Positions 1-55,436 of a DNA stretch of 55,436 bases are shown here, one piece after another. The stretch comes from Candidatus Endomicrobium macrotermitis (GTDB taxonomy: Bacteria > Elusimicrobiota > Endomicrobiia > Endomicrobiales > Endomicrobiaceae): NCBI GenBank assembly GCA_031271405.1, contig JAISVT010000012.1:1-55436 (forward strand), read 5' to 3'. The notes below the pieces were generated by a model. It searched no databases and had not been told where the DNA came from. It was given only the letters and a program-made list of their open reading frames with translations. The translations under genes were made by a program, and so were the position numbers. Each line of letters begins with the position of its first letter. Positions within the stretch are counted from its first letter, which is position 1.

Positions 1-2
1 TA

Positions 3-2120
3 AAAAGATATAGAGAACAGAGGAATTTAAGCAAGCGTTTATCTGCCTTAACCGGCGGCAGTTTACCGGCACAGGTTGCGCGCCGCGGCGGAAGTAGTTC
101 GGCAAGTTTATCTACAAAAAATAAATTTGACGTACATAGGCTTGCACAAACCGCAGATCAGGCAGATAAGGCGTTTAAAAAACTTGGAATGAAAATAAAC
201 CGAAACTTTATTGAAGTTATGTCGAATATGGTAAGCCAGGCGGCAAATATTACCGGAAACTATGATTTTGTAGAGACGTTGCGTAAACAAGCAAAACAGG
301 GTGATATAACCGGCGTAAAAGAAATATATGACCCAAAAGAGTTTCGGGAGCTTAAACAAAAATATTTAACTGAAGCAAAAGGTTTTGTTAATGACGTGTA
401 TGAAAAAGCCCGATCCGAAAAGGTTATAAGCGACGAAGAGTATGCCAAGTTAAAAGAAGAAATTTCCGACGAAAGAAAAAAAATGATAGAAGAAATAAAC
501 GAAGCCCGTAAAATGTATTCGGTAAACGGTACTGACGCTTTTGATGCCGGTAAAGAGTTGAAGGATTTTGAGGCTTTGCTTAATAAAATAAAAGAACAAG
601 TCATAAAAGATATAAATTTCCTGTATAAAAACGCTAAAATTGAAAATAAAGCGGCGCGTAGCAAAATAAACGATTTTGCCAGACGAGAAATAATTAATAT
701 AAGAAACAGTGCCGCCGCGGAAATAGAAAAAAAGGTCAATGAAATAACCAACCGCGAAGCGGAATTTTTAGACGAAGGATATTTTACGGCAAAAGATTTG
801 AAGCATTTAAAGTATCCGCAGGAACTGGAAGGCCTTATGTTTGATAAGGTCTCATTTAACGCTATAGATAAGTTTTTTGAACGTTTAAAACCTTCTTCTA
901 TCGAAGATGCGGTAAAAGGCATAAAACTGTTTCAAGCAACCTTTGACTTGTTTCAGATGGCAGAAGTAGCAAGGCAGCGTTTCGGCGTTACAGGATTTAG
1001 AGGGCTTGTAGGGTACGATTGGATAACTAATGATAAAGATTTTTATGATACGGCTATAAAAGCTACCGAAAGAGGCCTTGTGCTTGGAAAGAATGAGGAT
1101 ATAGCAACCGACATTATTAAACGCATGGGAAAACCGATTGTCGAAAATGAAACAAGCTGGTTCGGCAAGAATGTAATAAATAAGCTTAATGATTTAAGCG
1201 ATAAGAACAAAACTACAAAGGCCGTAAAAGATATGGTTATGCGGCTTGAGGATCTGCAATGGAAAACAGTAGTCCCGAATACAAAACTTTCGATGTGGCG
1301 GGAATTAAGTAAAAAGTACAAAGAAATATACGCTCAATACAGCGTGGAAGAAGCAGAAACTATTGCCGCGGAAACCGTAAATGACTTTTTCCAAGGAATA
1401 AATTGGGACAGGTTAATGGCAAAAGATAGCACCATCGGAAAATTTTTAAATCGAAATAGGATTAGAATGTTAAGATATGCATTCTTTGGCCCTGACAGGC
1501 TCGCTGCGGTAGCTTCGCGCATTTCAAAGACTTTTGACGGGCCGAATAAAGCCGAATATGCAAAGGCACATTTTCGCAGCATAATAATGCTATTATTGCT
1601 TCAGAATGTTCTTCAATATGCTTTAAGCGGACATTTATCTGACGAAAATACAAAAGGAAGTGAACTTGATTTAGAAATACCATTTATACAAGATAGAAAA
1701 GGAAATCCTATTGCCGTAAATATCGGTGGTACGGCATTTGAACCTTTAAGATTTATAAATAAGCCGTATCGGTTTGTAATGAACAAGCAGGGAATTTTGC
1801 CGCGGGTGCTAGGAGTAGGACAAAAAGACTATCAGCGTCCGAAAAATGTGCTGGAAGAAATTTGGCAGGTAGCTACAATACCTTTTGCAGTCCAAAATAT
1901 TGCAGAGTATGCGCTTCAAGATTCTGATAATCCAAAAACAGGCGATACGGACTTACCGGAAGCTATTGTCAGAGCTGGCGCTGAATTTATAGGCATTCCT
2001 ACCACCTTCAGGACAGGACGGAATAAAGAAGCTACAATAGCCGACCTTATAAAAGGCGATGCAACTCTTTATCAGTATGTAATGAGTAAAGATTTGAAAA
2101 AGACAAAAAAAAAGCTATAA
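3..2120 (+). CDS. C-terminal part of a large phage-type (polyvalent-like) protein, 5' end outside window
   Basis: The first in-frame ATG is at 189, but the frame is open back to position 3, so this is the 3' end of a longer gene that starts upstream of the window. About 705 residues are visible. The first half is charged and helical, rich in Lys/Glu/Arg and probably coiled coil. The last third has a conserved-looking block: a 'RYAFFGPDRLAA' stretch, a hydrophobic segment (IIMLLLLQNVLQYALSG), then a 'KGSELDLEIPF' and 'EPLRFINKPYRF' stretch. That order resembles the C-terminal end of the very large polyvalent proteins of phages and integrative elements. Function is not known. No other phage genes follow, so it may be the edge of a prophage or a relic. 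The family link is by pattern memory only. Confidence 0.6.
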   Translation, partial: KRYREQRNLSKRLSALTGGSLPAQVARRGGSSSASLSTKNKFDVHRLAQTADQADKAFKKLGMKINRNFIEVMSNMVSQAANITGNYDFVETLRKQAKQGDITGVKEIYDPKEFRELKQKYLTEAKGFVNDVYEKARSEKVISDEEYAKLKEEISDERKKMIEEINEARKMYSVNGTDAFDAGKELKDFEALLNKIKEQVIKDINFLYKNAKIENKAARSKINDFARREIINIRNSAAAEIEKKVNEITNREAEFLDEGYFTAKDLKHLKYPQELEGLMFDKVSFNAIDKFFERLKPSSIEDAVKGIKLFQATFDLFQMAEVARQRFGVTGFRGLVGYDWITNDKDFYDTAIKATERGLVLGKNEDIATDIIKRMGKPIVENETSWFGKNVINKLNDLSDKNKTTKAVKDMVMRLEDLQWKTVVPNTKLSMWRELSKKYKEIYAQYSVEEAETIAAETVNDFFQGINWDRLMAKDSTIGKFLNRNRIRMLRYAFFGPDRLAAVASRISKTFDGPNKAEYAKAHFRSIIMLLLLQNVLQYALSGHLSDENTKGSELDLEIPFIQDRKGNPIAVNIGGTAFEPLRFINKPYRFVMNKQGILPRVLGVGQKDYQRPKNVLEEIWQVATIPFAVQNIAEYALQDSDNPKTGDTDLPEAIVRAGAEFIGIPTTFRTGRNKEATIADLIKGDATLYQYVMSKDLKKTKKKL

Positions 2121-2263
2121 TGTTCCGACTTGACTATAAGTATTAAATAAAGTATTATTGCTCTTTAAAAAATCAGGTAACATTTTGGTAACAATAGTTA
2201 GCATAGATAAGCAAAACAACGCAAAGCAGAACAACTATTTTAAGACGGTAAAGAGTTAAAATA

Positions 2264-2292
2264 TTGAAAATTCAATGATAAATATGTTTATA
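2264..2292 (+). promoter_or_regulatory. candidate promoter of the PLP decarboxylase gene
   Basis: TTGAAA at 2264-2269 and TTTATA at 2287-2292 with a 17-base spacer, about 40 bases before the decarboxylase start. An overlapping TATACT lies at 2291-2296. The 2121-2330 gap otherwise shows nothing recognisable: no tRNA, no obvious attachment site, no terminator. Confidence 0.35.
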
Positions 2293-2330
2293 TACTTAAA
2301 GCCTCTACCGGGCATTTTATTTTTAGATAA

Positions 2331-3803
2331 ATGAAGAACAAACATAAAACATTACAATCGAAGGCTCCCCTTTTCGACACGCTTATGGCGCATGCGAAGA
2401 GAGACGTGGTTTCTTTTCACTGCCCCGGTCATAAAAACGGCAGAAGCATAGATAAAGAGCTTAAAGATTATACCGGCGAAGAAACCTATAAATTCGATGT
2501 GACTGTTTTTGACGAAGTCGATTCCCTTCACGATCCCGTCGGCCCGATAAAGAAAGCGCAGGAGCTCATGGCGGAAGCCTACGGCGTGCGCAATTCGTTT
2601 TTTTTGGTAAACGGAACTTCAGTCGGCAATATAGCGATGTTCCTTGCGGCGTGCGACCCGGGCGATTCCATAATAGTTTCGAGAAGTTCCCATAAATCCA
2701 TTATGGCCGGAGTAGTTTTGTCGGGCGTTTGGCCTATATGGATTCAGCCGAAAATCGACCAGAATCTCGACATAATTTTTAATTCGACTTACGAGCAGAT
2801 AAAAGACGCGTTAGACCGTTATCCCGAAGCGAAAGCGGTTTTTGTGACAAGCCCGACATATAACGGAATAACTACGGAATTAAGCAAGATAGTCGATCTT
2901 TGCCACAGGCGCGGAAAAATAGTTTTGGTGGACGAAGCGCACGGCCCTCATTTGATATTCAATGAACAGTTTCCCGAGTCGGCCGTAGATGCCGGCGCCG
3001 ATTTATGCGTTCAGTCCACGCATAAAATACTTTCGGCTATTTCCCAGGGTTCGGTTTTGCATTTCAACTCGAAAATTGTGGATATAAACAGAGTCAAGAA
3101 AGTCGTTTCCATGCTTCAGACCACAAGCCCGAATTACCTTACGCTTGCAAGCATAGATTTGGCAAGAAGACAGGCCGTTTTGAAGGGCGGCGAAATGTTT
3201 GACGGCGTTATTAAAGCCGCGCAATGGGGAAGAACTTATATCAATTCCAATATAAGTTCGATGAAATGTTTTACAAGAAAAGAAATTCAAAAACTCGGCT
3301 TCGATTTAGACGTTACGAAACTTACCGTAAACGTTACAAAAACGGGGCTTTCGGGTTATGAAATAGAAAGCATTTTGGCGAAAGAATACAATATACAGCT
3401 CGATTATGCCGATATTTTTAATTTGGTCGCGATAATGGGCATAGGTTCGGACAAAAGCGACGTGGAAGCTTTCGTGTCGGCTTTAAGCGAAATAAACAAA
3501 AAGTACCACGGGAAACAGAAAAACTGGATTTTACAGATCCCGTCGCTCGCAACGGAAATGGTTATGGTGCCGAGGGAAGTTTATCTTTCAAACAGCACAA
3601 AAAGAATCGCTTTAAATAAGTCCGTAGGCCATGTTGCCGCGCAGACTCTTACGCCTTATCCTCCGGGAATTCCCGTTTTGATTCCGGGCGAGAGAATAAC
3701 GAAGGAAATATGCGATTATCTTATCGATATGTCGTCAAAAGACATAAGGATAAGCGGGCAGGAAACGGAAATGCTTAAGACCGTGAAGGTTTTTACCAAT
3801 TAA
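2331..3803 (+). CDS. Orn/Lys/Arg decarboxylase family protein (SpeA-like)
   Basis: A 490-residue PLP-dependent decarboxylase of the Orn/Lys/Arg class, in the length range of the Bacillus-type arginine decarboxylase SpeA. Such enzymes remove the alpha-carboxylate of a basic amino acid in the cytoplasm to give agmatine, cadaverine or putrescine. Visible landmarks are an N-terminal SFHCPGHKNG motif (28-37), a DEAHGPH motif (201-207) that holds the cofactor ring, and STHK with the Schiff-base lysine at K232. A small C-terminal domain follows from about 370. There is no strong Shine-Dalgarno before the ATG; the spacing to the candidate promoter at 2264-2292 supports this start. Substrate cannot be read from sequence; arginine is most likely by length and similarity. 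It may start a run of co-oriented genes to apt. Confidence 0.9.
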   Translation: MKNKHKTLQSKAPLFDTLMAHAKRDVVSFHCPGHKNGRSIDKELKDYTGEETYKFDVTVFDEVDSLHDPVGPIKKAQELMAEAYGVRNSFFLVNGTSVGNIAMFLAACDPGDSIIVSRSSHKSIMAGVVLSGVWPIWIQPKIDQNLDIIFNSTYEQIKDALDRYPEAKAVFVTSPTYNGITTELSKIVDLCHRRGKIVLVDEAHGPHLIFNEQFPESAVDAGADLCVQSTHKILSAISQGSVLHFNSKIVDINRVKKVVSMLQTTSPNYLTLASIDLARRQAVLKGGEMFDGVIKAAQWGRTYINSNISSMKCFTRKEIQKLGFDLDVTKLTVNVTKTGLSGYEIESILAKEYNIQLDYADIFNLVAIMGIGSDKSDVEAFVSALSEINKKYHGKQKNWILQIPSLATEMVMVPREVYLSNSTKRIALNKSVGHVAAQTLTPYPPGIPVLIPGERITKEICDYLIDMSSKDIRISGQETEMLKTVKVFTN

Positions 3804-3835
3804 TTTTATAAACTAAAACTCCTGTGGAGGCTCGT

Positions 3836-4189
3836 ATGAACAAAAAGGATATGGCAAGTTTTAAAAAGATTCTTCTTCAGAAAAAAACCGAACTCTTGAA
3901 CAAAGTGAACAACGCGCAAAGAGAATTGGACAACGACGCCGACGTAAACGTAGGAGACGAGATAGATACGGCAAGCCTTAACAGCGAAAAAGAAATGTAT
4001 TTCGAACTTGCCGCAAACGATAAAATGACTATTGACGCCATTAACGATTCTTTGGCCAAAATAGAAAAAGGTACGTACGGCAAATGCGAATGCTGCAACG
4101 GGGAAATAAGCATCGAAAGGCTTAAAGCGATACCCTGGAGCAGGTACTGCATCCAGTGCCAGGAAGAAGCGGAAAGACCTAAAAAATAA
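3836..4189 (+). CDS. DksA/TraR-type C4 zinc-finger protein
   Basis: A 117-residue protein with an N-terminal helical coiled-coil region and a C-terminal zinc finger made by CxxC pairs at C84/C87 and C105/C108 (sequence CECC and CIQC). This is the DksA/TraR fold, which binds the secondary channel of RNA polymerase; in DksA it works with ppGpp on rRNA and amino-acid promoters. A DVNVGDEIDTAS stretch (36-47) follows the first helix, as in the RNA polymerase-binding transcription factor group. The ATG at 3836 is chosen because TGGAGG ends five bases before it; an in-frame GTG at 3824 lies within the Shine-Dalgarno region. The mechanosensitive channel gene starts two bases after the stop, so the two are probably co-transcribed. 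Confidence 0.9.
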   Translation: MNKKDMASFKKILLQKKTELLNKVNNAQRELDNDADVNVGDEIDTASLNSEKEMYFELAANDKMTIDAINDSLAKIEKGTYGKCECCNGEISIERLKAIPWSRYCIQCQEEAERPKK

Positions 4190-4191
4190 AA

Positions 4192-5208
4192 ATGCTGTCC
4201 AAATATTTGTTGGCGAATCATTTTGATTTGTGGCTTAAAAGTTTTGCGGTATTTGCCGCGATATTTTTTGCCGGGTTTTTGTTCAGGGCATATCTGCTGA
4301 AGTTTTTGCGGAAAGCGGTGTCTAAAATAGGGGTTGTTGTCAGCGACGACGTAGCCGAGACCGCGAAAAGTTATATTTCATTCTGGATTTTTTTGACGGC
4401 TTTGTACGCGGCTTTTATAATCGCTCCGTTTGACCATACGGACGAAAAAGTCTTAAAAAGTTTTTACTCGGTAATCGCGATTTCGATAGTATTTTTGGCG
4501 TCTTCGCTGATTTCAAAAGTTTTTCGCAAAGCCGTTTCGAACGCCATAAGCGTAAACATAATAAAGTTTTCGGTTATTTTTATAGGCGTTATTCTCATTA
4601 TAAACCAGATAGGGGTTAATCTTACCCCGGTCTTGACGGCTCTTGGAGTAGGTTCTTTGGCAGTAGCTTTGGCTTTGCAGGATACTTTGGGGAATTTTTT
4701 TGCCGGGGTAAATATCCTTGCAAGCAAACAGATAATGCGCGGAGACTATATAAGGCTGGATTCCGGACAGGAAGGAAGGGTCGTAGAGATCAATTGGAGA
4801 ACGACGCGCATAAGAGAGATGTCAAACAGCGTAATAGTCGTTCCCAATACAAAGATATCTTCCGCGATAGTGAAGAATTTTCACTTTAACCGTTCGGATT
4901 TTACCTCTTCCGTAAGCTGCGGCGTTTCATACGGCAGCGATTTGGAAAAGGTGGAGAAAACGGCGATAGAAGCGGCAGCCGAGGTTATCAATGCAGTCGA
5001 AGGCGCGGTAAAAGAGTTTGTCCCGGTAGTAAGGTTCAGCGAGTTTGCCGAGTCTTCGATAAATTTCACCGTTTATTTTCGCGTTAAAGACGTGTACGCA
5101 AACGGAGAAATAATGCATAAAATCATCAAAAATATTAAAAAAAGATTTGACGAAGAGCATATTGAAATACCGTTTCCGCAGAGAGTCGTTCAGATTCAAA
5201 AGAATTGA
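4192..5208 (+). CDS. MscS-family mechanosensitive ion channel
   Basis: A 338-residue small-conductance mechanosensitive channel homologue. Four hydrophobic segments are visible at about 14-32, 60-80, 92-110 and 124-142, followed by the pore-lining Ala/Gly-rich helix (VGSLAVALALQDTLGNFFAG, about 153-172). After it comes the beta domain (GDYIRLDSGQEGRVVEINWRTTRI) and a mixed alpha/beta C-terminal domain. Such channels open under membrane tension and release solutes on hypo-osmotic shock. It starts two bases after the DksA-like gene and has no spacer for its own promoter, so it likely relies on translational coupling or the upstream transcript. Confidence 0.92.
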   Translation: MLSKYLLANHFDLWLKSFAVFAAIFFAGFLFRAYLLKFLRKAVSKIGVVVSDDVAETAKSYISFWIFLTALYAAFIIAPFDHTDEKVLKSFYSVIAISIVFLASSLISKVFRKAVSNAISVNIIKFSVIFIGVILIINQIGVNLTPVLTALGVGSLAVALALQDTLGNFFAGVNILASKQIMRGDYIRLDSGQEGRVVEINWRTTRIREMSNSVIVVPNTKISSAIVKNFHFNRSDFTSSVSCGVSYGSDLEKVEKTAIEAAAEVINAVEGAVKEFVPVVRFSEFAESSINFTVYFRVKDVYANGEIMHKIIKNIKKRFDEEHIEIPFPQRVVQIQKN

Positions 5209-5255
5209 CAAAAGGTTGTAAATTCGGGCAGGGGCGTTATTTTACGGAGAAATAA

Positions 5256-5597
5256 ATGAAGTTTGTTTTAAGTTCCAAAATATTCAGGGCTACGGTTACC
5301 GAAGCCAATTTGAATTACGAAGGAAGCATAACCATAGATACGGATCTTTGCGATAAAGCGGGCTTGTGGATAGGCGAAAAAGTGCTTGTGGTTTCAAATA
5401 CAAGCGGAGCGCGCCTTGAAACTTACGTTATTCCGGGAAAGCCCGGTTCCGGAGTCATATGTATGAACGGAGCGTCTGCGCACCTTATTAAAAAAGGCGA
5501 AGAGATAATAATAATGGGTTTTGAGCTTTCCGATAAACCCAAAGAAGCAAAATGCGTTTTTGTAGATAAAAACAACAAATGCGTTAAAGTTCGTTAA
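5256..5597 (+). CDS. panD: aspartate 1-decarboxylase
   Basis: A 113-residue pyruvoyl-dependent aspartate alpha-decarboxylase, which makes beta-alanine for pantothenate and coenzyme A. The proenzyme self-cleaves between Gly23 and Ser24 (YEGS motif), and Ser24 becomes the pyruvoyl group. The active-site residues known from the E. coli enzyme are here shifted by one: K8, R53 and Y57 (GARLETY). The C-terminal part has the usual [14 protein letters not shown] block. The ATG at 5256 follows an ACGGAG ribosome site. No other pan genes are in the window. Confidence 0.95.
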
Positions 5598-5616
5598 ATT
5601 TATATGCGTAAACTTT

Positions 5617-5690
5617 CGGGGCGTGGCTCAGCTGGCTAGAGCGCTCGGTTCGGGACCGTGAGGTCGCTGGTTCAAATCCAGTCGCCCCGA
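5617..5690 (+). tRNA. tRNA-Pro(CGG)
   Basis: A full cloverleaf can be folded over 74 bases. The acceptor stem is CGGGGCG with CGCCCCG, the D-arm GCTC/GAGC, the anticodon loop TTCGGGA with anticodon CGG, the T-arm GCTGG/CCAGT around TTCAAAT, and the discriminator base is A. CCA is not encoded. The anticodon stem CTCGG/CCGTG carries a U-U mismatch at position 28-42. The sigma factor gene begins 22 bases downstream. Confidence 0.95.
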
Positions 5691-5712
5691 TTCTTTACAA
5701 AAAAGGTACAAA

Positions 5713-6657
5713 ATGTCTTCGCAGTTTGACGCCCTTCAATTATATTTTAATTCTTTAAGCGAGATAAAGCCTCTGTCCCGGGAGGATATGAAGGTTTTAT
5801 GGAAAAAAAACAAAAGAGATAAAAAAACTTTTGACACGCTTGTAGAACAAAACTACCGCCTTGTGGTCCCCATTGCCAAAAAATTTATGAAGAAGGGCAT
5901 AGATTTTATGGATTTAATCGAAGAAGGCAATATGGGGCTTATAAAAGCGGTTGAAAAGTATGACCCTAAAAAAAATACGGCTTTTTCGACCTACGCGGTT
6001 TATTGGATAGAGCAGTACATACGCAAAGCAATAGAAAATCAGGCTAAAACCATAAGAATACCTTCACACGTATGGGACGCTTTGAACCTATGGATGAAAA
6101 CGTGGAACATTCTGAGGGACAAACTTAACAGAGAGCCCACGGTAGCCGAAGTCTCCCAAAAACTTAAACTTAATAAAAAGCAGACCGCAAACCTTTTAAA
6201 AGCCGCTACCGTGTTTAACGGGACAAGTTCTTTGGAAGCTCCGATAAGCGACGATTCCGATATTTTTGTCAAAGACATAATAGTCGACGATCAGGTAAAA
6301 TCTCCGGAATCCGTTACCGAAGTAATAAGGACAAACTCGGATATAGGAACGGCTTTGAATCATCTTCCGGACAGGGAAAGAGAAATAGTAAGGATGCGTT
6401 TCGGCATCGGCGGCATAAAACCGATGTCTTTAGAGTCTATAGGAACAGTTTTAAAGATTTCGAGAGAACGCGTCAGACAGCTTGAACTTAAGGCGTTTAA
6501 AAGGCTTAAAGGAATATTCGTGCGCCACGGGCTTGTGGACAAGTTCAACGCGGGACATATGATGCTTGACAGCAGAACCCACAAGAGAGACAGAAGGCAT
6601 TCCGATAAACTAGCGGCCGTGAGAAAAGACCGCAGAAAGACGGACAGAAGGGTATAA
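5713..6657 (+). CDS. sigma-70 family RNA polymerase sigma factor, basic C-terminal tail
   Basis: A 314-residue sigma-70 factor lacking the long N-terminal acidic region 1.1. Region 1.2 is at the start (LQLYFNSLSEI). Regions 2.2-2.4 fall at about 68-108 (DLIEEGNMGLIKAVEKYDP, then FSTYAVYWIEQYIRKAI), region 3 follows, and region 4 contains LPDREREIVRMRFG and the helix-turn-helix SLESIGTVLKISRERVRQLE (about 240-262). This layout matches RpoD-like group 2 factors, so it may be an alternative or stress sigma; a primary role cannot be excluded. After region 4 an unusual tail of about 40 residues is rich in Arg/Lys/Asp with repeated DRR motifs. Its stop codon overlaps the ATG of apt by one base. Confidence 0.9.
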   Translation: MSSQFDALQLYFNSLSEIKPLSREDMKVLWKKNKRDKKTFDTLVEQNYRLVVPIAKKFMKKGIDFMDLIEEGNMGLIKAVEKYDPKKNTAFSTYAVYWIEQYIRKAIENQAKTIRIPSHVWDALNLWMKTWNILRDKLNREPTVAEVSQKLKLNKKQTANLLKAATVFNGTSSLEAPISDDSDIFVKDIIVDDQVKSPESVTEVIRTNSDIGTALNHLPDREREIVRMRFGIGGIKPMSLESIGTVLKISRERVRQLELKAFKRLKGIFVRHGLVDKFNAGHMMLDSRTHKRDRRHSDKLAAVRKDRRKTDRRV

Positions 6658-7193
6658 TGACAGAAATTTCAAAAAAACTTGAACATGCGATAAGAGACAT
6701 TTTTGATTTTCCGGTCAAAGGCATAGTTTTTAAAGATATCACCCCCGTTTTGCAGGATGTAAACCTTTTCGGCGAAGTTATCGGGTTAATAGCAGATAAG
6801 TTCGGCGGTTATAAAATAGATAAGATAGCTGGAATAGAATCAAGAGGTTTTTTGTTCGGTATGCCTTTGGCTTTGAAAATGGGGCTGCCTTTTGTTCCGG
6901 TAAGAAAAAAAGGCAAGCTGCCGGCGGAAACCGTGAGCGTTACTTATAAACTGGAGTACGGCGAGGCTTGCATAGAAATGCACAAAGACGCCTTAAAGCC
7001 GGGAGAAAGAGTTTTAATAATAGACGATTTGCTCGCGACCGGCGGCACAACTAAAGCCGCGATAGAGCTGGTTGAAAAACTCGGAGCAGAACCCGTTGCC
7101 GCGGCATTTGTCGTTGAACTCGGATTTTTGTCAGGAAGAAACAGTATATCAAACAACAGCAGCGTTGAAATCTTTTCAATATTGAAGTATTAA
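6657..7193 (+). CDS. apt: adenine phosphoribosyltransferase
   Basis: A 178-residue purine salvage enzyme that joins adenine and PRPP to give AMP and pyrophosphate. The type I PRTase signature is clear: VLIIDDLLATGG at about 119-130, where the two aspartates and the following loop bind PRPP. An N-terminal IFDFPVKGIVFKDITP stretch is typical for Apt, as is the ESRGFLFG block. Length matches the family (170-180). The ATG uses the last base of the sigma gene stop (TAATG), showing tight coupling. A tRNA-Arg gene begins five bases after the stop. Confidence 0.95.
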   Translation: MTEISKKLEHAIRDIFDFPVKGIVFKDITPVLQDVNLFGEVIGLIADKFGGYKIDKIAGIESRGFLFGMPLALKMGLPFVPVRKKGKLPAETVSVTYKLEYGEACIEMHKDALKPGERVLIIDDLLATGGTTKAAIELVEKLGAEPVAAAFVVELGFLSGRNSISNNSSVEIFSILKY

Positions 7194-7198
7194 AGAAT

Positions 7199-7272
7199 GT
7201 CCCGATAGCTCAACTGGATAGAGCAGATCCGTCCTAAGGATAAGGTTGGAGGTTCAACTCCTCTTCGGGACG
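7199..7272 (+). tRNA. tRNA-Arg(CCU)
   Basis: A 74-base cloverleaf. Acceptor GTCCCGA/TCGGGAC, D-arm GCTC/GAGC, anticodon loop GTCCTAA with anticodon CCT (reads AGG), T-arm GGAGG/CCTCT around TTCAACT, discriminator G. No CCA is encoded. The first anticodon-stem pair is G-A rather than Watson-Crick. Confidence 0.94.
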
Positions 7273-7585
7273 TTTTAACTTTGATTTTTGAATTTATACC
7301 GCTTCAGGGCAAAACTCATTTAGGTTTCTCCTAAACTTCGTTTTCCCCTTCATTGTCTAAATTCAAAACTCTTTGTTAAAATTAGTTTCGTCTTTTGCGA
7401 TTATGCTTCATTGCGGCGCTCGTCATTTACCTTGGATCTTCGATAGAAACATTCGGGGATGACAAAAGAGAGGAACAACAACTTGCTTTTGTCACTTCAC
7501 CCTCGCGCCGCGCTTCGTCTAATCGCAAAATGCTTTGCTAAAGTTTTTTAGGCAAGTTGGTTTACCGGCTAAAGCGGGGGATAAA
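7273..7585. other. non-coding gap with a large imperfect inverted repeat and a GTCAT/ATGAC element
   Basis: No convincing gene. A GTCAT...ATGAC element lies at 7422-7463, like others in the window. Around it, a sequence starting GCGATTATGC at 7397 and one ending CTAATCGC near 7526 are partly complementary (GCGATTA/TAATCGC plus GCGGCGC/GCGCCGC), which could give a long imperfect hairpin. No promoter or RNA family is recognised. Confidence 0.4.
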
Positions 7586-7789
7586 ATGTTTGTAAAAGTA
7601 AGGGGAACGAAAGTCGGCGTGAACGGAGTCGGGGTTTTTGTCGTAAACAGAGACAATATAAAAAGTATCGAACTTTTGGGAGATTCCAGAATTTTATATT
7701 TGCTCGGAGATACCTACGGGATAACTCTTATTAACGAAGACTATGAAAGGCTTGAAAAATTTCTTGATGTTAAAAGCTGCCTTGAATAA
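7586..7789 (+). CDS. small hypothetical protein
   Basis: A 67-residue soluble-looking protein that I do not recognise. The ATG at 7586 is preferred because GCGGGGG lies five to ten bases before it; an in-frame ATG at 7535 adds 17 residues but sits in repeat-like sequence without a ribosome site. The protein is probably mostly beta (MFVKVRGTKVGVNGVGVFVV) and ends in a short helix (NEDYERLEKFLD). Its size and pattern are vaguely like small FlbD-type proteins, but this is weak and there are no flagellar genes nearby. The convergent gene ends six bases downstream. Confidence 0.55.
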   Translation: MFVKVRGTKVGVNGVGVFVVNRDNIKSIELLGDSRILYLLGDTYGITLINEDYERLEKFLDVKSCLE

Positions 7790-7795
7790 CCCGGG

Positions 7796-8353
7796 CTATT
7801 TTCCGTCAGGATTTATTTCGGCCGAGTTTATATAGTTTTCCGCCGATTTGCCGTTTTTTTCGGAATAAGGATAAATTGCCAAAACCTGCCACAAAAGCCC
7901 GTCTTTTTTTATCAGATGTTCTTTAATTCCGTATTTAACGCCGTTTCTTTCAAAAGAGCCTTCGATATACTTCCCTTCAAGTTTGCCTGAATTTCTGTCT
8001 AGAATCTCATATGCGAAATTGTCGTCTTTAAGCGTATTTACGATTGATTGCACGCCTTGTTCCATATCGGCTTCTTTCGCGTACCGGCAGAAAGCCAAAA
8101 AGTACGAGACTTTTTTGTATTCCGACTTATAAGAGCGGAGAAATTCAATCTTTTTTTTCAAACTTTCTCCGGCGATTTGTTCGTTTGTTTCGTTTCTTGC
8201 AAAAAGCGGAGCCGTAACGGTTATATAAGCGTCTTGTAAAGTTTGTTTTACAGGCGCCTGTTTGCTTTCTTTTATTTTAACGGAGGCATGGCTTGCTATA
8301 AAAACAGCCGACAGTAAAATAAAAATAACCGCCAAAAATCCGCTTCTTTTCAT
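7796..8353 (-). CDS. exported hypothetical protein
   Basis: A 185-residue protein with an N-terminal signal peptide: MKRSG, then a hydrophobic core of about 15 residues (FLAVIFILLSAVFIA) and a SHAS cleavage region. The mature part has a charged helical segment (about 55-85), then FERNGVKYGIKEHLIKKDGLLWQVLAIYP, which looks like a small beta fold of the type found in periplasmic or lipid-binding proteins. No lipobox cysteine is seen. Single gene on the minus strand between two plus-strand blocks; family not recognised. Confidence 0.65.
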   Translation of the reverse strand: MKRSGFLAVIFILLSAVFIASHASVKIKESKQAPVKQTLQDAYITVTAPLFARNETNEQIAGESLKKKIEFLRSYKSEYKKVSYFLAFCRYAKEADMEQGVQSIVNTLKDDNFAYEILDRNSGKLEGKYIEGSFERNGVKYGIKEHLIKKDGLLWQVLAIYPYSEKNGKSAENYINSAEINPDGK

Positions 8354-8464
8354 ATCCGAATTCCCCTTAAGTCAAACATTATAGCTAACTAAATCCGTTT
8401 GGGCAATTGCATTGGCGAAGCCCACACGCGCCTTCGGCGGTTTGTAATGACGGCGAAACGCAAT

Positions 8465-8494
8465 TTGACATTGCGTATTTTAATTTTGTAATAT
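8465..8494 (+). promoter_or_regulatory. sigma-70 promoter of the trp operon
   Basis: TTGACA at 8465-8470 and TAATAT at 8489-8494 with an 18-base spacer. It lies just before the T-box leader and about 530 bases before trpE. Confidence 0.75.
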
Positions 8495-8507
8495 CTGGAT
8501 AACTTAA

Positions 8508-8808
8508 TAAAAGGGACTTGATCCCTAAACCGTTGATGTGGAGGACGGTGGTTGTGCAGCTACAGAGAGCGGGCGGCGCTGAGATTCCCGCGCAACGCAA
8601 ACCATCGGGTTGGCCCACAGAGGGCGCAGTCAAAAGAAGCGTAGCTTCCCAGTATTCTGCGACGTAAGCATGCGTTAATTGCAAAGAGTATGTTTGTACT
8701 CTCAAAGAGTGTGACGGAAATTTGTAAGCCGTTGCAAATCAAGGTGGCACCGCGGATAATTTCAATCCGTCCTTGGCGTAGTTGTTACGCTATGGACGGA
8801 TTTTTTTA
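8508..8808 (+). promoter_or_regulatory. T-box leader, tryptophan specific
   Basis: The T-box core AAGGTGGCACCGCGG is present at 8741-8755, which pairs with the uncharged NCCA end of a tRNA. About 200 bases upstream the stem I distal arm is visible as AGAGAGCGGG...TTCCCGC (8562-8590). On its 3' side the segment GGGTTGGCCCAC offers TGG at 8611-8613 as the specifier codon for tryptophan. The leader ends in a rho-independent terminator that competes with the antiterminator. By T-box logic, uncharged tRNA-Trp allows readthrough into trpEGDCFBA. Confidence 0.93.
8764..8808 (+). terminator. T-box regulated terminator
   Basis: A hairpin with arms AATCCGTCC (from 8765) and GGACGGATT, then a run of T from about 8801. 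Its 5' arm directly follows the T-box antiterminator core, as required for mutually exclusive folding. Confidence 0.9.
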
Positions 8809-8811
8809 TTT

Positions 8812-8911
8812 CGGAGAGGGGCTTGCGAAGCAAGAGGGTGAGAAAAGGCAATCCCTCGTCCGAGGCTTTGCTTCACCTTCTCCCGCAAGGGGAGAAGGTA
8901 AACTGAAGCGG
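8812..8911. repeat. G-rich dispersed palindromic repeat, copy 1
   Basis: GAGAGGGGCTTGCGAAGCAAGAGGG and, inverted, CTTCTCCCGCAAGGGGAGAAGG, so this copy is a two-arm palindrome between the T-box terminator and trpE. Parts match copies at 13277 and 16567. It carries no open frame of note. Confidence 0.6.
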
Positions 8912-9023
8912 AGAGTAAATTTAGAGAAGGCGGGTGTTTAATATGAATACAAAACGATGGCGGTTTTTCAAAGGCAAAGCGAAGAGTTAAAAGTGCGGAG
9001 CGGAAATGAAAAAGGAGAGATAT

Positions 9024-10493
9024 ATGCTTAAACCGTCAATTGAAGAATCAAAAAAATATTTTGAAGAATATACCGTAGTTCCGGTATGTAAAGAAATTTT
9101 TGCCGATATAAAAACTTCGGTGGAAATCCTTAAGATTTTTATGAAAGAGAATAAAAAATGCTATCTGCTTGAAAGCGTTGACAGCGGCGAAAACTGGGGC
9201 AGGTACTCTTTTTTGGGTTTTGATCCTAAACTTACCGTAAGATGCAATGACGCAGCGGTAACGGTAAATAACGGCTCGGAACGCAAAATCGAGACGAACG
9301 AACCGGTAAAAGTTTTAAGGGAAATTTTAGCGGAATACAAAAGCCCGCAAATGGAATATATGCCGCCTTTTACGGGCGGGCTTGTAGGATACTTCTCCTA
9401 CGATTACGTAAAATACGTTGAGAAATCTTTGAAGCTTGAAAACAGAAATGCGGAAAATTTCGACGATTTTTATCTTATGCTTTTCGATAAAGTCATAGCG
9501 TTTGACCATTTCAGGCAGAAGATTTTTATAATAGCAAACGTCGCGGTAAAAGATTTTGAAAGCAATTATAAAAAAGCCGAGGAAGATATAAAAAATACGG
9601 AAGCCCTTATAAAATCCTGTTCCCCTGACTACGCCGTCAAGTCGGGTCTTAAATCGGATTTAAGGCTGCTTCACAATAAAGACGAGTTCGGCGCTATGGT
9701 TGAAAAAATAAAAAGCCATATACGCGAAGGCGATATTTTTCAAGCCGTTATTTCAAACGGACTGGAAGCCGATTTTGACGGAAATCTTTTCCAAACGTAC
9801 AGGGCGCTGAGAACAATAAATCCGTCGCCGTATATGTTTTTTGTCAATTTCGGCGACGTCCAGCTTGCCGGCGCTTCGCCTGAAACGCTTGTGACGCTAA
9901 AAAACGGAGAACTTAAAAATTACGCTCTTGCCGGAACCGTCAAACGCGGGCAGAACGCCGAAGAAGACGAAGCGCTTATATCCGCTCTGCTGAAAGACGA
10001 GAAAGAGCTTTCCGAACACAATATGCTTGTAGATTTGGGCAGAAACGATTTGGGAAAAATCAGCGAGTTCGGTTCGGTAAAAGTCAGCGAATATATGAAA
10101 ATTTTAAAACTTTCGCATGTAAGCCATATAGCGTCCGCGATAACGTCGAAAATGCAAAAAGGATTTGACGGTTTTGACGCTATTTCCGCGGTGCTTCCGG
10201 CCGGCACGCTTTCCGGCGCGCCGAAAGTCAAAGCGTGCGAAATAATAAATTCGCTTGAAAAACACAAACGCGGAACTTACGGCGGAGCAATAGGTTATAT
10301 AGATTTTGCGGGAAATATGGATATGTGCATAGCGATAAGAATGGCGAAACTTCAAAACGGGAAAGTTTACATACAGGCCGGCGCCGGAATTGTCGCGGAC
10401 AGCGTTGCGGAAAAAGAATTTCAGGAATGCCTTAACAAAGCTCAGGCAGTTGTAGAAGCCGTAAAAACGGCTGACGCCCGGGAGGATATATGA
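9024..10493 (+). CDS. trpE: anthranilate synthase component I
   Basis: A 489-residue TrpE, which makes anthranilate from chorismate with ammonia supplied by TrpG. The N-terminal domain has the LLES motif (in CYLLESVDSG) that binds feedback tryptophan. The C-terminal chorismate domain has ASPETLVTLKNG, the LAGTVKRG block, LVDLGRNDLG and GAPKVKACEII. The ATG at 9024 is preferred because AAAGGAGAG ends four bases before it; an ATG at 9006 would add six residues. First gene of the operon under T-box control. It overlaps trpG by four bases (ATGA). Confidence 0.97.
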   Translation: MLKPSIEESKKYFEEYTVVPVCKEIFADIKTSVEILKIFMKENKKCYLLESVDSGENWGRYSFLGFDPKLTVRCNDAAVTVNNGSERKIETNEPVKVLREILAEYKSPQMEYMPPFTGGLVGYFSYDYVKYVEKSLKLENRNAENFDDFYLMLFDKVIAFDHFRQKIFIIANVAVKDFESNYKKAEEDIKNTEALIKSCSPDYAVKSGLKSDLRLLHNKDEFGAMVEKIKSHIREGDIFQAVISNGLEADFDGNLFQTYRALRTINPSPYMFFVNFGDVQLAGASPETLVTLKNGELKNYALAGTVKRGQNAEEDEALISALLKDEKELSEHNMLVDLGRNDLGKISEFGSVKVSEYMKILKLSHVSHIASAITSKMQKGFDGFDAISAVLPAGTLSGAPKVKACEIINSLEKHKRGTYGGAIGYIDFAGNMDMCIAIRMAKLQNGKVYIQAGAGIVADSVAEKEFQECLNKAQAVVEAVKTADAREDI

Positions 10494-11089
10494 TTTTGAT
10501 AATAGACAATTACGACAGTTTTTCTTATAACCTTTACCAGTACGCGGGGATGTTGAACCCGGACGTGAAAGTTATAAAAAATGACGAAATGACCGTAAAA
10601 GAAATAGAAGAATTGAATCCGTCGCATATTATTTTTTCGCCGGGACCCGGACGCCCTTCCGACGCCGGTATAACCGAAGAAGCGGTTTTATATTTTAAAG
10701 ATAAAAAACCGATGCTCGGAATCTGTCTGGGGCATCAGGCCGTATGCGAAGCGTTCGGCGGAAAAATAACTTATGCAAAAACGCTTATGCCCGGTAAAAC
10801 AAGCGGCGTTCACATAGCCAACGGGAGCCCCGTTTTTAAAGGTCTGCCGCCGGTTATGAAAGCGGCAAGATACCATTCTTTGATCGTAGAGCGGGCAAGT
10901 TTGCCGGAAGATCTTCTAATCATCGCCGAAGACGATGACTCGCAGATAATGGGCGTTAAACACCGCAAATACGATTTGTACGGCTTGCAGTTTCATCCGG
11001 AGTCCGTGCTTACCGAAAACGGGTTTTTGATTATTGAAAACTTTTTAAATATCGGTTCTTCAAATCCTGAGAGAGGGAGGCTGAAATGA
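10490..11089 (+). CDS. trpG: anthranilate synthase component II (glutamine amidotransferase)
   Basis: A 199-residue class I glutamine amidotransferase that supplies ammonia to TrpE. The nucleophile cysteine is in the GICLGHQAVCEAFGG block and the His-Glu pair in LQFHPESVLT. The N-terminus IIDNYDSFSYNL is typical. TrpG proteins can also serve p-aminobenzoate synthase; the operon position points to tryptophan. Start overlaps the trpE stop, and the stop overlaps the trpD start by four bases; GAGAGGGAGG provides the trpD ribosome site. Confidence 0.96.
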   Translation: MILIIDNYDSFSYNLYQYAGMLNPDVKVIKNDEMTVKEIEELNPSHIIFSPGPGRPSDAGITEEAVLYFKDKKPMLGICLGHQAVCEAFGGKITYAKTLMPGKTSGVHIANGSPVFKGLPPVMKAARYHSLIVERASLPEDLLIIAEDDDSQIMGVKHRKYDLYGLQFHPESVLTENGFLIIENFLNIGSSNPERGRLK

Positions 11090-12102
11090 TACGCGAAGCC
11101 ATACACGATCTTGTAAACGGGCAGAATCTTTCTCTCGAAGACACGAAAGCCGTTATGAACGAAATAATGGAAGGCAAAGCGACAGATTCGCAAATCGCTT
11201 CTTTTTTGACTTCGATGAGATTAAAAGGCGAGACCATAGACGAAATTACCGCCTGCGCTTCGGTTATGAGGGATAAAAGCCAAAGGCTTAACCCCAAAGG
11301 CGACGTTCTTGACATAGTCGGAACGGGCGGCGACGAACTTTCGACGTTTAACATATCGTCCGTTTCTGCGCTTGTAATTTCGGCAGCGGGCGTGCCTGTG
11401 GCAAAGCACGGAAACAGAAGCGTATCGAGCAAATGCGGAAGCGCGGATTTGTTTGAAGCGCTGGGAGTCAACATAACCCTTACGCCGGCGCAATGTGAAA
11501 CCGTGCTTGAAAAAATCGGGATATGTTTTTTAATGGCGCAGACTTTTCATTCGTCGATGAAATATGTCGCGAAAGTCAGGAAAGAACTCGGTATAAGGAC
11601 GATATTCAATATTTTAGGGCCTCTTGCAAATCCGGCAAAAGCAAGGTATGAGCTTGTAGGCGTTTACGACGAAAACCTTGTGGAGCCTGTGGCGAGAGTT
11701 CTTGCGAATTTGGGGATTAAAAGGGCGATGGTAGTTCACGGGCGCGACGGGCTTGACGAAGCGACCTTGACGGATACCACGACCATATGCGAAGTTAACG
11801 AAGGCAAACTCAACAGCTTTTTTATCACTCCCGAACAGTTCGGATTAAAAAGATGCGGATTATCCGAGCTTATAGGAGGAAATCCGAAAGAAAACGCGGA
11901 AACAGCGCTGAAAATTTTAAACGGGGAAAAAGGGGCTAAAAGGGATATTGTCCTGTTGAATTCCGCAATATCGCTTTATATGTTTTACAACGGCATAACG
12001 CTTAAAGAATGTTTGAAAACGGCGGCGGAAACGATAGACAGCGGAAAGGCTTTAAAAAAACTCAACGACTTTATAGAAATTTCCGGAAGGATGCGGATAT
12101 GA
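11086..12102 (+). CDS. trpD: anthranilate phosphoribosyltransferase
   Basis: A 338-residue enzyme that transfers phosphoribose from PRPP to anthranilate. The PRPP loop GTGGDELSTFNIS is at about 80-92, KHGNRSVSSKCGSAD follows with the anthranilate and metal sites, and the FNILGPLANPA and HGRDGLDEATLT blocks are intact. Length is normal (about 340). Coupled by ATGA overlaps on both sides. Confidence 0.97.
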   Translation: MIREAIHDLVNGQNLSLEDTKAVMNEIMEGKATDSQIASFLTSMRLKGETIDEITACASVMRDKSQRLNPKGDVLDIVGTGGDELSTFNISSVSALVISAAGVPVAKHGNRSVSSKCGSADLFEALGVNITLTPAQCETVLEKIGICFLMAQTFHSSMKYVAKVRKELGIRTIFNILGPLANPAKARYELVGVYDENLVEPVARVLANLGIKRAMVVHGRDGLDEATLTDTTTICEVNEGKLNSFFITPEQFGLKRCGLSELIGGNPKENAETALKILNGEKGAKRDIVLLNSAISLYMFYNGITLKECLKTAAETIDSGKALKKLNDFIEISGRMRI

Positions 12103-12875
12103 TACTGGATAAAATTGTCGCGGCGGCAAAGGCCAGGGTGGAGAGGGAAAAGTCCATTAAGCCGTTTGCCGGCGTAAAACGGGAAGCCGAAAGCAGTAAG
12201 CGGGACATAGTTCCTTTCGGAAAAGCGTTAAAAAAAGGCGATATAAGTTTTATATGCGAAGTAAAAAAGGCATCGCCGTCAAAAGGGCTTATATCTGCGG
12301 ATTTCAAATATAAAGACATCGCCGCGGATTACGAGTCCGCGGGCGCGGACTCGATTTCGGTTCTTACCGAGCCGGACTTCTTTTTAGGCGGAAACGAATA
12401 TCTTACGGAAATAAAAAAAGAAACGAAGCTCCCGGTTTTAAGAAAAGATTTTATAATCGACGCGTATCAGATATACGAAGCCAAAAATATCGGAGCCGAC
12501 GCGGTTCTTCTGATATGCGCGGCTTTGGATTTTGACGTTTTGAAAAAGTTTTTGGAAATTGCGCGCGCCATAGGCTTATCGTGCCTTGCGGAAGCGCACG
12601 ATGAAAAAGAAATTGAAACGGTCTTGAAAGCCGGCGCGGAAATTGTCGGCGTAAACAACCGGAATTTAAAAACTTTCGAAGTCAATATAAATAACAGCGT
12701 AAATTTGAGAAAATACGTTCCCGCGGATAAAATATTCGTTTCCGAAAGCGGGATTAAAACAAGAGAACACGTACAAGCCTTGAGAGACAATAAAATAGAC
12801 GCCGTTTTGATAGGCGAAGAACTTATGAGAAGCGGGAATGTGAAAGAAAAGATGAGAGAGCTGAGAGGTAAGTAG
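12099..12875 (+). CDS. trpC: indole-3-glycerol phosphate synthase
   Basis: A 258-residue (beta/alpha)8 enzyme that closes the indole ring. Diagnostic blocks are FICEVKKASPSKGLI near residue 50, ADSISVLTEPDFFLG, LRKDFIIDAYQIYEA, VGVNNRNLKTFEV and FVSESGI. An in-frame ATG at 12009 lies deep inside trpD; the start at 12099 fits the family length and forms an ATGA overlap with trpD. Not fused to TrpF. Confidence 0.97.
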   Translation: MILDKIVAAAKARVEREKSIKPFAGVKREAESSKRDIVPFGKALKKGDISFICEVKKASPSKGLISADFKYKDIAADYESAGADSISVLTEPDFFLGGNEYLTEIKKETKLPVLRKDFIIDAYQIYEAKNIGADAVLLICAALDFDVLKKFLEIARAIGLSCLAEAHDEKEIETVLKAGAEIVGVNNRNLKTFEVNINNSVNLRKYVPADKIFVSESGIKTREHVQALRDNKIDAVLIGEELMRSGNVKEKMRELRGK

Positions 12876-12945
12876 CGGTTTGCCGTAGTCAGATGTAAAA
12901 ATGGATTCCGTTTTTCAACGGAATGGCGGCATGCAGGGAGTTAAA

Positions 12946-13584
12946 ATGTCTAAAATCAAAATATGCGGGCTTAAAAGGGAAGAAGACATAAATTACGTAA
13001 ACGAAACGAAACCCGATTTCGCGGGTTTTGTTTTTGCGGGCGCCAAAAGGAAAATAGATTTTAAAACCGCCGAAAAATTTAAATCTTTATTAAGCAAAGA
13101 CATAAAATCCGCAGGCGTTTTCGCAAACGAAAAAATCGAAAACATATCAGCTTTGCATAAAGACAAAATTATAGATTTAATCCAGCTTCACGGCGAAGAA
13201 GGCGAAGGCTATATAAAAGAGCTGAAAGATAAAACCGGCGCTATTATTATTAAAACGGTAAAATTTCGCGCGCATTTCCCCCCGCCCCTTGCGGGAGAGG
13301 GACTTGTGAAGCGAGAGGGCGATGGGTTGCCCGTGAAAGCCGATTTCCTTCTTTTCGATTCCGAAACGGGCGGCAGCGGCAAAACTTTCGACTGGCGTTT
13401 AATAAAAGATTATCCGAAACCGTTTTTTCTTGCCGGCGGAATAAATGCGGATAATATTTCAGAAGCCTTAAAATTAAACCCTTACTGCATAGATTTGAGC
13501 AGCGGCGTTGAAACTGGCGGCGCGAAAGATTTCGATAAGATAAAAAAAATAATAGAGATTGTCAGAAAATATAAACAATTATAG
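12946..13584 (+). CDS. trpF: phosphoribosylanthranilate isomerase with an in-frame repeat insertion
   Basis: A 212-residue TrpF, which isomerises phosphoribosylanthranilate before the TrpC step. The start MSKIKICGLK carries the catalytic cysteine C7; AGGGAG precedes it, whereas the longer frame from 12901 has no ribosome site. The general acid aspartate is in LLFDSETGGSGKTFDW (near D138) and the phosphate loop is FFLAGGI. Between KTVK and KADF, residues about 107-130 (with FPPPLAGEGL) are encoded by a dispersed G-rich repeat found elsewhere between genes. In other TrpF proteins this region forms the helix after strand 5. The frame stays open on both sides, so the protein is probably made; its activity is uncertain. 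Confidence 0.93.
   Translation: MSKIKICGLKREEDINYVNETKPDFAGFVFAGAKRKIDFKTAEKFKSLLSKDIKSAGVFANEKIENISALHKDKIIDLIQLHGEEGEGYIKELKDKTGAIIIKTVKFRAHFPPPLAGEGLVKREGDGLPVKADFLLFDSETGGSGKTFDWRLIKDYPKPFFLAGGINADNISEALKLNPYCIDLSSGVETGGAKDFDKIKKIIEIVRKYKQL
13277..13328. repeat. G-rich dispersed repeat, copy 2, inside trpF
   Basis: The core GCCCCTTGCGGGAGAGGGAC plus TTG is identical to copy 3 at 16577-16599, and the following GAAGCGAGAGGG matches AAAGCAAGAGGG there with few changes. Here it is read in frame as part of TrpF. Confidence 0.8.
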
Positions 13585-13588
13585 CCGT

Positions 13589-13687
13589 GTCATGCCGGGC
13601 GAAACGGCGCAGCCGTTAAGCCGGAACATCTGCCTTTTACGGCAGACCCGTTCGGCTTCGGAACAAAGTTCCTTCGCTCAGGGTGAC
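13589..13687. repeat. GTCAT/GTGAC-bounded repeat between trpF and trpB
   Basis: Starts GTCATGCCGGGCG and ends CTCAGGGTGAC, with an internal hairpin TGCCTTTTACGGCA. It fills almost the whole trpF-trpB gap inside the operon. Related elements with GTCAT and RTGAC ends occur at 7422, 18098, 45646, 48065 and 48981. Confidence 0.65.
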
Positions 13688-13703
13688 AGAAAAAGGAGCA
13701 AAT

Positions 13704-14891
13704 ATGTCAAAAAAAGGAAAATACGGAATACACGGCGGGCAATATATTCCCGAAACTCTTATGAATGCCGTAAACGAACTTGAAAAAGCTTACGGTTATT
13801 ATAAAAACGATAAAATTTTTAACGCCGAACTTGAAACTTTGTTTAACGATTACGCGGGCAGGCCTTCAAGGCTTTATTATGCCGAAAATCTGACCGAAAA
13901 ACTTGGCGGCGCAAAAATCTATTTAAAAAGGGAAGATTTAAACCATACGGGTTCCCACAAAATAAACAATGTTTTGGGGCAGACCCTGCTTGCGAAAAAA
14001 ATGGGTAAAAAAAGAATAATTGCCGAGACAGGCGCGGGGCAGCACGGGGTAGCCGCGGCGACTGCAGCTGCTTTGCTCGGTTTGGAATGCGAAGTGTTTA
14101 TGGGCGAAGAAGACACGCAAAGACAGTCGCTAAACGTATTCCGCATGCAGCTGCTGGGCGCTAAAGTTCATCCGGTAAAAAGCGGCGCGAAAACTTTAAA
14201 AGACGCGACAAGCGAAGCGATGAGGGAATGGACAAGAAGGGTTGACGATACTCTTTATGTCATAGGTTCCGTTATGGGGCCGCATCCGTTTCCGGAAATA
14301 GTAAGGGATTTTCAAAGTGTCATAGGAAAAGAAATAAAAAGTCAGCTGCTTGAAAAAGAAGGAAAACTGCCTGACGCCGTTATTGCCTGCGTAGGAGGCG
14401 GCTCTAACGCTATGGGGACTTTTTATGACTTCATAGGAGATAAAAACGTAAAGCTTATAGGCTGCGAAGCCGCCGGAAAAGGCGTCGATACCCCGGAAAC
14501 GGCTGCTACCATAGCTACGGGAAGAACGGGAATATTTCACGGGATGAAATCTTATTTTTGCCAGACCGTAAACGGCCAGATCGTTCCCGTATATTCCATT
14601 TCCGCAGGGCTTGATTATCCCGGCATAGGCCCCGAGCATTCTTATTTGCACGATATAAAAAGAGCCGAATATGTTCCGGTGACTGACGCGCAGGCGGTAG
14701 AAGCGTTTGAGCTTTTATCGCGTACCGAAGGAATAATCCCGGCGATAGAATCCGCGCATGCGGTTTATTACGCGGCAAAAATCGCGCCGGAAATGAAAAA
14801 GGACGAAACAATAGTCGTTACTCTTTCGGGAAGAGGGGACAAAGACGCCGCTATGATCGCAAAGTATAAAGGAGTCAATATAAATGAATAA
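13704..14891 (+). CDS. trpB: tryptophan synthase beta chain
   Basis: A 395-residue TrpB1-type enzyme, which condenses indole with serine using PLP. The Schiff-base lysine is K86 in HTGSHKINN. The GAGQHGVA block, the phosphate-binding GGGSNA and the C-terminal [10 protein letters not shown] are intact. The ATG at 13704 follows AAAAAGGAG; an ATG-like start at 13683 lies in repeat sequence. Overlaps trpA by eight bases. Confidence 0.97.
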
Positions 14892-15669
14892 AATATCCGA
14901 AATTTTTAAAAATAAAAAATGCCTTATAACTTATCTTACCGCAGGCGATCCGTCGCTCGATAAAACCGAAGAATTTATAGTTTCGCTGGCAAAAAACGGC
15001 GCGGATCTGATAGAAATAGGCATACCGTTTTCGGATCCCGTAGCGGAAGGGGAAGTCATACAAAACGCTATGGCAAGGGCGCTTTCCGAAAATATCGGTT
15101 TGGACGATATTTTCAATATGGTTTCGAGCGTCGTTAAAAAAATATCCGTTCCGCTTGCTTTTATGACATATTTAAACCCGCTGCTTACTTACGGTTACGA
15201 TAAATTTTTTAAGAGGTGCAAAGAAACCGGCATAGAGGCAATAATCGTTCCGGATATGCCGTTTGAGGAGCAGGATGAAATTAAAGAATTTACCGGCAAA
15301 TACGGCGTAACGATAATCACTTTGATCGCCCCTACGTCTTTGGAAAGAATAGAAAAACTTGCAAAAAACGCCGAAGGCTTTATTTATCTGGTTTCGTCTT
15401 TGGGCGTTACCGGCACTCGCAGCGAAATCACTACCGATATAAATTCTATCGTGTCTAAGATAAAACAAATTACGGACGTTCCCGTCGCCGTAGGTTTCGG
15501 CATTTCAACCGGAAAACAGGCAAAAGATATGACCGAATCCGCCGACGGCGCGATCATCGGCAGCGCGATAGTAAAAATAATAGCCGAACACAAAGAAAAC
15601 GCCGCTGCGAAAATAGCAGGGTTTGTTTCGGAAGTTAAAACGGCGGTTAACGGTTCAAGAAGAAGATAA
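14884..15669 (+). CDS. trpA: tryptophan synthase alpha chain
   Basis: A 261-residue TrpA that cleaves indole-3-glycerol phosphate and passes indole to TrpB. The catalytic glutamate (E49 in E. coli) is E44 in [12 protein letters not shown]. At the place of the second acid (D60 in E. coli) the sequence is VAEGEVIQ, with Glu instead of Asp, a conservative change. Other blocks are [11 protein letters not shown] and GFGIST. Last gene of the T-box operon; a hairpin follows. Confidence 0.96.
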
Positions 15670-15687
15670 GAGGGTAAGAGGATAAGC

Positions 15688-15737
15688 AACGGCAATAAGA
15701 CTTTTGGTTTTGCCTGTCTTCTTATTTTCTGCCGTTA
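15688..15737 (+). terminator. terminator hairpin after the trp operon
   Basis: AACGGCA at 15688-15694 pairs with TGCCGTT at 15730-15736, with further AATAAGAC/GTCTTCTT pairing inside. It sits between convergent genes and overlaps the end of the minus-strand gene, so it may serve both directions. The T-run is weak. Confidence 0.55.
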
Positions 15738-16487
15738 TAAAAACTCCGTCATTCTGTCGCGGTATCTTTTTGGCAGGTGCGTGTTTTGGCATTTCGGGTT
15801 GAATCTTTCTTTTATAGCTATTGTTTCATGAAACGTTTTCCAGAGATTTCTGTAAAACGTTTCTTTTTCGTCCGTTTTCGGCATTGTTATGTCTTTTGCG
15901 TCAAACAGCGACAGTTTCCATTTTTCATAAACGCAGGCGGCTTTGTTCGTCTCGTCTATTATTATAAATTTTTCTTCCGGCATCCTTTGCGCAAAATGCG
16001 GCGCCGTGTAAGGAAGAACGAAGTTTTTAGGTTTTATCGATGAAACAAACAAACCGTCAACTTCCGAAAACCGTATAAACCCTTTGTAATGGTGCGATTC
16101 GTTATACAAAAAGCGGACTGCTTTGTTCAGAGCGTTTACAATATTGTCCGAAAGCATAGTCATGATTTTGCTTCCGGTTTTATAACCCAGCCTCATAAAT
16201 TCAAGCATAACAAGTTCTTTATCCGGAAGATTTGTGCATAGAGAATCCCTCAAAAAAATCAAAGCGTCCGGATTTATTTTTTCGTTTACCGACCTTTTTA
16301 CGCGTTCCGATTTGCCGAAATCGGTTTCTATGTTAAACTGCCCGAAAAGCCCCGGCTGCGAATCTTTTTCGCTGATAATAGCGGAAGGTATTTCCCTGCG
16401 CGAAAAACTTTCAAACGCGCAGCAGAGAAACCCGTCGAACGTTCCGTCATAACCGTAGATGATATTCTGTTTTGTAAAGTTTTTCAT
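15735..16487 (-). CDS. probable DNA metabolism protein (TIGR03915/DUF4130 type)
   Basis: A 250-residue protein with the start IIYGYDGTFDGFLCCAFESF, which is the hallmark of the TIGR03915 family (DUF4130 at its C-terminal half). It ends PHFAQRMPEEKFIIIDETNKAACVYEK, and a C-terminal ERFNPKCQNTHLPKRYRDRMTEF matches the family closing motif. The molecular function is unknown. The family is found beside, or fused with, a radical SAM protein (TIGR03916) or a uracil-DNA-binding protein (UdgX), which suggests DNA repair or modification. Here the radical SAM partner is the next gene upstream, 199 bases away with a repeat between. Confidence 0.82.
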   Translation of the reverse strand: MKNFTKQNIIYGYDGTFDGFLCCAFESFSRREIPSAIISEKDSQPGLFGQFNIETDFGKSERVKRSVNEKINPDALIFLRDSLCTNLPDKELVMLEFMRLGYKTGSKIMTMLSDNIVNALNKAVRFLYNESHHYKGFIRFSEVDGLFVSSIKPKNFVLPYTAPHFAQRMPEEKFIIIDETNKAACVYEKWKLSLFDAKDITMPKTDEKETFYRNLWKTFHETIAIKERFNPKCQNTHLPKRYRDRMTEFL

Positions 16488-16566
16488 ATGGTTCCGTTTC
16501 CCGGATTGCTTTCCCCGACAAATACACTCGGGGACAGGTTTTCCTGCAACGCTAAAAAAAAGTTTT

Positions 16567-16622
16567 TATTCCCTCGCCCCTTGCGGGAGAGGGACTTGCA
16601 AAGCAAGAGGGTGAGGGGTACC
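16567..16622. repeat. G-rich dispersed repeat, copy 3
   Basis: CCCTCGCCCCTTGCGGGAGA at 16571-16590 continues into GGGACTTGCAAAGCAAGAGGGTGAGGGG; it folds into a palindrome and matches the insert inside trpF. Lies between the two genes of the radical SAM pair. Confidence 0.75.
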
Positions 16623-16686
16623 GTCTTTAGCGCGGGCCCGGGAGCATCCGGTTTTTGAAATATCTGCGGCAAAAATGTATCCGGCA

Positions 16687-18000
16687 TCAAGTGCGCAACG
16701 GCAAACCCGGGAGCGGCAGACCGGCCGTTTGTAAATTCTCCCTAAACAATTCAAGCTGTGAAGGCGAAAAGGAATCTTTATACATAGTAAGTTCCTGTTT
16801 TGACATCAAAGCCTGCAAGATTTGATCTTTTAGTATTATAAGGCCGTCAAATTGTTTTCCGCGGCACACGATGAAATATTTTGCGCGCTTCAGCACTACG
16901 CCGAGTTTTTTTAACGCGTCAAAATCGAGCGCCGAATATCTCCGCGCGGCTATTATTTTTAACGCGCTTCTGACGCCTATGCCGGGAACTCTCAAGAGTT
17001 CGTCTTTTGACGCCTTGTTTACTTCAACGGGGAAAAATTCAGGGTGGTTGACCGCCCAGTTGCATTTGGGATCTATAAAAGGATTGAAATTCGGGGTTTT
17101 TTCATCCAAAATTTCATCCGCGCTGAAATTGTAATAACGCATAAGCCAGTCCGCCTGGTAAAGCCTGTGTTCTCTGAGCAGAGGCGGTTTAAAATCTACG
17201 GACGGCAAAAGTTTATCCGATAATACGGGAGTATAAGCCGAAAAGAAAACTCTTTTTAATTTGTATTTTTTGTACAGATTTTCCGTAAGCTTTAAAATAT
17301 GGTTATCGGTTTCGGGAGTGGCTCCTATAATCATCTGCGTGCTTTGTCCCGCCGGCACAAATTTCTGAACTTTTTTATAGACCGTCAGTTCTTTGGTATT
17401 TTCCGAAATATTTTCTTTTATGAAATTCATCGGCGCAAAAATGGAATTTTTACTTTTGTCGGGAGCTAAAAGCTGCAAACTGTTTTGCGAAGGCATTTCT
17501 ATGTTTACGCTCATTCTGTCGGCTAAAAGCCCCAGCTGCCTTAAAAGTTTTCCGTCCGCTCCCGGTATTGCTTTTGCGTGTATGTATCCGTTAAAGCGGT
17601 GAGTATGCCTTAAAATGCTTAACGTTTTTATCATAAGCTCGCAGGTATAGTCCGGGTTTTTAATCACGCCCGAACTTAAAAACAGCCCTTCTATATAATT
17701 TCGTTTATAAAATTGTATAGTCAGATCGGCAAGTTCTTCGGGCAGAAACATTGTTCTTTTTATATCGTTCGATTTTCTGTTAAAACAATATTTGCAGTCG
17801 TAAACGCACACGTTTGTCAAAAGCACTTTCAAAAGCGAAACGCATCGCCCGTCTGCGGCAAAAGTGTGGCATATGCCGCAGGGGACTTTGCTTCCCATGC
17901 CGCCGGTTTCGCAGGAGTTTTGTTCCGTGCCGCTTGAAGTGCAGGCAACGTCGTATTTTGCCGCCGCTCCGAGAATTGAAAGTTTTTCAAAAATGTCCAT
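16687..18000 (-). CDS. putative DNA modification/repair radical SAM protein (TIGR03916 type)
   Basis: A 437-residue radical SAM protein. The [4Fe-4S] motif CVYDCKYC gives C65, C69 and C72. The N-terminal block MDIFEKLSILGAAAKYDVAC with extra cysteines (C20, C30, C41, C44) is typical of the TIGR03916 family. The C-terminal part has a helix-hairpin-helix (LLRVPGIGVRSALKIIAARR), which in other proteins binds DNA backbone. The start at 18000 is chosen from the family N-terminus; the frame stays open upstream to 18144 but that part is repeat sequence. No reaction has been shown for the family. Its usual partner is downstream at 15735-16487. Confidence 0.88.
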   Translation of the reverse strand: MDIFEKLSILGAAAKYDVACTSSGTEQNSCETGGMGSKVPCGICHTFAADGRCVSLLKVLLTNVCVYDCKYCFNRKSNDIKRTMFLPEELADLTIQFYKRNYIEGLFLSSGVIKNPDYTCELMIKTLSILRHTHRFNGYIHAKAIPGADGKLLRQLGLLADRMSVNIEMPSQNSLQLLAPDKSKNSIFAPMNFIKENISENTKELTVYKKVQKFVPAGQSTQMIIGATPETDNHILKLTENLYKKYKLKRVFFSAYTPVLSDKLLPSVDFKPPLLREHRLYQADWLMRYYNFSADEILDEKTPNFNPFIDPKCNWAVNHPEFFPVEVNKASKDELLRVPGIGVRSALKIIAARRYSALDFDALKKLGVVLKRAKYFIVCRGKQFDGLIILKDQILQALMSKQELTMYKDSFSPSQLELFRENLQTAGLPLPGLPLRT

Positions 18001-18299
18001 GCGTAAAGTATGGCAAATTCTTAAAAGGAATACAAGCGTAATCCCGAAAAGGCAATTATAAAACGGAATTATCCCGTTATGAGCATTAGTAAAGTCCGTC
18101 ATCCTGCGCGCAGCCGCAGGATCTGTAAATAACGGCTTTTCCATAGACCCTGCGGGAGACTTCGTCTCCGCGGGGTGACAACTGCCTGTCAGGGGATAAT
18201 TCAGTTATAAATTACAAATTGCGAATTTCGGATAAAAATAGACAAAACGGCTGTTAAAAATATATAATAAGCGCGAAGTTAAAACCGTTGAGGGATAAA
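18001..18299. other. divergent intergenic region with a GTCAT/GTGAC repeat
   Basis: Between divergent genes. A repeat at 18098-18179 starts GTCATCCTGCGCG and ends CGCGGGGTGAC, with internal hairpins CCTGCGCGCAGCCGCAGG and GGAGACTTCGTCTCC. After it is AT-rich sequence that should hold the antiporter promoter; TATAATAA at 18261-18268 is a possible -10. Confidence 0.5.
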
Positions 18300-19781
18300 A
18301 TGCCTGTTTCTTTTGAAGTGATGCTTTTTATTGCCGCGCTTTTGGTTTTTTTCAGCGTTTTTTTCAGCAAAACGTCGGATAAACTCGGCGTTCCCGCTTT
18401 GCTTGTTTTTTTGGTTATAGGAATAGTTGCCGGTGATGAAAGTTTAGGAATAATTAATTTTGATAATTATAATGTCGCAAATTACATAGGCATAGGAGCT
18501 CTTTCATACATATTGTTTTCCGGCGGCGTCGGGACAAACTGGAAAGACGTGAAACCCGTTTTTTCCATAGGCGTGGTTTTGGCGACGGCGGGCGTTTTGC
18601 TCACCGCGGTAATTATGGCGTTTTTCGTAAGTTTTATTTTTAAACTCGGCTGGAAAGAGTCTTTCCTTTTGGGCGCGATCGTGTCTTCCACAGACGCGGC
18701 GGCGGTTTTTTCGGTTTTAAGATCCAAACGCATTACGCTCAATTCCAAACTGCGCTCCCTGCTTGAATTCGAATCCGCAAGCAATGACCCTATGGCCGTT
18801 TTTTTGACGGTAAGCGCGCTTTTGCTTATCACTTCTCCCGAAAGTTCTCCGCTTTCCCTTATACCGAAATTCATTCTTGAAATGGGCGTGGGCTGCGCTG
18901 CCGGGCTTTTTTTCGGCTGGGGAGCAGTCAAAATAATCAATAGAATAAATCTTGATTACGACGGGCTTTATCCCGTTCTTTTAATGGCGATCGTGCTTCT
19001 GATTTATTCTATGTCCGTTTTTATAAAAGGCAACGGTTTTTTGGCCGTATACATAGCAGGCATAGTTATAGGAAACAGCAATTTTATTCATAAAAAGAGT
19101 CTTATAAGATTTCAGGAAGGCCTTGCCTGGCTTATGCAGATAACGATGTTTTTGACTTTGGGGCTTTTGCTCAATCTTAACGAACTTCTGCCTGTTATAG
19201 GCATGGGAATCTTTGCGACTTTGGTGCTTATGTTTATAGCAAGGCCGGTAAGCGTATATCTTTGCACTGTTTTTACTAAACTTAAATTTAACGAAAAAGC
19301 GATGATTTCCTGGGTAGGCTTAAGGGGCGCGGTGCCGATCATTCTTGCTATGTTTCCTTTCGTTTACGGAGTTGCGGACGCGAATAAGATATTTAATATA
19401 GTGTTCTTTATAGTTTTTATTTCAGCCCTTACCCAGGGCGTTTCTCTGGGTAAAGTAGCCGATTTGCTTAAGCTCAGCAAACCTCTTGCCGCAAGAAAAA
19501 GGTATCCTATAGAGTTTGAGCAAATGCAGGGCATAAACGCGGATCTGTTTGAAATAATCATTCCTTTAAAATCCACTGCCGTAGGCAAAAAAATTGTCGA
19601 ACTGAAACTTCCGCCGAAAAGTTTAGTGGCTTTAATTTCCAGAGGCGACGGCTTTTTGATACCGAACGGCTCGACGGTTGTTGAAAACGGAGATATTTTT
19701 CTGACTCTCGGCACCAAAGAAGATTTGGCGAAAATACAGGATATTGTAAACCGGCAAGAATCCGCAGTTGAAGAAAAATAA
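18300..19781 (+). CDS. potassium/proton antiporter (CPA1, NhaP2/CvrA-like)
   Basis: A 493-residue membrane antiporter with about 12-13 hydrophobic segments in the first 390 residues. The CPA signature is VSSTDAAAVFSVLR followed by EFESASNDPMAV with the ND ion-binding pair. After the membrane part a soluble TrkA-C-like domain (about 420-485: LFEIIIPLKSTAVGKKIVELKLPP...VENGDIFLTLG) is typical of K+/H+ antiporters regulated by nucleotides. GAGGGA precedes the ATG at 18300; a TTG at 18288 is less likely. A terminator-like hairpin follows. Confidence 0.9.
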   Translation: MPVSFEVMLFIAALLVFFSVFFSKTSDKLGVPALLVFLVIGIVAGDESLGIINFDNYNVANYIGIGALSYILFSGGVGTNWKDVKPVFSIGVVLATAGVLLTAVIMAFFVSFIFKLGWKESFLLGAIVSSTDAAAVFSVLRSKRITLNSKLRSLLEFESASNDPMAVFLTVSALLLITSPESSPLSLIPKFILEMGVGCAAGLFFGWGAVKIINRINLDYDGLYPVLLMAIVLLIYSMSVFIKGNGFLAVYIAGIVIGNSNFIHKKSLIRFQEGLAWLMQITMFLTLGLLLNLNELLPVIGMGIFATLVLMFIARPVSVYLCTVFTKLKFNEKAMISWVGLRGAVPIILAMFPFVYGVADANKIFNIVFFIVFISALTQGVSLGKVADLLKLSKPLAARKRYPIEFEQMQGINADLFEIIIPLKSTAVGKKIVELKLPPKSLVALISRGDGFLIPNGSTVVENGDIFLTLGTKEDLAKIQDIVNRQESAVEEK

Positions 19782-19786
19782 AAAAA

Positions 19787-19838
19787 ACGGAATTATCAAT
19801 TGATAAGTTTTGTATATCAAAGGATAGTTCCGTTTCTT
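19787..19838 (+). terminator. terminator hairpin after the antiporter
   Basis: AACGGAATTATC (from 19787) pairs with GATAGTTCCGTT (to 19834), followed by TCTTT. An inner palindrome TATCAATTGATA sits in the loop. Confidence 0.65.
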
Positions 19839-19921
19839 TATGCGTTACTAAATGATAAAACATAACAACTAAACAAATTAAACGCAAGTAATAAGTATTT
19901 TTTAATATTAAAAAATAATAC

Positions 19922-19950
19922 TTGACAAAATATAATAATAGTTGTATTAT
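19922..19950 (+). promoter_or_regulatory. sigma-70 promoter for the HTH/histone-like pair
   Basis: TTGACA at 19922-19927 and TATTAT at 19945-19950 with a 17-base spacer in very AT-rich DNA, 41 bases before the HTH gene. Confidence 0.8.
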
Positions 19951-19991
19951 TTAAGCGTTAAATACAAAAAACAGATAAATAAAAGCAAAAA

Positions 19992-20249
19992 ATGGAAAAT
20001 ACGAATAAAAACTTCAACAAGCAAATAATGGACATAAAAGAGCTTTCCGAGTATTTGGGAATCGGCAAGTCCAAAATATACAGCCTGATAAAAATGAAAA
20101 AAATACCGGCTTCAAAAATAGGCAGGCAATACAGATTTTCAAAAGATATGGTTGACAGCTGGCTTAAAGACAGAATAGTTACGAAAAAAGAAGACGGTCC
20201 GCAAAACGAAAAAAACGTAAATCCGGAAAATGCCGGAGAAAATAAATAA
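19992..20249 (+). CDS. excisionase-type helix-turn-helix protein
   Basis: An 85-residue protein with one winged HTH of the excisionase/MerR-like HTH_17 class at about 13-58 (IMDIKELSEYLGIGKSKIYS, then MKKIPASKIGRQYRF). A short charged C-terminal tail rich in Asn/Glu/Lys follows. Such domains bind DNA, either as phage excisionases or as small chromosomal regulators. No integrase is nearby, so a regulator is more likely. It shares a strong promoter with the histone-like gene, which starts 29 bases after its stop. It may regulate that gene or act with it; this is inference. Confidence 0.85.
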   Translation: MENTNKNFNKQIMDIKELSEYLGIGKSKIYSLIKMKKIPASKIGRQYRFSKDMVDSWLKDRIVTKKEDGPQNEKNVNPENAGENK

Positions 20250-20278
20250 AAGCCGCACCACAAAACAGGAGGTGTACA

Positions 20279-20599
20279 ATGGCAGAAAAAGTACAGAAAG
20301 TCGGAGTAAAAAGAGAAACGGGTTACCTTTACTTCATCGACAAGCAGGGCGACATTTCCAGAGCGTTGATGGCAAGAGGCGGAAAGAAGGGCGGAAAAGC
20401 GACGAAAGTTGCAAAAGTCGGTCTTAAGAAAGCCAGCGGTTATTTGTATTTTATCGACAAGAACGGCGACATCTCAAGAGCGGTAATGAGCAGAGGCGGA
20501 AAAAAGAAAAAAGCGAAAAAAGCCGCCCCTAAAAAAGCGAAAAAAGCCGTAAAAAAAGCCGCGAAGAAAAAAGTTGCAAAGAAAGGCAAAAAGAAATAA
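20279..20599 (+). CDS. histone-H1-like tandem-repeat basic protein
   Basis: A 106-residue, very basic protein. Two near-identical units of about 32 residues, roughly 6-37 and 45-76, each have KVG followed by GYLYFIDK(Q/N)GDISRA and end in RGGKK. The units are 39 residues apart. The last 30 residues are almost only Lys and Ala, with KKA/KKAAKK repeats as in histone H1 tails. Such tails bind DNA without sequence preference, so a nucleoid role is the simplest inference. The GYLYFIDKxGDISRA unit itself is not one I can assign. The ribosome site AGGAGGTG is near perfect, so expression should be high. A strong terminator follows. Confidence 0.85.
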   Translation: MAEKVQKVGVKRETGYLYFIDKQGDISRALMARGGKKGGKATKVAKVGLKKASGYLYFIDKNGDISRAVMSRGGKKKKAKKAAPKKAKKAVKKAAKKKVAKKGKKK

Positions 20600-20613
20600 G
20601 ATCATAAAAATTT

Positions 20614-20649
20614 AAAAACGGGCGGTCATATGACCGCCCGTTTTTCTTT
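20614..20649 (+). terminator. strong rho-independent terminator
   Basis: AAAACGGGCGGTCA/TGACCGCCCGTTTT perfect inverted repeat with a two-base loop region and a T-run, directly after the histone-like gene. Confidence 0.93.
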
Positions 20650-20676
20650 TTATAAAGTTTTTAGTATAATTGCGCT

Positions 20677-21339
20677 ATGTTCAAATTATTAAGAGAAGAC
20701 ATTAAAAATATTTTTCATGAGGATCCGGCGGCGCGTTCGTGGCTTGAAGTTCTTTTTTGCTATCCCGGTCTTCATGCGGTTGTTTTTCACAGATTTGCGC
20801 ATAAATTGTGGAAACTCAAACTCTATTTTTTCGCAAGGTTTCTTTCTCACATAAGCAGATTTTTAACAGGCATAGAAATCCATCCCGGAGCAAAAATCGG
20901 CAGGCGGCTTTTTATAGACCACGGCATGGGAGTGGTTATAGGCGAAACCGCGGAAGTGGGCGACGACGTTTTGATTTATAAAGGCGTTTTGCTCGGCGGA
21001 ACTTCCCTTGAAAAAAAGAAACGCCATCCGACTGTCGGCAATAACGTGGTTTTAGGTTCGAACGCCATAGTTTTGGGAGCAATAACCATAGGCGATAATG
21101 CCCGCGTCGGAGCGGCTTCGGTCGTTACGCACGACGTTCCCGCAAATGCCACGGCCGTGGGCGTTCCCGCGAGAGTGAGAACGGGATACTCCGATAAAGA
21201 AATAGAAAAACTCGAACATGCCAAACTTCCCGACCCCATTACCGACGTAATGAGATTTGTTTTGGAAGAGCAAATCAAGTCCGAAAAGAAGATCAAACAA
21301 ATCATCGAAGACTTCCGGAAACAGCTTAGCGGAAATTAA
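20677..21339 (+). CDS. cysE: serine O-acetyltransferase
   Basis: A 220-residue left-handed beta-helix acetyltransferase that makes O-acetylserine from serine and acetyl-CoA for cysteine synthesis. The N-terminal helical part ([20 protein letters not shown]) and the hexapeptide repeats from about 68 ([19 protein letters not shown]) are typical, with the catalytic histidine in [14 protein letters not shown]-terminal extension (about 175-220) is charged and helical. There is no Shine-Dalgarno; a TATAAT at 20665-20670 ends only six bases before the ATG, so the mRNA could be leaderless. Confidence 0.95.
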
Positions 21340-21378
21340 TAAATTTTTTATTGTAAATTGTTATTTGCCGTTAATCTC

Positions 21379-21407
21379 TTGACAATAATTATATTTAGTA
21401 TTAAAAT
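21379..21407 (+). promoter_or_regulatory. clpB promoter
   Basis: TTGACA at 21379-21384 and TAAAAT at 21402-21407 with a 17-base spacer. The start of transcription would fall inside the CIRCE operator. Confidence 0.88.
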
Positions 21408-21432
21408 AGCACTTGGTTTGAATGAGTGCTAA
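21406..21432 (+). promoter_or_regulatory. CIRCE operator (HrcA site)
   Basis: ATAGCACTT, nine bases, then GAGTGCTAA. The consensus is TTAGCACTC-N9-GAGTGCTAA; the right arm is perfect and the left arm has seven of nine matches. It overlaps the -10 and start region of the clpB promoter, so HrcA should repress clpB in normal conditions and release it on heat shock. Confidence 0.92.
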
Positions 21433-21457
21433 TTATTGGCTTTGGAGGTTTTCATAT

Positions 21458-24067
21458 ATGAATTTGTCAAAATTTACAATCAAATCTCAGGAAGCTTTAG
21501 CCGACGCGCAAAACATTGCGGCCGATTACGGCAATCAGGAAATAAGCGCGGAACATCTTTTGCTTGCTTTGGTAAGGCAAAACGAAGGCACGGTCAAAGC
21601 CATAATAATGAAATCCGCAGCAACAGGGCAGGAAGAACTTGTTATCGCAAATATAACAAGCGGCCTGCTTGCCGAAATAGACAAAAAGCCAAAAGTTGCC
21701 GGCGGCAATTTATATTTGTCAAACGCCTTAAATAAAATTCTTTCCAATGCCGAAAAAACGGCAAAAAATTTAAAAGACGATTTTGTTTCGACGGAACATA
21801 TTTTGATCGCCATTGCGGACGAAACCGGCGGAGAATGTTCTAAAATTTTAAAAAAATACGGGATTACGAAAGATTCGATATTAAAAATTTTGGTAAGCAT
21901 AAGGGGCGGCCAAAAAGTGACCGACCAAAATCCCGAAGACAAATATCAGGCTTTGGAAAAGTACGGAAGGGATTTGACCGAGCTGGGACGCCGCGGAAAA
22001 CTCGACCCTGTTATAGGCAGAGACGAAGAAATCCGCCGCTGCGTTCAGGTTTTGTCGCGCAGGACAAAAAACAATCCCGTAATCATAGGAGAACCCGGCG
22101 TAGGAAAAACCGCCATAGTCGAAGGGCTTGCAAGCCGTATAGTTTCGGGAGACGTTCCGGAGAGTTTGAAAGACAAAAAAGTTATCGCTTTGGATTTGGG
22201 CGCTTTAATAGCCGGCGCGAAATACAGGGGCGAATTTGAAGACCGCCTTAAAGCGGTTTTAAAAGAAATACAGTCGGCAAACGGCAGGATAATACTGTTT
22301 ATCGACGAGCTGCATACGATTGTCGGAGCCGGCGCTTCGGAAGGCGCCGTTGACGCGGCCAATATGTTAAAGCCTATGCTTGCAAGGGGGGAACTCAAAC
22401 TTGTCGGCGCCACGACTTTGGACGAGTACAGAAAATACATAGAAAAAGACGCGGCTTTGGAACGCCGTTTCCAGCCGGTTTACGCGGGCGAACCGTCCGT
22501 TGAAGACACGATCGCGATTTTGCGCGGAATAAAAGAAAAGTACGAAGTCCATCACGGCGTAAAAATCAAAGATTCGGCTCTTGTCGCGGCGGCAACGCTT
22601 TCGGCAAGATATATTGCAGACAGGTTTTTGCCGGACAAAGCCATAGACCTTGTTGACGAATCCGCAAGCAGGCTGCGCATAGAAATAGATTCTATGCCGT
22701 CGGAACTTGATGCCGCAGAGCGAAACTTGCGCCGGCTTGAAATAGAAAGGCAGGCCGTGAAAAAAGAGACTGACGCCGCTTCGAAAGAAAGGCTGTCCGG
22801 CCTTGAAAAAGAGATTGAAAATCTCAAAGGGCGGTCTGCGGAAATGAAAGTTCATTGGGAAAAAGAGAAATCTTCGATTTCCGCCATAAGAAAATTAAAA
22901 GCCGATATCGAAGAAATGAAAACGGAAGAACAAAAATTCGAAAGAAACGGAGATTTGAACGCGGTTGCCGAAATCCGCTACGGAAAAATCCCGGATATGC
23001 AAAAGCGGCTTGAAGAAGAAAATAAGAAACTTGCAAAACTTCAGAAAGAAAATAAAATGCTCAAAGAAGAAGTCGACGATGAAGATATTGCCGAAGTAGT
23101 AAGCAAGTGGACGGGAATTCCCGTGTCGCGGATGCTTGAAGGCGAAATGCAAAAACTTCTTCAAATGGAAGCAAAACTTCATGAAAGGGTGATAGGCCAG
23201 GACGAAGCGATTACCGCCATATCCGACGCTGTAAGGCGTTCTCGTTCCGGGCTTTCGGATCCGAATAGGCCCATAGGGACGTTTTTATTTTTAGGCCCTA
23301 CGGGCGTCGGCAAAACCGAACTTGCGAAAGCTTTGGCCGTTTTGCTTTTTAACGATGAAAAAAATATCGTAAGAATAGATATGTCGGAATATATGGAAAA
23401 ACACAGCGTTTCGCGTTTAATAGGCGCGCCTCCGGGATATGTGGGTTTTGAAGAAGGCGGGCAGCTTACCGAAGCCGTAAGGCGCAGGCCTTATTCGGTG
23501 GTTTTGTTCGACGAAATAGAAAAAGCGAACCCTGAAGTGTTTAACGTTATGCTTCAGCTTTTTGACGACGGCAGGCTTACCGACGGACAGGGAAGAACCG
23601 TCGATTTCAAAAATACGGTTGTCATAATGACTTCGAATTTAGGCTCGCAGTATCTTCAGGAAGAAGACGATTATTCCAAAGTCAAAGACAAAGTTTTGGG
23701 CGAACTTCACAGAAGTTTCAGGCCGGAATTTTTAAACAGGATAGACGAGACTATCATATTCCAAAAACTTACCGAACCTGAACTCAACAAGATTATAGAC
23801 ATACAGATACGCTCTTTCGAAGAACGCCTTGCCGCAAGAAAAATACGCGTAGAACTTACCGGTAAGGCAAAAGATTTCATATCTTCAAAGGGATATAATC
23901 CGGCTTTCGGGGCAAGGCCTTTGAAAAGAGCCATACAGACTTATCTGTTAAACCCGCTGTCGTCAAAACTTATCGCCGGCGAGTTTAAAGAAGGCGACAG
24001 CGTAAAAGTTGATGCTCCGAAAAAAGACTCCGCGGATTTGGAGTTTAAAAAAACATATGTCAATTAA
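21458..24067 (+). CDS. clpB: ATP-dependent disaggregase ClpB
   Basis: An 869-residue Hsp100 chaperone that pulls proteins out of aggregates together with DnaK. The N-terminal Clp_N domain is at about 1-145. Walker A motifs are GEPGVGKT at 211-218 and GPTGVGKT at 613-620. A coiled-coil middle domain lies between about 400 and 530, which separates ClpB from ClpA and ClpC by length. The second AAA domain has the usual [17 protein letters not shown] loop. An ATG at 21422 lies within the CIRCE operator; the start at 21458 follows TTGGAGGTT and begins [14 protein letters not shown], as in the family. Heat-shock control through CIRCE is strongly suggested. Confidence 0.97.
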
Positions 24068-24078
24068 AGAGGTCAGAA

Positions 24079-24690
24079 ATGAAAAAATTTACATTTGCTT
24101 TGTCTGCATTGCTGTTTTTTCCGGTTATGGCGTTTGCATACAGTTTTGAAGCCGCCGGCGTTGACTGGCGGCCGTATGTAAGCGCGGACGCCCAGCTTTC
24201 TTTGGGATTCGTAGAAGTTGAAACCCCGAATACGGATTGGGGATTAAAAAGCGCCACGTCAATAGGAGGGCTTTTCAATTTCGGGCTTGGAGTAAAACAC
24301 GAACGCGTCCGAATGGAACTTTCTTATTTGACCAGAGGTTCTTCCAACGATATAATTTCATGGCTTCTTACGGGAGTAGTATCGGTTTCGTCCGAACGCG
24401 CCGGCATGCTGAATTTTTACTACGATTATCTTTCAACAAGAGTTTTCGCAATGTACATAGGCGCGGGAGCCGGCGTTTCGCAGTGGAAGCAAACGACAAA
24501 TTACGCATGGCTCGGAAGCGACCATACTTATATCCGGGACGGGACGGATTTTATCGGCGGCGTTTACACCGGTATGAGTTTTACCATAGCCGACGCTTTC
24601 AGCATCGATCTGGGATTTTCTTATTATCATACGAACACTCTTAAATTTAACAGTTTAGGCTTAAAACTCGGCACGCGCTACACCTTTTAG
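24079..24690 (+). CDS. outer-membrane beta-barrel protein
   Basis: A 203-residue protein with a signal peptide (MKKFTFALSALLFFPVMAFA, cleavage after AFA). The mature part alternates hydrophobic and polar residues in about eight strands, with many Gly and aromatic residues, and ends in RYTF with a C-terminal Phe, the recognition signal for BAM-mediated insertion. Size suits an eight-stranded OmpA/OmpW-like barrel. It begins eleven bases after clpB, with GAGGTC as ribosome site, so it may share the heat-shock transcript. Specific role unknown. Confidence 0.8.
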   Translation: MKKFTFALSALLFFPVMAFAYSFEAAGVDWRPYVSADAQLSLGFVEVETPNTDWGLKSATSIGGLFNFGLGVKHERVRMELSYLTRGSSNDIISWLLTGVVSVSSERAGMLNFYYDYLSTRVFAMYIGAGAGVSQWKQTTNYAWLGSDHTYIRDGTDFIGGVYTGMSFTIADAFSIDLGFSYYHTNTLKFNSLGLKLGTRYTF

Positions 24691-24710
24691 AAAAGAAATT
24701 TTTCGTTAAT

Positions 24711-24739
24711 CCGGCGGCATAACTGCCGCACGGTTTTTT
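24711..24739 (+). terminator. rho-independent terminator
   Basis: CCGGCGGCA and TGCCGCACGG pair around TAAC, followed by six T. It ends the clpB/outer-membrane transcript. Confidence 0.85.
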
Positions 24740-24810
24740 CATTTATTAACAACTCTAAAAATGCTATTATTACAAAACTGTCAGGAAACCAAAGTAAAAG
24801 AGGAAACGTT

Positions 24811-26076
24811 ATGAAATTGATGACGGATGCTATGGCAAATAAACCGAACGATTTAATAAAAGCCGCAGCAAAAGCCGAAGGATTAAGCGAAGAATTTATA
24901 AGGGAAGGCGTTGCGTCGGGAACAATAGTCATTCCTAAAAATATTAACAGAAAATTATCTAAAATAGCGGCCGTAGGCAAGGGTTTGAAAACAAAAGTCA
25001 ACGCAAATATCGGCACTTCTCCCGACCATGTGGACTTGAAAGAAGAACTTGAAAAACTTGATATAGCCGTAAAAGCCGGAGCGGACGCGATTATGGATTT
25101 GTCCACCGGCGGAGATTTGGCAAAAATAAGAAAAGAAATTCTTGCTCATTCCCCCGTTCAGGTCGGAACAGTCCCTATTTATGAGGCGGCGTGCAGAACG
25201 GTCGCGGCGGGTAAAAAAATATCGCAAATCGAAGGCGAAACGATTTTTGACGTTATAGAAGAACAGGCCGGGCAGGGAGTGGATTTTATCACGGTTCATT
25301 GCGGTATAAATAAAGCTACGGTTGAAATATTAAACAGACAGGGACGCCTTGCCGGCGTTGTAAGCCGCGGCGGCTCTTTTTTGGTCAAATGCATTAACGC
25401 CACGGGAAAAGAAAATCCTTTGTACGAACAATACGACAGGCTTTTGAAAATAGCCGCAAAATACGACATTACTTTATCGCTCGGCGATGGCTTCCGCCCG
25501 GGAGCCGTGTTTGACGCTTCCGACGGTCCGCAGCTGGGCGAACTTTCCGTTTTGGGCGAGCTTGTTTTAAGGGCAAGAAAGGCCGGCGTTCAAACTATGA
25601 TCGAAGGCCCGGGACACGTTCCTTTAAACCAGATAGAAGCAAACGTAAGCCTTGCAAAAAGGCTGGGGCATAACGCGCCGCTTTATTTTTTAGGGCCTTT
25701 GGTTACCGATATAGCTCCGGGATACGATCATATAACTTCGGCAATCGGAGGCGCTTTGGCCGCTTCTTACGGAGTTGACTTTATCTGCTATGTTACTCCG
25801 GCGGAACATATAAGGCTGCCTCATGCCGAGGATGTGCGCGAAGGCGTTATAGCCGCAAGGATAGCGGGACACGCCGCGGATATTGTCAAAGGCGTGAAAG
25901 GCGCAAAAGAACATGACGACGAAATGTCCAGATGGCGCAAAGCGCGCAACTGGGAAAAACAAAAAGAATTCGCCATAGACCCGGAAAAACTTTCAAAAGA
26001 AAGAGCAAAACTTCCGCCTAAACATGAAGACGTATGCACAATGTGCGGCGAGTTCTGCGCGATGAGGGACGAATAA
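24811..26076 (+). CDS. thiC: phosphomethylpyrimidine synthase
   Basis: A 421-residue radical SAM enzyme that converts aminoimidazole ribotide to the thiamin pyrimidine (HMP-P). The iron-sulfur ligands are at the C-terminus in VCTMCGEFCAMRDE (C409, C412, C416). Other blocks are MDLSTGGDL, SRGGSFLVKC, SLGDGFRPG, MIEGPGHVPLNQ and YVTPAEHIRLP. It lacks the extra N-terminal domain of the longer proteobacterial and plant enzymes. The upstream 71 bases after the terminator show no TPP riboswitch core, which is unusual for thiC. GAGGAAACG precedes the ATG. The only other thiamin gene here is thiL at 42068. Confidence 0.97.
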   Translation: MKLMTDAMANKPNDLIKAAAKAEGLSEEFIREGVASGTIVIPKNINRKLSKIAAVGKGLKTKVNANIGTSPDHVDLKEELEKLDIAVKAGADAIMDLSTGGDLAKIRKEILAHSPVQVGTVPIYEAACRTVAAGKKISQIEGETIFDVIEEQAGQGVDFITVHCGINKATVEILNRQGRLAGVVSRGGSFLVKCINATGKENPLYEQYDRLLKIAAKYDITLSLGDGFRPGAVFDASDGPQLGELSVLGELVLRARKAGVQTMIEGPGHVPLNQIEANVSLAKRLGHNAPLYFLGPLVTDIAPGYDHITSAIGGALAASYGVDFICYVTPAEHIRLPHAEDVREGVIAARIAGHAADIVKGVKGAKEHDDEMSRWRKARNWEKQKEFAIDPEKLSKERAKLPPKHEDVCTMCGEFCAMRDE

Positions 26077-26104
26077 ATAGCGTATAAATACGGTATCGGA
26101 TTTA

Positions 26105-26151
26105 AAAACAAAACCCGTTTTGGGATATAATCCTCAGGCGGGTTTTGTTTT
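26105..26151 (+). terminator. rho-independent terminator after thiC
   Basis: AAAACAAAACCCG (26105-26117) pairs with CGGGTTTTGTTTT (26139-26151). The palindromic A/T ends allow use from either strand. A TATAAT for thrB follows at 26175-26180. Confidence 0.85.
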
Positions 26152-26217
26152 GTGCATAATATATAAAGATTTTGTATAATTATCGGTAATTTAACAATTT
26201 GTAAAAAGGATGAAAAA

Positions 26218-27132
26218 ATGAAAGTTCGAATGAGGGTGCCGGCGACGACGGCGAATTTGGGGCCCGGGTTTGACGTTTTCGGAGCGGCTTTGACGGTTTA
26301 TAATGAGTTTCAGGCGGAATACGCCGCAGACGGACTTGGCGGAAAGTTCGTTCTTAAAGGCGAAGGGAAAAAATCTCTTCCTAAAGGCGAAAAAAATCTT
26401 CTTTGGCAGTCTATGCAGGAAGCTTTTAAAGTTTTAAAAGAAACAAAATATAATTTGAAAAACCTGAATATAACGGTTGATACAGGGATTCCTTTGAGCG
26501 GGGGGCTCGGTTCAAGCGCGTCGGCAATTGTCGGCGGTATAGCTTTGGCAAACGCTTTGTGCAAAAATAAACTGAGCAAGCCGCAAATTGCTGAACTTGC
26601 CGTAAAAATAGAAGGGCATCCGGATAACGTTGTTCCCGCTGTTTTCGGCGGCGTGTGCGTTTGCGCAAAAGAAGATGACGGTCACGGGTCAATAGTTCAT
26701 TTGCCGGTACCGGATTTAAAAGTAGTTTTGTGCGTGCCTTCTTTTGAGCTTAGGACAAAACGGTCAAGGCAGATTTTGCCTAAAACCGTAGATTTAAAAG
26801 ACGTTGTTTTTAATTCTTCAAGGATCGCGTTTCTGACCGCCGCGTTTTGTACGGGCGATTGGACTCTTTTGGAAAAAGGAATGCAGGACAGAATACACCA
26901 GCCTTACCGCGGAAAAATGATACCCGTAATGGACGGCGTTTTAAAAGCGGCTTTGGACAACGGCGCTTACGGTTCTTATCTTTCGGGTTCAGGACCGACT
27001 ATCGCGGCATTGTGCGATTCGAAAAAAGCTGAAGACGTTAAAAAAGCCATGGTTAAAGTCTGGAAAAAAGAAAGCGTTTCCGTAAAAACGTATATTTTGG
27101 ATTTTGACAAGAAAGGCGTCACATCTATATAA
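26218..27132 (+). CDS. thrB: homoserine kinase
   Basis: A 304-residue GHMP kinase that phosphorylates homoserine on the way to threonine. The N-terminus MKVRMRVPATTANLGPGFD is typical of ThrB; the phosphate loop is IPLSGGLGSSASA near residue 92; GSYLSGSGPTI is the third GHMP motif. TATAAT at 26175-26180 and AAAAAGGATG before the start support its position as first gene. lysC begins eleven bases after the stop, so both are in one operon with a pilin gene and cimA. Confidence 0.96.
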   Translation: MKVRMRVPATTANLGPGFDVFGAALTVYNEFQAEYAADGLGGKFVLKGEGKKSLPKGEKNLLWQSMQEAFKVLKETKYNLKNLNITVDTGIPLSGGLGSSASAIVGGIALANALCKNKLSKPQIAELAVKIEGHPDNVVPAVFGGVCVCAKEDDGHGSIVHLPVPDLKVVLCVPSFELRTKRSRQILPKTVDLKDVVFNSSRIAFLTAAFCTGDWTLLEKGMQDRIHQPYRGKMIPVMDGVLKAALDNGAYGSYLSGSGPTIAALCDSKKAEDVKKAMVKVWKKESVSVKTYILDFDKKGVTSI

Positions 27133-27143
27133 GGAGCGGTATT

Positions 27144-28373
27144 ATGCCATTAGTCGTAATGAAATTCGGCGGATCTTCCGTTGCCGACGCCGATAAAATG
27201 AAATATGTCGCAAATAAAATCATCGCGAAAAAGAATGCCGGAAATAAAGTTGTCGTTGTCGTTTCGGCTCCCGGAGACACTACTGACGATTTGCTTGAAA
27301 TGGCGGATAAGCTTACCGCAAATCCTCCGGCAAGAGAAATGGATATGCTTTTGGCTACGGGCGAGATGGTTTCTATTTCGCTTCTTGCGATGGCGATTGA
27401 CGCAGAAGGCGAAAAAGTCGTTTCTATGACCGGCCCGCAGGCGGGAATTTTGGCTGATACCGACCATACCCGCGCGAGAATTAAAAAAATCGATCCGAAA
27501 AAAGTCAAAGCGCAGCTTGCAAAAAATAATATAGTGATAGTGGCGGGTTTTCAGGCTTTAAACACAAACGGCGACATAACCACTCTGGGAAGAGGCGGGT
27601 CGGATCTGACCGCCGTCGCTTTGGCTGCGGCGTTAGACGCCGATTCCTGCGAAATATATTCGGACGTCGAAGGCGTTTTTACCACAGACCCGAGAGTCGT
27701 AAAAGACGCCAGAAAACTGGACTATCTTTCTTATGATGAAATGCTTGAAATTGCGGGTTCCGGCGCGCAGGTTTTACAGGCGAGAAGCGTGGAAGTCGCG
27801 AAAAAATACGGCGTACAAATACATTCGAGAAGCACTTTCAGCGATAAAGAAGGCACAATAATAACAAGCGAAGAAAAAATCGGGAGGAAAAAGATGGAAG
27901 CATTGTTGGTTTCCGGAGTAACGTTTGACAAAAACCAGGTGAAATTTACGATAATAGATCTTCCGGATACGCCCGGGGTAGCCGCAAAAATTTTCGGCAA
28001 ACTTGCCAAAATCGGCGTGAATGTCGATATGATCATACAATCCGCGGCGGTTGACAAAAAGAACGACATTTCTTTTACCGTCAGCAAATCCGATATGAAA
28101 AAAACGCAGATGGAACTGGATAAAATTTCTTCCGAGCTAAAAGCGGCGAACGTAGTTTGCGACGAACATGTGGCGAAAGTTTCAGTTGTCGGAATAGGAA
28201 TGAAGAGCAATGCCGGAGTCGCGGCGAAAATGTTTGAGACTCTTTCGAAAAAAGGCATCAATATCGAAATGATTTCAACAAGCGAAATAAAAATTTCGTG
28301 CATTGTTGACGAAGCCGATATGGTAAAAGCCGTTGAAGAACTGCATAAGGCCTTTAAACTGGCGAAGAAATAA
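27144..28373 (+). CDS. lysC: aspartate kinase
   Basis: A 409-residue monofunctional aspartokinase, the first step of the Lys/Thr/Met/Ile branch. The N-terminal kinase domain starts VMKFGGSSVADADKM and has TTLGRGGSDLTAVALA and SDVEGVFTTDPR. Two ACT domains follow from about 265 (FTIIDLPDTPGVAAKIFGKL and VSVVGIGMKSNAGVAAKMFE), the usual site of feedback by lysine or threonine. AAGGAGCGG precedes the ATG. Context with thrB and cimA suggests threonine/isoleucine supply. Confidence 0.97.
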   Translation: MPLVVMKFGGSSVADADKMKYVANKIIAKKNAGNKVVVVVSAPGDTTDDLLEMADKLTANPPAREMDMLLATGEMVSISLLAMAIDAEGEKVVSMTGPQAGILADTDHTRARIKKIDPKKVKAQLAKNNIVIVAGFQALNTNGDITTLGRGGSDLTAVALAAALDADSCEIYSDVEGVFTTDPRVVKDARKLDYLSYDEMLEIAGSGAQVLQARSVEVAKKYGVQIHSRSTFSDKEGTIITSEEKIGRKKMEALLVSGVTFDKNQVKFTIIDLPDTPGVAAKIFGKLAKIGVNVDMIIQSAAVDKKNDISFTVSKSDMKKTQMELDKISSELKAANVVCDEHVAKVSVVGIGMKSNAGVAAKMFETLSKKGINIEMISTSEIKISCIVDEADMVKAVEELHKAFKLAKK

Positions 28374-28385
28374 GAGAGGTGTTTT

Positions 28386-28829
28386 ATGGACAAAAAAGAC
28401 GGATTTACCGTTATAGAACTTATAATAGTGATTGTTATAGTCGGCGTATTAAGCATTCTTGCCGTTCCCGTGTATAGAGGATATACGCAAAAAGCGAAAT
28501 ATACCGAAGGAGATATGCTTGCCGGATTAATTTTGTCCGCTCAAAAAGCTTACTTTGCGGAAAACAAGAGTTGGTATTCTGTTAGTACGGTATCTTTTGA
28601 TACTGTATTAAATATTGATGCCAGAGGTAATAAGTATTTTAACAGATTCAGCACCAATCTGTCTGCAAAAAGATCCGGTGCCGTTGAAGCTGTTGCAGTT
28701 TCAAACGAACTGGATGTGTCAGTATACAAGTATTGGATAGCAGATGTGAATCAGGCGAATACTATTTCTCTTCCAAAAAGAGACATATATGATGCAGGCG
28801 GAGGCAATTTACTGGAGACAAATTGGTGA
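28386..28829 (+). CDS. type IV pilin-like protein inside the Thr/Ile operon
   Basis: A 147-residue prepilin with a very short leader MDKKDG, cleaved before FTVIELIIVIVIVGVL. The glutamate at mature position 5 and the hydrophobic alpha1-N segment are conserved. The C-terminal domain includes NIDARGNKYF, close to DVDARANKYF in PilA at 31976. There is no cysteine pair. GAGAGGTG is the ribosome site; the gene lies 12 bases after lysC and 9 bases before cimA, all on one strand, so co-transcription is likely. A role as a minor pilin or pseudopilin is inferred. Confidence 0.88.
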   Translation: MDKKDGFTVIELIIVIVIVGVLSILAVPVYRGYTQKAKYTEGDMLAGLILSAQKAYFAENKSWYSVSTVSFDTVLNIDARGNKYFNRFSTNLSAKRSGAVEAVAVSNELDVSVYKYWIADVNQANTISLPKRDIYDAGGGNLLETNW

Positions 28830-28838
28830 TCTAAAACA

Positions 28839-30413
28839 ATGACAAAACAAATTTTAATTTTCGATACGACTTTAAGAGACGGTTCGCAGGGCGCCGGCAT
28901 TTCTTTTACCGTTGAAGACAAACTGAAGATAGCAAAAGCGTTAGACGCTTTCGGCATTGCTTATATCGAGGGCGGATGGCCGGGGTCTAATCCTAAAGAC
29001 GAATTATTTTTTAAGCAGGCAAAGAAACTCAACTTATCTTCAAAGCTTACGGCTTTCGGCTCTACAAGGCGTAAAGGCGTTAAAGCCTGCGACGATATAA
29101 GCCTTAAAACTATCGCGGTTTCGGGGGCGAAGGCCGCCTGCATTTTCGGAAAGTCCTGGGATTTGCACGTAAAATACGCTCTTAAAACTTCAAATGAAGA
29201 AAACCTGAAGATGATTTCAGAAAGCGTCGCTTTTTTGAAGTCTGGGAAAGCGGAAGTCATTTTTGACGCTGAGCATTTTTTCGACGGATATAAAAACAAT
29301 AAACGCTATGCGTTTGAAACAATCGAGGCGGCTTTAAACGCCGGCGCGGACATAGTTTGTTTGTGCGAAACAAACGGCGGAATGCTGCCCTCGGACATAC
29401 AAAATGCCGTAAGAGGAACGCTTAAAACTTTCGGCGGGGTTAAATTCGGCATACATACGCATAACGATTCCGGATGCGCTGTTGCAAATTCCATAACGGC
29501 GGTTGAAGAAGGATGCGTTATGGTTCAGGGAACAATTAACGGAATCGGCGAGCGCTGCGGAAACGCGAATTTGTGTTCTATAATTCCGGGACTTCAATTG
29601 AAAAGAAATTATAAATGCGTTCCCGCTAAAAATATGCAAAAACTTACGGAACTTTCAAGATATATAGATGAAATAGCAAATTTAATACCTAATGACGCTA
29701 AACCTTATGTCGGCAGAAACGCTTTCGCGCATAAAGCCGGTATACACGTGTCGGCTATCGAAAGAAGCCGCGAAACCTACGAACATATAAATCCGAGCCT
29801 TGTCGGAAACGAGAGAAGAATTCTGGTAAGCGATTTGTCCGGCAAAAGCAATGTCGTCTCAAAAGCCAACGAGCTTGCCATGGCTATCGGCGGAGCTCCT
29901 GAACAGGTAAAAAAAGTCATAGAAACCGTAAAAGATATGGAAAATAAAGGATATCAGTACGAAGACGCCGATGCTTCTTTCTTTTTGCTTACAAAAAAAG
30001 CGCTCGAGTCTTTCAAGCCTTTTTTCTCTTTGAAAAGCTACAGAGTAGCGGTTGAAAAAGACGCGGCGGGAAATATAGTCTCCGAAGCTACCGTAAAACT
30101 TGACATAAAAGGCAAAGAAGAACATACGGTTGCCGAAGGCGAAGGCCCCGTAAACGCTTTGGACAATTGCCTGCGTAAAGCCCTTGTAAAATATTATCCC
30201 GACATAAAAGACGTTTTCCTTACGGACTTTAAAGTAAGGGTTGTAAACAGCGACGCAAATACCGCGGCAAAAGTAAGAGTGCTAATAGAATCGTCCGACT
30301 CGTCAAAATTGTGGGGCACCGTCGGCGTTAACGAAAATATAATAGACGCTTCATGGCAGGCTCTTTCCGATTCGGTGGAATACAAATTAATCAAGTCAAG
30401 AAAACGGATGTAG
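28839..30413 (+). CDS. cimA: citramalate synthase
   Basis: A 524-residue member of the isopropylmalate/homocitrate synthase family. DTTLRDGSQG near the start and GIHTHNDSGCAVANS supply the metal-binding residues; GTINGIGERCGNANL follows. The C-terminal regulatory domain is complete (about 380-520). GSQG and SGKSNVVSKANE-type blocks match the TIGR00977 citramalate synthase group better than LeuA. It condenses pyruvate and acetyl-CoA to citramalate, giving 2-oxobutyrate for isoleucine without threonine deaminase. Last gene before the insertion sequence. Confidence 0.88.
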   Translation: MTKQILIFDTTLRDGSQGAGISFTVEDKLKIAKALDAFGIAYIEGGWPGSNPKDELFFKQAKKLNLSSKLTAFGSTRRKGVKACDDISLKTIAVSGAKAACIFGKSWDLHVKYALKTSNEENLKMISESVAFLKSGKAEVIFDAEHFFDGYKNNKRYAFETIEAALNAGADIVCLCETNGGMLPSDIQNAVRGTLKTFGGVKFGIHTHNDSGCAVANSITAVEEGCVMVQGTINGIGERCGNANLCSIIPGLQLKRNYKCVPAKNMQKLTELSRYIDEIANLIPNDAKPYVGRNAFAHKAGIHVSAIERSRETYEHINPSLVGNERRILVSDLSGKSNVVSKANELAMAIGGAPEQVKKVIETVKDMENKGYQYEDADASFFLLTKKALESFKPFFSLKSYRVAVEKDAAGNIVSEATVKLDIKGKEEHTVAEGEGPVNALDNCLRKALVKYYPDIKDVFLTDFKVRVVNSDANTAAKVRVLIESSDSSKLWGTVGVNENIIDASWQALSDSVEYKLIKSRKRM

Positions 30414-30425
30414 ATCCGGTTTATG

Positions 30426-30443
30426 AATAATTTGAAAAAATAT
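30426..30443. repeat. 18-base direct repeat outside the insertion sequence, left copy
   Basis: AATAATTTGAAAAAATAT, identical at 31873-31890. Each copy lies six bases outside a terminal inverted repeat. The right copy abuts and enters the -35 box of the pilA promoter. Confidence 0.75.
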
Positions 30444-30449
30444 GTTAAA

Positions 30450-31866
30450 CCAATTTTAAAATCGGACTATTCCAAAATTAAAAGTGGACTGTAAAAAGAT
30501 TAAGTTTCGCCTGTAAAATGAAGACTTTTTGCAGGCGGCTGTTTTTTGCTCAAAGCGAGTTGGTCGTTTTTAAAAATTTGTGTATCTAAAAGGCGTTCAT
30601 TTCGCCAAAAACGAAGTTTGCTTGTTTGGTTATCACATTTATAAATTCGTATATCAACATCGTCGTAAGGGTTTAAGCCGTTAACGTTAAATTTTAACTT
30701 TTTTAATGATATTTTTCTATAGCCGTCAGCGTGTCTTTTAAGTCTGAAAGCAAAAACGGCTTCTTTTAATAAAAAAGGCTTAGGAATAGTAAAAGACCGC
30801 CATAAATTATTGCCTTCTCGTTTTGCTCTTTGAAAACGATAATAGGGAATTTCGCCTGTTGTGCTGTGAATTCTTTTATAATTATAAAATTGGACTTCTT
30901 CATTTAGTATTTTCTGTCCTTGCGAAATGGACGTTACTTTGTCGCTCATACACCGTCTTACGATATGGTCTTGTAACCATTGATAAGGGCGTTCAATTTT
31001 ACCCTTAGCCTGTGGGCTCAAAGCGTTTCGTCTTATAACGCCGCATTCTTTTAGTACTTGTAACCACTGCGTATCAACACCATCGTTTGGAACATAATAG
31101 TTTTTGTGAAATAACATATCATCACGTCCGGCTACAAACCTAAAGATGCTGTGACTGTCGGTATAATAACTATACGGAAATCCATGATTTGTAAATACTC
31201 GTTCCAGCGATTTTATATGTTCCATGCTGCTTTCGGCTTCTACAAACCGCGCTTCAACCATTAAGCGGCTAAAATCGTCAAGGCTTGTGATTAAATACCA
31301 TTTCTTACCGGCTAAAGGCGCAAATAAATGATGGCTGCTGTCGTGCTGGATTAACTTGCCCGTATTGTTGGTTATTACAAGGCTGTCATGCTTATTTTGG
31401 CTTTTTCGTCTTTCTTTGTAATAACCCCATTGTTTTGCCCTGTTCATTACTGTTTGATCGGATATTTCAACCTTATGTTTCCTGCTTATTTGTTTTGCGG
31501 CATAACTGTAGTTGTACCGAAACGTTGCTCCCATCTTTATAAGTTCATACTGCTCTTGTAATTCTTGGCGAATAAAATCGTCATAACCGGCATCAAGCTG
31601 CCGCGGCTTAATTGTTCGTTTATAGGTTATGTCAAAATTCTGTTCATTCCGACGATACAACTTAATTAAATCAAAAAATCTGCTTCGTCCTATACCAAGA
31701 ATTTCTTGTATAAATTCCCGTTTAACACTGCCTCTTTCATATTTGCTTAGAATTTCTTACACTTGCTCACTACTGAATTTCTTGTGAATCTGTTTCATAT
31801 CCTAAACCCTCCTTTATTGGTTTAAGATATTTTCGCATTTTGCTATCAGTCCGATTTTAAAATTGG
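30450..31866 (-). mobile_element. insertion sequence with DDE (rve-type) transposase, 1417 bp, probably inactive
   Basis: Perfect 19-base terminal inverted repeats: CCAATTTTAAAATCGGACT at 30450-30468 and its complement at 31848-31866. They enclose one transposase frame on the minus strand. Immediate target-site duplication is not seen, but an 18-base direct repeat lies six bases outside each end. The element sits between cimA and the pilA promoter. Confidence 0.88.
30500..31798 (-). pseudogene. DDE transposase interrupted by an early stop
   Basis: The natural start is the ATG at 31798 (MKQIHKKFSSEQV), but codon 14 (31759-31757) is TAA. The frame continues without break as EILSKYERGSVKREF and so on to 30500. 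A TTG at 31660 could restart it as 386 residues. The integrase core has QHDSSHHLF and YTDSHSIFRF for the two aspartates and KGKIERPYQWLQD for the glutamate, as in IS3/IS481/Mu-type enzymes. The lost part would hold the N-terminal DNA-binding HTH (FIQEILGIGRSRFFDLIK), most of which lies before the TTG. Function is therefore doubtful. Confidence 0.82.
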
Positions 31867-31872
31867 AATGAC

Positions 31873-31890
31873 AATAATTTGAAAAAATAT
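31873..31890. repeat. 18-base direct repeat outside the insertion sequence, right copy
   Basis: Same sequence as at 30426-30443; see that entry. Confidence 0.75.
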
Positions 31891-31918
31891 TGCAAAAATT
31901 GAAGTGTTTTGTTATAAT
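31890..31918 (+). promoter_or_regulatory. pilA promoter
   Basis: TTGCAA at 31890-31895 and TATAAT at 31913-31918 with a 17-base spacer. No sigma-54 type -24/-12 element (TGGCAC-N5-TTGC) is seen, unlike many pilA genes. The insertion sequence ends 24 bases upstream. Confidence 0.82.
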
Positions 31919-31975
31919 TGGAATGCATCTTTGGATGCAGCCGTGTAGGCGGAGTAAAATAAAAAGGAGGATAGT

Positions 31976-32377
31976 ATGAGAAACACAAAAGGTTTTACGC
32001 TTGTAGAGTTGATCATCGTTATCGTTATTGTAGGTATTTTGTCGATCGTTGCGGTTCCTATGTACAGAGGCTACACGAGAAAAGCAATGGCTTCTGAAGG
32101 TAAGGCATTGTTAGGCGGAATTAATTCTTCTCAGAAAGTTTATTATGCGGAGAATAGTTCATTTGCGAGTTCTACAACGGGTAGTCTAGGTTATGATACT
32201 TTGCTTGATGTTGATGCTAGAGCCAATAAGTATTTCGGAGGCTTTACTGTTACTGGCGGTGTTGATTCTTTTACCGCTACGACAACTGCTGATCCCAGTG
32301 GACAGGCATCAGGTATAACACTTACTCTTACAGCGAGTTCGATTGGTATGCCCACTATAACAGAATCAGGTTATTAA
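31976..32377 (+). CDS. pilA: type IV major pilin
   Basis: A 133-residue prepilin with leader MRNTKG, cleaved before FTLVELIIVIVIVGILSIVA. Mature Glu5 is present. The mature domain is small, Ser/Thr/Gly-rich, has a YRGYTRKA segment after the helix and DVDARANKYFGGF. It has no disulfide pair. Own promoter, strong ribosome site AAGGAGG and a strong terminator point to high single-gene expression, as expected for a major pilin. Assembly genes are not in the window. Paralogue at 28386. Confidence 0.88.
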   Translation: MRNTKGFTLVELIIVIVIVGILSIVAVPMYRGYTRKAMASEGKALLGGINSSQKVYYAENSSFASSTTGSLGYDTLLDVDARANKYFGGFTVTGGVDSFTATTTADPSGQASGITLTLTASSIGMPTITESGY

Positions 32378-32395
32378 TTATTTAAGTTTTTTAGA

Positions 32396-32433
32396 AAAAT
32401 CCGTCCTGTGTTTTTTGCAGGGCGGATTTTTTT
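32396..32433 (+). terminator. rho-independent terminator after pilA
   Basis: AAAATCCGTCCTG (from 32396) pairs with CAGGGCGGATTTT (to 32430), followed by more T. Confidence 0.93.
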
Positions 32434-32439
32434 ATTGGT

Positions 32440-32738
32440 ATATGAAAACCACCGGCTGTGCCGGTGATATCAAAAAATTTTAGCTATGAAATCCGAGAGA
32501 AGCGATTAATCCGAGGCTTCGCCTCACCTAAGTAGTCGCTCCAAGTGAGCTACTTCTGGGGAGCTCACATCTCGCGTTCGCCGCTGACCCACGCTCCTTA
32601 TTCGTCGCATAGTGGGTCTCGTAAGGGGAGAGGAGAAACTGAAAATACGAAACAACGGATTACAAAGAAATGCTGTTCAGGCCTATAGGCCTTGCAGGAA
32701 AAATGCCCTAAGGAGACAGTGCAGCCGGCGGCTATGAC
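32440..32738. mobile_element. miniature IS200-derived element without transposase
   Basis: Left part has hairpin CACCGGCTGTGCCGGTG (32450-32466) and TAATCCGAG, right part has GGCCTATAGGCCTTGCAGG (32680-32698), ATGCCCTAAGG and GCCGGCGGCTATGACTT. The complete IS200-type element at 54268-55034 has the same parts in the same order, with a 19-base identity at 54959-54977. Between them here is no transposase frame, only about 210 bases including GGCTTCGCCTCACC repeat-like sequence. Exact ends cannot be fixed. Confidence 0.75.
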
Positions 32739-32804
32739 TTGTTATAAGAATAAGAAATTGTTCATATCAAATAATTAAGTTATAAGACGGATAATAAAAC
32801 GAAT

Positions 32805-34472
32805 TTATTTATTTTTACGGGAATGATTAACCAGAGTTTTTGCATGCTCTAATGCGTGCGGAGTGATGTTTTCGCCGGATATCATTCTGGCAAGTTCTTC
32901 TATGTGTTCGGATTCGGAAAGTATTTTGGCTTTGCTGTAAGTTCTTGAATTTTTTGTTTCTTTGTATATTTTTATATGGGTTTTTGCAAAAGCGCTGACT
33001 TGGGCAAGATGCGTGATTGAAAAAACCTGTTTTTTCTCCGATAACTCTCTAAGGTTTAATCCTATTTTCTCTCCGGTTTTGCCGCCTGTGCCCGTATCTA
33101 TCTCGTCAAATATCGCCGTTTGGTCGTTTTCAAGTTTTGATGAAAGCTCTATAGCCAACAGCACTCTGGACAATTCTCCGCCGGAAGCGGCGCTTCTCAG
33201 CGGAAGGATTTTTTCGCCTTTGTTTGCGCAAAACATAAAATCTATCGAATCGCAGCCGTTTGCCGCCGCGTCTTTTTTATCGAACTTAACTTCAAAAATT
33301 GCATTTTTAATATCAAGCCCGGCTAAATTGTTTTTTACTTTTTCCGAAAATGAAACCGAAGCTTTTTTTCGCTTTTTGCTTATTTTTTCGCATACTTCGT
33401 CAAGCTGCTTTGTTTTATCTTCAAGTTCTTTTTCAAGCTTTTCCGAGTTGTCGCTAAAATCCCGAAGCAATTTCAATTCCTGTTCTATTTTGTTTTTATA
33501 GTTTAAAATTTCCGCGATATTCGAGCCGTACTTTTTCTTCAGCTTTTTTATAAGTTCGGCTCTTTCCAGTGCTTCGTTTAATTTTTCGGGGTTTAAATCG
33601 GTTTTTGAAAGAATCTCTTCTATCTCTCTGTAAGCTTCTTCCGTTTGATAATAAGACTGTTCTATGAGCGACAATGCTTCGCCGGCTTCGGAAGCATAAG
33701 AATTTATTTGTTCTATGTTTTTTTTCGCTTTTAAAATTTTGTTAAGCGCGGCGTTTTCATCGGAATACAGCAGAGACACGGTTTCTTCGGACAGCGCCGC
33801 TATTTTTTCGGCATTTTTTAATTTCGGAAGTTCGGCTTCAAGTTTTTCTTCTTCCTGAGGCTCAAGACGCGCGTCATCTATTTCTTTTAACTGAAAAGAA
33901 TACAAATCTATTTTTCTCGCTCTTTCCGCGTCGGAAAGATTCATGTCTTCAAGTTTCAATTTAATGTCTTTCAGCTGTCCGTATAAAACGCCTGATTTTT
34001 CAAGCAAAGGCGCGATATCTTCCGTTTCGTTATCTAAAATTTTGAGCTGCGTGTTTACGTCAAGAAGCGAATGTTTCTCATCCTGATTGTGGAAATCTAT
34101 CAGGAAATTTCCGAGTTCGGCAAGCGTTGAAATATTTACGGGATAATCGTTTATAAAGGCTTTGCTTTTGCCCGTGTTTTCGATTGTCCTCCGTATTATG
34201 ACGGCGTTGCCGTCTGCCGGAATTGAAATATCGTCTAAAAAATCCGAAATTCTTTTATCGGCGTATTCAAAAGACGCCGCTATCGAGCATATCGAACAGC
34301 CCGAACGTATGGACGAAGAGTCCGCCCGGGCGCCGGTCAAAAGTTCTATCGATTTTACGAGTATGGATTTTCCGGCGCCGGTTTCTCCGGAAATAACGGT
34401 AAAACCGCCGCCGAATTCTATGTTCAGGTCTTCGATCAAAGCGTAGTTTTTAATGGTTAGGTTTAGTATCAT
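32805..34472 (-). CDS. recN: DNA repair protein RecN
   Basis: A 555-residue SMC-like ATPase of recombinational repair. Walker A is GETGAGKS near residue 30, the ABC signature ASGGELSRV and Walker B AIFDEIDTGTGG are near 440-490, and the middle is a long coiled coil (about 150-400). The frame stays open upstream to 34547, but the family start MILNLTIKNYALIEDL is at 34472. nadK lies directly upstream on the same strand, 110 bases apart, a pairing seen in many bacteria. Confidence 0.96.
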   Translation of the reverse strand: MILNLTIKNYALIEDLNIEFGGGFTVISGETGAGKSILVKSIELLTGARADSSSIRSGCSICSIAASFEYADKRISDFLDDISIPADGNAVIIRRTIENTGKSKAFINDYPVNISTLAELGNFLIDFHNQDEKHSLLDVNTQLKILDNETEDIAPLLEKSGVLYGQLKDIKLKLEDMNLSDAERARKIDLYSFQLKEIDDARLEPQEEEKLEAELPKLKNAEKIAALSEETVSLLYSDENAALNKILKAKKNIEQINSYASEAGEALSLIEQSYYQTEEAYREIEEILSKTDLNPEKLNEALERAELIKKLKKKYGSNIAEILNYKNKIEQELKLLRDFSDNSEKLEKELEDKTKQLDEVCEKISKKRKKASVSFSEKVKNNLAGLDIKNAIFEVKFDKKDAAANGCDSIDFMFCANKGEKILPLRSAASGGELSRVLLAIELSSKLENDQTAIFDEIDTGTGGKTGEKIGLNLRELSEKKQVFSITHLAQVSAFAKTHIKIYKETKNSRTYSKAKILSESEHIEELARMISGENITPHALEHAKTLVNHSRKNK

Positions 34473-34582
34473 GATTATTATTAAAAGGCATAATGAATAA
34501 AAAAATCGGCAAAAACGGATTCCGCGCCGGGCGCGAAATGACGGCAAACCTAACCCCTCACTGCAAACTCCCGGCTGCCGTG

Positions 34583-35404
34583 TTAAACTCCCCAGTGGAG
34601 CTTTTTCTTGAGGGTTTCAAAATAAGATTTGCTTCCGTTTTTTATAAGCTTCAACGGTTTTTTATAAAGCGAAAACTTGACTTTGCTTGCATTTGTAAGA
34701 GAGTAATTTTCCTGCCCGTCTATTGACAATAAAATTTTACCGTTATTGTGCTTGTTTTTCGCGGACATCACTATATTGTTTTTGTCGGACAGTATCATAG
34801 GCCTTTGCGTTAAAGTGTGAGGGGAAATAGGCGTTATTATAAAAACCGGCAGATTCGGGTAAACTATAGGCCCGAACGCCGCGAGGGAATAAGCTGTCGA
34901 GCCGGTAGGGGTCGCCATTATCATTCCGTCGCATTTGTACTCGGCCGTAAACTCTTTGTCCGTGCTTACGTCAACGGTTATAAGTTTTCCTCCGGATAAA
35001 GACCTTATAACGCAGTCGTTTGCGGCTATCGTTTTGACTTTTTTGCCGTTGTACGTAAATTCCGCGGAAAGCAAAACCCTCTTTTCGAACTTTATTCCGG
35101 TTTTAAGTATATTGTTGAGCAAGGCGAATGTCTCGTTCGTGTCCGTGTCAGTCAAAAATCCCAAAGAGCCCAGATTTATGCCTTTTACGGGCACTCCCAG
35201 GGGGGAGAAAGTTCTTATGACCTTTAACATAGTTCCGTCGCCGCCTATGGACAAAACAAAATCGGTTTTCCTGGGTTTTACCGATAACGAATCGCTGACA
35301 AAAACCCGGGATTTATTGTTTTTCAGCCACGCAGCCACTTCAAACGCAAGTTTTTTTGCATTAGGCTTGTTCTTATTGTAAATGACTCCGGCGCTGTATT
35401 TCAT
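34583..35404 (-). CDS. nadK: NAD kinase
   Basis: A 273-residue kinase that makes NADP from NAD with ATP or polyphosphate. The catalytic GGDGT is in [12 protein letters not shown]; other blocks are [19 protein letters not shown] and the glycine-rich [21 protein letters not shown] at 35404 ([11 protein letters not shown]); a TTG at 35416 is less likely. Upstream of recN and probably co-transcribed with it. The first genes of the plus strand, paaK and others, diverge from it. Confidence 0.96.
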
Positions 35405-35490
35405 ACTGGATTCCAATTTGCTATAATCTTTGGTATTTACAGTTAATTATATAAAAAATAAACGTTTTTTGAACAAAAAAGAGGGTAGAA

Positions 35491-36774
35491 ATGTTTTGGC
35501 AGAAAGATATAGAGACCGCATCCCGCGGCGAAATCGAAAAACTTCAGCTGCAAATGTTAAATTCCACTTTGGAACGCTCCAAAAACTCAAAGTTTTACGG
35601 CGAAAAACTTAAAAACGTTCAAACACTTAAAGACATAAAACAGATTAGAGACCTGCCTTTTACGACAAAAGAAGATTTGCGTTCCGGCTTTCCGTACGAT
35701 TTTTTATGCCTTGATTTAAGCGAAGTCGTGCGCCTGCATTCTTCTTCCGGCACAACCGGAAACCCCACTGTCGTTTACCATACCGCACAAGATCTGTCGA
35801 ATTGGGCGAATATTTCGGCAAGATGCATGTACACTGCCGGCGCAAGAAAAAGCGATATTTTTCAAAATACCATGGGCTACGGCCTTTTCACCGGGGGGCT
35901 CGGGTTTCATTACGGAGCCGAAAAGCTCGGTATGATGACTATCCCCATAGGCCCCGGAAACAGCAAAAGGCAGATATGGTTTATGAAAAGTTTCGGCACC
36001 ACCGCCGTGCACATACTTCCGAGTTATGCCGTGAGATTATACCATACGATGACGGAAACCGGCGTTGACCCGAAAAAAGATTTAAAACTTAAAATATTTT
36101 TTATAGGAGCGGAGCCTCATACGGAAGAACTCCGCAGGGAAATACAGAATTTTTACGGTCTTAAAGCATTCAATTCTTACGGGCTTTCCGAAATAAGCGG
36201 TCCCGGGGTGGCTTTTGAATGCGATAAACAAAACGGCATGCATATTTGGGAAGATTACGTTATCCCGGAAATTATAAACCCCGACACGCTTGAAGTTTTG
36301 CCCGACGGCGAAGAAGGCGAACTCGTTTTGACCGCGATAAACAGGCAGGCTATGCCGGTGATAAGGTACAGAACCAGGGATTTGACAAAAATAATTCCCG
36401 AGCCCTGCCCGTGCGGAAGGACGCACAGGCGAATAGCGCGCATAAAAGGCAGAACGGACGATATGATGATAATAAACGGCGTCAATATTTTCCCCGTGCA
36501 GATAGAAAAAACCATCATGGACATACCCGAAGCCGGCAAAAACTATATAATCGAAATAATCAAACACAATTATATGGACAAGCTCAACATTAAAATAGAA
36601 ATAAACGAAAACGCCTTCGGCGGGACGCTGCAGGAACTTGAAAAACTGAAAGATAAAATAGAAGCGAAAATCAAAGAAGAGACCGGCGTATCGCCCAGCG
36701 TAAGTTTTGTTGACAGGGGAAGCCTGCCCGTCAGCGAAGGCAAAGCCAAAAGGGTGTACGATTTAAGACAATAA
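35491..36774 (+). CDS. phenylacetate-CoA ligase family (PaaK-like)
   Basis: A 427-residue AMP-forming ligase. The nucleotide loop SSSGTTGNPTVV is near residue 88, NSYGLSEISGPGVAFEC is the adenine-side motif, and YRTRDLTKI with the zinc-type CPCGRTHRR block follows. The C-terminal lid begins near 330 (GRTDDMMIINGVNIFP). In anaerobes such enzymes, next to ACT-domain genes, activate aryl acids from amino-acid fermentation; the true substrate is not known. GAGGGTAG is the ribosome site. Three more genes follow in the same direction with gaps of 13 bases or less. Confidence 0.93.
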   Translation: MFWQKDIETASRGEIEKLQLQMLNSTLERSKNSKFYGEKLKNVQTLKDIKQIRDLPFTTKEDLRSGFPYDFLCLDLSEVVRLHSSSGTTGNPTVVYHTAQDLSNWANISARCMYTAGARKSDIFQNTMGYGLFTGGLGFHYGAEKLGMMTIPIGPGNSKRQIWFMKSFGTTAVHILPSYAVRLYHTMTETGVDPKKDLKLKIFFIGAEPHTEELRREIQNFYGLKAFNSYGLSEISGPGVAFECDKQNGMHIWEDYVIPEIINPDTLEVLPDGEEGELVLTAINRQAMPVIRYRTRDLTKIIPEPCPCGRTHRRIARIKGRTDDMMIINGVNIFPVQIEKTIMDIPEAGKNYIIEIIKHNYMDKLNIKIEINENAFGGTLQELEKLKDKIEAKIKEETGVSPSVSFVDRGSLPVSEGKAKRVYDLRQ

Positions 36775-36787
36775 AAAGAGGTGCAAA

Positions 36788-37219
36788 ATGGCATATCATC
36801 TGTCGGTTTTTTTGGTTGAAAACAAACCCGGAAAACTTGAGAAAATCACCAGAGTTCTCGACGAAAACAAAATAAATTTAAGGGCGATGTCTTTGGCAAG
36901 CGCGGGAGATTTCGGGGTCGTAAAACTTCTTGTGGATAATCCCGATAAAGCTTACGAAGAACTGAAAAAGCAAAATTTTACGGTCACAAAAAGAGAAATC
37001 ATAGCCGTTGAAATAGACAATGTTCCCGGAGCTTTGCATATCATGATATCCAAATTTTCGCAAAACAACATAAACCTGGAAGACTGCTACGGTTTTTTGC
37101 TGGGAGACGGAAAAACCGCGGCGATCATACTTGAAATTGAAAATAAAACCGGTATCGGGGACATTTTGAAAAATCTCGGGATAAACGTTTTGGATAAAGA
37201 CAAAATATACAGCTACTAA
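36788..37219 (+). CDS. tandem ACT-domain protein
   Basis: A 143-residue protein made of two ACT domains (about 4-68 and 70-140). Each opens with a beta strand followed by a PGKL or PGAL turn and a helix (ENKPGKLEKITRVL, DNVPGALHIMISKF). ACT domains bind amino acids. This small form is commonly found right after paaK, as here, 13 bases apart, and is thought to sense aromatic or branched amino acids. No enzyme domain is fused. Confidence 0.92.
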   Translation: MAYHLSVFLVENKPGKLEKITRVLDENKINLRAMSLASAGDFGVVKLLVDNPDKAYEELKKQNFTVTKREIIAVEIDNVPGALHIMISKFSQNNINLEDCYGFLLGDGKTAAIILEIENKTGIGDILKNLGINVLDKDKIYSY

Positions 37220-37229
37220 AGGATAAAAA

Positions 37230-38726
37230 ATGATTTCGATAGTGCTTGTTTCCGTATTCATAATATTGATGATAGCCGCGGGTTTTTGGGGAATGAAAAA
37301 AACAAAAACCCTTAACGACTTTTTTATAGGTTCAAGAAGCATAGGCCCGTGGATTTCCGCGTTTTCTTACGGCACGGCGTATTTTTCGGCGGTTATTTTT
37401 ATAGGTTTTGCCGGAAAACTCGGCTGGACTTACGGTTTGAACGTTTTATGGATAGCGGTCGGAAACGCCGTTATCGGCGCGTTTTTGGCGTGGATCGTTT
37501 TGGGAAAAAGGACAAGAAGAATGACCCAAAATCTCGACGTAGTTACAATGCCCGAATTTCTTCAGGAAAGATATGGCGGAAAGTACTTTAAGATAATCGC
37601 GGCTTCCGTGATTTTTTTGTTTTTGCTTCCTTACGCCGCTTCCGTTTTTAAAGGGCTGGGATACCTTTTTGAAGTAAACTTTCATATTTCTTTTGACATA
37701 GCGCTTTTGATTATGGTCGTAATTACCGGAATATATTTGATTTTGGGCGGATATTTCGCCGTTACCATAACGGATTTCATACAGGGCTTTATTATGCTTG
37801 CCGGCGCTTTGATTATGGTTTTTTTGCTTATGGGCAAAGCGGGCGGTTTTTCCGAGTCGATAAGCCGGATTTCCGCCGAATATTTCGAGCACGTGTCTTC
37901 GCAGGGTTCGCCCGATTACATTATGCTCGGGGCTTTGGTTTTTATGACTTCTTTCGGGGTTTGGGGAATGCCGCAGATGGTGCAGAAATTTTACGCCATA
38001 AAAGACGAAAAAGTAATTAAAATAGCCGCTTACGCCACTTTGGGGCTGGCCTTGATAATTTCTCTTTGCGCTTATTTTACCGGCGCTTTGTCGCACGTGT
38101 TTTTTGACGCCCCCATTTTGAACGCTGCCGGAAAACCTGATTTTGACGCCATGATCCCGGATCTTTTGATAAGATGCCTGCCGGAAGGGATTATGGCCGT
38201 AATTTTGCTTTTGATTCTTTCGGCTTCCATGTCCACTCTTTCGGCTTTGGTTTTGGTTTCCGCTTCAAGCATCGCAATAGATTTGTATAAAGGTCACGTT
38301 AATCCCAAGGTATCCAAAAGCAATTCCGTTTTTATGATGCGCTTTTTAAGCGGCCTTTTTATTTTAATATCTTATTTTATAGCCAAATACGAGATTTCGA
38401 TAATCATAACGCTGATGTCTCTTTCCTGGGGCGTTATTGCCGGCGGGTTTCTGGCTCCTTACGTATACGGATTGTTTTGGAAAAGGACGACTCTTGCAGG
38501 CGCGAAAGCCGGAATGTTTACCGGGATGTCTCTTGCGATAGTTTTGTTTTACGCGTTCGGCGCCGCAAAAGCGCCTTTGGCTTCGAGCATAGCCATGATA
38601 GTTCCTTTTGCAGTGGTTCCGCTTGTAAGCGTTTTTACGAAGAAACCGAACGGAAGAATAATAGTCAAAGCTTTCGGAAACGCGGAAAAAAAGCATGCCA
38701 AATCAAAATCAAGGAATGAAAAATGA
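37230..38726 (+). CDS. sodium:solute symporter (SSS family)
   Basis: A 498-residue membrane protein with about 13 hydrophobic segments. The N-terminal part has LNDFFIGSRSIGPWISAFSYGTAYFSAVIF, which matches the SSS family (PutP, PanF). A conserved FGVWGMPQMVQKFYAIKDEK loop and ILSASMSTLSALVLVSASS (sodium site region) are present. The cargo cannot be told; amino or organic acids fit the neighbouring genes. It overlaps the next gene by four bases (ATGA). Confidence 0.92.
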   Translation: MISIVLVSVFIILMIAAGFWGMKKTKTLNDFFIGSRSIGPWISAFSYGTAYFSAVIFIGFAGKLGWTYGLNVLWIAVGNAVIGAFLAWIVLGKRTRRMTQNLDVVTMPEFLQERYGGKYFKIIAASVIFLFLLPYAASVFKGLGYLFEVNFHISFDIALLIMVVITGIYLILGGYFAVTITDFIQGFIMLAGALIMVFLLMGKAGGFSESISRISAEYFEHVSSQGSPDYIMLGALVFMTSFGVWGMPQMVQKFYAIKDEKVIKIAAYATLGLALIISLCAYFTGALSHVFFDAPILNAAGKPDFDAMIPDLLIRCLPEGIMAVILLLILSASMSTLSALVLVSASSIAIDLYKGHVNPKVSKSNSVFMMRFLSGLFILISYFIAKYEISIIITLMSLSWGVIAGGFLAPYVYGLFWKRTTLAGAKAGMFTGMSLAIVLFYAFGAAKAPLASSIAMIVPFAVVPLVSVFTKKPNGRIIVKAFGNAEKKHAKSKSRNEK

Positions 38727-39391
38727 AAGAAATTATTTTCGCAGTTTGTTTTATGTGTATTGCGGCGCCGGCGTTTGCCGACGCCATAAGCGACTGGTCG
38801 GATTATGAAAACGAACTCCGCAAAGGAAAACTTACCTCAGCCGAAGCGGGTTTTAAATCCGAAAAACTCGTGCCCAAACTCAGCGAAGAAGTTGAAAGCA
38901 AAAACATAAAAGAAAATATCGACTGGATTTTTCCCGTGTCCGGTTACGGCAAGGCAAATATCGGCAACGCCAAAAAATTTGCGGCGGCCTGGGACGCATC
39001 TGTCAGAGACCCCAAATTTTATGACGGCGAAGAGTTTCTTATACAGCCTTATTTAAGGCTTCTTGTCGTTCCTGCGGATATGAATAAAGATACCGTTTTG
39101 GAAACCGCGGACGTTGTGGCGGCAAACAACGGAATAGTGGTATATGTCAAAAAAGGCGCGCTGAATTCTCCCGGAGGAAATACCGTTTGGCTTTATAACC
39201 CGGGGCAGAACTTTTTCATTTACTACGGCGTTTTAAGGACTGTTGACGTAAATCTCGGAGACGTTCTTTCGGCGGGCGATAAAATAGGAAGCATCAGGCC
39301 GTCGAAAAAAGGGTACGTTTTAAATTTTGCGGTACTTATGTACAGCGACGAATCTTTTACTTTGTTTAACTGTTTTGACGAAATGAAATAG
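38723..39391 (+). CDS. degenerate LytM/M23-like envelope protein, probably non-catalytic
   Basis: A 222-residue protein with a signal peptide (KEIIFAVCFMCIAAPAFA). The fold of peptidase M23 is recognisable: VVAANNGIVVYVKKG, GGNTVWLYNPGQ, then VNLGDVLSAGDKIGSI. But the metal and catalytic residues are missing: where active enzymes have HxxxD there is QPYLRLL, the YxHL segment is YYGVL, and the final HxH is NFAVL. Such inactive LytM proteins (like EnvC, NlpD) regulate amidases. Its 3' end overlaps the convergent comEC gene by 26 bases. Confidence 0.75.
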   Translation: MKEIIFAVCFMCIAAPAFADAISDWSDYENELRKGKLTSAEAGFKSEKLVPKLSEEVESKNIKENIDWIFPVSGYGKANIGNAKKFAAAWDASVRDPKFYDGEEFLIQPYLRLLVVPADMNKDTVLETADVVAANNGIVVYVKKGALNSPGGNTVWLYNPGQNFFIYYGVLRTVDVNLGDVLSAGDKIGSIRPSKKGYVLNFAVLMYSDESFTLFNCFDEMK

Positions 39392-41030
39392 AAATATCCC
39401 TGCCTTTTAAGTCGTTTTTGAGCCGGTTTTCATCAAAGCCCGCTGCGTTTACGCGGGCTTTTTTTATTTGCGAAAAATCCAGAAACTGCCCGAAAGAATT
39501 TATAAAATACCCGTCATAATATTTCGAACTGCCGTAAATCTCGAACCAATGCTCTTTTTTATGCCTCATATGCAAAACCGCCGCGTTATTTCCTTCGTAA
39601 ATTTCGGTAAATATCGTATTTCGCCCCAAATACCGGGGAACCGCGATATAAAGCAAATTCGCAGCCAGCAAAGCCGCCGTGATGACAAAACGTTTTTTAT
39701 CTTTATAGAAAGAAGAAGCGAAAAGCACGGCCGCAAAGAAGCATATTTGGATAATCTCGGGCTTTGCCGCGGGAACCGAAGCGTATTTAAGTTTGCCTAA
39801 AAATAAAACGGAGTAAATTATAAAGTGTAAAACTGCCGATACGGCAGCCGAAACAATAAAAGCCCCGAAAGGAAAAACGAACGTCAAAAAATAAAAAAGC
39901 ATGGCTCCCGCCAAAACTACGCTTATAAGCGGAACTATTATAATGTTTGCCGCAAACGATATAACCGAGACTTTTCCGAAATAATACATGCAGACGGGTA
40001 TAAGCAAAATCTGCGCGGATACCGTAACCGACAAAACTTCGCAGAAAAACTTTAATATTTTGTTTTTGACGTTTCCGAAAACGCTTAAGATCCCGCGGTA
40101 AAAACAAATTATGCCGATTGTTGCCGCATAGGACATTTGAAACGAAGCCGTAAAAAGCTGCTGAGGCTGAAAAAGCAAAATCAAAACGGCCGACAGCGCT
40201 ATGGAATTGTATATAAGCGGTTCCCTGTCAAGCGACAGGGATATCAATATGCACGAAAACATTATCGCCGCCCGTATCGCCGGCGGATTTGCGCCCGTTG
40301 CCAAGGCGTACAGAAAAACAAAAGGTATGGCCAAAAGAGACGCTTTTTTAAGAGAAAGCCCCGAAAGTTTGAACAGTGCCAAAAATATCGCGCCGATAAA
40401 ACCGACATGAAGCCCGCTTACGACAAGCACGTGTATTACGCCTGCGTCCGAAAACGCCGTTTTTATGTCGTTGTCCAAAGCGCTTTTGTCTCCGATAATT
40501 ATCGGTTTTAAAATACCGGAATAAGGTTTTTTAAAGTAGGCGTCTGTCTTGTTTATTATGTCCCGCTGCAACGCCAGCGCAAACTTTTTTACGGGATTGG
40601 GTTTTGAAGCTATGTATTCGAAATGCTCCGCGTCCAGTATCGTATATATTTCTTCTCTTGCCAGATAATTCCGGTAATCGAAAACCAAAGGAAATGCGGG
40701 TTTTTGCGGTATTTTCAAAAGTCCTTCCAAAACGACTATGTCTCCGTAAGACGCTTCATATCCTGCGGGCATATTTACGAGTATTTTTTCGGAAACGGGA
40801 AAAGAATCCGTTTTTGAAGATTTCAGTATGAATCTTTTGCCGTATTTTGTTATTTCCGGCCGCGAAATAATTTTTCCTTCAATTGCCGCGCGCTTATTTT
40901 TGCCGGCAAAATAATACAGAAAACTTTGTTTGGACGGTTTGAATACGCCTGCGGCATTTGCGGCAATAAGGTAAACGCAGTAAATGATAAGAAACGTTAT
41001 AACCGGTCTTTTAAAGAATAAGTTTTTCAT
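39366..41030 (-). CDS. comEC: ComEC/Rec2-type DNA uptake channel, short form
   Basis: A 554-residue membrane protein. An N-terminal DUF4131-like domain with two hydrophobic helices and a beta region covers about 1-130. The competence channel domain follows at about 165-450, with the diagnostic HVLVVSGLHVGFIGAI and many membrane helices. The usual C-terminal metallo-beta-lactamase domain is absent: after the last helix only about 85 residues remain, without an HxHxDH motif. The protein probably moves single-stranded DNA into the cytoplasm, with pilin PilA as possible partner. No Shine-Dalgarno is evident. Confidence 0.85.
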   Translation of the reverse strand: MKNLFFKRPVITFLIIYCVYLIAANAAGVFKPSKQSFLYYFAGKNKRAAIEGKIISRPEITKYGKRFILKSSKTDSFPVSEKILVNMPAGYEASYGDIVVLEGLLKIPQKPAFPLVFDYRNYLAREEIYTILDAEHFEYIASKPNPVKKFALALQRDIINKTDAYFKKPYSGILKPIIIGDKSALDNDIKTAFSDAGVIHVLVVSGLHVGFIGAIFLALFKLSGLSLKKASLLAIPFVFLYALATGANPPAIRAAIMFSCILISLSLDREPLIYNSIALSAVLILLFQPQQLFTASFQMSYAATIGIICFYRGILSVFGNVKNKILKFFCEVLSVTVSAQILLIPVCMYYFGKVSVISFAANIIIVPLISVVLAGAMLFYFLTFVFPFGAFIVSAAVSAVLHFIIYSVLFLGKLKYASVPAAKPEIIQICFFAAVLFASSFYKDKKRFVITAALLAANLLYIAVPRYLGRNTIFTEIYEGNNAAVLHMRHKKEHWFEIYGSSKYYDGYFINSFGQFLDFSQIKKARVNAAGFDENRLKNDLKGRDISISFRQNS

Positions 41031-41036
41031 AGCGTC

Positions 41037-41075
41037 AAAAAAAAGGCCTGAAACCTTAACAGTTTCAGGCCTTTT
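41037..41075 (-). terminator. terminator of the prohibitin-like gene
   Basis: AAAAGGCCTGAAAC and GTTTCAGGCCTTTT pair perfectly around seven bases. On the minus strand the hairpin is followed by a T-run (AAAA at 41037-41040 on plus). Confidence 0.93.
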
Positions 41076-41090
41076 CAGCGTTTTTAAATT

Positions 41091-41930
41091 TTATTGTTTC
41101 GCATTCGAATTAGGCATGGCCAGCATAACGTTTTGCCCGTCGCCCATCATATAAACCGGCAGGCGCCCGTCCCATTTTTCAATCCATTTAAGGCCTATGA
41201 CTTCTTTGTTGACCGACTGTTTTAAAAGCTGCTGTTTTTGCGCTTCGGCTTCGGCAAGAAGAATCTGTCTTTTCTTCTCTTCTTCGGCCTGAAGTCTCTG
41301 ATACTGCGCTTTTTTTACTTTTTGCTCTTCTATCTGTTTTTCTTCAACGACTCTGTTAAACTCGTTTGAGAAATCTATATTGGTTATGTTTACGTTTTCG
41401 ATTATGATGTTGTACGATAAAAGTTTTTGTTTCAGCCTTTCTTCTATGGAAGCTCTTAAGTTTTCGCGTTCGACTACCACCATTTCTACGGGAAGTTTCG
41501 AAATCGCGGCTTTTGCGGCTTCCTGCACCGCGGGTTCTACCACTTTATACAAATAATCGCTTCCTATATTGGTATGTATGTCGTTGACTTTGCTGTAATC
41601 CGGCCTGAAGTTTACGACGATAATCGCATGCACCGCCTGCAAATCTTTGGACGCGGATGTCGCCTTGAATTCCTGCCTTTGCGTTTTTACGTCATAATTT
41701 ACGACTTTGTGAACGACCGGGACCTTCAAATACGTCCCTCTTTCAAAAGATTCGGTCTTTCCGCTGATAATATTAATGCGTACTCCGACAAAACCCACGG
41801 GAACGATAAAAAAACTTCCGAAAACCAGGCTTAAAACCGCCAAAACTATGACGATTGTTGTCACAGTTTTAACGGCTTTTTTGACATCTCCCGAATTAAG
41901 CGACGGGATTTCCGATTTGTAAACGCTCAT
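41091..41930 (-). CDS. prohibitin/SPFH-domain membrane protein
   Basis: A 279-residue protein with one N-terminal membrane segment (about 20-47), a band 7/SPFH domain (about 48-200: VGFVGVRINIISGKTESFERGTY, ENVNITNIDFSNEF) and a helical C-terminal coiled coil rich in Glu/Gln/Lys. This is the HflK/HflC-prohibitin class, which forms membrane rings and modulates FtsH-type proteases. Only one gene is present, not an HflKC pair. GGGAGAATGTA before the ATG is the ribosome site. It is divergent from thiL. Confidence 0.88.
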   Translation of the reverse strand: MSVYKSEIPSLNSGDVKKAVKTVTTIVIVLAVLSLVFGSFFIVPVGFVGVRINIISGKTESFERGTYLKVPVVHKVVNYDVKTQRQEFKATSASKDLQAVHAIIVVNFRPDYSKVNDIHTNIGSDYLYKVVEPAVQEAAKAAISKLPVEMVVVERENLRASIEERLKQKLLSYNIIIENVNITNIDFSNEFNRVVEEKQIEEQKVKKAQYQRLQAEEEKKRQILLAEAEAQKQQLLKQSVNKEVIGLKWIEKWDGRLPVYMMGDGQNVMLAMPNSNAKQ

Positions 41931-42067
41931 TACATTCTCCCTGACATTTTATTTTTAACGACGGTTTATTATATCAAAATACTTTTAAAAGTAGTATAAT
42001 CGGTGAAAGCGGGTTTTAAATCATCGTTAACTAATACCCGGAGTTTTGACGTTACGGTATCGATTTT

Positions 42068-43039
42068 ATGAAAGAAAAAAACGCAAAAACGCTTGCTTCC
42101 ATAGGCGAATTCGGCTTTATAGACATCATAAAAAAGCAATTTTCAAAGGCCTCGAAAGATGTTACGGCCGGCATAGGCGACGACGCTTTTTGCTTTAAAA
42201 GCGGCGGGCAAAACATCTGCGTGACAAAAGATATGCTCGTCGAAGACGTTCATTTTAAAACCGAATGGACTTCCCCTTACGAACTCGGCCAAAAGGCCGT
42301 TGAAGTAAACGTAAGCGATATCGCGTCTATGGGAACGGTCAGCCCGAAATATATTTTTATAGGTTTGGGGCTGCCTTCGGGCATTTCTCTTGATTTTGCA
42401 AAAAAACTGTATTCGGGCATTAAAAAATCCTGCGATAAATACGGCATTTTGATATCCGGCGGCGATACGGTAAAATCGGATAAAATAATAATATCGGTAA
42501 CCGTTGCAGGAACCGGAACCGGCAATACCGTCAAAAGAAGCGGCTCTGAAAACGGAGACCTGATAGGGGTGACAAACACTTTCGGGGACGCCGGAGCGGG
42601 CCTTGATATTTTGCGTAAGAAAAAGAAGTTTAGCGCCGATGAAGCCTGGCTTGTAAAAAGGCAGTGCCTGCCTCAGGCAAGGCTTAAAGAAGCCGGAAAA
42701 ATGGCAAAACATCTTACTTCCATGACCGACGCTTCCGACGGATTGTATATTTCCGTCGGGCTTCTTACCAAAAGCGCGGATATATTTCTGGATAAAATTC
42801 CCGTTTCAAAACAGCTTGAAAAAACTGTTAAAGACGAAAAGCGGCGCATAGATTACGCGTTGTTCGGCGCGGAAGATTTCGAACTTGTTTTTACCGCTCC
42901 CGAATCTAAAGCCAAACTTTTAAAAAAGCTTGTTCCTGAAATTTCGTTTATAGGCAAAATTAACAATTCCGGCAAAGTGAGATATTTTTACAATGGCAAA
43001 GAGCAAAAAACGGTTTACGGCGGATATAAGCACTTCTAA
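42068..43039 (+). CDS. thiL: thiamine-monophosphate kinase
   Basis: A 323-residue PurM-like kinase that phosphorylates thiamin monophosphate to the diphosphate. GIGDDAFCF, MLVEDVHFK, NVSDIASMG and ISGGDTVKS are the magnesium and ATP sites; TDASDGLY follows. The start at 42068 has no strong ribosome site; TATAAT at 41995-42000 suggests a leader of about 60 bases. tsaE starts 47 bases before its stop in another frame. Confidence 0.95.
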   Translation: MKEKNAKTLASIGEFGFIDIIKKQFSKASKDVTAGIGDDAFCFKSGGQNICVTKDMLVEDVHFKTEWTSPYELGQKAVEVNVSDIASMGTVSPKYIFIGLGLPSGISLDFAKKLYSGIKKSCDKYGILISGGDTVKSDKIIISVTVAGTGTGNTVKRSGSENGDLIGVTNTFGDAGAGLDILRKKKKFSADEAWLVKRQCLPQARLKEAGKMAKHLTSMTDASDGLYISVGLLTKSADIFLDKIPVSKQLEKTVKDEKRRIDYALFGAEDFELVFTAPESKAKLLKKLVPEISFIGKINNSGKVRYFYNGKEQKTVYGGYKHF

Positions 43040-43466
43040 AAAGAATATTTTCATAACAAAGTCCGCGGATGAGACAAGGGAACTGGGGAGGCTGTTTGCC
43101 TCCTTTTTGAAAAAAGGCGACATAGTTTTTTTAAAAGGCGATTTGGGAAGCGGAAAAACTACTTTTACCCAGGGAGTAGTTAAGGCTTTCGGAAATAAAG
43201 GCTATGCCAGAAGCTCAAGTTTTGCTTTAGTCAACGAATATGAAACCGGCAATGACGGAGTAAAACTTTTTCATATGGATTTATACAGGCTTGAGCCTTC
43301 CGATATTTGGAGCATAGGCATAGAAGAATATGTTTACGGCGAAAACATTTCACTTATAGAATGGGCAGACAGGCTGACCGGAGACGCGAAAAACGACAAT
43401 ACCTGGAGCGTTGACATAAAAGCCGGCGGCGAAACGCGGGAAATAATCATAAAAAAACGTGTGTGA
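42993..43466 (+). CDS. tsaE: tRNA threonylcarbamoyladenosine ATPase TsaE
   Basis: A 157-residue P-loop ATPase that supports synthesis of t6A at position 37 of ANN-decoding tRNAs. Walker A is GDLGSGKTTF near 50; the HMDLYRLE and EWADRL blocks are typical of the family. The ATG at 42993 overlaps thiL by 47 bases; the family core begins near residue 22 (SADETRELG), so a non-ATG start closer to the thiL stop is possible. tsaB follows 19 bases later. Confidence 0.93.
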   Translation: MAKSKKRFTADISTSKKNIFITKSADETRELGRLFASFLKKGDIVFLKGDLGSGKTTFTQGVVKAFGNKGYARSSSFALVNEYETGNDGVKLFHMDLYRLEPSDIWSIGIEEYVYGENISLIEWADRLTGDAKNDNTWSVDIKAGGETREIIIKKRV

Positions 43467-43485
43467 CACGGCCGGGGAAAATAAA

Positions 43486-44154
43486 ATGAAAATTTTGGCA
43501 GCGGAAACTTCCGGAAAAACTTTCAGCATAGCTTTAAACGATAACGGAAAAACTCTGGCGTCTTTTATATACGATTGCGGGCATATTCATTCTGAAATGA
43601 TCATCCCGTCAATAGAAAGGATTTTAAAAGACACCGGAAATACATACCGAAGCATAGACGCGTTTGCCGTATCAACGGGCCCGGGTAGTTTTACCGGCAT
43701 AAGAGTCGGGATGACCGCCGTTAAAACTATGGCTCAAACTTTAAATAAGCCCGTTATCGCAATAGACTCTCTAACGATACTGGAAAGATCTTTTACGGAT
43801 ATAAAGGGCATAAAACTTGTCGCGGCCGTTGACGCGCTGAGAAATGAGGTTTACGTAAAAAGCAAAGAGGGGATTATAATCAAAAGTTTGGACGGCTTTA
43901 TCGCTCAAAACGGAAAATATAAAAATAAGGTCATAGTGATAGGCGATGCTTCGATTGTATATAAAGACAAGCTTGCAAAATCTCTGGGGAAACTAAGCGT
44001 TTCTCTCCCGCCTGTTTTCAGTATTCCGAAAGCCTCGGTTTTAGGCATTATCGCGCAATACCATAAGCCCGAACCGTTTTCAAAAATCAAGCCGCTTTAC
44101 ATAAGGCGTTCGTGGGCGGAAGAAACAAAGAACAAACAATCGGCGGCTGACTGA
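43486..44154 (+). CDS. tsaB: tRNA threonylcarbamoyladenosine biosynthesis protein TsaB
   Basis: A 222-residue ASKHA-fold protein, partner of TsaD and TsaE in t6A synthesis. The start MKILAAETSGKTFSIAL and the block STGPGSFTGIRVGMTAVKTMA define it. The upstream GTG at 43459 would add nine residues; the ATG at 43486 has GGGGAAAA before it and fits the family. Last gene of this plus-strand group, facing a minus-strand block. Confidence 0.95.
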   Translation: MKILAAETSGKTFSIALNDNGKTLASFIYDCGHIHSEMIIPSIERILKDTGNTYRSIDAFAVSTGPGSFTGIRVGMTAVKTMAQTLNKPVIAIDSLTILERSFTDIKGIKLVAAVDALRNEVYVKSKEGIIIKSLDGFIAQNGKYKNKVIVIGDASIVYKDKLAKSLGKLSVSLPPVFSIPKASVLGIIAQYHKPEPFSKIKPLYIRRSWAEETKNKQSAAD

Positions 44155-44195
44155 AAAATCTATTTGTACTTTGTTCTTTATTATTTGCCGTTAAA

Positions 44196-45032
44196 CTACC
44201 AGGTTTCCGAAGGTTCAAGAATATATACTACAACGTCTCTGAACATCCACGAAAGTTCTTCTTTGGCGTTATTTACGCCCAAATCCACTCTGTCGCCTTT
44301 AATAAGGTTTCCGGTATCTCCGGCATAACCGTAGCCGTATCCGGAAACGAAAAGCCTTGTTTTTAAAGGTATGACTTTAGGGTCGACCGCGACTATGCCC
44401 CTCTGCATTTTTTGTCCCAGAAAAGTGACTGTCCCGTCTCCCCAGGCCAAAGGGTCTCCGGGATAATATGCCGTAGCCACCATTTTTTTTCTTTCGGCTT
44501 TTGACAAATCGTAAATTTTTTCCGGCTTATTGTCAGGCGTCAAAAGAACCAGCCTGTAATACTCTTTTGACGTCGAACGCTCGTTTAGAACTTCCCTGTC
44601 GTATAAAATTCCGTCGCGGTAAGTATCGTTTACAAGTTTTACGGTGTTTTTTTCAATGCCTTTTTGAAGTTCGGTTTTTCTTAAATTAGAATTGTACCTT
44701 CTGCTCCAGGTTATTCTGAAAGGCGCGTTTTCGTTTATCCGTTTTTCCTCTTTTGTAACGCGCGTGATTTTTGCAATCTGCGAAGGCTTGAGCGGTTTGT
44801 TAATGTCTTTTGAGATAAGGTCGTTTTTGCCGAGTTTTATGCCGTTTTTTTTAAGTATATCTTTTAACGGGATATTTCTGTAAGGAGCGACCGTTAATAT
44901 TTCATTGTCAGCTTCAATATAGGCATTGCCCCGGGACAAATTTATAGAAGAAAGAATGCCCGACAAAATTAAAATGCCGAGCGAGGCCAAAACAAGCTGT
45001 ACGATTTTTTTAAATTCCGTTTTTTTATTCAT
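44196..45032 (-). CDS. exported DUF348-G5-3D domain protein
   Basis: A 278-residue protein with an N-terminal signal-anchor (about 9-30), a DUF348-like ubiquitin-type domain (NEILTVAPYRNIPLKDILKK, about 40-70), a G5-like region (about 95-165, with YRDGILYDREVLNE) and a C-terminal 3D domain (MVATAYYPGDP, GIVAVDPKVIPLKTRLFV, GDRVDLGVNN). The 3D domain has the Asp residues of lytic transglycosylase MltA, and the order matches the YabE/RpfB resuscitation group, so a role in peptidoglycan cleavage is likely. It overlaps the radical SAM gene upstream by eight bases. Confidence 0.87.
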   Translation of the reverse strand: MNKKTEFKKIVQLVLASLGILILSGILSSINLSRGNAYIEADNEILTVAPYRNIPLKDILKKNGIKLGKNDLISKDINKPLKPSQIAKITRVTKEEKRINENAPFRITWSRRYNSNLRKTELQKGIEKNTVKLVNDTYRDGILYDREVLNERSTSKEYYRLVLLTPDNKPEKIYDLSKAERKKMVATAYYPGDPLAWGDGTVTFLGQKMQRGIVAVDPKVIPLKTRLFVSGYGYGYAGDTGNLIKGDRVDLGVNNAKEELSWMFRDVVVYILEPSETW

Positions 45033-45624
45033 TCTCTTCAAGATAGGGACGCGGCCTGAACAAAACGCCCGCGTCTTCGGCGATTTTTTTGACTTTTGAA
45101 ACGTCAAGCCCCGGAAGTTCTACGGCTGTAATGGTTACTTCCGGTATATATTTTTTCGCTTCTTTCGCAAAGTTTATGATTTCGCCGAAAGACTCTTCTT
45201 TAAACATAGGCCTGTTGAGTTCGTTGTGTTCTTGCGGGTTTGTGCCGTTTAAGCTTATCGAAATCGCGTCTGCCAATCCTTTAAGTTCGGGGAGAATGTT
45301 TTTTCCGTGATAGCGGTTTGCAAGCCCGGCAGTATTGATTCTTACTTTCCCGCCTTTGTCTTTGACCCATTTTGCGATTTCTTTAACGGCCTGCGGGTTT
45401 ACAAGCGCGTCCCCGTATCCGCAAAATATGACTTCGTTATATTTTTTCGGATCGCCTATGGATTTTATCGCTTCTTCAACGGACGGCTCTTTTTCGAGTT
45501 TTAAGTCGTTTCCGTTGAATTTGTTGTCCCATTTGTGTTTTATGCAGTAAGGGCATGCCATCATGCATCTGTTTGTTATATTAAGATACAGGTTATTGCC
45601 GACTGTGTAAGATATTGTGTTCAC
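45025..45624 (-). CDS. TatD-associated radical SAM protein
   Basis: A 199-residue small radical SAM protein of the type linked to TatD (TIGR04038). The cluster motif CMMACPYC gives C20, C24 and C27, preceded by NLYLNITNRC; FCGYGDALVN and SISLNGTNPQEHNE are the other blocks. A GTG at 45624 is chosen because AAAGGA lies upstream; the longer frame to 45675 runs through a dispersed repeat. The reaction is unknown. tatD is the next gene upstream on the same strand, as usual for the family. Confidence 0.85.
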   Translation of the reverse strand: MNTISYTVGNNLYLNITNRCMMACPYCIKHKWDNKFNGNDLKLEKEPSVEEAIKSIGDPKKYNEVIFCGYGDALVNPQAVKEIAKWVKDKGGKVRINTAGLANRYHGKNILPELKGLADAISISLNGTNPQEHNELNRPMFKEESFGEIINFAKEAKKYIPEVTITAVELPGLDVSKVKKIAEDAGVLFRPRPYLEENE

Positions 45625-45645
45625 ATGTATATCCTTTATCGATTT

Positions 45646-45733
45646 GTCATCGCGGGCTGCAAAGCCGCGCGGCAATCCGTTTTTTAGTCGGATTGGATTG
45701 CTTCGTCAGGGCTTTGTCCTTCCTCGCTATGAC
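45646..45733. repeat. GTCAT/ATGAC-bounded repeat between tatD and the radical SAM gene
   Basis: Starts GTCATCGCGGGCTGC and ends CTCGCTATGAC. Internal parts CAATCCG...CGGATTG and the GC-rich arms form hairpins. Its right end overlaps the last codons and stop of tatD (45727-45733). Confidence 0.75.
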
Positions 45734-46491
45734 GGCTGTAAAAACAATTCCTTTGCATTGTTTGCCGTTATTCTTGCGGCTTCTTCAAAAGAAATGTTTT
45801 TCAGCTCGGCCGTTTGCCTTAAAACTTCCGTGACATAAGCAGGCTCGTTTCTCTGCCCTCTGTACTTTTGCGGCGCAAGATACGGGCAGTCTGTTTCGAT
45901 CAAAAGTTTCTCAATAGGTATTTCGGACGCGACCTGCTTTAATTTGTCGGATTTAGGATAAGTTACGGGTCCGCATATGCCGAGCAGAAAACCCATTTCG
46001 GCAAAAACTTTTGCTTCGTCAATCGTTCCGGAAAAACAATGGATTACGCCTTTTGGCGGATTTTCGTATTTTTTTAGCAGAGTTATCATTTCTTCATAGG
46101 CGCTTCTGCAGTGTATTATGACCGGTTTATTGTGTTTTGCCGCAATACCCAACTGCCTGATAAAAACTTCCCTTTGTATATGCCTCGGAGAGAAATCGTA
46201 ATGATAATCAAGCCCGATTTCGCCTACGGCTATGGTTTTTTTGCCGTCAATCAAACTTTCCAGTTTGAAAAAATCTTCTTCTTTGGCTTTTTCGGCTTCA
46301 TGCGGATGTATGCCGAAAGAGATATAGACATTGTCTCTTTTTGAAAACTCAAGCGCTTTGTCCCATTCGAGCGGGTCGCAGGATATTTCAAAAAGAACGG
46401 TAACGCCCGAGTCAAAAGCTCTTTTTACCGTTTCGTCTCTGTCAGCGTCAAATTTAGCGTCCGATAAATGAACGTGCGTATCTATAATCAT
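45727..46491 (-). CDS. tatD: TatD-family metal-dependent DNase/hydrolase
   Basis: A 254-residue TIM-barrel hydrolase. Metal ligands are H6 and H8 in DTHVHLSD, Glu in AVGEIGLDYHYD, and the His residues in VIIHCRSA and GVIHCFSG; the last Asp is in IETDCPY. TatD enzymes cut DNA from the 3' end; RNA or other substrates are possible. The final codons (Gln-Pro-Ser-stop) come from a dispersed repeat, so the C-terminus may have been altered. It overlaps metG by four bases (ATGA). Confidence 0.94.
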   Translation of the reverse strand: MIIDTHVHLSDAKFDADRDETVKRAFDSGVTVLFEISCDPLEWDKALEFSKRDNVYISFGIHPHEAEKAKEEDFFKLESLIDGKKTIAVGEIGLDYHYDFSPRHIQREVFIRQLGIAAKHNKPVIIHCRSAYEEMITLLKKYENPPKGVIHCFSGTIDEAKVFAEMGFLLGICGPVTYPKSDKLKQVASEIPIEKLLIETDCPYLAPQKYRGQRNEPAYVTEVLRQTAELKNISFEEAARITANNAKELFLQPS

Positions 46492-48035
46492 TTGGCATCC
46501 GTAATCCTCGGGAATAAAATCCCGGGCGCCTGCAGAGCGGAACCTGACGGCGAAAAGCCTTCCGCGGGTATTATGTTATCTTTAAAATATTTTTTTGCGG
46601 TTTCGGTTATATTTCCGGCGGCTCCGGTAACAGCCCATATTTTTTCGGATAATTCGGGCATAAAACACAGCAAATGCATCAAAATTAAATCCGCGGCCTG
46701 CAAATAAGAAAAAATGCAGGACGGGAGTTTTTCGGGATTGGTCTTTGCAAGTTTCCACGGCGCGTCGTTTTCTATCTGTTGATTTACTATAGTCAGGGCT
46801 TTTTGAAGAGCTTCCGACGCTTTATGAAGGTACAGCCCGTTCATAGCCGGAGAAAAATCTTCGTTTAAAATTTTTGCGACTTTGTTTGCGAGTTCCAAAT
46901 CCGGTTCTGCGTCAGGGACTTTCAGGTCAAAATTCTTCTCGGCCATTTTTAACGTTCTTGAAATTAAATTTCCGAGATTGTTTGCCAAGTCGGTATTGTA
47001 TTTTGCCGTGAGCGCGTCCCACGAAATATCGCCGTCAGGGCCGAAAGGGATAAGCGTGACTGCCAAATATCTGGCCGCGTCAACCCCGTATTTATCGACA
47101 ATCTGCCGCGGCGATATGACGTTTCCCAAAGATTTTGACATTTTGTCGCCGTTAATAGTGAAAAAACCGTGCGAGTAAATTTTTTTCGGCGTTGCAAGCC
47201 CGGAGCCCATAAGGATTGCCGGCCAGATTACCGAATGAAACCATAGGATGTCTTTTGCCATCAAATGAATGTCGGCAGGCCAGTATTTGTTAAACGCGTC
47301 CGAATTTTCGGTATAACCCAACCCGGTCGCATAATTGATAAGGGCGTCAACCCAGACATAAACCGTCTGCTTTTTGTCAAAAGGAACGGGTATGCCCCAG
47401 TCTATGGCCGCTCTTGAAAAACTTATGTCTTCAAGCCCGAGCTTAAGTTTTCCGATTATTTCGTTTCTTCTTTCTTCGGGCTGTATTTCAATGTGTTCTT
47501 TATGGTTTTTGTCGGTAATTCTTTTAAGAAGTTCGTCCTGAAAACCCGAAAGTTTAAAAAAGTAATTCTCTTCGGACTGCAATGCCGGTTTTGTTTTGTG
47601 AAAAGGGCAGCAGCCGTTTTCGTCCAAATCTTTTTCTGGGTAAAACCTTTCGCAGCCCACGCAGTAAAGCGCCTGATACGTTTTTTTGAAAATCAAACCT
47701 TTTTCAAAAAGAATGTTCACTATTTTTTCCGTTCCGGCTATGTGGTCTGCGTCCGTAGTGCGTATAAACCTGTCGTATGAAATGTTTAAAAGCCGCCACG
47801 CTTCTTTAAACGCCGCGCTCGTTTCGTCCACAAGTTCCTGAGGCGTTTTGCCTTTCTCTTTTGCGGACTGCGCTATCTTTGCGCCGTGTTCATCGGTTCC
47901 GGTTAAGAAAAATACGTCGAAATTATTGAGTTTTTTCCATCTTGCCATAATATCCGCCGCAATAGTGGTATATGAATGCCCTATATGCGGGACGTCGTTG
48001 ACATAGTAAATAGGCGTTGTTATGTAAAATTTCAT
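46488..48035 (-). CDS. metG: methionyl-tRNA synthetase
   Basis: A 515-residue class I synthetase. The HIGH motif is PHIGH (17-20) and KMSKS is at 298-302. A zinc knuckle is formed by C125, C128 and probably C143 with H146 (CVGC, then CPFH). A C-terminal EMAP-type tRNA-binding domain is absent, so this is the short form. Lies in a run with tatD; a gap of 114 bases with a repeat separates it from ricT upstream. No T-box or SAM riboswitch is seen. Confidence 0.96.
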   Translation of the reverse strand: MKFYITTPIYYVNDVPHIGHSYTTIAADIMARWKKLNNFDVFFLTGTDEHGAKIAQSAKEKGKTPQELVDETSAAFKEAWRLLNISYDRFIRTTDADHIAGTEKIVNILFEKGLIFKKTYQALYCVGCERFYPEKDLDENGCCPFHKTKPALQSEENYFFKLSGFQDELLKRITDKNHKEHIEIQPEERRNEIIGKLKLGLEDISFSRAAIDWGIPVPFDKKQTVYVWVDALINYATGLGYTENSDAFNKYWPADIHLMAKDILWFHSVIWPAILMGSGLATPKKIYSHGFFTINGDKMSKSLGNVISPRQIVDKYGVDAARYLAVTLIPFGPDGDISWDALTAKYNTDLANNLGNLISRTLKMAEKNFDLKVPDAEPDLELANKVAKILNEDFSPAMNGLYLHKASEALQKALTIVNQQIENDAPWKLAKTNPEKLPSCIFSYLQAADLILMHLLCFMPELSEKIWAVTGAAGNITETAKKYFKDNIIPAEGFSPSGSALQAPGILFPRITDAK

Positions 48036-48064
48036 TTCGTTTCCTTTCTTCTTATTCTTAATCT

Positions 48065-48119
48065 GTCATTGCAGATTTGACGCGTAATCCGCCCGGATTC
48101 CGGATTTCGCCGGTATGAC
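48065..48119. repeat. GTCAT/ATGAC-bounded repeat upstream of metG
   Basis: GTCATTGCAGATTTGACGCG to GCCGGTATGAC, with CCGGATT/ATCCG internal inverted parts. Lies between ricT and metG. Confidence 0.6.
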
Positions 48120-48149
48120 ACGGCATTTTCCGCAATGGCGGCTGCAAAC

Positions 48150-48956
48150 TTAAGACGCTTTTTTATTTTTATCTTTTATGATTTTAATCGGGAAAGCTTT
48201 GAATTCTCTTTCTCCGAAATCTACGGTTACCGTTTCTTTTATGCAGTCTATCGCGGCTATTTTTCCTTTTCCGTTCGGCGTTAAAACGATTTCGCCGAGC
48301 GCGGGAATGTCTTTTTTTACGTTTTTGTACGTGTCGTTTTCATAGGCTATGCAGCACATAAGCCTTCCGCAAAGGCCCGAGAGTTTTGCCGTGTTTAAAG
48401 ACAAATCCTGCTCTTTTGCCATATCCATAGTGACGGAATTAAAATCTTTCATAAAGCTCTGGCAGCACAAAACCTGCCCGCATGTGCCGATTCCTCCGAC
48501 CATTTTAGATTCGTCGCGTACGCCTATCTGCACCATTTGTATTCTTGTTTTTAAAATATGCCCGAGATCTTTTATAAGTTCCCTGAAATCTACTCTCGTT
48601 TCCGAAGTGTAATAGACAAAAAGTTTTGAGCGGTCAAAAGTGTATTGCACGCACGTGAGTTTCATGTCAAGCTCGTGGTCGTCGGCTTTCTGCAAAACTA
48701 TGTTCAATGCTTTTTCTTCTCTTTTTTCGTTTTCCGCTATTCTTCTTTTGTCGTCTTCGGTAATCTTTCTTAAAATTTTACCTATCGGGTCTTTGCCTTT
48801 TTGTATGTTTTTTTCTTTTTCGCACACAATTCCCGATTCGGTTCCGTGTTCGGTATCGACTATCACTTTATCGCCCGGTTTTATGTCCAAATGACCGACT
48901 TCGGCATATATCTTGTCTTTTATCCTTCTCAGCATTACTCCAACGGCCATCGGCAT
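48150..48956 (-). CDS. ricT: PSP1-domain protein (RicT/YaaT-like)
   Basis: A 268-residue PSP1-domain protein. The signature blocks are FYYTSETRVDFRELIKDL (here VYYTSE), TRIQMVQIGVRDESK, and the cysteine sets GTCGQVLCCQSF and LCGRLMCCIAYE. In Bacillus RicT forms a complex with RicA and RicF, binds iron-sulfur clusters and guides RNase Y mRNA processing. The other two proteins are not here. TAGGAGAATACT precedes the ATG. Order tmk-holB-ricT matches Firmicutes. Confidence 0.93.
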   Translation of the reverse strand: MPMAVGVMLRRIKDKIYAEVGHLDIKPGDKVIVDTEHGTESGIVCEKEKNIQKGKDPIGKILRKITEDDKRRIAENEKREEKALNIVLQKADDHELDMKLTCVQYTFDRSKLFVYYTSETRVDFRELIKDLGHILKTRIQMVQIGVRDESKMVGGIGTCGQVLCCQSFMKDFNSVTMDMAKEQDLSLNTAKLSGLCGRLMCCIAYENDTYKNVKKDIPALGEIVLTPNGKGKIAAIDCIKETVTVDFGEREFKAFPIKIIKDKNKKAS

Positions 48957-48980
48957 AGTATTCTCCTAAATGATATGCTT

Positions 48981-49012
48981 GTCATTCCCGGAATTTGCTG
49001 CCGGGAATCTAT
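48981..49012. repeat. short GTCAT hairpin between holB and ricT
   Basis: GTCATTCCCGG followed by CCGGGAAT gives a hairpin: ATTCCCGG/CCGGGAAT around AATTTGCTG. Looks like a half of the GTCAT-type repeat. Confidence 0.5.
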
Positions 49013-49021
49013 TTTGCTTGA

Positions 49022-49990
49022 TTATATTTTAATAAACATCTTCGACGTTTTTTTAAGTTCCGCCAAATCGAAAAACAAATTGTCCAAAACGGTTTGAGCG
49101 TTGACGTTTCTTAACAATAGCGCTCTCGAATTGCTTAAATATTCGAGCGTTTTTATAGCGCTTGACGGGTAAAGCCTGAAATCTTTTTTCGCTTCGGCAA
49201 TCATAGCGTCTATATATTCTATCACTTCGCCTCTTGCAAGCCTTCTTGAAAGCTCAAGAATTTGCGAAATATTAAGGTCTTCGTTTTTAAGTTTAAGCCA
49301 CAGCGCAAGCCCTTCGCTTTCGCTGTCGTCAATAAGTTTTTCCGCTTCTTCTATAGAGCCTTCGCAAAGCGAGGCTGTTTCCTGCGCTTTGGACGCGGTC
49401 AAAGAATGGTTCAGCATAAGATAGCTTGAAATTTCGTTTTGCCCCAGCGGCTGAAAAAATAAAGTCTGCGAGCGCGAAACTATAGTTTGCGGTATCGTCT
49501 CTTTATGGCGCGCGATGAGAATTATTATCGTATTGTCCGGAGGCTCTTCAAGAGTTTTTAAAAGCGAATTTGCCGCGGAGGCATTCATTTTTTCCGCGGG
49601 TTCCACTATAAAAAATTTCCATTTTGCTTCATGCGCTTTTGTCGATATTTCTTTTTGCATATATCTTATCGTTTCGATTTTAAGCGTTTTTTGTTTTTCC
49701 GCATCTTCGTCAAGCATTTCGGCCTGTTTTGCGAAATCTATAAAATGTAAATCGGGGTGGATATTTTTAGATATTTTTTCGCAGTTAAGGCATTTTCCGC
49801 AGGCGCCTGCGTCTGTCTTTGAAAAATCGTTTAAGGAACAGTTTAAAGTTTTGGCAAATTCAACCGCCGTAAAGCGTTTTCCTACGCCGTTTTGCCCCAT
49901 AAATATGTAAGCGTGCGGAATTTTCCCGCTTTTTATCTGTCCGGCCAATATCTTTTTTATTTTCTGCTGCCCTAATACGTTTTCAAACAC
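49022..49990 (-). CDS. holB: DNA polymerase III subunit delta prime
   Basis: A 322-residue AAA+ clamp-loader subunit. Walker A is GQNGVGKR near 32, a zinc module has CGKCLNCEK, and SLLKTLEEPPDNT with the SRSQT sensor/arginine region follow. The GTG at 49990 (MFENVLGQQ) is chosen for CGGAG five bases upstream; a TTG at 50008 is less likely. It belongs to the tmk-holB-ricT run. Confidence 0.93.
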   Translation of the reverse strand: MFENVLGQQKIKKILAGQIKSGKIPHAYIFMGQNGVGKRFTAVEFAKTLNCSLNDFSKTDAGACGKCLNCEKISKNIHPDLHFIDFAKQAEMLDEDAEKQKTLKIETIRYMQKEISTKAHEAKWKFFIVEPAEKMNASAANSLLKTLEEPPDNTIIILIARHKETIPQTIVSRSQTLFFQPLGQNEISSYLMLNHSLTASKAQETASLCEGSIEEAEKLIDDSESEGLALWLKLKNEDLNISQILELSRRLARGEVIEYIDAMIAEAKKDFRLYPSSAIKTLEYLSNSRALLLRNVNAQTVLDNLFFDLAELKKTSKMFIKI

Positions 49991-50060
49991 ATAAACTCCG
50001 AAGTACAATTAGCGAAGTGCAAAGTTCAAAGAATAAAGAACAATCAACGGCAAAAAAGGC

Positions 50061-50717
50061 TTATTGTTTGAACTTTGTTATCTGCCTGTCTATTTCTTTT
50101 TTTATCAAAGCCCAGGTCTTGTTTACGTCCGGGTTTGTTTTAATGACTTTTATTCTTTTCGGATATTTTTTTGCCTGCAAAAGATAGCCTTTTCGAACGT
50201 CTTTATGAAACTGCAGCGATTCCCTTTCTATTCTGTCTCCGCTTTTTCCGTAAGATTCTTTATCAAGTTTTTTCGCTTTGCTCAAGCCCACTCCCGGCTC
50301 GATATCCAAATATATCGTTAAAACAGGAGTTAAGCCCGAAGCCGCGGACGCATTCAATTTGTTTATAAGCGGCAAATCCAGTTTTCTTCCGTAACCCTGA
50401 TATGCCACGGTCGCATCGGTAAAACGGTCGCAAATTACGATTTTCCCTTTTTTCAAAGCGGGGGCTACTATTTCGCTTATATGCTGCGATCTTGCGGCTT
50501 CGTACAGCAAAAGCTCGCTTAAAGGCGTAAGGTTTGAATCCGGGTTTAACAACAGCTGCCGTATGGATTCCGCCAAAACGGTTCCGCCGGGCTCTCTTGT
50601 GCGCAATACTTTAAAGCCTTTTTTTTCAAGGTATTCTTTGATAAGTATCGACTGGGTAGTTTTTCCGGAGCCTTCTCCGCCTTCTATGGTAATAAAAAGA
50701 GGTTTATTTTTGTTCAT
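50061..50717 (-). CDS. tmk: thymidylate kinase
   Basis: A 218-residue kinase that makes dTDP from dTMP. The P-loop is EGGEGSGKTTQS (about 11-22), the DR(F/Y/H) motif is CDRFTDATVAYQG, and TREPGG is the dTMP-binding region. Length normal. First gene of the minus-strand run down to the 3D-domain gene, although gaps of 70-130 bases suggest more than one promoter. Confidence 0.96.
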   Translation of the reverse strand: MNKNKPLFITIEGGEGSGKTTQSILIKEYLEKKGFKVLRTREPGGTVLAESIRQLLLNPDSNLTPLSELLLYEAARSQHISEIVAPALKKGKIVICDRFTDATVAYQGYGRKLDLPLINKLNASAASGLTPVLTIYLDIEPGVGLSKAKKLDKESYGKSGDRIERESLQFHKDVRKGYLLQAKKYPKRIKVIKTNPDVNKTWALIKKEIDRQITKFKQ

Positions 50718-50834
50718 TTATCGTACAATTTTATAAAAAAAGGGCAGAAATGGCAAACCGGACGGCAGTCAGGAATCAGGAGTGAGTAATGAGGAATTAT
50801 GATATAATGTGAGAAATTTACATAAGAGGGGAAA

Positions 50835-52091
50835 ATGAACATATATACATTGATTGTCATCTCTTTTCTGCTGATTGTCTATATTGCGGAGACAATTGCG
50901 GATCTGCTTAACCTGAAAAACGTTTCAAACGAAATTCCCGCCGAGTTTGAGGGGTATTTTGACAAAGAAAAGTATGCCGAATCACAGGAGTATTTGAAAG
51001 TAAGAACAAAATTTTCTCTTATTTCGGCGGCTTTTTTTATGTCCGTACAAATACTGTTTATAGCCGGCGGCGGGTTTGATTATGCCGATAAGTTTGCACG
51101 CTCTTTCGGTTTCGGCGAGATTGTTACGGGGCTTATTTTTGCGGGAATACTGCTTTTAGCCGTAGAAATATTAAAAATACCTTTTTCCGCTTACAGCACT
51201 TTTGTCATAGAAGAAAAGTTCGGGTTTAACAGGACAAACGTTAAAACGTTTATTTCGGATTTGTTAAAAGGCTGGCTTGTAGGCGCAATTATCGGCGCGG
51301 CGGTTTTTGCCGCCGTAATCTGGTTTTTTATCCATTTCGGAAGATTCGCATGGCTTTACGCTTTTGCGGCGGTCGCCGCTTTTGAACTTATAATAACTTT
51401 TGTGTACCCCGTTGTCATAATGCCTTTGTTTAATAAGTTTGTCCCTCTGGAAGACGGCGAACTTAAAACATCGGTTGAAAATTATGCAAAAGCCGAAGGC
51501 TTCAAAATGAAAGGGCTGTTTAAAATGGACGGCTCAAAGCGTTCGACAAAATCAAACGCTTTTTTTGCGGGTTTCGGGAAATTCCGAAGGATAGTGCTTT
51601 TTGACACTTTGATACAAAAACATACCGTAGAAGAACTTACAAGCGTTTTGGCTCACGAAATGGGACATTTTAAGCTCGGGCACATAATAAGGCAGATGGT
51701 ATTCGGTTTTGCAACAATGGCGCTTATGTTTTTTCTCCTTTCGCTTTTTATAAAATCCCCGTGGCTTTTTGAAGCTTTTAAAATGCAAAACCATTCGGTA
51801 TATGCCGGCATTATCTTTTTCGGTTTTCTGTACGCGCCGATATCTTTGGTTATAGGCATAATATCAAGCAGACTTTCAAGAAAGCACGAATACGAAGCGG
51901 ACTCCTATGCCGTGACAACGTATAAAAACCCGGAAGCTATGATAAACGCTTTGAAAAAACTTTCGGTTGACAATCTGTCCAATCTGCATCCCCACCCTTT
52001 TAAAGTATTTACGGAGTATTCGCACCCTCCGGTTTTGGAAAGAATAAACGCGATACGCAAAATAAATGCAACGGAGAAAACAAATGGATAA
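50835..52091 (+). CDS. M48-family (Ste24/CAAX protease 1-like) membrane metallopeptidase
   Basis: A 418-residue zinc protease with about six to seven membrane segments. The HExxH motif is in VLAHEMGHFKLGHI, and the third ligand is in RKHEYEADSYAV. An N-terminal region of about 50 residues before the second helix and the FVYPVVIMPLFNKFVPLEDGELK block match the Ste24-type group. Such enzymes clear damaged membrane proteins in bacteria. TATAAT at 50803-50808 and GAGGGG before the ATG support the start. It overlaps the next gene by eight bases. Confidence 0.92.
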   Translation: MNIYTLIVISFLLIVYIAETIADLLNLKNVSNEIPAEFEGYFDKEKYAESQEYLKVRTKFSLISAAFFMSVQILFIAGGGFDYADKFARSFGFGEIVTGLIFAGILLLAVEILKIPFSAYSTFVIEEKFGFNRTNVKTFISDLLKGWLVGAIIGAAVFAAVIWFFIHFGRFAWLYAFAAVAAFELIITFVYPVVIMPLFNKFVPLEDGELKTSVENYAKAEGFKMKGLFKMDGSKRSTKSNAFFAGFGKFRRIVLFDTLIQKHTVEELTSVLAHEMGHFKLGHIIRQMVFGFATMALMFFLLSLFIKSPWLFEAFKMQNHSVYAGIIFFGFLYAPISLVIGIISSRLSRKHEYEADSYAVTTYKNPEAMINALKKLSVDNLSNLHPHPFKVFTEYSHPPVLERINAIRKINATEKTNG

Positions 52092-53133
52092 GCTGCTTAA
52101 AGATTTGCTGGTGTCCGACGGAGTTTCCGGTTATGAAGAAAATGCCGGAAAAATTATGAAAGAAGCGCTTTCTAAAGTCTGTGACAGCGTGGAAACCGAC
52201 AGCTTCGGCAATGTTATGGGAAAAAAGGGCAGCGGCTCCAAAAAAATAATGATTGCCGCCCATATGGACGAGATCGGCATGGTCGTAAAACATATAAATG
52301 AAAAAGGATTTATCTATTTTATAAAAGTCGGCGGGATAAACGATTCCATTTTGCCAGGCAAAACGGTAAGAATCATAAATAAAAAAGGCGGACAGATAAC
52401 CGGCATAATAGGCACAAAGCCTCCTCATCTTATGAGCGATGAAGAAAGAAAGGTGCCGGTAAAGTTTGAAAATATGTTCATAGATATCGGCCTTTCTTCG
52501 CGTGAAGAAGTTTTAAAAGTGGCGGAGGTCGGCGATCAGATAATATTCGAGCCTTCGGCAGGCGTTTTAAACGGCGATTTTTATTACGGAAAAGCCGCGG
52601 ACAACAGGATCAGCTGTTACGCTATGGTCAAAGTTATGGAGGCGCTTTCGCGCTTAAATAACCTTGACGCGGAAATTTATGCCTGCGCCACCGCTCAGGA
52701 AGAAGTAGGTTTAAAGGGCGGAAAGACTTCTTCGTTTAAAATTAATCCGGACTTTGCTTTGGTAATAGATACGACTGTTGCCGGAGATATGCCCGGGATA
52801 GAAGAGAAGGTTTCTGCTTTGAAACTCGGCAAAGGGGTTGCGGTAACTATGATTGAAGCGTCAGGCAGAGGCACGATTGTACCGCAAAAGGTAAGAAAAA
52901 TTATGCTTGAAGCCGCAAAAGAAAACAATATAGCGCATCAGATAGACATAATAGACGGCGGAATGACAGACGGAGCTATAATATATACAAACAGGGAAGG
53001 TATTTTAACCGGGATTTTAAGCATACCGACAAGGTATATTCACGCGCCGGCTTCCGTGTTTAATATAAAAGACGTGGAATCTGCGGTAGATTTGGCGGTA
53101 AAAACAATAGAAAAAGCAGTAAAAGAACTATAA
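52084..53133 (+). CDS. M42-family aminopeptidase
   Basis: A 349-residue cobalt/zinc aminopeptidase of the TET/glutamyl aminopeptidase group. Ligands are the His in IAAHMDEIGM, the Asp in KAADNRISC and the Glu pair in AQEEVGLKGG. The ATG at 52084 has ACGGAG upstream; the ATG at 52066 lies further inside the M48 gene. The enzymes form dodecamers and trim peptides. Its stop overlaps the ATG of the next gene by one base (TAATG). Confidence 0.93.
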   Translation: MDKLLKDLLVSDGVSGYEENAGKIMKEALSKVCDSVETDSFGNVMGKKGSGSKKIMIAAHMDEIGMVVKHINEKGFIYFIKVGGINDSILPGKTVRIINKKGGQITGIIGTKPPHLMSDEERKVPVKFENMFIDIGLSSREEVLKVAEVGDQIIFEPSAGVLNGDFYYGKAADNRISCYAMVKVMEALSRLNNLDAEIYACATAQEEVGLKGGKTSSFKINPDFALVIDTTVAGDMPGIEEKVSALKLGKGVAVTMIEASGRGTIVPQKVRKIMLEAAKENNIAHQIDIIDGGMTDGAIIYTNREGILTGILSIPTRYIHAPASVFNIKDVESAVDLAVKTIEKAVKEL

Positions 53134-53951
53134 TGAGTTTAAATTTCTGCGTTCTTGCCAGCGGTTCAAGCGGAAACTGTTCTGTTATCTGGACTGATAA
53201 AGCCGCCGTATTGATAGACTGCGGCTGCAGCGCGAGGTATATTTCCGAAAAATTGTTTGAAATCGGCATAAATCCGCAGTATTTGACCGCGGCGGTCATA
53301 ACCCACGCTCATATAGACCATATAAACGCGTCAGGTTTCAATTTTTTGCGCGAATATAACGTACCCGTATATTTTCACGAAAATATTTTGGAAGACACTT
53401 ACGTTAAATACGGCGATAAAGTCTGCAACGCGGTCCCGTTTAATAATAGTTTTAATATAGAAGATATAGAAGTAAATCATTTTGACGCACATCACAAAGA
53501 CGGCAAAATATCCAAAACTTTGGGCTTTACCTTTTCATCAACTGTCAACGGCCGCGGTTATAAAATAGGATATATTACCGATACGGGAAAAATCTGTAAA
53601 AACATTGTAAACAGCCTGTCGGACAGCAATATTTTGGTTATAGAATCCAATTACGATAAAAAAATGCTTGCGGGAAGCTCAAGACCTTATGAAAATAAGA
53701 AGTAGGTATTAAGCGATTGGGGACATTTGGCAAACGAAGACGCGGCAAAAGCCATAGCAGAAATTAAGAGCGTTTCAACCTCAAAGGACAGTTTAAAATA
53801 CGTTTTTTTGGCTCATATAAGCAAACATCACAACAACCCCGAAACCGCCCTTCGCGTAGCGGGAGATACTTTAAAGGATATGAATATATCGGATATAAAC
53901 CTGTTTGCAACAAAAAGAAACAGTCGCTGCAGAGCGGTGAAAATAAGCTGA
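53133..53951 (+). pseudogene. walJ: MBL-fold hydrolase (WalJ/YycJ-like) interrupted by an in-frame amber codon
   Basis: Residues 1-190 give a metallo-beta-lactamase fold with THAHIDH and FDAHHKD, starting NFCVLASGSSGNCSVIW, which is typical of WalJ. A TAG at 53703-53705 then ends the frame. The same frame goes on without gap as VLSDWGHLANEDAAKAIAE to 53951; in relatives WGHLSN-type sequence follows a basic residue in this place. So one nonsense change (for example from CAG or AAG) splits a gene of about 272 codons. The C-terminal histidine (LAHISKHHN) is beyond the stop, so the short product would probably be inactive. Confidence 0.85.
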
Positions 53952-54050
53952 AGTATCGCGCTATCTTTACAAATCAGATAAAAAAGAGTATATTTTATTC
54001 AGTTTGATATAGTTAATTCGGAGTTTATTATAAGCAAGGGAGGCTTTATT

Positions 54051-54200
54051 ATGGCAGAAGCAAGATGCATGAAATGTAAAAAACAGGTAGAAGTCAAAGA
54101 CGCTCAGGATGTAGTGATGAAAAACGGTATGAAAGCAATATCGGGAGTATGCCCGGACTGCGGAACGAAAGTTTTTAAGATAGTGGGCAAAAATAAATAA
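54051..54200 (+). CDS. small zinc-ribbon protein (DUF5679-like)
   Basis: A 49-residue protein: two cysteine pairs, CMKC at 6-9 and CPDC at 34-37, make a zinc ribbon, and the sequence between them (VEVKDAQDVVMKNGMKAISG) matches the pattern of the DUF5679 family. GGGAGG lies eight bases before the ATG and a strong terminator follows the stop. Function is unknown. Confidence 0.82.
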   Translation: MAEARCMKCKKQVEVKDAQDVVMKNGMKAISGVCPDCGTKVFKIVGKNK

Positions 54201-54225
54201 GAAAAACTGGTATCTTTATTTTTTA

Positions 54226-54262
54226 AACGAACCCGGCGCCAAAATTGCCGGGTTCGTTCTTT
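54226..54262 (+). terminator. rho-independent terminator
   Basis: AACGAACCCGGC (54226-54237) pairs with GCCGGGTTCGTT (54247-54258), followed by CTTTA. Confidence 0.9.
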
Positions 54263-54361
54263 ATTGATATCAAAAACCACCAGCTGTGCTGGTGGTAAAG
54301 AAAAGCTTTAGCTTTGCCCGTGCGTATAATCCGAGCGTAGCGAGGAATTGAATAAAAAAAA

Positions 54362-54420
54362 CCTCCAATGGCTATAATGGGAGCAGGTTTGCCAACCGCT
54401 ATCCAAGAAGCCAAAGGAGG
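54362..54420 (+). promoter_or_regulatory. hairpin masking the tnpA ribosome site
   Basis: CCTCCAATGGCT (54362-54373) is complementary, with two mismatches, to AGCCAAAGGAGG (54409-54420), which contains the Shine-Dalgarno of tnpA. A TATAAT overlaps the left arm (54373-54378), so only transcripts started upstream would fold it. This fits the known limit on IS200 translation and on read-in transcription. Confidence 0.65.
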
Positions 54421-54428
54421 CTCAAGAA

Positions 54429-54893
54429 ATGAAAGACAATGCAAGTTTAGCACACACAAAGCGGAATTGCAAATACCACATAGTATTTTCGCCAAAGTTT
54501 CGCCGAAAAGAGATATATGGGAAAGTAAAGAAAGACATAGGCGTAATGATAAGAAAGCTCTGCGTTTACAAGAGCGTAGAAATAATTGAAGCAGAATTAT
54601 GCAAGGATCATATACACATGTTGGTATCGATTCCTCCCAAATATAGTGTATCGCAAATAATGGGGTACCTGAAAGGCAAGAGTAGTTTGATGATATTTGA
54701 AAAGTATGCGAATATGAAATATAAATATGGCAATCGTCACTTTTGGTGTCGCGGTTACTATGTAGATACGGTAGGTCGCAATAAAAAAGTGATAGAAGAT
54801 TACATAAAGAATCAGATGCACGAAGACGTTGTAGCAGAGCAGTTGACGATGAAAGAATTGATAGACCCGTTTACGGGTCAGCAAGTAAGATAA
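54429..54893 (+). CDS. tnpA: IS200/IS605-family transposase TnpA (Y1, HUH)
   Basis: A 154-residue single-strand transposase. The HUH metal site is DHIHMLVSIPP and the catalytic tyrosine lies in the helix VGRNKKVIEDYIKNQ. The start region KRNCKYHIVFSPKFRRK is typical. The frame is complete with AAAGGAGG eight bases before the ATG, so the copy may be active. Confidence 0.95.
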   Translation: MKDNASLAHTKRNCKYHIVFSPKFRRKEIYGKVKKDIGVMIRKLCVYKSVEIIEAELCKDHIHMLVSIPPKYSVSQIMGYLKGKSSLMIFEKYANMKYKYGNRHFWCRGYYVDTVGRNKKVIEDYIKNQMHEDVVAEQLTMKELIDPFTGQQVR

Positions 54894-55126
54894 GGCAAAA
54901 ATACATACCCCTTAAGGGGTAGCCTGTGAAAGAAGTGCGGTTGGCAAATCTTTCGATAGGCCTATAGGCCTTGCAGGTACTATGCCCTAAGGGGGCAGTG
55001 CAAGCCACCGGCATGGCCGGTGGTCATGACTTCAAAGTTCACAAAGATTTCACAAGAAATGCAAGCTAAACATACAATAAAAGACTAGAATAGTGTTGCA
55101 GTTACAACACATATAAGGGATGGAAG

Positions 55127-55436
55127 ATGGAAAGAACCAAAGGACTGCTTGTCGGAAGAGTAAGCAACCCGTTTTCTTTGTCGTCGATAAAGAAAGCGCT
55201 GGTTCTTTTTGTATTGTGCAGTATGTTAGTTAACGGTTTTGCGTACGGAGCAACGGAAACGAGGCGAAACGGGTTAGTAGTGGTAGCGGTATCATTGGCG
55301 TGCAAAACGATAAATCGGATGTTTAGCAAGTGCAATGTTTCATTGATGGCGATGACGAATAAACTGAGCGAAGAAATAAGCGTAATAATAAAGAAAGCGC
55401 TGGGAATGGAGAGCGGGGAATTCAGCGGCGGCAGAG
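55127..55436 (+). CDS. exported protein, N-terminal part, runs off the right edge
   Basis: At least 103 codons remain open to the window end. The ATG at 55127 has AAGGGA seven bases upstream; an ATG at 55120 in another frame stops early. A long basic N-region (about 24 residues) precedes a hydrophobic core ALVLFVLCSMLVNGFAYG with a signal peptidase-type end, so the signal is extended. After it comes ETRRNGLVVVAVSLACKTINRMF. Long signals of this kind occur in big surface or autotransported proteins. Family not recognised. Confidence 0.6.
   Translation, partial: MERTKGLLVGRVSNPFSLSSIKKALVLFVLCSMLVNGFAYGATETRRNGLVVVAVSLACKTINRMFSKCNVSLMAMTNKLSEEISVIIKKALGMESGEFSGGR

Follow-up and report, generated by a model that had tools for sequence, protein, structure and literature searches.

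A dispersed palindromic repeat read in frame within trpF of an Endomicrobium genome, and different repeats in the corresponding linker of sister species

Is part of the phosphoribosylanthranilate isomerase (TrpF) of an Endomicrobium genome encoded by a dispersed repeat, and how would a conserved enzyme have come to carry it? The best-known protein-coding palindromes are those of Rickettsia and Wolbachia. The question is raised by a 55,436-nucleotide stretch of contig JAISVT010000012.1, called the window below, which belongs to a 1.89-Mb, 64-contig draft genome (G000) of Endomicrobium, a genus of termite-gut-type bacteria in the Elusimicrobiota.

A family A repeat copy within trpF

The gene lies in an intact trp operon, trpG-trpD-trpC-trpF-trpB-trpA (10490-15669; open reading frames, with gene names from sequence and order), and the following features locate it.

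12946..13584, + strand: trpF, phosphoribosylanthranilate isomerase, 212 aa (PF00697, E 1.9e-41; PDB TrpF matches by sequence and fold)
13704..14891, + strand: trpB, operon neighbor downstream of trpF (open reading frame; name from sequence and order)
12964..12966, + strand: Cys7 codon of trpF (invariant column, alignment A1)
13357..13359, + strand: Asp138 codon of trpF, first conserved block past the insert (invariant column, alignment A1)

The profile match is full-length, covering residues 4-204 of the protein and positions 1-192 of the 193 in the profile, and a further in-frame ATG is present upstream of the start, at 12901. A preliminary description of this DNA had called the flanking catalytic blocks normal, and in alignment A1 all of them, from K5-I6-C7-G8 through Q80, H82-G83, D138, G143 and G145 to A163-G164-G165, are kept, with C7, D138 and G164-G165 among the invariant positions. 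Cys7 is the known general base of TrpF, and Asp138 the equivalent of its general acid. The nearest TrpFs in named records are those of Candidatus Endomicrobium embiratermitis (71%) and E. labiotermitis (69%). Repeat-like palindromic DNA was also seen in both gaps flanking trpF (12890-12945, GTTTTTCAACGGAATGGCGGCATGCAGGG; 13586-13690, TGTCATGCCGGGCGAAACGGCGCAGCCG...AGGGTGACAG).

The repeat at issue, family A, is a dispersed, near-palindromic (imperfect) unit of ~50 bp in G000, and its copies, aligned by eye, have CCCTCGCCCCTTGCGGGAGAGGGACTTGCAAAGCAAGAGGGTGAGGGG in common. Copies within the window include the following.

13279..13329, + strand: in-frame family A copy in trpF, translated PPPLAGEGLVKREGDGL (whole-genome search, E 1.6e-11 against the intergenic copy)
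13283..13306, + strand: 24-base block CGCCCCTTGCGGGAGAGGGACTTG, identical to 16575-16598 (direct comparison of the trpF and intergenic copies)
16569..16619, + strand: intergenic family A copy, an imperfect fold-back (genome search; DNA MFE -12.9 kcal/mol, z -2.7)
8813..8842, + strand: partial family A copy, intergenic, right half (genome search)

A second partial copy, inverted, was found by genome search at 8865-8898. Comparison of the trpF copy (13279-13330) with the intergenic copy (16571-16622) showed 44 of 52 bases to be identical, and a whole-genome search with the intergenic copy as query returned 40 matches in G000, ~30 of them with E <= 0.008. These matches, together with the E-value of 1.6e-11, indicate that the resemblance is not due to chance. 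The majority of the matches that were inspected lie outside recognizable genes. The repeat occurs both between and within genes of this genome.

The preliminary description had proposed that a dispersed repeat is read in frame in trpF, and the open frame, the PF00697 match and the repeat match all bear this out. Its measurements required correction: the exact block is 24 bases long rather than 23 bases at 16577-16599, and the repeat-derived part of the protein amounts to ~17 residues (codons 112-128) rather than about 24, as the FRAHF and PV within codons 107-130 find no support in any repeat copy. The trpF copy has diverged (88% identical) and folds back more weakly (z -2.0), with the outer fold-back mostly lost, so that it is probably old and its exact ends are uncertain. 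Stop codons are absent from five of the six frames of family A, and likewise from five of six in a second family, B, described below, so that in-frame reading of either comes easily. The flanks of family A copies, read by eye, have a T-rich 5′ side and a T after GGGG, with no clear target-site duplication. Elsewhere in the window, a repeat island at 18062-18204 overlaps the 5′ end of a minus-strand open reading frame (16687-18144) whose true start is probably further downstream, because its first ATG would encode a repeat-derived N-terminus.

An AlphaFold model built from a 12-sequence alignment has the predicted barrel fold (pTM 0.84), with pLDDT mostly >90 in the barrel, and its best PDB match is TrpF of T. 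maritima (1nsj, E 3.7e-16, TM 0.79). The insert is flanked by predicted strand 5 (100-107) and strand 6 (134-139), and pLDDT falls below 50 over residues 110-119 and 121-127; the model of E. labiotermitis TrpF is alike, with low confidence at 110-116. On these models, the insert residues are probably disordered.

The beta5-beta6 linker of TrpF in relatives

The segment that holds the insert was compared across related genomes, 52 of 60 of which gave a TrpF-type match.

13255..13344, + strand: TrpF beta5-beta6 linker, TVKFRAHFPPPLAGEGLVKREGDGLPVKAD, 30 residues (linker comparison; predicted strands 100-107 and 134-139)

Linkers were measured from the Ile-Lys of strand 5 up to strand 6, and some raw values inflated by the search pattern were corrected. 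The TrpF of the window shares with the TrpF/PRAI family (PF00697) its whole-length match, conserved catalytic blocks and barrel fold, and differs from it in this linker, which has 30 residues as compared with 16-24 in most relatives and 29 in G004, a genome of another genus. Alignment with relatives had been set beforehand as a test of the insertion, and the insert residues, including the segment FPPPLAGEG, were absent from all 27 other TrpFs of the family that were compared. Since the DNA as well as the peptide is that of a dispersed repeat and the relatives differ, we conclude that these residues are an insertion, and a normal TrpF helix is ruled out. The further proposal that the repeat replaces the helix after strand 5 holds as to position, between predicted strands 5 and 6, but not as to the loss of a helix: in the family this segment is short to begin with and varies in length, so that there was no long, well-kept helix for the insert to displace.

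All four species of the genus that were compared, a small sample, encode a repeat in this linker, and the repeats are of four different kinds. In E. labiotermitis (G002; L062) the linker reads CHCEEAQCADEAIQ and is encoded by a palindrome unrelated to family A, namely family B (TGTCATTGCGAGG...GACGAAGCAATCCAG), whose copy in this linker (CATTGCGAGG...GACGAAGCAATC) has 19 matches in the G002 genome. In E. embiratermitis (G003) the linker, TGCCGTTAATTCCACTATCCACTCTTCACTCTCC, belongs to a heptanucleotide type, TTCACTC. This type is common across the genus, where each genome has 11-31 exact matches to the triple unit, as compared with 0-4 for the reversed pattern. In G001, a genome of one contig (1,588,979 bases) that we take to be E. 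proavitum, the linker is a CAATTCT array, of which that genome has two further occurrences. Each of the four linkers holds a single repeat family, and no shared remnant was found among them. Family A itself occurs in high numbers in the three other species of the genus (11, 19 and 28 matches) and also in genus g13; in G003 a copy sits just upstream of trpF.

The linkers of G001, G003, G004 and G032 showed seven-base periodicity (p 0.001-0.003), whereas the other 24 TrpF linkers tested did not. Fifteen linkers were also compared with loci that lack trpF. As searches with families A and B had fetched these loci, the set is rich in both; match counts therefore mean little here and the E-values are the evidence. 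The G000 linker had 50 matches to other loci, with a best E of 1e-16, followed by G002 (1.6e-12), G001 (4.7e-12) and G003 (1e-7), and nine linkers without repeat features had no match to these loci better than 5e-4. The heptamers in the linkers of G004 and G032 were not established as dispersed repeats, with linker E-values of 0.004 and 2e-4, about the control range; within those two genomes their exact patterns occur in trpF only, and the G032 pattern also occurs once each in G003 and G027.

Repeats in other genes and the origin of the inserts

The TrpF insert is no isolated case, as the linkers of sister species and other genes hold repeats too. The search for copies inside other genes that the preliminary description had called for found in-frame repeat DNA in five further genes of G000, encoding MnmE, a ketoacyl synthase, Mfd, PdxA and a TPP enzyme. 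MnmE (L013/L164, G000:C29:35634-37160) has ~71 repeat-coded residues between NKTD (G4) and LSAKTG (G5), which are a composite of family A, a third palindrome and heptamers, and in sister species the same loop is filled by family B (E. labiotermitis) or by a heptamer array (G001), with no repeat family assigned to it in G003. The ketoacyl synthase (L020:1104-2441, G000:C58) has ~65 extra repeat-coded residues before LVSSTKA, from an island 83% identical over 174 bp to the MnmE composite. Both inserts appear as gaps between well-aligned blocks in PDB alignments. Mfd (L147:16675-19890, G000:C21) has an in-frame repeat insert after TIKDYF, and in three species (G000, G002 and G030; L147, L092 and L094) different repeats occupy the same place after TIKxYF. 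PdxA has a short in-frame heptamer array, and the TPP enzyme has a family B copy in its inter-domain linker. Inserts in relatives were also found in MiaA (G002) and MiaB (G030). Repeats nest within one another in these genomes: family A, heptamer arrays and the third palindrome are combined in islands in MnmE, in Mfd and between genes.

A census of a 455-kb sample of G000 (24%) gave 105 repeat intervals, as compared with 5 in a reversed-sequence control. Of these, 22 lie in open reading frames and are mostly ankyrin- or Sel1-type protein repeats or chance words; only those in trpF, mfd and pdxA were retained as repeat DNA inserts in conserved genes. Three in 24% of the genome suggests, as a rough estimate, on the order of ten in-gene inserts in the whole. 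Open reading frames for RecO and LspA with N-terminal repeats were set aside as inserts and are probably start-site artefacts. One contig (G000:C59; L149, L150) has ankyrin-repeat and Sel1-type repeat protein genes in tandem.

We consider it probable (about 85%) that family A inserted into trpF and was kept as tolerated linker residues, and that such insertion has recurred in the genus at permissive loops. A short dispersed repeat would have entered trpF in the Endomicrobium lineage of the window and landed in the surface linker between strands 5 and 6, and ~17 extra residues could have been kept on a working enzyme because this segment was already variable in length. Insertions of different repeat families would have occurred repeatedly in the genus, in the TrpF linker and in equivalent loops of MnmE and Mfd. 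As the repeats spread, damaging insertions would be selected against, and copies in frame within permissive surface loops would survive. We infer that the insert is neutrally tolerated, that TrpF activity is retained and that each insertion was independent. The four sister species, each with its own repeat in a single enzyme loop, are a natural series in which to study the cost of an insert and the positions that tolerate one.

In the strongest alternative, a single ancestral repeat opened the TrpF linker and later repeats nested in it or converted it, giving one opening event instead of four. The nesting of repeats in MnmE, Mfd and intergenic islands and the presence of a repeat in the linker of all four species would fit such a history; against it, the four linkers share no remnant and hold one family each, and families A and B are unrelated. 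We regard it as possible but doubtful. A bolder extension is that the TrpF beta5-beta6, MnmE NKxD-SAK and Mfd post-TIKxYF loops are standing docking sites, where repeat families of different origin would replace one another at a pace above that of species divergence; an unrecognized mobilizing system with a preference for existing repeat sequence may be at work. If this were true, segments of protein surface would be exchangeable cassettes of repeat DNA; we think it unlikely.

It could also be that trpF has been neutralized or is decaying and that the repeat persists since a paralogue covers the reaction. A divergent TrpF paralogue of the PRAI family does adjoin hisA, hisF and hisI in G000 (G000:C3:26458-27063; L186:3947-4585) and could relax constraint on trpF. 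Its motifs are altered, however (QFNG, SGQI and DGDSGIE, by reading), and comparable divergent second copies recur in many genomes of the family. Outside the linker, trpF is under purifying selection: dN/dS between the window and G003 is ~0.16, and it is ~0.12 with G002 and ~0.22 with G001. The gene is not visibly decaying because these values (0.12-0.22) show no marked rise over that of the sister pair G003-G002 (0.11), and its catalytic and phosphate-binding blocks and its operon are intact, which makes this explanation improbable.

Recruitment of the insert for a function, whether as an RNA or DNA structure in the trp operon or as a stretch of protein surface useful to TrpF, appears slightly less probable still. 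The reading frame has been kept and G003 has a family A copy immediately upstream of its trpF, but the outer fold-back is mostly gone from the trpF copy of the window, the sister species have unrelated sequences of other lengths at the site, and the AlphaFold model gives the insert no structure. A maintained RNA structure in the operon was rejected, the trpF copy being less palindromic in folding (z -2.0). An artefact, whether a coincidental match or a MAG joining two places through a repeat, is hardly credible even for a 64-contig draft, given the genome E-value, the 24 identical bases, the open frame, the correct order of the genes to either side of trpF and the recurrence of such inserts in independently assembled genomes, the one-contig G001 included.

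Mobilization and comparison with known systems

A search of G000 for Y1 transposases returned a single match, an IS200/IS605-type TnpA (window 54378-54890), and no REP-associated tyrosine transposase. Two of the four genus genomes, both repeat-carrying, have no Y1 transposase, and among the genus genomes a weak REP-type relative occurs in G003 only, where neither family A nor family B lies next to it; RAYT mobilization is thus unsupported. REP elements with RAYT are short, high-copy, imperfect palindromes of a size class similar to the Endomicrobium repeats, but they go with a REP-type Y1 transposase, and none was found in G000. Intragenic MITEs and the enterobacterial RU/ERIC elements resemble the Endomicrobium repeats in being small, non-autonomous and joined in frame to genes (PMC2229807); the terminal inverted repeats with target-site duplication expected of a MITE were not clearly seen by eye for family A.

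We found no report of in-gene repeats for Endomicrobium in the open-access literature, where one may have escaped us, and nothing relevant on the repeat peptides. A 2024 comparative genomics paper on the group uses "repeat" and "palindrom" twice each, as far as its main text goes in passages on CRISPR (PMC11257099).

The closest likeness is to the palindromic elements of Rickettsia (RPE) and Wolbachia (WPE). RPE are described as dispersed palindromes that lie between genes and in frame inside conserved protein genes (PMC2229807, PMC10969869); they have been reported in 19 reading frames (PMC2229807), and a guanylate kinase (Gmk) bearing one is described as translated and active, with a changed substrate affinity (PMC2229807, PMC10969869). 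WPE are described as in-frame palindromic insertions in the housekeeping genes addA, addB and priA without inactivation (PMC4224334; Ogata 2005 therein). The Endomicrobium repeats have in common with both their occurrence between and within genes, in-frame reading where relatives lack the repeat, and palindromic fold-back. Compared by description, RPE are ~105-150 bp and Rickettsia-specific, whereas the Endomicrobium units, in Elusimicrobiota, are ~50 bp or 7-bp arrays; WPE, likewise compared by description, come from a different phylum, and WPE-like regions (~170-840 bases; PMC4224334) are longer. Unlike RPE, the Endomicrobium repeats include different families that have come to occupy a single site of the same gene. 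By analogy, the Endomicrobium repeats appear to behave like RPE and WPE, but as their units differ in size, we do not count them as members of either. They depart from the known systems in phylum, in the shortness of the repeats and in the repeated use of a single site by families unrelated to each other. A second, unrelated host-associated lineage argues for a general route from repeat DNA to protein sequence.
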